Shown: in pieces, positions 1 to 37,856 of the stretch
Layout of the letters: each line of letters starts with the position of its first letter
Position numbering within the stretch: position 1 is the stretch's first letter
DNA from: Candidatus Saccharimonadota bacterium
Lineage (GTDB): Bacteria; Patescibacteriota; Saccharimonadia; Saccharimonadales; Saccharimonadaceae
DNA length: 37,856 nt
Direction of reading: 5' to 3'
NCBI GenBank assembly: GCA_027493025.1
Contig: JAPUDQ010000039.1
Location: 1 to 37,856, forward strand
Notes under the pieces: generated by a model
What the model saw: only the letters and a program-made list of their open reading frames with translations
What the model was told of the DNA's origin: nothing
Database searches by the model: none
Made by a program: the position numbers and the translations under genes

Positions 1-328
1 AACAGGCCTACGGTCTGGTGTTATGGGGTATGGGATGAGGTGTGGGGTGGTTTAGGTGTATTTATTTGATAAAAATTCATTTATAGTAGTAAGTATAGCA
101 GACTGCACCAAGAATATTTCACAGCCAAATTTGCCGAGAAACAAGACTTATATCTCATGGAGAAACCAGTTATACTACTAGTAGCTATGACAGTACTTGC
201 CCACGAGGCACTTCCACTATCAAGCTTTATACGCATTATGCTACCTCGGTCATTTATAGACGTGTGAACGGCGTTCTATAGTATCCATGTAGCATCACGA
301 GGTATTTACCTCACTCCACCATCGTTCG
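1..328. other. No gene recognised; possible leader or small RNA upstream of a terminator
   Basis: I see no convincing coding frame here. The stretch ends in a good plus-strand intrinsic terminator (329-367), so some transcript entering from the left or starting inside it probably ends there. I could not match it to tmRNA, RNase P RNA, SRP RNA or a tRNA by eye. The first 60 bases are G/T-rich and the rest is of mixed composition. Confidence 0.4.
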
Positions 329-367
329 CTGACATGACCTGTTCTGGTCGCGCTGTCAGTCTTTTTT
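329..367 (+). terminator. Intrinsic terminator
   Basis: Outer stem CTGACA (329-334) with TGTCAG (354-359) and inner stem GACC (336-339) with GGTC (346-349), closed by TGTTCT. A run of six T follows at 362-367. It separates an upstream transcript from the small gene at 396. Confidence 0.7.
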
Positions 368-395
368 AACCCTTAAAAAAGCTTGGAGTATTGCA

Positions 396-641
396 ATGAC
401 AAAAAAACACATCAACCTTCCGGTCCAGGTGACTGCGGTTACTTTCAATAAAGATTTTGAACCAGTTCCGCGACGTATCGAGTTTGAAGGCCAAACCCTG
501 ACATTTACAGGCAGTGGTATCGGTCTCCGAATCGCCCAAAATGGAGTTATATCCCGTCTCTTTGACATGAGTGACGGCACCGCGCAGTACCGGTTGCGGC
601 AAGACGTATCGCAGTGGACTCTGATGAGTATTACTCGATAG
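396..641 (+). CDS. Small protein of unknown function (81 aa)
   Basis: An 81-residue protein I cannot place in a named family. It starts at ATG 396, 10 nt after a GGAG ribosome-binding site. It has alternating hydrophobic residues suggesting a small beta-rich fold (for example RIEFEGQTLTFTGSGIGLRI) and no signal peptide or membrane segment. It lies between the terminator at 329-367 and the helicase promoter at 701-729, so it is probably a single-gene unit. The ribosome-binding site, base composition like its neighbours and isolation from other frames support it as real. Function is unknown. Confidence 0.6.
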   Translation: MTKKHINLPVQVTAVTFNKDFEPVPRRIEFEGQTLTFTGSGIGLRIAQNGVISRLFDMSDGTAQYRLRQDVSQWTLMSITR

Positions 642-700
642 GAGAGGATAAAATGCCCGGTTGTTCTTTATTCGTTTAGTGAACCCAGTACACGATCTAG

Positions 701-729
701 TGGACAGAAGAAAGAACTTGTGCTATAAT
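701..729 (+). promoter_or_regulatory. Sigma-70-type promoter of the DEAD-box helicase
   Basis: TGGACA (701-706), 17-bp spacer, TATAAT (724-729). Transcription would begin near 736 and leave an untranslated leader of about 130 nt before the start at 865. Long leaders are common on cold-inducible helicase genes, but I see no defined element in this one. Confidence 0.6.
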
Positions 730-864
730 AGAATCATCTAGTATGGATATCGGGCTACATCTCTCGCTATTCGTGTAGAAGAGCAGGGGTCACAATCGTA
801 AACCGCTCGATATCATCAGCTCTAATAATCGGCCTCTTATAATGAGCGTCCGAAAAGGAATATT

Positions 865-2232
865 ATGAATACATCAAAACAACGCTCAGGAGGGCAGGGA
901 CAATCACGCCGTCCTTCTGGCCGGCTTTATACCCAAAAACGTCGCCAAACGCCTGAGGATAGACTTATAGCAACCCTCCAGGAACAGGGAAGTGTCTCCC
1001 ATAAAAAACCGTCTATGCGGCCTTCATCAACAAAACGATCTTATTCCACTAACCGTAGTTCTTCATCGCGACCTATTAAAGCATTCAAAAAAGTAAAAGG
1101 TCGTGGTCAATACATTGATCCGACCCGTTTCGTGAATGCGGCCACCGCAGCCGTCATCGAGACTGTGCATCAGCCGCAACATGTCTTTGCTGATTTTCAA
1201 CTTAGTACAAAACTCCATGAAAATATTGCTCGAAAAGGCTATACGGTACCAAGCGCTATTCAGGATCAAGCAATCCAACCTATACTTGATGGTCGAGACG
1301 CTATCGGTCTCGCGAATACCGGGACTGGTAAAACCGCTGCCTTTTTGATTCCGACAATCGAGAAGATTACCTATATTGAAACTCGACCTTCTGTGTTGAT
1401 TATCACGCCAACCCGAGAACTTGCCGCCCAAATTGATGATGAGTTTAAAGCATTTTCTCGTGATATGCGCCTCTATAGCGCAGTTTGCGTCGGAGGAGTC
1501 AACATCAATCGCCAGATTACCGCAATTAAGCGACGACCACACGTCATTATTGGTACACCGGGACGTCTTAAAGACCTCTTAAATCAAAATGTCCTACAAC
1601 TTAAAACCATTAGCACTCTTATACTTGACGAAGCCGATCGGATGTGCGATATGGGGTTTTTGCCGGATATCAAACGAATCATCAGCTACGTACCTGAAAC
1701 GAGGCAAAACTTATTTTTTAGTGCCACAATGACTCCGGCTATCGAATCCTTAATCAAAGAAATGATGAATGATCCGGTAACAATCAGCGTTCGTACAACC
1801 GAAACGTCCGATCATGTTGATCAAGATGTCGTCTATGCACGGGATAAAAACCACAAATATGAACTGCTGACTAACATGCTAAGCGATACGGCTTTTGAGA
1901 AAGTGTTAGTTTTTGGGGAAACCAAATTTGGCGTACAACGGCTAGCTCAAAAACTATCGCAAGCTGGCCATATTGCTGAAGCAATTCATGGCAACAAGTC
2001 CCAGTCCCAGCGTCAGCGCTCACTCGATAAGTTTAAGGCCAATCAAGCAAAAGTACTTGTCGCAACTGATGTAGCCGCTCGCGGTCTCGACATCCCTAAC
2101 GTCAGCCATGTTATTAACTTTGATCAGCCCCACACCTACGACGACTATGTTCACCGAATCGGCCGCACTGGTCGCGGCGGCAAAACCGGCAAAGCTTACA
2201 CCTTTGTTGACCCCACTGATGCACAGAAGTAG
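865..2232 (+). CDS. DEAD-box ATP-dependent RNA helicase
   Basis: A superfamily-2 RNA helicase of 455 aa that would unwind structured RNA in the cytoplasm (ribosome assembly, cold adaptation or mRNA turnover). Residues 1 to about 70 are a basic, Ser/Arg-rich disordered tail that probably binds RNA. The core motifs follow in order: a Q motif with GYTVPSAIQDQAI, motif I TGTGKT, Ia PTRELAAQ, Ib GTPGR, II DEAD, III SAT, V ARGLDIP and VI HRIGRTGR. Both RecA-like domains are complete, but the chain ends soon after motif VI, so it lacks the C-terminal extension of RhlE/DeaD. Start ATG 865 follows AAAAGGA. The subfamily cannot be fixed from motifs alone. Confidence 0.93.
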   Translation: MNTSKQRSGGQGQSRRPSGRLYTQKRRQTPEDRLIATLQEQGSVSHKKPSMRPSSTKRSYSTNRSSSSRPIKAFKKVKGRGQYIDPTRFVNAATAAVIETVHQPQHVFADFQLSTKLHENIARKGYTVPSAIQDQAIQPILDGRDAIGLANTGTGKTAAFLIPTIEKITYIETRPSVLIITPTRELAAQIDDEFKAFSRDMRLYSAVCVGGVNINRQITAIKRRPHVIIGTPGRLKDLLNQNVLQLKTISTLILDEADRMCDMGFLPDIKRIISYVPETRQNLFFSATMTPAIESLIKEMMNDPVTISVRTTETSDHVDQDVVYARDKNHKYELLTNMLSDTAFEKVLVFGETKFGVQRLAQKLSQAGHIAEAIHGNKSQSQRQRSLDKFKANQAKVLVATDVAARGLDIPNVSHVINFDQPHTYDDYVHRIGRTGRGGKTGKAYTFVDPTDAQK

Positions 2233-2355
2233 ATTGGCGCTTTGTCATGGCTAGTACCGTTGCAAAAAGTAATAAATTGCATCTAAGCCATTGATAAAAT
2301 ACCCATCGATACGTCATACTAATAAACATATGCTATATGCGGAGATTGGGTAGGC

Positions 2356-4035
2356 GTGTCTTCAGACAGAACGTTTTGGTATCGACGCTCGACGGAGTTA
2401 GCCTTAGTCGTGTCTTTGCTGTTCGCTGCCATATGGCCCCTCTCACAGATTAGAGATAGCTGGTTTCATCCAGCCGGACTTATCGTCCCACCTTTTGTGT
2501 CGCTCTCAGCAGCCATCAGCTTTGGCATCAGTGCTTTTGTATTGATCCGCTCATTTCACCACCCTTCACGCTGGTTAGCTTTTTTTGCCTATATCTGCAT
2601 ATTCATAACGTCAAGTATCCTTGTTTTTACGACCGGACATAACGAATCGCCTTTTATCGCCTGGTGGATGATCATTGCCGCCATATCCGGATTATTTCGC
2701 CGCTATGGCTTAATGGCCTTTGGTACGGTAACGTTTGGGTATTTCGCCTACTTGTTAACCACACCAGGCAGTTTTGTCGGCGATCTATCACGCATCATTA
2801 TCATTGTTATCGTACCAACGATGGCGAGCCTCATAATCTGGCGCGTGCTGGCTGGAAGCGCTGAACCCACCAAAGACTACACCGAACTAGCTCAGGAGCT
2901 TAATCAAGTTTCAAATAAATCCGAGATTATTATCAATGCGATTGCTGACGGTGTTATTGCAATCAACAATGCCGGCACCATCCAACTGATCAATCCAGCA
3001 GCCGAACGAATCATGGGGTGGGGCACAGAGGACGCCAGCGAGCTTGACTATCGGTCGGTTTTTCGACTGACAAACGACAAAGATCAGCAACTTACACCTG
3101 AAACTGACCCCATTCGTCATGTCCTTCAGACAAACGAGTCTGTCGCTCGCAATGACCTAACATTACTCACCGGTGCCGGTAAAAAAATGATTATCTCCCT
3201 CCTTGTTTCACCACTTGGCGCTATTGGCTCTGGGGCGATTATCGTCTTTCGTGACATTACCAGTGAAGTAGCCGAAAACCGTCAAAAAGCGGAGTTTGTC
3301 AGTACCGCCAGTCATGAAATGCGTACACCGGTTGCGGCTATCGAGGGCTACATTAGCTTGGCGCTCAATCCCGCGACCGCCACGATTGATGAAAAAGCGC
3401 GTTCTTATCTCGAGAAAGCTCACGAATCGGCTACTCATCTCGGACAGCTTTTTCAGGATCTGCTGGATGTTAGCAAGGCCGAAGACGGTCGTATCAGCAA
3501 CAACCCTGAACAAACCGATATTGTTGTCCTTATACGAGAAATCATTAACCCGCTGCAAGCCCGTGCTGCCGCAAAAGGACTTACACTAAATTTTGTGCCA
3601 GACACCATCAAGTCGGGCGGTAATAGTGTTATTGAGCCCGCGTACTATGCTTCTCTTGACCCCAGTCATTTACGGGAAGTTGTTTCGAACATCGTCGAGA
3701 ATGCCATTAAATATACGAAGGCCGGTAGTGTTACGGTCGATGTAGGAGGCGATATTGAACATGTCATCATCAGTGTTGTTGATACGGGAATTGGCGTTCC
3801 AGCTGAAGACATCCCCCATCTTTTCCAGAAATTCTATCGCGTTGACAATACTGACACACGCGAAATTGGTGGTACTGGATTGGGATTGTACCTATGCCGA
3901 CGATTAGTTGAGACGATGAACGGGCGGATTTGGCTAGAGAGCGACTACGGCAAAGGAAGCATGTTTTTTGTTGAATTCCCAAGAGTAAAGACCGAAGATA
4001 TAATTTCCAAGCCCCAACAATCACAAGGAGTATAG
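2356..4035 (+). CDS. PAS-containing membrane sensor histidine kinase
   Basis: A 559-aa two-component sensor. The N-terminal ~170 residues hold several hydrophobic membrane segments. A PAS domain follows (from about 190, with AINNAGTIQLINPAAERIMGW), then HisKA with STASHEMRTP (phospho-His about residue 320), then HATPase_c with N box NIVENAIKY, G1 DTGIGVP and G2 GGTGLGLYLCRR. The layout resembles PhoR/WalK-type kinases. It begins at GTG 2356 with GGAG 11 nt upstream. The response regulator follows 36 bp later and is its likely partner. The signal sensed is unknown. Confidence 0.9.
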   Translation: MSSDRTFWYRRSTELALVVSLLFAAIWPLSQIRDSWFHPAGLIVPPFVSLSAAISFGISAFVLIRSFHHPSRWLAFFAYICIFITSSILVFTTGHNESPFIAWWMIIAAISGLFRRYGLMAFGTVTFGYFAYLLTTPGSFVGDLSRIIIIVIVPTMASLIIWRVLAGSAEPTKDYTELAQELNQVSNKSEIIINAIADGVIAINNAGTIQLINPAAERIMGWGTEDASELDYRSVFRLTNDKDQQLTPETDPIRHVLQTNESVARNDLTLLTGAGKKMIISLLVSPLGAIGSGAIIVFRDITSEVAENRQKAEFVSTASHEMRTPVAAIEGYISLALNPATATIDEKARSYLEKAHESATHLGQLFQDLLDVSKAEDGRISNNPEQTDIVVLIREIINPLQARAAAKGLTLNFVPDTIKSGGNSVIEPAYYASLDPSHLREVVSNIVENAIKYTKAGSVTVDVGGDIEHVIISVVDTGIGVPAEDIPHLFQKFYRVDNTDTREIGGTGLGLYLCRRLVETMNGRIWLESDYGKGSMFFVEFPRVKTEDIISKPQQSQGV

Positions 4036-4071
4036 ATTTTTTGACGCCAACCACGTATAGTAGGAGATAAT

Positions 4072-5112
4072 ATGATAAAGATTATGCTTGTCGAAGATGA
4101 CAAAAGCCTTCGGGAAATATATGGCGTACGCCTACTCGCCGAGGGATATGACATCGTTTCCGCCGGAGATGGCGAAGAGGCGCTCGCAATGGCCATCAAA
4201 GAACGCCCTCACCTTATTATTAGCGACGTTATGATGCCAAAGATCAGTGGATTTGATCTTCTCGATATTCTACGATCGACTACCGAAACCAGGAACATAA
4301 AAGTCATTATGATGACCGCACTTTCTTCGGATGACCAACGAGTCCGTGGCGAACAATTAGGCGCTGATCGGTATCTTGTCAAATCTCAAGTCGGTATCGA
4401 GGATGTTGTCCGCGTTGTGCATGAAGTTTTAGGTGACTCCCCACAGTCAGCAGCCCCTCAATCGCCAGCTCCCGTACCCCAAGCACAACCAGCTCCAGTA
4501 GCACCTCAGCCAATGCCCGTACCGATGCCGCCAGCTCCACAACCCCAGCCTATGCCGCAGCCAGAGCCGGCTCCTCAGCCTCAATTCACGCCAGCGCCAC
4601 CAATAGTAGCACCGCAGCCTCAGACGAGTATGCCATCTTATCAATCGCCAGCTCCCGTACCCCAAGCACAACCAGCTCCAGTAGCACCTCAGCCAATGCC
4701 CGTACCGATGCCGCCAGCTCCACAACCCCAGCCTATGCCGCAGCCAGAGCCGGCTCCTCAGGCACCACTACCAACCTCAGCTCCAGCCGCCAATCCGCTT
4801 CCAGAACCGCCACCACTTACGCCGCCAGCTGGACCATCACACTCCCGTGTCATTAATCCACTCAACAATCCTGCCGACAAAGCTGTAGACATGAATGATC
4901 TACTTGATAAGGAATTGGCTAAACAAACCGGGCTAGATTATCAAGGAGCGCCGACATTTCCAACAACCGCTGAACAAAAAGCGGATATATATGACAAAAT
5001 TGACGAATTTCAAATATTATCTGCGCCAGAGCCGACCCCAGCTGAAAATATCCCCACTACGCCGCCCGCAACCTTTGACGACGATACAAAGCCCACGGCA
5101 CCGACTCCATAG
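4072..5112 (+). CDS. Response regulator with receiver domain and proline-rich tail
   Basis: 346 aa. Residues 1-120 are a CheY-like receiver with the acidic pair D9/D10, phosphoacceptor D52 (IISDVMMPK), T82 and K104. No DNA-binding domain follows. Residues about 125-260 are Pro/Ala/Gln-rich (PVPQAQPAPVAPQPMPVP type) and include an exact 121-bp DNA duplication. The C-terminal ~85 residues are acidic and resemble a short conserved peptide (DLLDKELAKQTGLDYQG). Output is therefore probably by protein contact, not direct DNA binding. Start ATG 4072 has GGAG 5 nt upstream, right behind the kinase gene. Confidence 0.9.
   Translation: MIKIMLVEDDKSLREIYGVRLLAEGYDIVSAGDGEEALAMAIKERPHLIISDVMMPKISGFDLLDILRSTTETRNIKVIMMTALSSDDQRVRGEQLGADRYLVKSQVGIEDVVRVVHEVLGDSPQSAAPQSPAPVPQAQPAPVAPQPMPVPMPPAPQPQPMPQPEPAPQPQFTPAPPIVAPQPQTSMPSYQSPAPVPQAQPAPVAPQPMPVPMPPAPQPQPMPQPEPAPQAPLPTSAPAANPLPEPPPLTPPAGPSHSRVINPLNNPADKAVDMNDLLDKELAKQTGLDYQGAPTFPTTAEQKADIYDKIDEFQILSAPEPTPAENIPTTPPATFDDDTKPTAPTP
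4458..4761 (+). repeat. Exact 121-bp direct repeat inside the response regulator tail
   Basis: Positions 4458-4578 and 4641-4761 are identical over 121 bp. Copy-to-copy distance is 183 bp, exactly 61 codons, so loss or gain of a unit keeps the reading frame. The repeat encodes the proline-rich linker. Confidence 0.95.
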
Positions 5113-5128
5113 CGGATAATAAAACACA

Positions 5129-5812
5129 ATGATTGATTCCATGCGGCTCAATAAGTTTATAGCCCACGCCGCTGGGAATAGTCGTCGTGAAGCCGACCAG
5201 CTGATCAAAAAGGGGAGGATACGTATCAACGGACGTATTGCCCGACTTGGCGCCCAGGTTAGTCCAGAAGACGAGGTTTTGCTTGACGGTAGACCACTTA
5301 CCGCTCAAGCAGTTTATACAGTACTTAGCTTTCATAAACCTATTGGGTACGTCTGTTCACGCCGCAAACAAGGTGAGAATCCGACGATTTATACTCTTAT
5401 ACCGAAAAAATATCACCATTTAAAGCCCGTTGGTCGTCTCGACCGCGACAGCTCAGGTCTTCTCCTTCTCACCGATGATGGCGATCTAGCGCATACCATG
5501 ACTCATCCTAAGTTTTTTAAAACAAAAGTCTACCAGGTCACTCTTGATCATTCGCTAGAACCACTCCACCAGCAAATGATTAGCGATCACGGCGTGCTTT
5601 TAGACGATGGTGTGAGTACGTTTTCGATCCAGCGCAACGAAAAGGCGAATTCATATACTATCACAATGAGCGAAGGACGAAACCGACAGATTCGCCGCAC
5701 CTTTGCGTCGCTCGGATATCAAGTAATCAAGCTTCATCGCACTCAATTTGGCAATTACAACATAGCCTCACTTGAGGCAGGCGATTTCCAGGAACTAAAA
5801 AACCCACGCTAA
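5129..5812 (+). CDS. rRNA pseudouridine synthase, RsuA/RluB/RluE/RluF family
   Basis: 227 aa. It would convert specific uridines in rRNA to pseudouridine. An S4 RNA-binding domain (about residues 5-60, MRLNKFIAHAA, then VNGR-like IRINGRIARLG) precedes the catalytic domain. That domain has the signature PVGRLDRDSSGLLLLT, whose Asp in RLDRD is the catalytic residue, and the C-terminal EGRNRQIRR motif. It starts 16 bp after the response regulator gene. ATG 5129 or ATG 5141 could be the start, and neither has a clear ribosome-binding site. Motifs do not separate 16S from 23S targets. Confidence 0.9.
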   Translation: MIDSMRLNKFIAHAAGNSRREADQLIKKGRIRINGRIARLGAQVSPEDEVLLDGRPLTAQAVYTVLSFHKPIGYVCSRRKQGENPTIYTLIPKKYHHLKPVGRLDRDSSGLLLLTDDGDLAHTMTHPKFFKTKVYQVTLDHSLEPLHQQMISDHGVLLDDGVSTFSIQRNEKANSYTITMSEGRNRQIRRTFASLGYQVIKLHRTQFGNYNIASLEAGDFQELKNPR

Positions 5813-5833
5813 GGTGGATTATATACGATGTGC

Positions 5834-5874
5834 GGGGCGTGGTGAGCAGACGAGCTTGTCTACCCACCACACCC
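5834..5874 (-). terminator. Large GC-rich hairpin after the small-gene cassette
   Basis: A near-perfect inverted repeat of about 17 bp per arm (GGGGCGTGGTG at 5834 with CACCACACCC ending at 5874, plus an inner GCAGAC/GTCTAC part). It lies directly downstream of the minus-strand genes and reads as a terminator-like hairpin, but no T run follows. It may also protect the 3' end of the rluB-like gene message from the other side. Confidence 0.5.
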
Positions 5875-5879
5875 GTTGC

Positions 5880-6050
5880 TCAGGCAGCGGCCTGCTTCTG
5901 GCCGAAACCAGTGCAGGCTTGTCGCGAACCAGCGTCAAGCGCCTTGTCATTGGGCTCTGCCTTCGCTTTGGAATGACATGAACATGCACAGAAGTGGCAC
6001 TCTCGGTGCTTACCTTCCATGCACTTGGCACTTCCGCTGATCCTCGTCAT
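5880..6050 (-). CDS. Cys-rich small protein, probable zinc-binding (56 aa)
   Basis: 56 residues, ATG at 6050. The start overlaps the stop of the upstream gene as ATGA, so the two are translationally coupled. Residues 10-26 read CMEGKHRECHFCACSCH, giving Cys10-x7-Cys18-x2-Cys21-x-Cys23-x-Cys25-His26, a compact set of metal ligands. Similar C...H..C..C.C.CH patterns occur in small actinobacterial and phage proteins, from memory and not searched. Third codon positions are G/C-rich, unlike the flanking genes. Function unknown. It may bind nucleic acid or be a zinc-stabilised toxin/regulator; both are guesses. Confidence 0.6.
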   Translation of the reverse strand: MTRISGSAKCMEGKHRECHFCACSCHSKAKAEPNDKALDAGSRQACTGFGQKQAAA

Positions 6051-6232
6051 GCGTGATCCTCGATTCGCGGACCGAGGGCCCGACGATAAAAGCCATCGAC
6101 ATGCGGGGGATTGTCGTTGCCCCGTTGCTTGAGCGCCTTCGCTAGCCGATCAAGCGTTCTTGGCGACGGCTCATGCAGGGTCGTTGGGCGATGGCCCGTT
6201 GTACCTGCCGGTGTATCTGGATTTGTAGCCAC
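6047..6232 (-). CDS. Small basic protein, first gene of GC-rich cassette (61 aa)
   Basis: 61 residues from GTG 6232, preceded by AAAGGAG with a 5-nt gap, a much better ribosome-binding context than any other frame here. Middle part SPRTLDRLAKALKQRGND looks helical and amphipathic, and the rest is polar and Pro/Thr/Arg-rich. No named family recognised. It is served by a clear minus-strand promoter at 6285-6313 and is coupled (ATGA) to the Cys-rich protein. Codons end mostly in G or C, unlike der and the pseudouridine synthase on either side, which suggests recent transfer from a higher-GC genome. Confidence 0.58.
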   Translation of the reverse strand: MATNPDTPAGTTGHRPTTLHEPSPRTLDRLAKALKQRGNDNPPHVDGFYRRALGPRIEDHA

Positions 6233-6284
6233 ATCGTCTCCTTTGACGAGGTTCACCCGGAGCGACTGCCCAGAGCATACACAT

Positions 6285-6313
6285 ATTTTAGAACAAAATA
6301 ATACTTTTGTAAA
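6285..6313 (-). promoter_or_regulatory. Minus-strand promoter of the small-gene cassette
   Basis: On the minus strand TTTACA (6308-6313), 17-bp spacer, TAAAAT (6285-6290). The predicted start near 6278 gives a leader of about 45 nt to GTG 6232. It lies in AT-rich resident-like DNA upstream of der, so the GC-rich genes may have been placed under a local promoter. Confidence 0.6.
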
Positions 6314-6343
6314 ATGCTTTTTTCTGGTAAGATGAGTATACCT

Positions 6344-7684
6344 ATGGCAACCAAGATTCCTACCGTCGCAATCGTCGGCCAAACCAATGTCGGCAAAAGC
6401 AGCCTCTTTAACCGTCTCTACGGCTCTCAGGAGGCGATTGTTGCCCGTGAGGCGGGAACGACGCGAGATAACGTCATTCGCCGGCTCACCTACGAAAAAA
6501 TGCCGTTCTGGTTGGTTGATACCGCCGGCCTCAAAACGGCTGAGGACGAATTTGAAGCCAGCATCCAAGACCAGATAGCTGAGGCTACTGAAGTTGCCGA
6601 CAGCATCCTGGTCGTAGTTGATGGCACTCAGTATCCGAGCGACCAAGATCGTCTAATTGCCAAAAAAGCCCTCCGCAGCAAAAAACCAGTAACACTCGTC
6701 ATCAACAAAACTGACCTCAAAGGCGCATTGCCGACGGACGAGTTTAAACGACTTGGCATTCGGGACATACTCCGTACGAGCGCTGAGCACAATCAGGGAA
6801 TTGAGGTACTTTTACGACGAGTCGTCACGACCTTACCTCCAGCCACCGTTCATAACGAAGAAGCCGCAAACATTTTACGGATTGCGTTGATCGGCCGGCC
6901 AAATGTTGGCAAGAGCAATCTCTTTAATACCCTCGCCGGTAAGCAACAAGCTATCGTCGCCAATATTGCGGGCACGACCAGAGATGTCAATCGTATTGCT
7001 ATTCGCTATAAATCCCACGATGTTGAGCTACTCGACACCGCGGGCATTCGCCGTTCCGGCAAGCAAGAAACTGGTATCGAGAAATTTTCCGTGCTGCGAA
7101 CGATCCAAGCTATCGAAGAGTCTGATGTCTGTTGCCTACTGATTGATGTTAGTGAACTTGGAACCCAGCTCGATCAAAAACTGGCGGGAATCATCAAAGA
7201 AGCAGGCAAAGGCCTGATTATCGTCGTCAGTAAATGGGATAAAATTCCCGCTGGTGACAGCAAGGCAGGGGACACTACGGCGGAGCATATTGCCCGAACG
7301 TTTGACTTTGTCCCTTGGGCGCCGCTTGTCTTTACCAGCTCCATTACGGGCAAAAATGTCACCAAACTGTTTGATATTTCTCTTGAGATTTATCGCCGAC
7401 GACAGCAAACGATTAAAACCACTGAGCTTAATAAGCTCCTTCAGCACGCTGTCAGTAAGCACCCACCCGCTGGGCTCAAAAACACCTTTCCCAAACTTCG
7501 CTATATGGTTCAGACTGATATCTCACCACCATGGTTTGTTATCTTTGGTGGTAATCTCAAGCTTCTCCATTGGTCCTACAAACGCTATCTTGAGCGTCAG
7601 ATGCGAGCGCACTACGATTTTATAGGTACGCCGATAAAATTCAGCTTCCGTCAGGAAGATGCGCATAAGAATAAAGACTCATGA
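6344..7684 (+). CDS. der: Ribosome-assembly GTPase Der (EngA)
   Basis: Tandem-GTPase protein needed for 50S subunit maturation. The first G domain has GQTNVGKSS, DTAG and NKTD. The second has GRPNVGKSN, DTAG and SKWD. A KH-like domain closes the chain (IGTPIKFSFR), as in Der. I start it at ATG 6344 (446 aa, MATKIPTVAIVG), where family members usually begin. ATG 6332 and ATG 6314 are in frame upstream, and none has a strong ribosome-binding site. In the first P-loop GQTNVGKS replaces the usual GRPNVGKS. It overlaps pth by 4 bp (ATGA), so the two are co-translated. Confidence 0.95.
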   Translation: MATKIPTVAIVGQTNVGKSSLFNRLYGSQEAIVAREAGTTRDNVIRRLTYEKMPFWLVDTAGLKTAEDEFEASIQDQIAEATEVADSILVVVDGTQYPSDQDRLIAKKALRSKKPVTLVINKTDLKGALPTDEFKRLGIRDILRTSAEHNQGIEVLLRRVVTTLPPATVHNEEAANILRIALIGRPNVGKSNLFNTLAGKQQAIVANIAGTTRDVNRIAIRYKSHDVELLDTAGIRRSGKQETGIEKFSVLRTIQAIEESDVCCLLIDVSELGTQLDQKLAGIIKEAGKGLIIVVSKWDKIPAGDSKAGDTTAEHIARTFDFVPWAPLVFTSSITGKNVTKLFDISLEIYRRRQQTIKTTELNKLLQHAVSKHPPAGLKNTFPKLRYMVQTDISPPWFVIFGGNLKLLHWSYKRYLERQMRAHYDFIGTPIKFSFRQEDAHKNKDS

Positions 7685-8256
7685 AACTAATCGTGGGACT
7701 TGGTAATCCAGAAACCGTATATGACGGGAGTCGACATAATCTTGGGTTTTTTATTCTTGATTCATACGCTAATGCAAATAAGTTGCAGTTTCGGTCTAAA
7801 ACCCGTTTTAACGCAATGGTAGCCGAATTATCTACTGCTAAAGAAAAGACACTCCTCATCAAACCGACTACGTTTTACAATCTATCAGGAGAAGCCGTCC
7901 AGGCAATTACCAACTTTTATAAAATCCCAGCGCGCAATGTTCTGATAGTTCATGATGAAATAATGCTACCGATCGGCACGTTTCGCACGCGACTCGGTGG
8001 AAGTGACGCGGGTAACAACGGTATAAAATCCATTTCACAGCATATTACCCCTAATACCGCACGCATACGCATCGGTATAAAACAGCCATTACGAGACCAA
8101 ATTGATGACAAGAACTTTGTTCTTGGACAATTAACCACCGAGGAAAAGGAAGTGATCGGTCAGTTACTACCAGCCATCTCAGAGGCTATCGATACGTTCA
8201 TCAACGGATCATTTGCCCCCACAACGCGAGTTCAGCGCCCGATAATTGATAGTTAG
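7681..8256 (+). CDS. pth: Peptidyl-tRNA hydrolase
   Basis: 191 aa, the usual length. It cleaves peptidyl-tRNAs released by drop-off. GLGNPETVYDGSRHNLGF carries the catalytic His, with SRHN in place of the usual TRHN. KPTTFYNLSGEAV corresponds to KPxTFMNxSG, with Tyr replacing Met. VHDEIMLPIGTFR holds the conserved Asp. The glycine loop reads GGSDAGNNGIKSI instead of GGSAGGHNGLKSI, so one conserved His is replaced by Asn. The catalytic His/Asp/Asn set is kept, so activity is likely. The ATG overlaps the der stop codon. Confidence 0.94.
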   Translation: MKLIVGLGNPETVYDGSRHNLGFFILDSYANANKLQFRSKTRFNAMVAELSTAKEKTLLIKPTTFYNLSGEAVQAITNFYKIPARNVLIVHDEIMLPIGTFRTRLGGSDAGNNGIKSISQHITPNTARIRIGIKQPLRDQIDDKNFVLGQLTTEEKEVIGQLLPAISEAIDTFINGSFAPTTRVQRPIIDS

Positions 8257-8263
8257 TACTACT

Positions 8264-8327
8264 TTGTTGCAATAACAAGTTCTATCTTGGGTTAATTTTT
8301 GCAACAATGTCTCATTAGACGTATACT
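8264..8327 (+). promoter_or_regulatory. Promoter and putative auto-operator of the Fur-family gene
   Basis: TTGCAA (8299-8304), 17-bp spacer, TATACT (8322-8327), transcription start near 8334. Inverted half-sites TTGTTGCAA (8264-8272) and TTGCAACAA (8299-8307) surround it, and the second covers the -35 box. The same TTGCAA half-site builds the perfect palindrome at 14476-14508, so both are probably read by one regulator, most simply the Fur-family protein encoded here. Confidence 0.5.
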
Positions 8328-8336
8328 AGAAAGCCT

Positions 8337-8891
8337 ATGAATGAGCAAACTATTCGACAGAAACTAACCGAATCAGGATTACGCGTTACCTATCCAAGAC
8401 TTGCGCTCATCGCAGAGCTACAACGCAACGAAACGCCGCGAAGCGCCGCCGAGCTAAGTGCAACATTGACGCAATTTCCGCGCTCAAGCATCTACCGCAA
8501 CTTAGAAGCACTCGAAGAAACCAACCTTATCAAAAGTAGTATGCTCAAATGGGTACGCCGCTATGAGCTAGGCGACGAGCTTGTGCCACACCATCATCAC
8601 CTCACCTGTACGCAATGTGGAGCAGTAACACAATTTGACTCACCGAAACTCGAGAGACAACTGGTTAACGCTGCGCAAGCTAAGAATTACCAATTACTTT
8701 CTCATGTCGTCGAGCTACGCGGCCTTTGTAGGATATGTTCCGGACAGCCAATAGCCTCCGCTAGCATGCTCTCCCAAAGTATCAACACCATGAAGCGTTT
8801 GCGTCCAGCCGATCCTATCATGGAGAAACTGAAACATGAAGATCATTACCTGCCTTTTACGGGAGAAGACGAACCATCAGAAAAGCCATAG
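8337..8891 (+). CDS. Fur-family metal-responsive transcription regulator
   Basis: 184 aa. N-terminal winged helix with GLRVTYPRLALIAELQ and FPRSSIYRNLEALEETNLI, the Fur DNA-recognition region. The metal-binding part has VPHHHHLTCTQCG and a second pair, LRGLCRIC, giving the two CxxC motifs of the structural zinc site plus a His cluster. Motifs cannot tell Zur, Fur, Mur and PerR apart, but the tail-to-tail neighbour is a ZIP metal importer ending 20 bp away, which favours zinc or another divalent metal. ATG 8337 lies close to the start of transcription, giving a very short leader. Residues after about 145 are an extra tail. Confidence 0.88.
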   Translation: MNEQTIRQKLTESGLRVTYPRLALIAELQRNETPRSAAELSATLTQFPRSSIYRNLEALEETNLIKSSMLKWVRRYELGDELVPHHHHLTCTQCGAVTQFDSPKLERQLVNAAQAKNYQLLSHVVELRGLCRICSGQPIASASMLSQSINTMKRLRPADPIMEKLKHEDHYLPFTGEDEPSEKP

Positions 8892-8911
8892 ACCATAGTT
8901 CAGCGTGTGCC

Positions 8912-9739
8912 TCATTGATCATGCTCATCATGAGTTTCAATATGGCTATGATCGTGTGTATTCTGTAGATCATCGCCATGAGAATGGTTAGCACTTGTGA
9001 GTATCGTCACGAGAGAAAGCATAACGACGCCAAGTAGAAGCATTATGGCTTGAATATTGCCTTCTCGACGCGGTTTTTCATGAATATCTGGGATAATATC
9101 GCTTGCCGCAATATAGATAAAGAACCCGGCCGTAAGCGCCAGAAGCGGCGCAACGGGGATCTGAACCGCCGAACCGACGATATAGGTACCAACAGCCGTT
9201 ACAACGGTTGCGAGAGCGCTGAGGACATTGACTAGGATGACTTTTTTTGGTTTCATTCCTTTACCAAGCAAAATGCCGAAATCGCCAATCTCTTGTGGCA
9301 ACTCGTGTGCAGCCACCGCAATACTGGTTGCGATACCCGCCGCTGGATTCAGGAGAAATGCTGCACCTATCGCCACACCATCAATCGCATTATGCAAGGT
9401 ATCTCCTACAATCACTAAGGCTGTGTGAGTCCGATTTTCAGTATCATGCGCTACATCATCATGATGATGGTGATGAAACCAGCCGAGAAGTCTCTCGAGT
9501 ACAAAAAAGCTCAAGAAACCACCGATAATATACCAAACCATCTGATGGACATCGTGTCCCTCGATAGCTTCTGGAATAAGTCCCACGAAGGCGGTCGCGA
9601 GCAATGCACCCGCACCAAAGGGTAGGGCATAGCGAACTACCTTGCTTCGTACGGCATCAGATTTTATAAGAAGCAGCCCGCCGATCAACGAAACAACGCT
9701 GCCAAATGTTGACCAAAATAATACCTGTAGTATGTCCAC
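8912..9739 (-). CDS. ZIP-family divalent metal transporter
   Basis: 275 aa with about eight hydrophobic segments. It would bring Zn2+ or a related metal into the cytoplasm. Signature motifs are HNAIDGVAIGA (fourth helix) and HELPQEIGDF (fifth helix), the metal path of ZIP proteins. A cytosolic His loop (WFHHHHHDD) and a His/Asp-rich C-terminus (HSHGDD...HDHSHIETHDEHD) could buffer metal. Start is GTG 9739 with AAGGAG 7 nt upstream. It is the last gene of the five-gene operon, 10 bp after the PLP enzyme, and faces the Fur-family gene. This placement ties the operon to metal homeostasis. Confidence 0.92.
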   Translation of the reverse strand: MDILQVLFWSTFGSVVSLIGGLLLIKSDAVRSKVVRYALPFGAGALLATAFVGLIPEAIEGHDVHQMVWYIIGGFLSFFVLERLLGWFHHHHHDDVAHDTENRTHTALVIVGDTLHNAIDGVAIGAAFLLNPAAGIATSIAVAAHELPQEIGDFGILLGKGMKPKKVILVNVLSALATVVTAVGTYIVGSAVQIPVAPLLALTAGFFIYIAASDIIPDIHEKPRREGNIQAIMLLLGVVMLSLVTILTSANHSHGDDLQNTHDHSHIETHDEHDQ

Positions 9740-9749
9740 TTTATTCTCC

Positions 9750-10832
9750 TTACATTGATTGTAACACTCGTAGCAACTGCTCTATGTCTTGATATGTTGA
9801 AAAAACATGACCGCTTATCCGAACGCTATCTTGTATGTCACTTCCAGCCATAACGCAATGATCACCGCCGCGAACTTGAATGTCATTATCCGCTAATATC
9901 ATCATGACATCAGTCGCCGTATAACCATTTACCCGAAATGAAACAATACCGCTCCCCCTGCAACGCTCCTGACTTTCCGCCGATTGCTCTAAAAGATTTA
10001 CCGATCGCAGACTCAGCAGCTTCAAAACCAGCTGGTTATGCCACAAGCTAAGATCGCGACTAACGGCAAGCATTCCATACTCCTGCAATATGTTAATCGC
10101 TGCAGCGAGACTCTCTATCACCACTACAGGTAACGTATTGGGCTCTACATGAGATCGGCTAACTTGATATTTCTTGGCAATATACAATACGGTCGTACCT
10201 GCAAGTCCACCTACTTTTTGAGAAGAAAAGAACAGTCCGTCGCAGCCTAACTGGTGTACATTGATTGGTTCTCGAGCTATGGCCTGAGAAGCATCGACGA
10301 CGAACCGTGAATTTTTCATCTGTCTTCGCAAATGCTCGATATCATTCTCCGAACCAAAAATATGATGTATATAGTTTGCAACCACCACACCGCCCGTATC
10401 TCGTACAGTATCATAGTCGTACTCTCCTGACATCGCATATCGAAGTGAAGAAGTATCGGTTATTGCAAAATAATCATTAATAGCGCGGTTGACACCTGAA
10501 TGATCGTCAGTACAATACTGGGCTGTCTGACCTGACCACAACGTTGCTATTACTTCAATGCAATGTCGCGTACTTGACATAAAATATATTTCATCAGAGT
10601 CCGCACCAACAAAACTTGCTATCGTGCTACGAGCAGCCTCTACACACGTGTACGCCTCAAGCGACCCCGCATAGGCCGCCTTACCTGGTGTGCCAACGTG
10701 AGTTTTCATATCATCCACCACACGCTGAATTACCCGTTCATGAAGAGGAAAAGCAGCGGCAACATCAAGATGCACAACGTCTTTTAAGGCTGGGTATGCC
10801 GTCCTCTCAAGCACGGGTTCAGCCCCTTTCAT
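9750..10832 (-). CDS. Class V PLP enzyme, SufS/cysteine-desulfurase-like
   Basis: 360 aa from ATG 10832, which overlaps the end of the preceding gene by 14 bp; longer in-frame starts lie inside that gene and are unlikely. PLP contacts include VDASQAIAREPINV and FFSSQKVGG, whose Lys is the probable Schiff-base residue (usual SGHK or SSHK has His where this has Gln). Near the C-terminus VRGGDHCVMAG matches the SufS RxGHHCA loop, keeping the active-site Cys. That supports cysteine desulfurase or selenocysteine-lyase-like chemistry over simple transamination. It is shorter than SufS (about 400 aa). Neighbouring cysteine-synthase and rhodanese domains suggest persulfide transfer. The substrate is unknown. 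Confidence 0.8.
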   Translation of the reverse strand: MKGAEPVLERTAYPALKDVVHLDVAAAFPLHERVIQRVVDDMKTHVGTPGKAAYAGSLEAYTCVEAARSTIASFVGADSDEIYFMSSTRHCIEVIATLWSGQTAQYCTDDHSGVNRAINDYFAITDTSSLRYAMSGEYDYDTVRDTGGVVVANYIHHIFGSENDIEHLRRQMKNSRFVVDASQAIAREPINVHQLGCDGLFFSSQKVGGLAGTTVLYIAKKYQVSRSHVEPNTLPVVVIESLAAAINILQEYGMLAVSRDLSLWHNQLVLKLLSLRSVNLLEQSAESQERCRGSGIVSFRVNGYTATDVMMILADNDIQVRGGDHCVMAGSDIQDSVRISGHVFSTYQDIEQLLRVLQSM

Positions 10833-12141
10833 AAGGCAATCCAGAGGCTCGCCAAGCCATAAGCCCGCCAGCAAGACTATAGGCTTCAACCCCTTTATCT
10901 CGGAGTAATTTTGCATAGATGCTACTCCGATCACCACGAGGACACACAAAGAGTACCGGCTTATCGGATGGTAGCGGATTGCCCTCAAGTAACATCTCCC
11001 TGAGCAGCTCTTCGGGATAGCACGCTGAACCCTTCAAGCGAAAATGGCGCATTGGCTTCAGTCCGCGGATATCAACCACAAGTGCTGATTCTTGCTCAAT
11101 CCACAACTGCGTTTCAGGTGATGGCTGTTTTTCAAGCTCTAATCGATCTTCATCTGATACACGCACTGTAAATACCCCCGTATCACGCTCGATACCAAAC
11201 CGTTCCGGGCATCGTTGCATGATATACGACATATACGGCTCGAGCCTGTCACATGCCACCACTACAGCCGCCTGCTTACTTCCATCCGCACGCGTCGTAT
11301 CATGCTGGGTTAAGTATTCAAGCGCAGCTGCAAAATTGCCGCCGGTGGTTGGCCCAGCCAAGACTCCTTCGCGCTCAACCAGTTGCCATAGAGCATTAAG
11401 TGCGGCGTGCGAATCAACTTCAACAATCTCCTCATAGGCGCTTTTATGAAATAAAGCAGTTTCAAATAACTCTGTCTTATTGCGTATTCCTGGAAGAAAA
11501 TCACTCGGATGCGCCACGACGCCAATAAATTTGGTTGTTTTTTGGTGCTTACGAGCATACTCGACAATACCACCGCTTGATCCGGCTGTTCCAACACCCG
11601 TAATACAGACGTCAACTTCACCAAGCTCGTCATATAATTCTCGTGCCGTTGTCATTTCATGGGCTGCTGGATTAGCAGGATTTGTGTACTGCCTGGTATG
11701 TATATATTTATCTGGTTGCGCATCGACCATCCGATCGATCACCGCTACAGCATTGTTCTCATCATCCGGATCAGGACATTCTGACCGTCCAGGCAAATTA
11801 ATAAGTTCTGTTTGGAGATAGGTTAGTTGCTGAGATACTTCCGGAATCTTAATCCTATTGGTAACACTCGTCAGGCGAACGCCGTGACGCAACGCTATCA
11901 TCTGTAATGCCTTTGCCGTATTACCGCTTGAGCTTTCAATAAGGTTTCCATCAGCTTTTTTAAGGGCGGCAAAATCAATTTCTTTCGTTAGCCATAATGC
12001 GGTGCGATCTTTAATCGAACCAAACGGGTTGAGGTATTCAAGTTTAATATATATGTCAGTCGATCGTAATCCATACTGAGCCCCGTCGATTTTTAAAAGC
12101 GGCGTGTTCCCGATAAGTTCTTCGATATTTTCAACAATCAT
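10819..12141 (-). CDS. Cysteine-synthase-like PLP enzyme fused to a rhodanese domain
   Basis: 440 aa. Residues 1 to about 325 are a fold-II PLP enzyme of the CysK/CBS/SbnA group: NPFGSIKDRTA (Schiff-base Lys), SSSGNTAKAL, NPANPAAHEMTT, GVGTAGSSGG and GPTTGGNFAAAL. Such enzymes beta-replace O-activated serine with sulfide or an amine; SbnA-type members make a precursor of 2,3-diaminopropionate. Residues about 340-440 form a rhodanese domain with active loop CPRGDRS (VCPRGDRSS), Cys intact, so persulfide carriage is possible. ATG 12141 overlaps the decarboxylase stop by 4 bp. The fusion and the SufS-like neighbour suggest sulfur is handed directly between enzymes; this is inference. Confidence 0.86.
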   Translation of the reverse strand: MIVENIEELIGNTPLLKIDGAQYGLRSTDIYIKLEYLNPFGSIKDRTALWLTKEIDFAALKKADGNLIESSSGNTAKALQMIALRHGVRLTSVTNRIKIPEVSQQLTYLQTELINLPGRSECPDPDDENNAVAVIDRMVDAQPDKYIHTRQYTNPANPAAHEMTTARELYDELGEVDVCITGVGTAGSSGGIVEYARKHQKTTKFIGVVAHPSDFLPGIRNKTELFETALFHKSAYEEIVEVDSHAALNALWQLVEREGVLAGPTTGGNFAAALEYLTQHDTTRADGSKQAAVVVACDRLEPYMSYIMQRCPERFGIERDTGVFTVRVSDEDRLELEKQPSPETQLWIEQESALVVDIRGLKPMRHFRLKGSACYPEELLREMLLEGNPLPSDKPVLFVCPRGDRSSIYAKLLRDKGVEAYSLAGGLMAWRASGLPYERG

Positions 12142-13508
12142 AATTCATCCTTTTTTATTGATATGCCATCAAACCAGTATCGCGCCGGCAACGGGTACCC
12201 AATCGCATACGAAGCACTGAACTCAGTACTGTAGGCACCCGTATGCGTAAACAAAACTACATCACCGACTTGTGGCTGCATGGCGAATGTGATAGGACGA
12301 TAAGAGAGGTAGTCCGTCTCCATACATAAATGCCCAAGCAATCCAACCGTTACGTCCTCCACGTGGCGTTCATGATCTGCTACCAGCAAGAGCGGATCAC
12401 CTATATGTTCGCTATCGGCAAAACAAAGTTGATTCCTTCCCATATCAACAATGAGCCACTGCTGTCCATCACGCCAAACTATATCGATAATAGAAGCCGC
12501 TACAACCCCGCTACCTGCGGCGATTGCGTTACCTGGTTCAAGCCATAGTTCAATCAGGTTATCACGCAAATATTCAAAAAGTTTCCCACCAGGACCTTCA
12601 GACAGCAAAACTTGCTTCAACTTATCTACACCAGCTTTGCCCGGAGTAAAATCAATACCAGATAGCTCTCCATAGAACCGTCCTTCACGACGGTGAATTC
12701 CAAACGATTTACGCATAAATGTTGCCTCATGAGTTCCACGAACCACGCTAGACTTAAGGTGGTCCTCAAACAGTCGTAATTGGTCATCATGTAAACCATA
12801 TTTATCCCCATAACCGCCCCCAATATCAAGTACGGTCGCATCTGAGAACCCATCATTTTGAAGAGATAGCAGGATATCTGCTGACAGCACTATCGCTTGA
12901 GATCTCTCCTGAACAGACTGTGAGTCAAGATGGAATGCGACGCCGCGTAACCTGCAGTTTGATTTTTTCAGTAAGGCGATTGCCGCCGCAAGGCTCTCTT
13001 GATCAAACCCAAAACGGCTTTGCTTTTGCACGCCAGGAAGCGAGATCAATGATCGCCCAAGCCGCAAAACGACGGAGATTACGCCTGTCCCCATCATTTC
13101 ATGCAAACGTTCTAACTCACTGTAATTATCAATGACAATTGTCATATGAGGAGTCTCGATCAGCTTCTTTAAAAAACTTGTCTTTTTGGGTCCTGTCGCT
13201 ATAATCGTCCGCGCTTCATAGCCAATCTGTTGTGCGCGAGCCAGCTCATCCTCAGATGCTACGTCAATACCGCTATACTTTTGAAGCGCAGATAACAGTG
13301 CGGGACTATGTGACGATTTTTGTGCAAAAAAGATGCGGCAATCAATCCCGAGCTCACTCACAGCTGATTGCATCTGCTGCACTCGCTCTATCGCATTTTG
13401 CGGCAATGTCACTGATACGGGGCGGTCTTCAGATTTCGTAATAGCAATGAGATCTTCTTTTCGATCCAGCAGTGACACCATGTCTTTTGTAAGTGCAGGT
13501 TTTAACAT
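12138..13508 (-). CDS. Fold-type III PLP-dependent decarboxylase (DapDC/ornithine-decarboxylase-like)
   Basis: 456 aa, alanine-racemase-type barrel plus C-terminal beta domain. FFAQKSSHSPAL holds the probable PLP Lys (usual YAxKAN). FHLDSQ corresponds to HxGSQ, DIGGGYG binds PLP phosphate, and LEPGNAI corresponds to EPGRxx with Arg changed to Asn. GHLCMETD keeps the active-site Cys and Asp of the dimer interface, and HTGAYS is the closing motif. Changes at the substrate-facing sites mean it is probably not a plain lysine-pathway LysA, and no other lysine genes are nearby. Siderophore clusters use such enzymes (SbnH type) to decarboxylate amino-acid intermediates. ATG 13508 overlaps the preceding stop by 7 bp. 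Confidence 0.82.
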   Translation of the reverse strand: MLKPALTKDMVSLLDRKEDLIAITKSEDRPVSVTLPQNAIERVQQMQSAVSELGIDCRIFFAQKSSHSPALLSALQKYSGIDVASEDELARAQQIGYEARTIIATGPKKTSFLKKLIETPHMTIVIDNYSELERLHEMMGTGVISVVLRLGRSLISLPGVQKQSRFGFDQESLAAAIALLKKSNCRLRGVAFHLDSQSVQERSQAIVLSADILLSLQNDGFSDATVLDIGGGYGDKYGLHDDQLRLFEDHLKSSVVRGTHEATFMRKSFGIHRREGRFYGELSGIDFTPGKAGVDKLKQVLLSEGPGGKLFEYLRDNLIELWLEPGNAIAAGSGVVAASIIDIVWRDGQQWLIVDMGRNQLCFADSEHIGDPLLLVADHERHVEDVTVGLLGHLCMETDYLSYRPITFAMQPQVGDVVLFTHTGAYSTEFSASYAIGYPLPARYWFDGISIKKDEL

Positions 13509-14452
13509 CCGGGGATATACTCCTCATCTATCTGATCTTCCATGCCAGTCCGATAACTTCCCGCCACCCATGACTCCCGCGTCACCTGTCGATGAAGCTC
13601 CACTAAACGTGTATGTAAATAGCACGGATCATGTTGCGCCTTTTCAATATGCTTACCTAGCTTGTAAAATGTCTCCTTTGACTGTTCGTCCAACTGCTCA
13701 AGAGAAACCGGCTGGTCGGCAAGCCGTGCTGCTACCATCGACTCACTGAGCGATAAACACCCAATGAGACGAGATGGGTCAATAGCATTTTTGATAAAAT
13801 CTCGCTGAATACTGAACTGTGTTTGATTACCCAACACTACTACCCGATCTTCAATCCCAGCTGCCGCTGCAAGGCTCATAAATCTCGTAAACACATCGAC
13901 ACCTTCACGCTCTGGTTTAATAACAAATACAAGGAGGTCATGTAAAAATAGCGTCGTTCCAAACGCATCATTACCAGCCACCGAATCTGTAATTAAGCAA
14001 TCTTTTGTGTCAAGAAAACTATGAGAGATCATATTTTCTGCTACTGATTGCGTAGAGTGGTGACATGCTGTACCAATACCTTCAGACTTATATGATCCAA
14101 GAGTAAAACTATGCGAAAATTTACCAAATGGACGGCCATATCGTCTCGTCAAATAGTTGTCTGGTGCTAAGCGCCATTGTCCCGACGCATATCCAGGTGG
14201 GGTAGTATTGAGAAACTCATCTGACTTCACTCGCAAATTATCTCCTGCAAGATACCGCCATATATCCTCCACCGACTGCTTGTTCGATAACTCAGGTTTT
14301 TGTGCTTTTACAGGCAGGAGGTTAGCAGTCTGACTATTAACATCGACGTCCAAGACTGCCGTTCGATAGTCTTTTTCATCAAGAAAAAGCGCAGTCAACG
14401 CCGAGAGGGTCGTCTTACCACTCCCACCTTTTCCAAAAAATCCAATTCTCAT
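13502..14452 (-). CDS. CooC/MinD-like P-loop ATPase, first gene of the operon
   Basis: About 316 aa from ATG 14452 (MRIGFFGKGG); ATG 14461 is an alternative. A TTG farther up lies in the operator and is unlikely. Deviant Walker A GKGGSGKTT with signature Lys, switch I VLDVDVNSQT and switch II ITDSVAGND place it in the SIMIBI class near CooC, the ATPase that helps load nickel into CO dehydrogenase. ACHH at about residue 120 could bind metal. No CO dehydrogenase is in the window. In this operon it may be a metal-insertion or maturation factor, or energise a biosynthetic step. It could also be a diverged ParA, but no ParB or plasmid genes are visible. Confidence 0.78.
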   Translation of the reverse strand: MRIGFFGKGGSGKTTLSALTALFLDEKDYRTAVLDVDVNSQTANLLPVKAQKPELSNKQSVEDIWRYLAGDNLRVKSDEFLNTTPPGYASGQWRLAPDNYLTRRYGRPFGKFSHSFTLGSYKSEGIGTACHHSTQSVAENMISHSFLDTKDCLITDSVAGNDAFGTTLFLHDLLVFVIKPEREGVDVFTRFMSLAAAAGIEDRVVVLGNQTQFSIQRDFIKNAIDPSRLIGCLSLSESMVAARLADQPVSLEQLDEQSKETFYKLGKHIEKAQHDPCYLHTRLVELHRQVTRESWVAGSYRTGMEDQIDEEYIPGC

Positions 14453-14475
14453 ACCGCACATGGTACACAAATAGA

Positions 14476-14528
14476 AGTAGTTATTGCAAATTTGTTGCAA
14501 TAACTACTATTGCTGCAACAGCTGTCAA
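14476..14528 (-). promoter_or_regulatory. Operon promoter overlapped by a perfect palindromic operator
   Basis: Minus-strand TTGACA (14523-14528), spacer 16-17 bp, then TAGTTA/AGTTAT near 14500-14506, with transcription starting about 14494. The perfect inverted repeat AGTAGTTATTGCAA (14476-14489), ATTTG, TTGCAATAACTACT (14495-14508) covers the -10 element and start site. This is the expected arrangement for a repressor site, and its half-site recurs in front of the Fur-family gene (8264-8307). Confidence 0.62.
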
Positions 14529-14548
14529 TCAAGAAACTAAGCACAATC

Positions 14549-14584
14549 AAAAAGCGCCAGGTAAGGGTGGGCATCACCTGGCGC
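14549..14584 (-). terminator. Intrinsic terminator of the candidate RNA
   Basis: On the minus strand GCGCCAGGT (14576-14584) pairs perfectly with ACCTGGCGC (14554-14562) around a 13-nt loop, followed by five T (14549-14553). It stops transcripts coming from 14893 before they reach the operon promoter at 14476-14528. Confidence 0.8.
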
Positions 14585-14893
14585 CGTTTAACCCTTCAAC
14601 CCACCCCAGTAAAAAACAGCGAAGCGTCATGGTCATATTCATATACGTGACCTGCGCCTGGAAAACCAATACGTTATATTCGCAATTTGTTTCCTACCTG
14701 ATCGGGATCCTTGCCCGAAGACAAGGGGTTAAAGGGGTTAGTATGCATACCGGGGTTATTGCAACAAATATGCAATATGCTTAAAGTGGAGGGTAGAAAA
14801 CTTCAAACGCCGATATGCAACCTAACAAAATTCTTATAGAATAGTGTTAAATGGGGTATAAGGTACAGTAAGTTTCCTCGCAGAAAACTTATC
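14549..14893 (-). ncRNA. Candidate structured non-coding RNA of about 345 nt
   Basis: A transcript unit with its own near-consensus promoter (14901-14929) and intrinsic terminator (14549-14584) and no convincing reading frame. Pairings visible on the minus strand: a 5' hairpin TAAGTTTTC (14883-14891) with GGAAACTTA (14869-14877); a hairpin capped by UUCG at 14709-14726 (CCTTGTC/GGCAAGG, one G-U pair); a long-range helix of 14 pairs with one bulge between 14726-14740 and 14589-14602; and GGGTGGG (14600-14606) complementary to CCCACCC (14565-14571) in the terminator loop, a possible pseudoknot. I could not match it to RNase P RNA, tmRNA, SRP RNA or 6S RNA. It could instead be a regulatory leader of the operon that terminates prematurely. 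Confidence 0.5.
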
Positions 14894-14900
14894 AATGGCT

Positions 14901-14929
14901 ATATTAGCACGTATTTAACATAATGTCAA
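14901..14929 (-). promoter_or_regulatory. Strong minus-strand promoter of the candidate RNA
   Basis: TTGACA (14924-14929), exact 17-bp spacer, TAATAT (14901-14906). This is among the best sigma-70 matches in the window. It points away from dprA and gives a start near 14893, with no gene following before the terminator. Confidence 0.75.
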
Positions 14930-14950
14930 CACTTTTTTGCATATTTCACT

Positions 14951-15796
14951 ATGAAAATCAATAACATTGCACCAGATGACCATCCATTTCTTCAGAGGTT
15001 ATCAACTATTGTCGAAAATCCAAAAAGCTTATACTATATCGGAAACCTGCCCGAGGACGATTGTACACGCGTCGCGATTGTCGGGAGCCGCCGGCCAACA
15101 ACCTATGGCCGAACCGTTACCGAGCAGCTCGCTCGTGAACTCGCACGCCGTCAAGCCATCATACTCAGCGGTATGGCTCTTGGAGTTGACGCCCTAGCTC
15201 ATGCAGCAGCTATCGCTGGAGGCGGCCGTACGATAGCAATTCTACCGAGCGGGCTAGACGACCCCTATCCCAAAACAAACCACGGCTTGGCACGGCGGAT
15301 ACTAAGCTCTGGCGGGGCGCTTATCTCTGAATACCCCGAAGGCTATCGGCCACGCTTGTATGATTTTTTGCGCCGCAACCGCATAGTAAGCGGTCTCAGC
15401 GATATCGTAGTCGTCGTCGAAGCTAACCTGCGCAGCGGTACAATGAGCACCGTTACCCAAGCACTTGACCAGGGAAGAACAGTTTATGCGGTGCCCGGAC
15501 CAATCACGAGCCCACTCAGCGCCGGCTGCAACCGTCTTATCGCTCAGGGTGCGCGACCTCTTACGGGTGTTGATAGTTTTCTCGAAGAAATCGGTCTGAC
15601 TGGCCCGCAAAAACTTATCTTTGGCGAGAATGATGCAGAAGCTACATTGTTGCAATTGCTGCAATCTGGCGTATCTGATGGTGATGAGCTTCTTACTAAA
15701 AGTCAACTTGATTATGACACGTATACGACAACGATGACCATGCTTGAGATCAAAGGCATAATTCATGCTTGTGGTGGAAATCAATGGCGATTGTAA
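14951..15796 (+). CDS. dprA: DNA-processing protein DprA
   Basis: 281 aa. DprA binds incoming single-stranded DNA and loads RecA during natural transformation. The Rossmann-type core is clear: VAIVGSRRPTTYGR, SGMALGVDALAH, AILPSGLDDPYP, SEYPEG, FLRRNRIVSGLSD and EANLRSGTMSTV, then VPGPITSPLSAGCNRLI. The last ~60 residues (LLQSGVSDGDELL...TMLEIKGIIHACGGNQWRL) fit the winged-helix tail. It lacks the N-terminal SAM domain of some longer homologues. It is divergent from the candidate RNA, and no other competence gene is in the window. Confidence 0.95.
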   Translation: MKINNIAPDDHPFLQRLSTIVENPKSLYYIGNLPEDDCTRVAIVGSRRPTTYGRTVTEQLARELARRQAIILSGMALGVDALAHAAAIAGGGRTIAILPSGLDDPYPKTNHGLARRILSSGGALISEYPEGYRPRLYDFLRRNRIVSGLSDIVVVVEANLRSGTMSTVTQALDQGRTVYAVPGPITSPLSAGCNRLIAQGARPLTGVDSFLEEIGLTGPQKLIFGENDAEATLLQLLQSGVSDGDELLTKSQLDYDTYTTTMTMLEIKGIIHACGGNQWRL

Positions 15797-15859
15797 ATAA
15801 ACTTCTTTTACCATTTACACTAGTTTCATGACACTTATTTTTACTAAAAATACATCTAT

Positions 15860-15917
15860 GTACTTTTGACCGCAAAAGTACCAAAGTCGGGGTCCCCACG
15901 AAACATGTTTCGTGGGG
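15860..15917. repeat. Two stacked palindromes at the left edge of GC-rich cassette 2
   Basis: GTACTTTTG (15860-15868) and CAAAAGTAC (15873-15881) form a 9-bp inverted repeat. Just after it, positions 15894-15917 are a perfect 24-bp palindrome (CCCCACGAAACA and its complement). They sit 60-120 bp after dprA where base composition changes abruptly. They could be a dprA terminator without a T run, a protein-binding site, or the end of an inserted element. Confidence 0.8.
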
Positions 15918-15993
15918 TGATAGTGTCTCAGGGCTGTCCTCATCATCCCAGGAATCTCAGGTATGATTCCTTGTTTCCATATCCCTCGCTTCT

Positions 15994-16485
15994 TTGGATG
16001 ATTGCGGGCGCCCCGAACCCTGTAGCGACAAACGTCCCCCTTTCGACTATCTCGATTCGGATGTTGTCCAAACGAACAATCAGACGAGTCGAGATGGGAG
16101 GATAGGGGTCATTCCCGGCGCTGCGGCTAAAGTCGATGCGGCGGACCGCCATCGCGATCTAGTCCGCACGAACCAGGAGCTGATCGAGAGCTACCCTCAC
16201 CTCTTGGGTAGCGGCGACTTTGCCTGGGGCGACAGCGCCTACTACATGGGAGCCGTCGCTGGAGGCAGCGGCCTGACCTGGCGCCAAGATGCCAAACTCG
16301 GCAACCTGGCGCTCCAGGTGGTCATCGACCGCGTCAACGCAGAGCGTGCTCGCTGGCTCAAGGAACGCCGAGCCAATGGCCGCTCCCACAGCTGGCTCAA
16401 CCAGAAAAGCCAGCCCGGTGAGGAGTATCTCGCTGTCCGCAAGAGCCTCGAGTCCGGAGAGGGATGGGTCACGACCGCGCTCTGA
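15994..16485 (+). CDS. Unrecognised protein with GC-rich codons, possibly 5'-truncated
   Basis: Frame open from ATG 15994 (163 aa), but only the part from about 16110 onward looks coding: third positions are mostly G/C and the peptide is smooth (AADRHRDLVRTNQELIESYPHLL, split by me for length: AADRHRDLVRTNQ then ELIESYPHLL; later WRQDAKLGNLALQVVIDRV). No start codon with a ribosome-binding site stands out, so the true start is uncertain and the gene may have lost its 5' end. C-terminal half is basic and helical (NAERARWLKERRANGRSHSW). No family recognised. Codon use contrasts with dprA and topA on either side. A strong hairpin terminator follows at 16515. Confidence 0.5.
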   Translation: MDDCGRPEPCSDKRPPFDYLDSDVVQTNNQTSRDGRIGVIPGAAAKVDAADRHRDLVRTNQELIESYPHLLGSGDFAWGDSAYYMGAVAGGSGLTWRQDAKLGNLALQVVIDRVNAERARWLKERRANGRSHSWLNQKSQPGEEYLAVRKSLESGEGWVTTAL

Positions 16486-16514
16486 CGCGCTCCGATCCAT
16501 CTCTTTACCCGAGC

Positions 16515-16545
16515 AAGCGGGCCCCGCATCATGCGGGGCCCGCTT
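16515..16545 (+). terminator. Perfect GC-rich hairpin after cassette 2
   Basis: A 31-base perfect inverted repeat with 15-base arms (AAGCGGGCCCCGCAT and its complement) around one central base. It lies 30 bp after the stop of the GC-rich gene and before the topA promoter. TTCAATT follows rather than a clean T run. The sequence is symmetric, so it could serve either strand. Confidence 0.75.
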
Positions 16546-16560
16546 CAATTGAGGGGTTAT

Positions 16561-16589
16561 TTGCATTTTTATAATTCCCGCGGTAGTAT
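16561..16589 (+). promoter_or_regulatory. Probable topA promoter
   Basis: TTGCAT (16561-16566), 17-bp spacer, TAGTAT (16584-16589), about 40 bp before the topA start at 16629. The bases 16560-16576 recur exactly in the AT-rich gap near 25417. Confidence 0.5.
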
Positions 16590-16628
16590 GAGTCACTGTA
16601 TCATTAAACGTATATACTAATAGGAACT

Positions 16629-19121
16629 ATGAGCAAGAATCTAGTTATTGTTGAAAGTCCGGCCAAAGCCAAGACCATCGAGAAATACCTCGGCAATGAT
16701 TTCACCGTGCTTTCAAGCATTGGTCATATCCGGAGTATTGCCAAGAAAACCAAGGACGGCACGCCACCAATTGACGTCCAAAACGACTTTAAGACCGTTT
16801 ACGAAATCGATAGCGAGAAGAAAAAGATTATTGCCGAGCTCCGTAAGGCCGCAAAAGCCGCCGAAACTGTGTGGCTCGCAACTGATGAGGACCGTGAAGG
16901 GGAGGGGATTGCCTGGCATCTCTGCGAGGTTCTTAAACTTGATCCGAAAAAAACTAAGCGGATCGTCTTTCACGAAATTACTAAGGACGCCATCCAGCAT
17001 GCCGTCCAGAACCCACGCACTGTTGATATGAGCCTAGTAGAGGCTCAGCAGGCGAGGCAAATCCTTGACCGAATTGTAGGATTTGAATTGAGCCCTGTCG
17101 TCTGGCAAAAAGTCCCTGGTGGCAAATCAGCTGGCCGGGTCCAAAGTCCGGCCGTGCGCTTGCTCGTTGAGCGCGAGCGCGAGATTACCGCCTTTGTCGC
17201 CAGTTCACAGTATAAAATAACCGGCTTGATGCGACACGGAAGCGGTGACATCAAAGTCGAGCTTCCTGAACGCTTTGCTAGCGAAACGTCCGCTCATGAC
17301 TTTCTGGCAACCCTAGACGGCACAATGCATATCGTCAGCGACATTATCACGAGTCCAAGCACTCGCAACCCCGCCGCGCCATTTACGACCAGTACCCTCC
17401 AACAAGACGCCAACAGCAAGCTCGGTTTTGGCAGTAAAGCTACCATGGCAAGTGCGCAGAAACTATATCAGGATGGCAAGATCACGTACATGCGTACCGA
17501 CAGCCTTAACCTCAGTAAGCAAGCTATTGCTGCCGCTGTATCCTACATAGAACAAACGTATGGTAAGAATTACGTCCAAGTGCGTACCTACAAGACCAAA
17601 TCCGCTGGAGCACAAGAAGCGCATGAAGCCATTCGTCCGACAAATATGGCCATTAGTGGAATCGAGCTCGGCAGTAAATTCAGCGAGTACGACCAAAAAC
17701 TTTATGACCTTATCCGTAATCGGACTCTTGCATCCCAAATGGCTCCCGCTAAACTTGAAAAGACCACGATAACCATACAGACCAGTCCGCGACCAGCTGG
17801 AACCACCGCGCATTTTGAGGCTAAAGGGGAGGTTGTTATTTTCCCGGGGTTTTTGAAAGTCTATGGTGGCGGCAAAGACGACACCCTGCTACCACCACTC
17901 CAGCAAGGAGACAAACTTGATCTCATTTCCGCTGAAGGCCGCCAAACCTTTGCCCGGCCGCCCGCTCGCTACACCGAAGGCAGTCTCGTTAAGAAACTTG
18001 AAGAGCTCGGTATCGGACGACCGAGCACTTACGCGACGATCATTAACACCATTCAAACTCGCGGCTACGTCGTCCGCGGTGAAAGCGAGGGGACAGAGCG
18101 TGACGTTATCGTACTCTCCTACAACCCTAAAGGGCAGAAAGCTAGCTTCTCTGAGTCAACTTTGGCAAGCCCGAACTCTTCGGGCCGTCAACCTGAATCG
18201 GCGAAACCCGAAGGCGAAGCCGGTTTTCCAGCCGACAGCGTTGACGGTGCGGAGAGTTCACGGCGCGCGCCAACCAGCGACGAAGAAAAGCTAGCTTCTG
18301 GAACCCTAATTCGTACAACCGTCACTGAAAAAACCGGTGCTGATCGCGGCAAACTCGTCCCAACCCCCGCGGGCGAACTGATTGCTGACTTTCTAGCTAA
18401 CCACTTCACCCAAGTCGTGGACTATGGCTTTACGGCTCGTGTCGAAAAAGACTTCGATGACATCGCCGAGAATAAACTCGCCAAAAGCGCCATGCTCTCG
18501 GCATTCTACACTCCGTTCCACAAGCTCGTTGAGGAGTCTGGAGCCATCGACCGATCGACTGTTGGCTCGAGTCGCGAAATCGGCATTGACCCCAAATCCA
18601 AGCAGCCGATCATCGCACGCTTTGGTCGTTTCGGCCCCATGCTTCAACTTGGCCAAACGGTAGAAGGTGGCGAAAAGCCTAAATTTGCGCCAATGCCATC
18701 TGGTGCCAAGATTGAAACGGTCACCCTCGAACAAGCCCTTACGGCATTTGAGCTGCCTCGTCTCGTCGGACAAACCGATGATGGAAAGGACATCAAGTCC
18801 AATATCGGTCGGTTTGGTCCATATATACAGATCGATAAACTATTCGTTAGTATCAAACCGCTTGATCCACATGACATAACCCTTGATGAAGCCAAAGAAC
18901 TCTACGCCGCCAAGCTAAAAGCCGAAGCCGAAAAGAACATTGCTGACTTCGGGGATGACATCAAAGTGCTTAATGGCCGCTACGGTCCCTACATTACTGA
19001 TGGCACCAAAAATGCCAAAATCCCGAAAGATACCGACCCCAAATCAATCACTCATGAGCAAGCCAAACAAATCCTCGCTGAGGCTCCCGCTAGTAAAAAA
19101 CGCTTCCCGCGCAAAAAATAA
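16629..19121 (+). CDS. topA: DNA topoisomerase I (type IA)
   Basis: 830 aa. Relaxes negative supercoils by single-strand passage. Toprim domain begins NLVIVESPAKAKTIEKYLG and has DEDREGEGIAWHL (metal-binding acidic triad). The active-site Tyr is Y287 in ITYMRTDSLN, and EAHEAIRPT and GIGRPSTYA follow as expected. After GRPSTYATIINTIQTRGYV the family normally runs quickly into LxPTxxG; here residues about 504-557 are an extra Ser/Glu/Pro-rich segment. The C-terminus has three Toprim-associated repeats (RFGRFGP, NIGRFGPYIQ, NGRYGPYI) and a Lys-rich end, with no Cys4 zinc fingers. ATG 16629 follows AGGAACT. Confidence 0.96.
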   Translation: MSKNLVIVESPAKAKTIEKYLGNDFTVLSSIGHIRSIAKKTKDGTPPIDVQNDFKTVYEIDSEKKKIIAELRKAAKAAETVWLATDEDREGEGIAWHLCEVLKLDPKKTKRIVFHEITKDAIQHAVQNPRTVDMSLVEAQQARQILDRIVGFELSPVVWQKVPGGKSAGRVQSPAVRLLVEREREITAFVASSQYKITGLMRHGSGDIKVELPERFASETSAHDFLATLDGTMHIVSDIITSPSTRNPAAPFTTSTLQQDANSKLGFGSKATMASAQKLYQDGKITYMRTDSLNLSKQAIAAAVSYIEQTYGKNYVQVRTYKTKSAGAQEAHEAIRPTNMAISGIELGSKFSEYDQKLYDLIRNRTLASQMAPAKLEKTTITIQTSPRPAGTTAHFEAKGEVVIFPGFLKVYGGGKDDTLLPPLQQGDKLDLISAEGRQTFARPPARYTEGSLVKKLEELGIGRPSTYATIINTIQTRGYVVRGESEGTERDVIVLSYNPKGQKASFSESTLASPNSSGRQPESAKPEGEAGFPADSVDGAESSRRAPTSDEEKLASGTLIRTTVTEKTGADRGKLVPTPAGELIADFLANHFTQVVDYGFTARVEKDFDDIAENKLAKSAMLSAFYTPFHKLVEESGAIDRSTVGSSREIGIDPKSKQPIIARFGRFGPMLQLGQTVEGGEKPKFAPMPSGAKIETVTLEQALTAFELPRLVGQTDDGKDIKSNIGRFGPYIQIDKLFVSIKPLDPHDITLDEAKELYAAKLKAEAEKNIADFGDDIKVLNGRYGPYITDGTKNAKIPKDTDPKSITHEQAKQILAEAPASKKRFPRKK
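18138..18299 (+). repeat. Extra segment in topA bounded by 13-bp direct repeats
   Basis: AAAGCTAGCTTCT occurs at 18138-18150 and 18287-18299, 149 bp apart and in different reading frames. Between them lies a 7-bp perfect hairpin, GCCCGAACTCTTCGGGC near 18168, and a GC-rich stretch. The reading frame stays open throughout. Confidence 0.7.
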
Positions 19122-19131
19122 TCCGAACTCT

Positions 19132-20523
19132 CTAACGAATATTTACCGCCGGACGCTCTTCGAGATTAAAATATTTGTCACCGCTTTTTATACGAGTAGC
19201 TACCGAACGTTTTCGACCGACAGAAATATACGGTACAGCTGCCTTAAATGCTGGGCCGATCCTCCCGATTTCCGAAACACGTTTAAGCACCTGCTTGCCC
19301 CAATAATCTCGCACCACTCCATCGCCATGGTCACCAAGTCGTTCGTGAATTGCACGAAGAAATAATTCACGTTCCCGATCAGTTTTTTCATTCTTAACTA
19401 TCTCTGCAACCACCGAAGCATTGCCCGTCTCAAGCGCCATCAGCATGTCGTCGCTGAAATACATCCCCATACTACCAGTACTATGTAGATCTACAACCAT
19501 TCCACTTGGCTGCTTTGGATCAATCTGCTTATTATCCGTCGTATCGATAAACTTACTCATCATCGCCATAAGCGTTTCCGTACACCCCTCTTGATAGAGT
19601 AATGAGGGCTGAGACTGTCCCCATGGGCTACGTGATTTTGTCAAGAGACGCTGTGCGCGAACGACACGATCAACCTGCACCGGTGATTTGCCCGAACGCT
19701 CAAGAAATCGCCGCATAAAAAGTGGGGTTGCTCGAAACTCCCCTTGACCAAGAAAGGAAGTGCCATCTTTAGCTATAATATCCTCCAGAGCGTCATGAGT
19801 CAGAATGGAGAAAACTTGTAGATAAAGGTGCTCACGATCAGGCTCTCGTCCTTCAATACATGCCACCTCATCCCATGCCTGCTGATATATGGCCGCACCG
19901 CGGACTGGATGAGTCACATAGCTAACACCATTATTTTGACGAGTTTGCCCGCTATGAGCCGCCTCTGCAATGATATAGCCCGCAACAACCAACGGGTCCG
20001 TATCGTCATGTATCGGCGCTCCAATTCGCACCGCAAGCTCCTCACGCATCCGCCCACTGTACGGATCTAGAGTAGCCTCAACAGCAGCTAGAACATCATC
20101 AACCGCCTCACTAATATCAAGCTCGACGTGTTCTCGAATCTCCCTTACACGAGATTTTGATACACCGAACATCTTCGCCATCTCAGCTTCGTTCTCTTTT
20201 TGGACATTTCCCAGATGAACCCACTCCGCAACAAGCAGGTCTCGTCCCGTCAACAACTCTGTCTGTTTTTCAGTTTCGACTAAACGCAGGTCTGTTTTGG
20301 AACCAACGACGTGTTTGCTCGCTTCAAGACATACGCTAAGAGCAGTATCTGCCATACCGCGAATCACTCGCGCCTGCACCGGTACGGTACGGCGCTCTTC
20401 AAGTGTCGAAATAAGATCATCCAATGTTTGAGTCTGTCCATCTCCAGAGCGTAAACTTTCCCCAGGGTAATAAAAGGCTTCAAATTCCTGCTGGTTGGTA
20501 TAAGGAGTAGACAGGGCTATCAT
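19132..20523 (-). CDS. HTH protein with RelA/SpoT-like HD domain
   Basis: 463 aa. Residues about 95-140 resemble a sigma-region-4-like helix-turn-helix (AEMAKMFGVSKSRVREIREHV). The middle (about 185-260) reads AHSGQTRQNNGVSYVTHPVRGA then ILTHDALED, the H...HD...ED metal-site pattern of the ppGpp hydrolase domain of SpoT. No synthetase, TGS or ACT domain is present, so it could be a small alarmone hydrolase or an HD enzyme on another nucleotide. The C-terminal ~170 residues are unassigned. It converges on topA (10 bp apart) and diverges from the HARE-HTH gene. Its promoter lies so close to the ATG that the leader would be only about 8 nt. Confidence 0.7.
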   Translation of the reverse strand: MIALSTPYTNQQEFEAFYYPGESLRSGDGQTQTLDDLISTLEERRTVPVQARVIRGMADTALSVCLEASKHVVGSKTDLRLVETEKQTELLTGRDLLVAEWVHLGNVQKENEAEMAKMFGVSKSRVREIREHVELDISEAVDDVLAAVEATLDPYSGRMREELAVRIGAPIHDDTDPLVVAGYIIAEAAHSGQTRQNNGVSYVTHPVRGAAIYQQAWDEVACIEGREPDREHLYLQVFSILTHDALEDIIAKDGTSFLGQGEFRATPLFMRRFLERSGKSPVQVDRVVRAQRLLTKSRSPWGQSQPSLLYQEGCTETLMAMMSKFIDTTDNKQIDPKQPSGMVVDLHSTGSMGMYFSDDMLMALETGNASVVAEIVKNEKTDRERELFLRAIHERLGDHGDGVVRDYWGKQVLKRVSEIGRIGPAFKAAVPYISVGRKRSVATRIKSGDKYFNLEERPAVNIR

Positions 20524-20537
20524 AGATATAGTTTTAT

Positions 20538-20566
20538 ATTATATAACAAAATATACATTTTGTAAA
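20538..20566 (-). promoter_or_regulatory. Minus-strand promoter of the HD-domain gene
   Basis: TTTACA (20561-20566), 17-bp spacer, TATAAT (20538-20543). Start of transcription near 20531, 8 nt before ATG 20523, so the message is nearly leaderless. Confidence 0.7.
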
Positions 20567-20725
20567 TATACTATTGTTTCATCAGAGCCAATCATCAGTG
20601 GGTAACGTAATTTGTTTCAATTATACCATCCCAAAATACTATTTACCATAAGCGTCTAGTATGTGCTATAATAGTCGACATACAGAAATGATGTGGTGAA
20701 ATAAGTATAATTAGTATAATTTCTG

Positions 20726-20754
20726 TTGACGTTTTATCATTTATGTTCTATAAT
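20726..20754 (+). promoter_or_regulatory. Plus-strand promoter of the sigma4/HARE-HTH gene
   Basis: TTGACG (20726-20731), 17-bp spacer, TATAAT (20749-20754), leader of about 47 nt to ATG 20808. A second TATAAT occurs at 20667-20672 but has no good -35 box. Confidence 0.75.
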
Positions 20755-20807
20755 CATATATAAATAGTGATATTAACCCTAATATTTGACTAAAAGGAAA
20801 ATCTAAA

Positions 20808-21899
20808 ATGAGTGAGTCTCTCCAAGATGCCAGTTCAACCCTTGACACGGGGAGCGCCGTTCAGCGTATCTTGGATAGTGTCGACCGTGATCGAGAGCGG
20901 GAAATTATTTCACGACGTTTTGGACTGACCGATCGTAAAGAAACACTAGAGCAAATTGGTGATTTGCTCGGCATTACTCGAGAGCGTGTCCGTCAACTTG
21001 AAAAGGCTATTCTCATTCGTTTAAAACTGGCGGCAGAAAAAGATACCGAAAATGTTCAGGTAATCGAAAAACACATTATCCGTCATCTCCATGAAATGGG
21101 AGGTGCGGCTAAAGTCAATGATCTGACAACCAGAGTTCATCCAAACCCTTCAGAGCGTGATCATGCCCATGTCGCCTTTATTGCTGAGTTAGCGCCCAAC
21201 CTAACCGTACTCAGCGAAAATGACAACTATCATCATGGAGTAGCTATTCGTGATCGAGCCGACGAGAAAAAACTTCGTTCTGACGTCGATACAATTGTTA
21301 AAACCATCAAGGAACATGGCGAACCGATCTCGATTGACGAATTACATAGCAAATTGGATCATGAACATCCAGACCAGGTTCGCGCTGTAGCCAGTCTAAG
21401 CAAAAACCTCAGCTCTCTTAAAGACCAGTGGGGTCTCCATAAATGGCCGACCGTAAATCCTAAGAATATTCGTGACAAGATCTACGTTATTCTTCAGGAT
21501 AATGGTAAACCAATGCACTTCAGCGAAATTGCCCGTAGCATCAAAGACAGTGATTTTAAACGCAAAAATGTTACCACTCAAGCCATTCATAATGAGCTTA
21601 TCAAAGACAAGCGCTTCGTGCTTATTGGCCGAGGTATCTATGCACTCAATGAATGGGGCTATAAAAAGGGGACTGTAAGCGATATTATTGCTGATATTCT
21701 GCGCAAAGAGGGTGGTCCATTGACACGCGATGAGATTATTCGCCGAGTTCTTAAACACCGTCAGGTAAAAGAAACCACTATTTTACTTAATCTCCAAAGC
21801 AAGCCTGAATTTAAGCGTGTCGCGAAAGCAACCTATAGCTTGGCAGAAACCGAAAAGGCTGATCGCACACACATTTCAGCCAAAACGGCAGCTGCTTAG
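20808..21899 (+). CDS. Sigma-region-4-like and HARE-HTH domain protein
   Basis: 363 aa. Residues about 30-75 (REREIISRRFGL...TLEQIGDLLGITRERVRQLEKAIL) match the -35-recognising region 4 of sigma-70 factors, without regions 2 or 3. The later part (about 230-340) contains a HARE-HTH motif (MHFSEIARSIKD...RGIYALNEWGYKKGTVSDII) like the delta subunit of Firmicutes RNA polymerase. It could therefore contact RNA polymerase or promoters as an accessory factor, which is inference. ATG 20808 follows AAAGGA. Good promoter upstream, and the VirD4-like ATPase follows 59 bp later. Confidence 0.82.
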   Translation: MSESLQDASSTLDTGSAVQRILDSVDRDREREIISRRFGLTDRKETLEQIGDLLGITRERVRQLEKAILIRLKLAAEKDTENVQVIEKHIIRHLHEMGGAAKVNDLTTRVHPNPSERDHAHVAFIAELAPNLTVLSENDNYHHGVAIRDRADEKKLRSDVDTIVKTIKEHGEPISIDELHSKLDHEHPDQVRAVASLSKNLSSLKDQWGLHKWPTVNPKNIRDKIYVILQDNGKPMHFSEIARSIKDSDFKRKNVTTQAIHNELIKDKRFVLIGRGIYALNEWGYKKGTVSDIIADILRKEGGPLTRDEIIRRVLKHRQVKETTILLNLQSKPEFKRVAKATYSLAETEKADRTHISAKTAAA

Positions 21900-21958
21900 C
21901 TTATAGCGGTAATCCGTTTGCGATTTTATGCATTTTCAGCGACAATAAGGAATGATAT

Positions 21959-24835
21959 ATGGGCGCTTTATTAGGTTTTTTACTCAATCTGTTGCTACAG
22001 TGGTACGTCTGGATCCCACTCGTGGCAATGCTCGCATACCTGACATGGCGTAATTACCGAGCAGCTGACCATATCGAAAACACAGAGACATCGTTGCTTA
22101 TTCTGGAAATCCCGAAGGCAAATGACAAGCAAGAACTGGCTGCCGAACAAATGTTTGCAAGTCTCCATGGTATATTGCGTGATAAAAGAGAGCTACGGGA
22201 AAGTGGCGGCTGGCAAGAACACGTGGGTTTTGAAATTGCCGCTGTTGGCAAGCTGATCCGATTTTACGTCTGGGTGCCGAAACACTTGCAGAATTTTGTC
22301 GAAGGGCAGATCTATGCGCAATATCCAACAGTTCAGATTCATACTGCCGACGAAGATTACACCAAGCGGCATTTTGAACATACCGTAGTTCACACTGCTG
22401 AACTAACGCTCAGCGATACTGATGTATTACCTATCAAAACATTTCAAAGCTTTGAAGTGGACCCTCTTGCGAGCATTACCGCGACTTTAGCTAAACTTGA
22501 TGATTATAACGAAGAGGTTTGGATACAGATTCTCGCACGACCAATTCCGGATGAATGGCACAAAAATGGTAGCTCGTATGTAGATCGCGTACGAAACGGT
22601 AGTGCTGGAATAAATTTCGGAGACTTTAGTTATTTCCTCAAAATCCTTGAGGCACTCTGGACACCGCCAAGTGGCGGTACAGGGGAGGGGGCAAAGCCCA
22701 AAGAATTAACCGAGCGTGAAAAAACCCGTATTGCCGAGGTTGAGAAGAAATCTACTAAACTTGGCTACCGAGTTAAGATTCGTATTGCCTATCTTGGCGA
22801 GGATTCAACTGCAGCCAAGTTACGTATGCAAGCGATCGTGGGTACTTTTAAACAGTTTAACTCAACCAACCTCAATGGGTTTCGTATGACGCGTAGTAGC
22901 TTTAAGCGTGATGATCTCGCACCCTATACCGCCCGTTTGTTTACTGATAGAGGTTTTATTCTCAATATCGAGGAGCTCGCCTCGGTGTACCACTTACCGC
23001 ATACAAACGTCGAAACGCCAAATATTGTCTGGGCGAGCACTAAAACAGCAGAGCCACCCTCAAAGCTTCCGGTTCTGACAGGAGATAGAGCGTTTGATGA
23101 ACAGATAAGTGCTTTCGGTATGACGAATTTTCGCGGCATCAATCATCAGTTTGGTTTGTATCGGTCAGACCGGTCTCGTCACGTCTATATTATTGGTCAA
23201 ACTGGAGCAGGAAAATCAGGGCTTCTCGAGCTATTTACGCTTAGTGATATCTACCACAACCAGGGCTATGCAATCATTGATCCACATGGCGATTTTGCGG
23301 TTGACAATCTCAAGTTTATTCCAGAAAACCGTATTAAAGATGTTGTGTATTTCAATCCAGCTGATACAGCATATCCGCTTGGTTTTAATCCTATGGAAGT
23401 CCTGGATCCTAACCTGAAAAACAATACCAGTTCAGAAATCATTGGGGTCCTGAAACGGATGTTTGGCGAAAGCTGGGGGCCGCGTCTCGAATATATCTTG
23501 CGCTATACCATCCTGGCTCTTCTCGACCACCCCAACACTACAATGCTCGATATTACCCGAATGCTGACCGATAAAAAGTTCCGCAAAGAAGTTCTTCTCA
23601 GCTGTCAAGATACGGTCGTACTAAACTTCTGGAATATCGAGTTTGCCAGTTGGAACGACAAATTTCAGGCCGAAGCGGTCGCTCCAGTCCTCAATAAAGT
23701 CGGTGCATTCACGGCTAATCCGATTATTCGCAATATCATTGGTCAGCCCAAATCAACGTTTAATATTCGTCAATTGATGGATGGTGGTAAAATTCTGGTC
23801 GTCAACCTCAGTAAAGGGCTTATTGGCGAAGATAATGCTAGTATTCTCGGTTCATTCATCGTTACGAAAATCCAACTTGCCGCCATGAGCCGCAGCGATA
23901 TCGAAGACATTGAAGATCGTCGACCATTTTATCTATATGTTGATGAATTTCAAAACTTTGCTACTGATTCTTTTGCCACAATTCTCTCAGAGGCACGAAA
24001 ATATGGCCTAAATCTAACCGTCGCAAACCAATACATATCTCAGATGAATGAAACGGTCCGTGATGCTGTCTTTGGTAACGTCGGTAGCATGATCTGCTTT
24101 AGAGTTAGCGCTGATGATGCACCGATTCTTGTCAAGCAATTTGAGCCACAATTTGAGGCAGGGGACTTGCTGCAAATGCATAATAGAAACTTTGTTATCA
24201 ATATGGTCATAAAAGGCGAGAAGACACCAGCCTTTAGCGCTACCACTCTCGCTCTGCCTCAGGCCGGTACAAACCACCTTGAACGCATTATTGCGCATTC
24301 TCGTGCTCTCTACTCACGCGATCGAGCTATTGTCGAAGAAGAAATACGCTCCGTCATTGCCCCAAATCAACTCCAACCAATAAAACCAGTACCACAAAAT
24401 ACCCCTAAAGCGTGGCCTATCCAAGGTGGTACAACAGTAGCCGAACAATCCAAGCAAACACAAAGTCTGATTATGCCACCTGCTGTAGTGCCTCAGACCG
24501 CTTCAGATCAACGACTAGCTCAGTCACCGATACCGTCGCCATCAGCCGTAGAACCGGCTCAACAACCCCCCAAACGCAAACGATCACGTAGCCGTAAACG
24601 TCGTCGTAGCACCCCTGATGAGACAACCAATACTATAGCTGCTGCGCCAGCAACACAGCCCGAAATGCAACAAACATCACCACAATCATCAGAGAAACCT
24701 CAGTTGAATACCTCGACAAGCACGAAACCGGATAAGCAAAAAAACAATGAGCTAGCCATAAAAAAAGATCTGAAACAAGTTCCATCTACAGCTTCAACAC
24801 CACCCAAAGACCCAACAGAGTTACGTATTCGTTAA
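21959..24835 (+). CDS. Large membrane-anchored TraG/VirD4/HerA-like ATPase
   Basis: 958 aa. Residues about 1-25 form a membrane segment (MGALLGFLLNLLLQWYVWI). A middle region of about 370 residues has no motif I know. The motor domain starts near 405: IIGQTGAGKSG (Walker A), AIIDPHGDF, and YLYVDEFQNFA (Walker B) with ANQYISQM, as in type IV coupling proteins and HerA-type DNA translocases. The C-terminal ~150 residues are Pro/Gln-rich with a basic cluster (KRKRSRSRKRRR), probably for nucleic-acid or envelope contact. No relaxase, VirB or pilus gene is near, so conjugation is not implied. DNA movement during uptake or division are options. ATG 21959 follows AAGGA. Confidence 0.85.
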   Translation: MGALLGFLLNLLLQWYVWIPLVAMLAYLTWRNYRAADHIENTETSLLILEIPKANDKQELAAEQMFASLHGILRDKRELRESGGWQEHVGFEIAAVGKLIRFYVWVPKHLQNFVEGQIYAQYPTVQIHTADEDYTKRHFEHTVVHTAELTLSDTDVLPIKTFQSFEVDPLASITATLAKLDDYNEEVWIQILARPIPDEWHKNGSSYVDRVRNGSAGINFGDFSYFLKILEALWTPPSGGTGEGAKPKELTEREKTRIAEVEKKSTKLGYRVKIRIAYLGEDSTAAKLRMQAIVGTFKQFNSTNLNGFRMTRSSFKRDDLAPYTARLFTDRGFILNIEELASVYHLPHTNVETPNIVWASTKTAEPPSKLPVLTGDRAFDEQISAFGMTNFRGINHQFGLYRSDRSRHVYIIGQTGAGKSGLLELFTLSDIYHNQGYAIIDPHGDFAVDNLKFIPENRIKDVVYFNPADTAYPLGFNPMEVLDPNLKNNTSSEIIGVLKRMFGESWGPRLEYILRYTILALLDHPNTTMLDITRMLTDKKFRKEVLLSCQDTVVLNFWNIEFASWNDKFQAEAVAPVLNKVGAFTANPIIRNIIGQPKSTFNIRQLMDGGKILVVNLSKGLIGEDNASILGSFIVTKIQLAAMSRSDIEDIEDRRPFYLYVDEFQNFATDSFATILSEARKYGLNLTVANQYISQMNETVRDAVFGNVGSMICFRVSADDAPILVKQFEPQFEAGDLLQMHNRNFVINMVIKGEKTPAFSATTLALPQAGTNHLERIIAHSRALYSRDRAIVEEEIRSVIAPNQLQPIKPVPQNTPKAWPIQGGTTVAEQSKQTQSLIMPPAVVPQTASDQRLAQSPIPSPSAVEPAQQPPKRKRSRSRKRRRSTPDETTNTIAAAPATQPEMQQTSPQSSEKPQLNTSTSTKPDKQKNNELAIKKDLKQVPSTASTPPKDPTELRIR

Positions 24836-25531
24836 AGAAGGGGATAGCTAGCCTCCTACTGTTTCGTTTCATAATGATAAAACAATATACGTCTCCGTAA
24901 AAGAACATAAATAGAACTTATCAAATACCGCCATTTCTGTATTAAAAGCTATAGTCACTTTTTTGCATACATTTTATAAATAGTATGTAACTACAAAAGC
25001 CACATAGTAGGAGGCGGCGGCAGCAAACAACAGCATAGAGAAGACGAAAACTACATCTAAAATGTCCGTATCCCAATAATTACACTAATACTTTTACGAA
25101 TATTGAATATATAGTTTATGTCGCACAATATATCTTTTACGACATATAAGTTTATTGTAAAGGTTATCTTATCATCCATCTATCTCATATAAAATAGGGG
25201 GTGTATTGAGTAAAGAAGTCGTCTTTTTTCCTATGCGTTCACTACAGACTATACTTTTATGTTTGAAGTTCTACTGCACTTTTGCCCACAAGCACTATGA
25301 AGTAGGTCAATGTAGCAGCGTTTTATAAATGTGTTGTAAACACTATCTATCCATACGTTGTAAACATTTGACATTATAAGTAATTTATTTTTATACCCCC
25401 ACTACCCCTCTATATTTGCATTTTTATAATTTTATATTTTTGTATAGTTTTTCTCGCGACAGCAACGTCAACAATATCAGAACAAATATAGAACATTTGT
25501 AGGTGAGTAGAGAAGCCTTAGCTCTTTCATA
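24836..25531. other. AT-rich 696-bp gap between convergent genes; no gene found
   Basis: Both flanking genes point into this stretch. No reading frame of credible length or codon use is present on either strand. GTTGTAAACA occurs twice, 24 bp apart (25333-25342 and 25357-25366), and a TTGACA box follows at 25368. TTTGCATTTTTATAATT near 25417 is shared with the topA upstream region. A small RNA or 3' leader function is possible but I see no clear terminator. Confidence 0.6.
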
Positions 25532-26434
25532 TTACCGATAGAAAGCCTTGCCCTCTAATCTAGCATCAAGATAGCGAGGCGTCACTCCTTTGGAATCAAG
25601 AAACCGTAACGCATTACGTATGTCAGTGGCCTGCCCTATTGGTTCCCTGTCGCTATGGAGACGAATACGAAACGGATATTTCTCCAGCACAACATTAATC
25701 TCTTTTAGGCTAGTGGGTGGGATGATGACCTCCTTTACTGGCCCGACCGTATTTGATAACTCACCGACTGTTTTACCAATAAAGCCAAGTGTTTTTGTTG
25801 AAGCGACTGACTGTTGCATAGCTAGAGGTAGCCCGGATTCATCTTTTACCGAAAGCGATGGCTCCAATTCTGGCTTGCGTAAAAAGGCTACTCCACTCTT
25901 ATCGACATAGTATGTCGCATTATGTAACTGCCATCGAGCAATGGCTGTGCGGAATTTAATAGTCACTGTATCTGTAAAAAATCCCGAATCTTGTAATACT
26001 ACCGCCTCTACCTCAGGTGCTTTTTGATTAACATACCTCGTAAGCTCATTTGCGTTAAGAAGCGGCTGAAGACGCTCTAGGGGGTGGGTATTTAAATAAT
26101 CATTAACATACTCAAGGTACAGCTGTGCGTCTGGAAAAGTATACTTAGTCGTAATACGAGCCGTATATAATCGCAATACCCCGAGACTTATTAGTGTCAT
26201 ACTAAGCGAGATCATCAGTATGACACTGATTTTGCGACGATGCGCTCGAAGATCATGTTCTTTGAGCCGTGGTGAACGAAGCTGTGCGGCAGCCTCAGTG
26301 GCAGCGGTAATCCGTGAAGACACGCTACCCGTCAATGTTCGGCTGCGACGGAATAATGCTTGTGCTTGTGCAGATGTATTCTGTTTTGGATGCCGGACTG
26401 CTTCCGTACGTTGCCTGCGTGAAATAAAACCCAC
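25532..26434 (-). CDS. ftsQ: FtsQ/DivIB-like division protein
   Basis: 300 aa. A basic cytoplasmic N-terminus (about 70 residues, Arg-rich) leads into one membrane helix (ISVILMISLSMTLISLGVL), then an extracytoplasmic domain. This topology and its place right after murG at the end of the dcw cluster fit FtsQ/DivIB, which links FtsL and FtsI to the divisome. Sequence similarity to the POTRA domain is weak by eye, so the name rests mainly on order and topology. Starts at GTG 26434, 2 bp after the murG stop. DNA beyond its 3' end is the non-coding gap. Confidence 0.6.
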   Translation of the reverse strand: MGFISRRQRTEAVRHPKQNTSAQAQALFRRSRTLTGSVSSRITAATEAAAQLRSPRLKEHDLRAHRRKISVILMISLSMTLISLGVLRLYTARITTKYTFPDAQLYLEYVNDYLNTHPLERLQPLLNANELTRYVNQKAPEVEAVVLQDSGFFTDTVTIKFRTAIARWQLHNATYYVDKSGVAFLRKPELEPSLSVKDESGLPLAMQQSVASTKTLGFIGKTVGELSNTVGPVKEVIIPPTSLKEINVVLEKYPFRIRLHSDREPIGQATDIRNALRFLDSKGVTPRYLDARLEGKAFYR

Positions 26435-26436
26435 CC

Positions 26437-27588
26437 CTACCCTCGCTTTATTACATTACGAATAATCTTTGCTAAGTCCGCAGCAGCTTCTGGTTTCGCA
26501 AACGTATATAGGTTTTCAGCTAACTGTTGTCGTTCTTTTGAGTGATTGAGCAGTCGCATAATCTCACTACCAAGAATGTCTGATTCGGCAAGTTGTGCAT
26601 CAGTTAACACATAGGTGGCATGCGCTGCTTGATACATGTGCGCATTCTTTATCTGATCGCCAAGCTGTGCCGCCGGAATAACGATAGTAGCTTTCTTTAG
26701 ACCAGCTAGCTCTTGCAAAAACGTTGCGCTTGCCCGAGCAACAACCAAATCAGCTGCACCAAGCACTGACACCATATCTTTATAGACAAATGGAACCACC
26801 TGATAGTGCGGATGGTCAGGAACATGTGCACTAACGAACTCGTAGTGTTTTTTGCCGGCAATATGGTATACCTGAATACCCTTTTCGATCAATACTCTAC
26901 CGACACGTACCATAGCATCATTAATACTTTTTGCACCTAACCCACCACCCGTGACCACGACAAGGGGCTTATCCACATCGACTACACCAATAGCATCTTT
27001 TGCAGCGCGTTGCTCACTGGCTGAAAAGGGATGAAAGGCTGTGTCGATAGGTACTCCTGTAAAGCTACTTTTTGCTTTTGGATACGAGTAGTTCTCTAAT
27101 GGTGATCCAGTTGCAATTGCATCTGCAAACCGAGCCAGAATTCGATTCGTGAGACCAGGTCGAGTGTCCGAATCATGGATGACTAACTTGCAACCTAAAA
27201 AGTGTGCCGCGAAACCAAGAGGCAAACAAACATAGCCACCTTTTGCAAACACGACATCAGGCCTAACGCGCAAAATCAACCACAAACTCTGCAAAAAGCC
27301 CGCCACTATATAAAAAATATCTCGTATATTGTATAGATTGGTTCGCACATCCATGCATCGTTGTAGCCACGACTCATTATGATAGCGACGCAGTTTTCCC
27401 GCCATAATAGTCGATACCCGTACCGGTATTTGCGCGTGCGTCATCAACCCCCGCGACTGGCTCTCGAATGCCTTGTCGCAGACGAAGTGAACCGTTAGAT
27501 TAGTCTCGCGTTGAGATAGCTCGTTGATAACGGCGAGAACTGGCGTGACGTGTCCGCCTGACCCGCCCCCCACTGCCAGGAGCTTCAT
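26437..27588 (-). CDS. murG: UDP-GlcNAc transferase MurG (lipid II synthesis)
   Basis: GT-B glycosyltransferase that adds GlcNAc to lipid I at the inner face of the membrane. About 383 aa from ATG 27588 (MKLLAVGGGSGGHVTP), with AAGGA 9 nt upstream; ATG 27594 is only 3 nt from that site. Motifs: GGGSGGHVTPV (lipid-acceptor loop), VFAKGGYVCLPLG, VVTGGGLGAKSIN (usual GGSQGA) and a C-terminal domain where the usual HxGxGT loop reads VARASATFLQELAGLKK (ASA). It overlaps the 3' end of ftsW by 89-95 bp. Confidence 0.93.
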   Translation of the reverse strand: MKLLAVGGGSGGHVTPVLAVINELSQRETNLTVHFVCDKAFESQSRGLMTHAQIPVRVSTIMAGKLRRYHNESWLQRCMDVRTNLYNIRDIFYIVAGFLQSLWLILRVRPDVVFAKGGYVCLPLGFAAHFLGCKLVIHDSDTRPGLTNRILARFADAIATGSPLENYSYPKAKSSFTGVPIDTAFHPFSASEQRAAKDAIGVVDVDKPLVVVTGGGLGAKSINDAMVRVGRVLIEKGIQVYHIAGKKHYEFVSAHVPDHPHYQVVPFVYKDMVSVLGAADLVVARASATFLQELAGLKKATIVIPAAQLGDQIKNAHMYQAAHATYVLTDAQLAESDILGSEIMRLLNHSKERQQLAENLYTFAKPEAAADLAKIIRNVIKRG

Positions 27589-28807
27589 AATCATTATTCC
27601 TTTCTATAGTTTGGCTATGACTAGTATAGCGCGAAACTTGATATGCTACACCCAATGCTAGCATCATAAACAAAAGACTTGTGCCACCAAAGCTTAGAAA
27701 CGGCAGCGTCACACCTGTCAGCGGAAATATACCTGTCATTGCCCCGATATTGACCACAACATGCGTGGTGAGCCAACCAAACACACCAGCAGCAAGCATT
27801 CGCATTATTGGATCGTGTAAATAATCCGTCATAATGATTAATCGACGTAACAAGGCGGCAAATATACCAATAATTACCAGTAGTCCAATAAAGCCAAATG
27901 TTTCTCCTAAAACCGCAAATATAGAATCATTCAAGGCTTCTGGTAAATACCCGAACGCCTGAACTCCACCCCCCAGACCGCGTCCTAACAACCCACCGCT
28001 GCCAATCGCAAGCTTAGCCATCTCAATATGATAACTTGAGGCATCGGTTGCCGCACTGGTATTAAAGAATGTCATAATCCGGGCAATACGATGGGGTGAG
28101 AAAATCGTGAATAAAATTCCAACACCACCAACAACAGCGCCGCTCAGCAGCAACAGCCGGCGGCTAACCCCAGCGACAATCAACATCGCAAGTACAATAC
28201 CTAGCATTGTTATACCCGTACCCATGTCTTTCTGAAGTCCAATCACAAATACTGCTGCCGCTCCCACTACCACCCCAATCGGAATGAGCGTATCTGCAAC
28301 CTCATTGACGCGCTTTTGCGTGATACGACGCCCTAGGTAACTCGCAATATACACAAGAAGTGCAAATTTCAAAAATTCAGCTGGCTGGAATGACGTAAAT
28401 CCAAAATCATACCACCGACACGCACCATTAAAACAGAGCGCTGGCGGCTCTGCATGCACCGCTCCCAAAATAGCCAAAAGCAAACATAATCCTAACCCGA
28501 TTAGTAGCAGTTTTGCTCCATAGCGTTTCCAGAACGGTATTGGAATAATAGCGCCCGATGCAAAGGCAGCTACACCGATACCTAGGTAGGATATTTGTTT
28601 TAACATATAGTGGCTTTGATCAAGGCTCCCTCCTTCGGAATTGATCCGGTGAATCTGGTAGGGGCTGATTGCGAATAGTATCATCACTCCGATTAGCATG
28701 AGGAGTCCGATAAACAGGACTATTTGATAATCAGGACGATGTCGTCGTACTAATTCTGCGGTCTGTTCATCGCTACGACGCAATGACTGTCGCCGTAAAC
28801 GCGCCAT
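27500..28807 (-). CDS. ftsW: SEDS glycosyltransferase FtsW
   Basis: 435 aa with about ten membrane helices. FtsW polymerises lipid II at the septum with its partner FtsI. Typical SEDS features include ALLVYIASYLGRR, QKDMGTGITMLGIVLAM, GLGGGVQAFGYLPEALNDSIFAVLGETFGF (split: GRGLGGGVQAFGYLPEA / NDSIFAVLGE) and LPFLSFGGTSLLF. A periplasmic loop near residues 105-120 has CFNGACRW, with two Cys. The ATG is directly adjacent to the mraY stop TAG. The last ~30 residues are Arg-rich and are read from DNA that also encodes the start of murG. Confidence 0.94.
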   Translation of the reverse strand: MARLRRQSLRRSDEQTAELVRRHRPDYQIVLFIGLLMLIGVMILFAISPYQIHRINSEGGSLDQSHYMLKQISYLGIGVAAFASGAIIPIPFWKRYGAKLLLIGLGLCLLLAILGAVHAEPPALCFNGACRWYDFGFTSFQPAEFLKFALLVYIASYLGRRITQKRVNEVADTLIPIGVVVGAAAVFVIGLQKDMGTGITMLGIVLAMLIVAGVSRRLLLLSGAVVGGVGILFTIFSPHRIARIMTFFNTSAATDASSYHIEMAKLAIGSGGLLGRGLGGGVQAFGYLPEALNDSIFAVLGETFGFIGLLVIIGIFAALLRRLIIMTDYLHDPIMRMLAAGVFGWLTTHVVVNIGAMTGIFPLTGVTLPFLSFGGTSLLFMMLALGVAYQVSRYTSHSQTIERNNDYEAPGSGGRVRRTRHASSRRYQRAISTRD

Positions 28808-29848
28808 CTAAATATGTCCTCCGGCAAGAGCTAATAGCAGCCCGATGAATCCAGCGACATTGGCAATAATCCAAAACCGCATAGTAACTTTTGATTCTGG
28901 CCAGCCAATAGCCTCAAGGTGATGATGAATTGGAGCCGAAATGAATATCTTGCGATGAAAAAAACGTTTACTGAAGAGCTGAACGGCACTTGATGTTATT
29001 TCTACTACGAGAACTATGCCAATTACCGGCAGCAAAAAGATTGCATTGGTCAGCATAGCGACTACCCCTAGAGACGTCCCTAAGGCAAAACTACCGACGT
29101 CCCCCATCATAAACCTAGCCGGATGAACATTAAACCACAGATACGTCAACAGCGCCCCGAGAATCGTAAAACAAAACCCCGCAATACCCTCGTTTCCCTG
29201 TAGTAGAGCAATGGTGGCATAAATCATAAAGGCTGAGGCAAGTAATCCGCCGGCTAGTCCATCAAGCCCATCACTTATATTCACAGCATTTCCCGCACTC
29301 ACTACTGCCAAAACAAAAAGCGGTATAATCCACCAACCAAGCTCCCATTGCCCATTCATAAACGGAATATGTACCGAGCTATAGCCAAGTTTATAATAAA
29401 AGAACCATGCGCCAACGGCAGCGACAGCAATAATCATGGCAAATTTAATACTTGACCGCAGCCCAGCAACGCCAAGTTCTTTACCTTTTACATTAATGAT
29501 GTCGTCTATCAAACCAACGAATGCCCCGCCAATTAATGCCGCAAGCGGCAGCCAGGTTTGTTCACGATCGAGATTAAAGCCAACAGTAATAATAGTTACC
29601 GCAAGTACAATTACTATCCCAGCCATCGTTGGAAAGTTTCTCTCAAACTTGACAGCATGAAGTTTATTAAAAATCGTTAACTGTTCGCCACTTGTACTTG
29701 TCGTTCGTTGCCGTTTCCAAAATTTATATTTATACGCATAATGTGTATAAATCGGCGTCATCAAAAGCGATAAAAGCATAGAACCCAAAGCCAACGAGAC
29801 CAGAAGGATGAGACCGGTTGTTAATTGTGTAATCGTAATGTCTGTCAT
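28808..29848 (-). CDS. mraY: Phospho-MurNAc-pentapeptide transferase MraY
   Basis: 346 aa, about ten membrane helices. Makes lipid I by transferring phospho-MurNAc-pentapeptide to undecaprenyl phosphate. Motifs: FVGLIDDIINV (Asp pair), AVNISDGLDGLAGG (catalytic Asp region), MGDVGSFALG and APIHHHLEAIGW (His motif). Placed between ftsI (6 bp upstream) and ftsW (0 bp), as in a dcw cluster, though the mur ligases usually next to it are missing from the window. Confidence 0.95.
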   Translation of the reverse strand: MTDITITQLTTGLILLVSLALGSMLLSLLMTPIYTHYAYKYKFWKRQRTTSTSGEQLTIFNKLHAVKFERNFPTMAGIVIVLAVTIITVGFNLDREQTWLPLAALIGGAFVGLIDDIINVKGKELGVAGLRSSIKFAMIIAVAAVGAWFFYYKLGYSSVHIPFMNGQWELGWWIIPLFVLAVVSAGNAVNISDGLDGLAGGLLASAFMIYATIALLQGNEGIAGFCFTILGALLTYLWFNVHPARFMMGDVGSFALGTSLGVVAMLTNAIFLLPVIGIVLVVEITSSAVQLFSKRFFHRKIFISAPIHHHLEAIGWPESKVTMRFWIIANVAGFIGLLLALAGGHI

Positions 29849-29854
29849 ACGTAT

Positions 29855-31624
29855 TTAATTTGAATTTGATGGCTGAAGATGCAAGTGGTCAATCATCCAG
29901 TTGCTCATATCGTTAAATATCGGTCCAGCAGCAGTTGTTCCTTCATATCCGCCAGCACGCGAATCCTCTACCTTGACCATTATGACATACTCTGGCTTGA
30001 TTACACCACCAAACCCCAGATAGGAACCAATTGAATTATGGTCGCTATACGTACCCGTCGTCTGATCAATCACCTGACTGGTACCGGTTTTACCACCAAT
30101 CTTATATCCAGGTCGGTCAAACTTTCCAAAGAATCCTGTCTTGCGACCTTGCCAAATCATATCTCTTGCCTGTTCTGAAGCTGATTGGCTAATAATATTC
30201 TGCTTAACAACAATAGGGTCTTTTTTCGTAAGCGTTCCATCCGGTTGCCGAATTCCTGCCACCACCCTCGGCTGATAATACGTACCGCCATTGATCTCCG
30301 CCGAAAACGCTGTCGCCGTCTGTATCATCGTAAGGTCCATACCCTGTCCAAACGTCATGTTGGCATATCGAACATTATTTCCCTCTGGCTGATCAGGTGC
30401 AATAATTATACCTTTCGCCTCGCCAGCTTGTTCGATCCCAGTCAGTTGTCCAAACCGATATTGATCATGATAGTAATGATACAGCGTGTCACGCGCTTTA
30501 CGGTTAACACTTCCTCCACCCATTTGTTTTGCAATATGCACCACACCAGTATTCAGCGAGTATCTTAGCGTGTCAAGCATAGTTGCCGTTGCCGATCGCG
30601 GATCTTCTTCAACATTACAAATTTTGCGATCATCAACTTGCGTACATCCCGTTCCATCAGGAAAGGTTGAATTAACCGTTACCGCGCCGCTATCAAGCCC
30701 TGCACCCATGGTCAGCGCCTTAATCACCGAACCGGTTTCGTAGGGTGTGCTAACCACGTTATTCTGAAATACGGCATAATCTTCGACTTTATTGTAAGCA
30801 GCCGGATCATAGCTTGGATAGTTCGCCATCGCTTGTACCGCGCCTGTCGTCGGATTCATAACGACAATGCTTCCTTTCGTCGCTTTAGCCTTCTCTAGAC
30901 CTGTTTTTAGGATTTCTTCGGCGCGCATCTGAATCCTTCTATCGATCGTTAAAACTATATCATCCCCGTCAACTGCAGGAGTATTAATATCATCTTTTCC
31001 AATTGTCAGTGGAATATTGCTGACATCCGTCACCGTTTGCAGCATACCGGGCTTGCCTTTGAGGCGCTCATGTAGCGCCTCCTCAATACCGTACTGTCCC
31101 ATGCCTTCGCTGTTAACGTAGCCTAACGTCTGTGCAGCGAGTTGTCCCTCAGGATAAACCCGCCGATTCGTTTGTTGAAGCCCAATACCAACCAAAGACT
31201 CCTTTTTTATCATTTCAGCCTGCGTGCGACTAATGTTACGAGCCAAAACCGCATAGCGGATTTTTTTCGAGTCGTCTCGCAGTAACGACTCGAAATCTTT
31301 TACAAGATCACCGCCAATAATCGTTCGTAACTTACTCGCAACAGTCTCAGGTTTTTTAATACTGACTGGATCAGCCACAACCGTATAGACTTTCTCGTTT
31401 AGTACGATAGGGACAATATCATCCCCATCAAGACCATAGAGCTCCCCTCTTGTTGGCTGAATCGTCAGTGGCTGCACCTGAATATCCTGGGCTTTGGCAA
31501 CATAATACTCATACTGTATTACCTGAAGATAGAATAATCGGATTGCAAAGATACCAAGCACCGCAAGCATAACCCATAAAAGAATGGATGATCTAGTCAG
31601 TTGGCCATGAAAAAAATAGCGCAT
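29855..31624 (-). CDS. ftsI: Class B penicillin-binding protein (FtsI/PBP2-like transpeptidase)
   Basis: 589 aa with one N-terminal membrane anchor (ILLWVMLAVLGIFAIRLFYL). Cross-links septal peptidoglycan in the periplasm. A dimerisation domain (about 50-210, with TRGELYGLDG) precedes the transpeptidase domain: active-site ETGSVIKALT (SxxK, usual GSTFK), second motif YSLNTGV (SxN), third motif GGKTGTS (KTG). No PASTA domain. Its place between ftsL and mraY and beside ftsW marks it as the FtsI partner. Start ATG 31624. Confidence 0.94.
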   Translation of the reverse strand: MRYFFHGQLTRSSILLWVMLAVLGIFAIRLFYLQVIQYEYYVAKAQDIQVQPLTIQPTRGELYGLDGDDIVPIVLNEKVYTVVADPVSIKKPETVASKLRTIIGGDLVKDFESLLRDDSKKIRYAVLARNISRTQAEMIKKESLVGIGLQQTNRRVYPEGQLAAQTLGYVNSEGMGQYGIEEALHERLKGKPGMLQTVTDVSNIPLTIGKDDINTPAVDGDDIVLTIDRRIQMRAEEILKTGLEKAKATKGSIVVMNPTTGAVQAMANYPSYDPAAYNKVEDYAVFQNNVVSTPYETGSVIKALTMGAGLDSGAVTVNSTFPDGTGCTQVDDRKICNVEEDPRSATATMLDTLRYSLNTGVVHIAKQMGGGSVNRKARDTLYHYYHDQYRFGQLTGIEQAGEAKGIIIAPDQPEGNNVRYANMTFGQGMDLTMIQTATAFSAEINGGTYYQPRVVAGIRQPDGTLTKKDPIVVKQNIISQSASEQARDMIWQGRKTGFFGKFDRPGYKIGGKTGTSQVIDQTTGTYSDHNSIGSYLGFGGVIKPEYVIMVKVEDSRAGGYEGTTAAGPIFNDMSNWMIDHLHLQPSNSN

Positions 31625-31646
31625 ATTATTGAAAATAGACTGAAAA

Positions 31647-32006
31647 TTAATTTTGGGCGTATTCTGTAGCAGCCGGTGATTTCATTGCTTTGGCAACACT
31701 ACTCTCCGCAACATTACTCAATGCCTGTAAACGGGCGTTTTCATTGACAAGATCCTTTTTCTTAGATTGGAGGGTTGCAAGCTTTTCATCAAGGCTATTA
31801 ATATCATAGCCGTACGCACCGGTTTTTACTACCTGAGTCAGGTAGATAAGGCCAAGTACGGCCACCATCAGAGCTATCAAGATGGTGTGCGAAATTGGCC
31901 CTAAGTTAACACTCGGTGCAAATTTAGCAGTGTTTTGGTTTCGGCGCCACATCCGATCTTGCCGTGAGGAAAAATTCGGAGCGGACGCCCGATAATAATG
32001 AGACAT
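31647..32006 (-). CDS. ftsL: FtsL-like septum protein
   Basis: About 119 aa from ATG 32006 (MSHYYRASAPNF), preferred to a longer in-frame start at 32069 whose extra residues look non-coding. One membrane helix (ISHTILIALMVAVLGLIYLTQ) follows a polar cytoplasmic tail, then a coiled-coil stretch (LDEKLATLQSKKKDLVNENARLQAL). This is the FtsL layout, and it sits between rsmH and ftsI as ftsL does. FtsL sequences diverge strongly, so the assignment is by topology and position. No clear ribosome-binding site. Confidence 0.72.
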   Translation of the reverse strand: MSHYYRASAPNFSSRQDRMWRRNQNTAKFAPSVNLGPISHTILIALMVAVLGLIYLTQVVKTGAYGYDINSLDEKLATLQSKKKDLVNENARLQALSNVAESSVAKAMKSPAATEYAQN

Positions 32007-32182
32007 GTGGTGGAATTTTTCGTTAGGTTTATAGTTGAAACTTGAGAGACAAGCGCTGGTGCAGCTCATCCCTCAAGCTATGTACTTGTCCGGACAGGCA
32101 AACTTAGCGGTGATTAACCGTTACGCGAGCTGCTCGGGATTTGTTGACGACAGGGATTTTCACAGTCGTACTCCTTTTTGTT

Positions 32183-33142
32183 TTATGGTTTCACTGCGGC
32201 TCGTAGTATTGCGCTGCGAGCTCGCGGGTTGTGATCGTCGTTGACGCTACCGAGGATAGGCTTTTTGAGAAGCAAACGAAGCTCTGCCTCGTATCCTGCC
32301 GCATTCTGCTCGGCAAAATATCGTTTGACCTGTCGGTCTTCAAGGCTATGAAAGCTGATTACCGCTACTCGCCCACCCTTGCTGAGCAGTTGCGGCAACA
32401 AGGGTAATGTCGCTTCGAGCTGTGTTAACTCGTCATTAAGCGCAATCCTGATAGCTTGAAAGGTACGCGTGGCTGGATGGACTTTTTGATAACTGCCACG
32501 ATGAGTATGTAATATAGCCGAAGCCAGTTGCGACGTTGACGCAAACGGTCGGTTGAGCCGGATTGCTCGCGCAATTCGCCGGGCCGAGGTCTTTGTCTCT
32601 TCGCCATAGATTTCGATAATTCTCGTAAGTTCAGTTTCCGAACTGCGATTTACAAGCTCGGCGGCTGTCCGCAACATTGACTGGTCCATACGCATGTCGA
32701 GCGGTCCGTCGTGCTGAATCGAAAATCCACGCTCCGATCTATCTAATTGTGGTGACGATACACCAAGGTCCATACATACCATATCAAACTGCTTCCCCGT
32801 CTCGACAAGATGCCGAGCCGCGGTCGCGTAGTCACGATGAAGAAGTTTCGCCATTTCAAACCCGTGAGTTTGAAGATAGTTGATTGATTGTTCATCGCGG
32901 TCAACCAGGGTTGCGGATGCGGCAGAGCCAATTGCCTCAATGATTTTTGAGGCATGACCGCCGTAGCCTGCTGTCAGATCAAGATACGTTTCCCCCGGTT
33001 TCGGCGCGAGAAGTCGTACCACATCCTCTAGTAGTACTGGTATATGAATAGGACCGCCCGTATCTTTTCGGGGCGGCACTTCTCCTTCCGAGTATGGCTC
33101 GTTTGGAGAGATACGGAGTTGTTGTGGTGGTATATTTTTCAT
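32183..33142 (-). CDS. rsmH: 16S rRNA m4C1402 methyltransferase RsmH (MraW)
   Basis: 319 aa from ATG 33142, 5 nt after AGGTGA; the GTG at 33151 is less likely. It methylates C1402 of 16S rRNA using S-adenosylmethionine. Motifs: HIPVLLEDVVRLL, YLDLTAGYGGHA (SAM binding), DLGVSSPQLD, RGFS, DMRMD, HPATRTFQAIRI and VISFHSLEDRQVKR. C-terminal NPRARSAILRAA is typical. Second gene of the dcw cluster, about 320 bp after mraZ, an unusually long gap. Its ribosome-binding site lies inside one arm of a 25-bp inverted repeat. Confidence 0.95.
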   Translation of the reverse strand: MKNIPPQQLRISPNEPYSEGEVPPRKDTGGPIHIPVLLEDVVRLLAPKPGETYLDLTAGYGGHASKIIEAIGSAASATLVDRDEQSINYLQTHGFEMAKLLHRDYATAARHLVETGKQFDMVCMDLGVSSPQLDRSERGFSIQHDGPLDMRMDQSMLRTAAELVNRSSETELTRIIEIYGEETKTSARRIARAIRLNRPFASTSQLASAILHTHRGSYQKVHPATRTFQAIRIALNDELTQLEATLPLLPQLLSKGGRVAVISFHSLEDRQVKRYFAEQNAAGYEAELRLLLKKPILGSVNDDHNPRARSAILRAAVKP

Positions 33143-33143
33143 T

Positions 33144-33438
33144 GAGGTCACCTAACTGATAGTTAGTGTTTTTGTTTTCGCAGTGTATTTTTGTTTTGGT
33201 AGTTTGTCAATGGAGTTGTTGTGGTGTGGAGTATGATTTCATACTCCGAGATTGTACCTTCACTATACCCACTGACAAGTGAGAGACTTATGTGTGTGAT
33301 TCTTTGACTATTTCGTAAAGAATCATAAAGTGTGTGAGGTGGAGTTTTGGGAGGTGTGTTGTTTAAGTGGTAAGTACGAACGAATAGTTTTTAGTGTCAT
33401 CGTTTGCTTCACCCACTAACTACCAGATAGTTGACCTC
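33144..33438 (-). repeat. 25-bp inverted repeat spanning the mraZ-rsmH gap and the rsmH ribosome-binding site
   Basis: 33144-33168 and 33414-33438 match in inverted orientation at 22 of 25 positions. In the minus-strand message these would pair and hide the AGGTGA site of rsmH. Inside lie two further perfect hairpins: GGAGTATGA/TCATACTCC (33228-33247) and GATTCTTT/AAAGAATC (33298-33324). No gene is seen in 33168-33414, which is G/T-rich on the plus strand. Confidence 0.75.
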
Positions 33439-33474
33439 ACGAAATCGGAATTCCGTGATATTCACGCCTAGTTG

Positions 33475-33837
33475 TTAAACTGCGGCACTCAATCGCCAGT
33501 ATTTGCCAGCTCGTACGACAATAACCTCTCGGTCAATGCCGGCGTAGTCCAACAAATGCTGCTCGATCGTAATCCGACCCTGTTTTTGATCCATCTCCCC
33601 GCCGGTTTTTCCCATGCGGAATTGGACGTTCAAGTCGGCAATTCGTTCATCCAAAATATCGCCTTCGAGAGCTGCTTCGACTTCTTCATCCCAAACCGAC
33701 TGTGAATACAGATGGAGGTATTTTTGAAAGCCGCGCGTGACTACTATTCCATCATTAAACTCATCATGAAGCTCAGCGGGTATCGTTAACCGCCGCTTAT
33801 CATCAAGTTTACGCTGAAAGTAGTCTGTCCTCGCCAT
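33475..33837 (-). CDS. mraZ: Transcription regulator MraZ
   Basis: 120 aa, somewhat shorter than the usual 140-150. Two SpoVT/AbrB-like repeats: FQRKLDDKRRLTIPAEL near the start and DQKQGRITIEQHLLDYAGI in the second half. The first repeat has DDKRRL where DxxGR is typical. MraZ binds TGGG-type repeats before its own gene and represses the dcw cluster; two such repeats lie 106-121 bp upstream. First gene of the cluster. ATG 33837 lacks a clear ribosome-binding site. Confidence 0.93.
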   Translation of the reverse strand: MARTDYFQRKLDDKRRLTIPAELHDEFNDGIVVTRGFQKYLHLYSQSVWDEEVEAALEGDILDERIADLNVQFRMGKTGGEMDQKQGRITIEQHLLDYAGIDREVIVVRAGKYWRLSAAV

Positions 33838-33935
33838 ACGTTATATTGGTTAGTGTTTTTTTGGTGCCAGTGGGTTTTTGTTTTTGCTCTGTCGCTTTCG
33901 CTGATAGAGTCCCTTTCGGGTTTTCCACTACCTTT

Positions 33936-33964
33936 AGTCTACTACCCACTTTTACCCACGGCAA
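33936..33964 (-). promoter_or_regulatory. mraZ promoter with two MraZ-type boxes
   Basis: Minus strand TTGCCG (33959-33964), 17-bp spacer, TAGACT (33936-33941). Between them lie two TGGGT boxes (33944-33948 and 33954-33958) spaced exactly 10 bp, as in known MraZ operators (TGGGN with 5-bp spacers). Bound MraZ would block RNA polymerase directly, giving negative feedback on the dcw cluster. Confidence 0.62.
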
Positions 33965-33998
33965 TACCTTTTTTTGAAAAATGAATATTACCTGTCAG

Positions 33999-34020
33999 TT
34001 ATCCACAGAATTGTGGATAA
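33999..34020. promoter_or_regulatory. Inverted pair of consensus DnaA boxes
   Basis: TTATCCACA (33999-34007) and its exact complement TGTGGATAA (34012-34020), 4 bp apart, 35 bp upstream of the mraZ -35 box. Both equal the canonical DnaA box. They may let DnaA tune the division cluster, or simply form a hairpin. No AT-rich unwinding repeats or dnaA/dnaN are nearby, so an origin is not claimed. Confidence 0.55.
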
Positions 34021-34531
34021 CTTTTTCACAAAAAAGTACTCCCTGCCTTGAGAGCACTCGCTTCCTACTATCTGTGCCCGGGATATGCTCTGGCTTTATC
34101 CTAGAACAGCTGGATAAGCTGAGCTGCATAGACAGAACTCGCTTTTGCCACAAGCCATGTCGTAAGGACAAAAAGGTTTACAAGCAACGAAACTAACAGC
34201 GTTGCATTTTTAAAATCTGCTTGAGTAATGTCCATTATTTGCCGAGTTTGGATGTTTATTTTATTTCTCATATTCGTATATTAGCATAAAGATTATTTTT
34301 TGTCAACAATGTGCTCTATTCTCGATTTCGATACCGTTGGTGAATTCAAATCAATAGTTACATATATTCCGTATACGGAGTTACAAACAGTTAGATGCAA
34401 CAAATATTTTTAGCACAGAACAGAGCATGAAACCCTCGTTCTAACCTCAATGACAACAATTTTTGATGAGTGAATCTATCACTAACATTATAGTATCCAC
34501 AAATCCAAACCAGCAAATAAAGACAGTCTAC
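34021..34531. other. Gap between the dcw promoter and the glycosidase; no gene found
   Basis: Low-GC stretch without a convincing frame. A short plus-strand frame across 33981-34196 has poor codon use, no ribosome-binding site and starts inside regulatory DNA. A 10-bp palindrome CCGTATACGG lies near 34365. The rest shows nothing I can name. Confidence 0.6.
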
Positions 34532-35797
34532 CTATAGATCGCGCATTTTTTTAATTACTCGGCCAAACCAGAGAGCACTCGGTCGAAGTGTCCGCTTCAT
34601 TGTCCGATAGTCCACTTCAACTAGGCCAAAACGAGGCCATTTACCATACGCCCACTCAAAGTTATCAAGTAAACTCCAGTGGATATATCCCATGACATTT
34701 ACGCCTTGTTTAATCGCATTGTGAATAGCGTTTAGTTCATGGGCAATCCACCAGCGCCGAGCGCGATCATGCTTGTCCGCCACGCCAGATTCAGTCACGA
34801 TGATTGGTACATTATAATGCTTGTGTACCCGAAGGAGGATATTCTCAAGATCATCAGGGGTCATTTCCCATCCAAGATCATTCTTCGGGCCATTTGGATC
34901 AACTATCCGTCCGTGCAAGTATTCAAGTGAAAAATAATACTGCACCCCCACCCAGTCAAGATGACGTCGCGTTTTATTGAGAAAATACTCATCAGCCACA
35001 TAGTAACTTATACGTGCGATAAGTTGACTACCAAACTCTTCATTACGAGCCGTATAGTGCGAAAATGATTTACTGAGGCCAACTTTATGCTGTCTATTCT
35101 TTTGATGAATCATCTTACAGGCTCGATTGTTCGCAATAGCAATATTGTTATAGACCGCAAGACACTGAACATATTTGCCGCGCTTCCCAGGCGGCCATTC
35201 ACCTGTTATCCAACCAAACAGCGCATAATTCTCCGGTTCATTAAACGTACAAACAAGCTTGAAGTGCTGCCCAAGCTCATCAATCACTTTTTCGACAAAA
35301 ACTAAATAATCCTCAATGTTTTTACGTTTCTCAAAACCACCTTTTTTTGCAAACCATACCGGTACTGTCCAGTGAAACAGCGTAACCATAGGCTGAATAT
35401 GACGTTTTCTGAGTGATACCAGATAGCGTCGATAGTGCTCAATTTCCTCATAATTCCATTTTCCCTGTTCCGGCTCAATACGCGACCATTCAATGCTAAA
35501 TCGAAAAGTATTCATATGCATGTGCTCAAGCAGATCAAAGTCCTCTTCATACCGGTGGTAATGATCGACAGCTTTACCTGAGATATAATTCTCAGGATTC
35601 GTTGCTTCAGCCTTTATTTCTGTCCATATACCAAGCCTACTCAGTCGATGCTCTGCCGTCTTAGCGAGAGTCTTCGCATTTTCCAGCTCCCATATGGTCC
35701 ACTGGTTATGATTTCCCCCTTCAACCTGGTGAGCGCTGACACTGGCTCCCCATAAAAACCGTTTCGGAAACGTTATATTTTTATTTTTTTCCATCAT
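34532..35797 (-). CDS. Glycoside hydrolase family 1 (beta-glucosidase/galactosidase type)
   Basis: 421 aa. Retaining beta-glycosidase of GH1, hydrolysing beta-linked mono- or disaccharide ends. FLWGASVSAHQVEGG opens the barrel, TFNEPENYALFGW holds the acid/base Glu, and IIVTESGVADKHDR holds the nucleophile Glu (usual ITENG; Asn is Ser here). Sugar-binding signature GYIHWSLLDNFEWAYG...RFGLVEVD is intact. No signal peptide, so it probably works on imported sugars in the cytoplasm. ATG 35797; ATG 35794 is possible. It stands alone on its strand, with no transporter or regulator beside it. Confidence 0.93.
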   Translation of the reverse strand: MMEKNKNITFPKRFLWGASVSAHQVEGGNHNQWTIWELENAKTLAKTAEHRLSRLGIWTEIKAEATNPENYISGKAVDHYHRYEEDFDLLEHMHMNTFRFSIEWSRIEPEQGKWNYEEIEHYRRYLVSLRKRHIQPMVTLFHWTVPVWFAKKGGFEKRKNIEDYLVFVEKVIDELGQHFKLVCTFNEPENYALFGWITGEWPPGKRGKYVQCLAVYNNIAIANNRACKMIHQKNRQHKVGLSKSFSHYTARNEEFGSQLIARISYYVADEYFLNKTRRHLDWVGVQYYFSLEYLHGRIVDPNGPKNDLGWEMTPDDLENILLRVHKHYNVPIIVTESGVADKHDRARRWWIAHELNAIHNAIKQGVNVMGYIHWSLLDNFEWAYGKWPRFGLVEVDYRTMKRTLRPSALWFGRVIKKMRDL

Positions 35798-35855
35798 TTA
35801 CTCTTATAGTATACCACCCGAACGACAACAGAACTAAAGTGATACAATAGCTGTA

Positions 35856-36716
35856 ATGAAACAACAACTACTGCATACCGTATGGCGGCTTGCAACACTT
35901 GCACTTGTCCTTATTGGCGCATATCTTACCGCATTTGTGCTCATTCCGTATCTTGACAAAAAACTGCCAATTTTTTGGATAATACTCGTCGTATATTTTC
36001 TTTTAGCGTATGGAATTTTTCCGCTTATTATTAAGTTCTGGCGCATTATATTTAAACCAAACCACATACCTCATTTTGTTACAACTGGCGATGGGTGGCC
36101 GTCAGACCCCATTACCTTTGCTGTTCTCAGCAAAGACAAACGTCATCTCGAAAAAGCTATGGCAGCCGCCGGCTGGTACAAAGCCGACGAATGGAATTTT
36201 AAAAACGCATTACGCGAGCTACAGTCAATGGTATTCAATAAACCATACCCTGCTGCCCCTCTCAGTAATCTATATCTTTTTGGCCGCAAACAAGATATCG
36301 GCTTTGAAATACCGACAAACCGTGCTATGAGCGCACGAACGCGTCATCATGTTCGGTTCTGGCGACTTCAAGAAACCTCTGTCAAAAATCACAACCCATC
36401 GCATCATGAGTTTTGGATTGATAAACTAAAGCGCTTCATTAAACGGAGTAATTATATTTGGATAGCTGCAGCAACTGAAGAACCGTTTCCTATTGATATA
36501 CAGTGGCGAACAGGTCAACTAACCCATGCAGGTAGCCATGACGCAGAGCGAGAACGTGATTTTATTATTGATAGTCTCAAACGCGCCAGATATGTCAAAT
36601 CTATCTCCTCCACTGTCGTTGGCGAGGAGACACGATTTCGCGGTCAACAATTCCGCACCATCTATATTACCGACGGTAGTATAAAAGTGGTTGAGCTCAA
36701 AAAACCCTTACTGTAA
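35856..36716 (+). CDS. Membrane protein with LssY C-terminal-like domain
   Basis: 286 aa. Two N-terminal hydrophobic helices (LATLALVLIGAYLTAFVL and IFWIILVVYFLLAYGIFPLI) anchor the protein. The soluble part has GDGWPSDPITFAVLSKDKRHLEKAMAAAGW (in pieces: PSDPITFAVLS, AMAAAGWYKADEW), SNLYLFGRKQDIGFE, RHHVRFWR, matching the LssY C-terminal domain as I remember it. Function of that domain is unknown. TACAAT at 35843-35848 ends 7 bp before ATG 35856, so the message may be leaderless. Its 3' end overlaps the converging neighbour by 9 bp. Confidence 0.7.
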   Translation: MKQQLLHTVWRLATLALVLIGAYLTAFVLIPYLDKKLPIFWIILVVYFLLAYGIFPLIIKFWRIIFKPNHIPHFVTTGDGWPSDPITFAVLSKDKRHLEKAMAAAGWYKADEWNFKNALRELQSMVFNKPYPAAPLSNLYLFGRKQDIGFEIPTNRAMSARTRHHVRFWRLQETSVKNHNPSHHEFWIDKLKRFIKRSNYIWIAAATEEPFPIDIQWRTGQLTHAGSHDAERERDFIIDSLKRARYVKSISSTVVGEETRFRGQQFRTIYITDGSIKVVELKKPLL

Positions 36717-37760
36717 GAACGATTCACGTATAAAGCGCCATACGACAGCCATAATCCACACAAATACACTAATTAGCAGCAGTGTTACAATCGGCGATCT
36801 CGCTAACTTTAGCCGCTGACCCTGAATAGCAACCGTATTTGCCGCAAACGCAGATGAACGACTGTCGCGGTAATTTCCAATTTGCTTACCAAGCTGACTC
36901 TGTAGTTCTGTAACTAATTGAACGATTTGATCGACTTGCGTACGATCTGCTAAGTGAAAGCCGTGTGCTAGATAAACATAGATACTCGTATCTATAAGCT
37001 CAAAATCAAACGTCTTATATGCAAGCAGTGTATTCATTACATCGGGAGTTAGCAGGTATAACGCATCAGTTGCATATCCATCAGGAGCGTAAACAGTAAA
37101 ATACGTATTGAAGTCTCCTTCCAACGTAATTTTCTGCGAAGGCGCGAAGTCCGTTGGTAAATATTCCGATATCGTTATAAAAAATGGTTGCTTTTTCTTT
37201 TTTGCGTCAAGTACAATGTGAGGCAATGAGCGGGTAGCCCCAATCTTTATATACCCAAAAACATGCTCCTGTCGCGTTCTTCCATTACCGGTGTAGTATT
37301 GATAATTACCAATCTCAAGTCCATTATCAAATAATACGCCTTCACGAATAACTTGATCATCACTATAATTTAAGTTAAATATAAGACCCGGATGCCGAGC
37401 TATCTCACGATCATAGGATAGAAATGTCGCCTGATTATCCCTGGCAAAGCGCTGAAACCGTACTGCCCACACAAGCTTTCTAAAAGCATTGATCCAAATA
37501 AAGCACGGCGCCAACGCAATCACAATCATCCCCAGTAATATACTAGCGAAGCTACCCATATTTAGTCCTAGATCAGTTCGAGAACTGTTCATTGTTACAA
37601 GAACAATCGCCATTACGATCACCCACGATAGTATAGGAATGACCGTGATACCTAGCGTTATTTTCTCTTTTCCACTGAGTGTCTGGACGTACGCGCTAAT
37701 ATCTTGCAGGGTAACTGATCTACCGATCGACTCAAGATTTATGCGTTTCACATTCCTCAT
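36708..37760 (-). CDS. Membrane protein, DUF3137-like
   Basis: 350 aa. Two N-terminal helices (about residues 35-60 and 70-95: ITLGITVIPILSWVIVMAIV, ILLGMIVIALAPCFIWIN), a central soluble domain of about 190 residues with LFDNGLEIGNYQYYTGNGR, and one C-terminal helix (LLLISVFVWIMAVVWRF). The layout and the middle part resemble DUF3137 proteins, from memory. It may sit in the envelope and act with the LssY-like protein that converges on it, but nothing proves this. ATG 37760; another start at a later Met is possible. Confidence 0.62.
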   Translation of the reverse strand: MRNVKRINLESIGRSVTLQDISAYVQTLSGKEKITLGITVIPILSWVIVMAIVLVTMNSSRTDLGLNMGSFASILLGMIVIALAPCFIWINAFRKLVWAVRFQRFARDNQATFLSYDREIARHPGLIFNLNYSDDQVIREGVLFDNGLEIGNYQYYTGNGRTRQEHVFGYIKIGATRSLPHIVLDAKKKKQPFFITISEYLPTDFAPSQKITLEGDFNTYFTVYAPDGYATDALYLLTPDVMNTLLAYKTFDFELIDTSIYVYLAHGFHLADRTQVDQIVQLVTELQSQLGKQIGNYRDSRSSAFAANTVAIQGQRLKLARSPIVTLLLISVFVWIMAVVWRFIRESFLQ

Positions 37761-37856
37761 AATACTAGCTTCAAACCCTCTTGGAAAGCATCCGGCTGAC
37801 CGATTCAGTCAACTAATCCGGAACAACCGTAGCAGCTAGGTAAGCCAGCGGAGACT
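37761..37856. other. Window edge, no feature recognised
   Basis: 96 bases upstream of the DUF3137-like gene. I see no tRNA, frame or clear promoter. Confidence 0.5.

Follow-up and report, generated by a model that had tools for sequence, protein, structure and literature searches.

A candidate zinc-starvation operon combining a CooC-like ATPase with three PLP enzymes in the Saccharimonadaceae

In Saccharibacteria, which are reduced epibionts, amino-acid biosynthesis is almost entirely lacking. The locus described here raises the question of what an operon with three PLP enzymes, a CooC-like ATPase and a metal transporter does in such a cell. The window, a stretch of 37,856 nucleotides from a Candidatus Saccharimonadota bacterium, contains five minus-strand genes in the open reading frame list, which code in 5' to 3' order for a CooC-like ATPase, a Y4yA-family decarboxylase, a CysM-like/rhodanese fusion, a SufS-like enzyme and a ZIP transporter (Table 1). 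Pfam and NCBIfam assigned them to the CbiA/ParA P-loop, Orn_Arg_deC_N with Orn_DAP_Arg_deC, PALP with Rhodanese, Aminotran_5 (SufS best) and Zip families. The open reading frame coordinates bore out the tight unit claimed in a preliminary description of this DNA: the cooC and decarboxylase genes overlap by 7 bp, the decarboxylase and cysK genes by 4 bp and the cysK and sufS-like genes by 14 bp, followed by a 10-bp gap to the ZIP gene. The paucity of biosynthetic genes that it had noted was also supported, as the CysK domain of the operon is the sole PALP-family protein in the 0.91-Mb genome. A ZnuA-type zinc-binding protein was not found in this genome, and Rfam detected no known RNA in the operon leader.

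Table 1. Positions of the operon genes, the regulator gene and the control elements in the window
Feature	Position	Strand	Remarks
CooC/MinD-type P-loop ATPase	13502..14452	-	GKGGSGKTT; C-H-H motif at CooC CxC metal site
CooC-like ATPase, start	14452	-	conserved start MRIGFFGKGG; longest ORF from 14500 (TTG)
Y4yA-family fold-type III PLP decarboxylase	12138..13508	-	
CysM-like PALP domain with C-terminal rhodanese domain	10819..12141	-	one fusion protein
SufS-like class V PLP enzyme	9750..10832	-	ATG at 10832
ZIP/ZupT-type zinc transporter	8912..9739	-	GTG start
Fur-family (Zur-type) regulator	8337..8891	+	convergent with ZIP gene
Perfect palindromic operator	14482..14502	-	TATTGCAACAAATTTGCAATA; overlaps expected -10 region of operon promoter
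Second operator copy	14757..14777	-	TATTGCATATTTGTTGCAATA; one mismatch
Degenerate operator half-site	8254..8274	+	3 mismatches; just upstream of Fur-family gene
Putative -35 element of operon promoter	14523..14528	-	TTGACA; direct reading

The neighbourhood comparison supported the idea of a co-conserved operon, with the unit kept in order across relatives. The genes cooC, y4yA, cysK/rhodanese and sufS stand in identical order in four other genera of the family (G031, G004, G071 and G111), and in all four a divergent Fur-family gene adjoins them. The first three genes are also kept in G093, where the contig ends in cysK, and in G739, which belongs to another family. When the genome contigs were searched with a profile of the decarboxylase alignment, two loci were returned, both already among these relatives.

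The control region was then compared between genomes. The two operator copies and the Fur-family gene had been absent from the first reading of the sequence. G071 and G111 carry the palindrome of the cooC promoter, unchanged, where their fur and cooC genes meet. Of 61 genomes searched for the 21-bp palindrome with up to one mismatch, 15 contained it, and none contained the reversed control pattern. In the promoter scan, no -10 element matched to the putative -35 passed. Genomes that do not have the operon carry the same operator beside a Fur-family gene and ZIP (G024, G037 and G028), beside ZnuABC genes (G023, G044 and G006) or beside a COG0523 gene in the same pth/der/topA slot (G014). This sharing of one operator indicates that the regulon is Zur-type. 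In 30 of 33 genomes, the CooC-like gene has a Fur-family neighbour no more than 300 bp away.

Part of the operon was also found in Streptomyces. The triple y4yA, cysK/rhodanese and sufS occurs there in two clusters, both of which have no adjacent CooC-like gene. In strain NBC_01237 (L039), the triple belongs to an island that also encodes alternative ribosomal proteins and a COG0523 GTPase: L33, L31, the COG0523 GTPase, a His-rich protein and the three enzymes form a forward run, from which L28 and S14 diverge. A scan with TGANNATSATNNTCA placed a Zur-box-like site with 2 mismatches before y4yA of this strain; in strain BHT-5-2 (L040), the same scan at 2 mismatches gave no Zur-box near y4yA, and no zinc island was present there.

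The locus resembles the Zur regulons of Bacillus subtilis and Streptomyces coelicolor, with their ZnuABC, ZIP, COG0523 and alternative ribosomal proteins, in its Fur-family regulator, the palindromic promoter operator and the zinc importer within the unit; COG0523 genes and ribosomal paralogs also stand next to related copies of its genes. It differs in the operator, TATTGCAAnnnnnTTGCAATA here versus the 7-1-7 pattern tGaNNatSatNNtCa, and none of the papers found names the ATPase or the PLP enzymes as targets of Zur. The shared operator, its ZIP, ZnuABC and COG0523 neighbours and the Streptomyces island allow the metal link made in the preliminary description to be specified as zinc, and these neighbours argue strongly that zinc is the probable signal of the operon.

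All three PLP enzymes retain their catalytic residues. The decarboxylase has the Lys, EPG, CMETD and GAY motifs of diaminopimelate decarboxylase and belongs to the Y4yA family (about 28% identity over 97% of the length, with PLP and decarboxylase motifs conserved). In the CysM-like domain, Lys44, ESSSGNT, PGIR220 and CPDP122 are conserved, and the PLP lysine, the SGNT loop and the PLP-phosphate loop are present; the protein scored below the curated family cut-offs (164 versus 344 bits for cysKM, 145 versus 350 for SbnA). The rhodanese domain keeps Cys400, and this cysteine is invariant in 13 aligned CysM/rhodanese fusions. In the SufS-like enzyme, the Lys (SSQK) and the catalytic Cys (GDHC) are invariant in 7 sequences. 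The invariant cysteines of the rhodanese domain and the SufS-like enzyme indicate sulfur transfer. In these catalytic residues the pair resembles SufS/IscS cysteine desulfurases with rhodanese acceptors; it differs in its low family scores (127.6 versus a SufS cut-off of 475 for the SufS-like enzyme) and in having no SufBCD or IscU partner in the operon.

An analogy to the SbnA/SbnH enzymes of metallophore synthesis had been drawn, and it held for the decarboxylase. In siderophore clusters that also encode IucA/IucC, an opine dehydrogenase, an MFS protein and a TonB receptor, Y4yA enzymes adjoin SbnA-like genes; in Sulfitobacter they stand beside an annotated SbnA, and in Mycobacterium their neighbours include an ornithine cyclodeaminase and a MATE gene. 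The analogy failed for the CysK domain. Its phylogeny placed it in a CysM-like/rhodanese clade (support 100/97) apart from the siderophore-type and SbnA enzymes (98/94) and left the siderophore reading unsupported. The operon shares a Y4yA-type decarboxylase beside a CysK-family enzyme with the staphyloferrin B-type and rhizobial y4x-y4yA clusters but differs in the CysK clade, the rhodanese fusion, the SufS-like partner and the lack of an NIS synthetase, dehydrogenase or exporter. Membership in an NIS siderophore pathway (SbnA/SbnB/SbnH) was rejected, since the CysK domain lies outside the SbnA clade and the genome holds no IucA/IucC NIS synthetase.

The ATPase has a CooC/MinD fold with the deviant Walker A motif GKGGxGKT, and CooC1 was its best sequence and fold match (top hit E 2e-10). 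Its likeness to CooC, the nickel maturation ATPase of CODH (PDB 3kje), extends to the position of the metal motif, but the motif itself is a conserved CxH (CHH or CYH) in place of CxC, so that the earlier comparison with CooC holds for the fold and the site and not for the motif. C130 and H132 are invariant in 9 aligned sequences, and the AlphaFold confidence is low around this loop. The protein is also longer than CooC and linked to zinc genes, and no CODH/Prismane-family protein is encoded in the genome of the operon (G000). COG0523 GTPases are thought to move zinc to client proteins. The COG0523/CobW-family zinc GTPases (YciC/ZagA) are likewise NTPases of the wider metallochaperone superfamily, occupy the same regulatory and chromosomal slot in G014 and stand beside the enzyme triple in Streptomyces; they belong to a different protein family (G3E GTPases), and we claim no close sequence homology.

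Taken together, our results suggest, with a probability of about 0.5, a Zur-type zinc-starvation module that makes an N,S zinc ligand and is served by a CooC-like metallochaperone. This reading builds on what can be taken from sequence, namely the operon and its conservation, the operator, the CooC fold with its CxH motif, the intact catalytic residues and the CysM/rhodanese clade. The zinc-bound Fur-family repressor would sit on the operator over the promoter, and a drop in zinc would release the operon. The ZIP protein would import Zn2+ into a cell that has no ZnuA-type importer. The SufS-like enzyme would draw sulfur from cysteine as a persulfide, which Cys400 of the rhodanese domain would receive, and the fused CysM-like domain would add this sulfur to aminoacrylate from serine or O-phosphoserine. 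The Y4yA enzyme would decarboxylate the resulting amino acid to a small, intracellular ligand of the aminothiol type, and the CooC-like ATPase may shuttle zinc between the ligand and client proteins via its C-x-H site. As a small zinc ligand under Zur control, the product would resemble that of the [S,S]-EDDS pathway of Amycolatopsis japonica. We propose the zinc role of the ATPase with moderate confidence; the sequence of the sulfur-transfer steps and the identity of the ligand are weak suggestions. Some observations speak against this reading. The operon has no ligand exporter or dedicated importer, so the ligand would have to stay inside the cell or leave it through the product of a gene located elsewhere. 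A cell that contains cysteine gains little by remaking it, so that the acceptor substrate proposed for the CysM-like domain is tentative. The ATPase is also found without any of the PLP enzymes of the operon, its partner then being ZIP or a Cys-tailed protein of the SCO5389 type, and its function therefore does not depend on the ligand. The two Streptomyces clusters without an adjacent CooC-like gene, the lack of a zinc island and Zur-box near y4yA in BHT-5-2 and the low AlphaFold confidence at the CxH loop also weigh against the model.

Several other explanations were weighed. The operon could be an assembly of unrelated genes, and its rarity (a strong decarboxylase match in 7 of 394 family genomes) would fit this; however, the order is kept in five genera of the family and in part in a second family of Patescibacteria, Streptomyces has the enzyme triple as well and the operator is kept within the family. 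This conservation already largely refutes the idea, which we regard as highly improbable. The unit might also answer to iron or manganese instead of zinc. Fur-family regulators, like ZIP and ZnuA-type transporters, can serve other metals; the Fur-family HMM scores did not separate Fur, PerR and Zur, and both transporter families include Mn and Fe carriers. The COG0523 GTPase under the same operator in G014 and the Streptomyces island make this unlikely, since COG0523 GTPases and alternative ribosomal proteins are characteristic of zinc regulons (PMC2770081, PMC5472717).

Somewhat less improbable, at a similar level to each other, are two readings that assign another product to the enzymes. The ligand could be a secreted SbnA/SbnH-type metallophore that is exported to scavenge metal, where the CysK domain would join O-phosphoserine to an amino acid via nitrogen and Y4yA would decarboxylate the product to a diamine or EDDS-like compound. 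The siderophore clusters with Y4yA enzymes favour this, as does the Zur-controlled zincophore EDDS known in Amycolatopsis (PMC4993170), whereas the separate CysK clade, the rhodanese domain with its invariant Cys, the genome without an NIS synthetase and an operon without an SbnB-like gene, exporter or receptor oppose it. Alternatively, the SufS-like enzyme and rhodanese would feed sulfur to a metal-sulfur cofactor, or supply persulfide, and the ATPase would insert the metal-sulfur centre into a client, with zinc limitation inducing the operon because the client replaces a zinc enzyme. The conserved sulfurtransferase cysteines, the CooC/NifH/Mrp-like fold and a minimal form with only the CooC-like and CysM/rhodanese genes in six genomes are consistent with this. 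However, the operon has no linked client enzyme, the genome has no CODH/Prismane protein, a decarboxylase is unexpected in such a system, and in other genomes PvcA, OCD or aminotransferases replace the sulfur enzymes.

The partners of the CooC-like ATPase next to Fur-family genes also include SDR and Cys-tailed proteins, and CysM/rhodanese may stand alone beside it. A plasmid search with the CooC-like protein gave one Nonomuraea record, in which the neighbour is an SCO5389-family protein and not the PLP genes. We tentatively consider that a Zur-controlled CooC-type ATPase with a C-x-H site could be the fixed core of a so far undescribed kind of zinc-acquisition module. Different Patescibacteria would attach interchangeable ligand pathways to it (CysM/rhodanese with or without Y4yA and SufS, PvcA isonitrile synthase, ornithine-cyclodeaminase-type enzymes or aminotransferases), and ATP hydrolysis might load or unload zinc on the made-to-order ligand.

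In the open literature searched, with most subscription journals outside its scope, we found no paper that ties CooC-type ATPases, Y4yA or CysK-rhodanese fusions to zinc; as far as this search shows, both the zinc role of the ATPase and the product of the operon are undescribed. Despite its reduced genome, the organism retains three PLP enzymes, one of them the sole PALP-family protein that it encodes, apparently to deal with zinc stress. If the proposed zinc-starvation module is correct, the CooC-like proteins would extend the zinc metallochaperones beyond COG0523 by an ATPase family, and a sulfur-based zinc ligand would await discovery. The operator could then be used to map the zinc regulon of an uncultured radiation, and how epibionts win zinc from their hosts would become directly testable, also in Streptomyces NBC_01237 with its enzyme triple.

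The five-gene operon had been described from the sequence as a metal-linked PLP/sulfur unit, and the open reading frames together with Pfam and NCBIfam matches bore out its families and junctions. Conservation was analysed with the decarboxylase as the query in 394 genomes of the same family. A strong match was found in 7 of these, and the full order cooC - y4yA - cysK/rhodanese - sufS is kept in five, the window's own included. In G093 the first three genes are followed by the contig end, and in G003 y4yA lies in another context with arginase and ATP-grasp genes. The order is kept in part (cooC - y4yA - cysK/rhodanese) in G739 from another Patescibacteria family, and two Streptomyces records have the y4yA - cysK/rhodanese - sufS triple, likewise in this order, with 28%, 40% and about 24-26% identity to the window. 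Co-conservation of the genes is thereby supported. Among named records, the nearest with the operon are Candidatus Saccharibacteria MAGs, and by this kinship the organism is a Saccharibacterium.

Coordinates of features in the window and in compared loci
Record	Position (strand)	Feature
Window	8912-14528 (-)	five-gene operon
Window	14502-14482	operator upstream of cooC
Window	14757-14777	second near-copy of the operator
Window	14545-14880 (-)	unannotated stretch from dprA to the operon; candidate structured RNA
Window	14929-14901	sigma70-like promoter of the candidate RNA
Window	19132-20523 (-)	463-aa ORF without Pfam or NCBIfam match
L065 (G093)	520-1934	y4yA as two adjacent reading frames; frameshift or gene decay possible
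L145 (G152)	5649-10123	CooC-like ATPase, SbnB-like ornithine cyclodeaminase relative, 440-aa protein, COG0523 GTPase; one strand-wise run
L033	9953-10363	small Cys-motif protein
L039 (Streptomyces NBC_01237 plasmid)	13281-16343	genes directly upstream of the triple

The operator, TATTGCAACAAATTTGCAATA, sits inside a longer 31-bp palindrome. Between fur and cooC, G071 and G111 have the identical 21-mer; G004, G031 and G093 have variant forms. A divergent Fur-family gene adjoins cooC in all cooC-bearing y4yA genomes except the window, where it stands at the opposite end of the operon. When 61 genomes were scanned allowing 1 mismatch, the palindrome was matched in 15 and its reversed control pattern in none. 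In operon-free genomes the operator adjoins ZIP (three genomes), ZnuABC (three genomes) or a COG0523 GTPase gene (G014), usually also with a Fur-family gene; in G014 and the ZIP-bearing G024, operator and zinc gene occupy the same chromosomal slot by pth and der. Since these neighbours serve zinc uptake or delivery, the regulon appears to be Zur-type. This zinc link of the operon, to which we give a probability of about 0.85, is our firmest conclusion.

Independent support comes from Streptomyces NBC_01237. There the triple is preceded by alternative L33 and L31 genes, then by those of a COG0523 GTPase and of a protein with His-rich repeats (CGHVAVPHxDHVDY), and alternative L28 and S14 genes diverge upstream; an apparent S18-like frame was also observed. 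Zur typically controls ribosomal paralogs of this kind, COG0523 genes and zincophores (PMC5472717; PMC2770081). In this record y4yA also has a Zur-box-like site, with two mismatches, on its upstream side. Near the y4yA of Streptomyces BHT-5-2, neither a zinc-type island nor such a site was found.

The candidate RNA next to the operon has a very stable fold (z -6.6) and a terminator hairpin whose stem shows compensatory changes among genomes. Of 21 genomes, 9 keep its 3' part; one of them is the window's own, and the others have it at different loci. It had no match in Rfam.

CooC1 was the top PDB match of the ATPase in a profile search (6e-13) and ranked first in the fold comparison of its AlphaFold model (pLDDT 85), ahead of NifH/BchL/MinD proteins. 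The CooC1 metal site C112-x-C114 differs from the C-H-H aligned with it, a loop of low AlphaFold confidence; nine homologs, with identity down to 26%, all keep the C and the second H. That the ATPase handles zinc has, in our view, an even chance.

The 0.91 Mb genome (~98% complete) encodes a single PALP-family protein, that of the operon, and one class V PLP enzyme besides the operon's own; a search for a ZnuA-family zinc-binding protein found none. The decarboxylase, a Y4yA-family enzyme, retains its PLP-lysine and decarboxylase motifs. The CysK domain has a short PGIR loop as in E. coli CysM, rather than the long CysK loop, and a conserved Cys inside a C-[PL]-x-P insert. In the fusions compared, the rhodanese Cys does not vary, and the SufS-like Lys and catalytic Cys are kept in 7 of 7 sequences. 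The CysM-type loop, invariant rhodanese Cys and intact SufS-like residues point to a sulfur relay, which would yield a thiol-containing amino acid; its decarboxylation would give an aminothiol suited to zinc as an N,S ligand. Such a sulfur-containing ligand is a tentative proposal, though the best among several options.

Two other readings compete most closely with this one: a secreted SbnA-type metallophore and a metal-sulfur cofactor system. Y4yA genes of other organisms lie beside SbnA-like enzymes in siderophore clusters, and the preliminary description had pointed to SbnA/SbnH-type enzymes as known metallophore builders. In a tree of the PALP columns alone, the CysK domain forms a clade (100/97) with its Streptomyces counterparts and with CysM/rhodanese proteins from other loci of the CooC-like ATPase, outside the siderophore-type/SbnA group (98/94) and also apart from E. 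coli CysK/CysM. The operon has no exporter, which favours a ligand kept inside the cell, and no NIS synthetase was found in the genome. For the cofactor system, the ATPase resembles CooC1; against it, no CODH/Prismane protein was found in the genome.

The CooC-like ATPase was found in 23 of the 394 family genomes and 11 further genomes of a phylum sample. Of 33 loci examined, 30 have a Fur-family gene no more than 300 bp away, and a relaxed operator is upstream in 20 of 23 family members. Its partners are Y4yA and CysM/rhodanese, with or without SufS; CysM/rhodanese alone (six genomes); two class I/II aminotransferases (G034); an ornithine-cyclodeaminase relative, a 440-aa protein and COG0523 (G152); SDR-like proteins (three genomes); or ZIP alone (two genomes). 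The 440-aa protein is without family match and ATP-grasp-like in appearance. In G023, a Saccharibacterium, the ATPase gene under the Zur operator precedes one for a PvcA-type isonitrile synthase (DIT1_PvcA, E 4e-17); the locus may specify an isonitrile zincophore. Small NCC-motif proteins with a C-terminal DC, kin of the SCO5389 family and in some cases weakly so, adjoin the ATPase in six genomes; small proteins with an NCC/NC motif and the same C-terminal end stand at L138, L142, L144, L147, L150 and L033. A Nonomuraea homolog has a true SCO5389-family gene next in line, and these proteins suggest that the ATPase has a conserved partner, one also present in Actinobacteria.

From these varied neighbours, the ATPase is read as the constant part and the enzymes as exchangeable; the loci where it stands without PLP enzymes argue for metal handling, rather than biosynthesis, as its central function. 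Taken singly, Zur operons, CooC and Y4yA enzymes are known, and the open literature searched gave no zinc link for CooC-type ATPases, CysM-rhodanese fusions or Y4yA. There is a real chance that this partner-swapping module centred on a CooC-like ATPase is new in kind.
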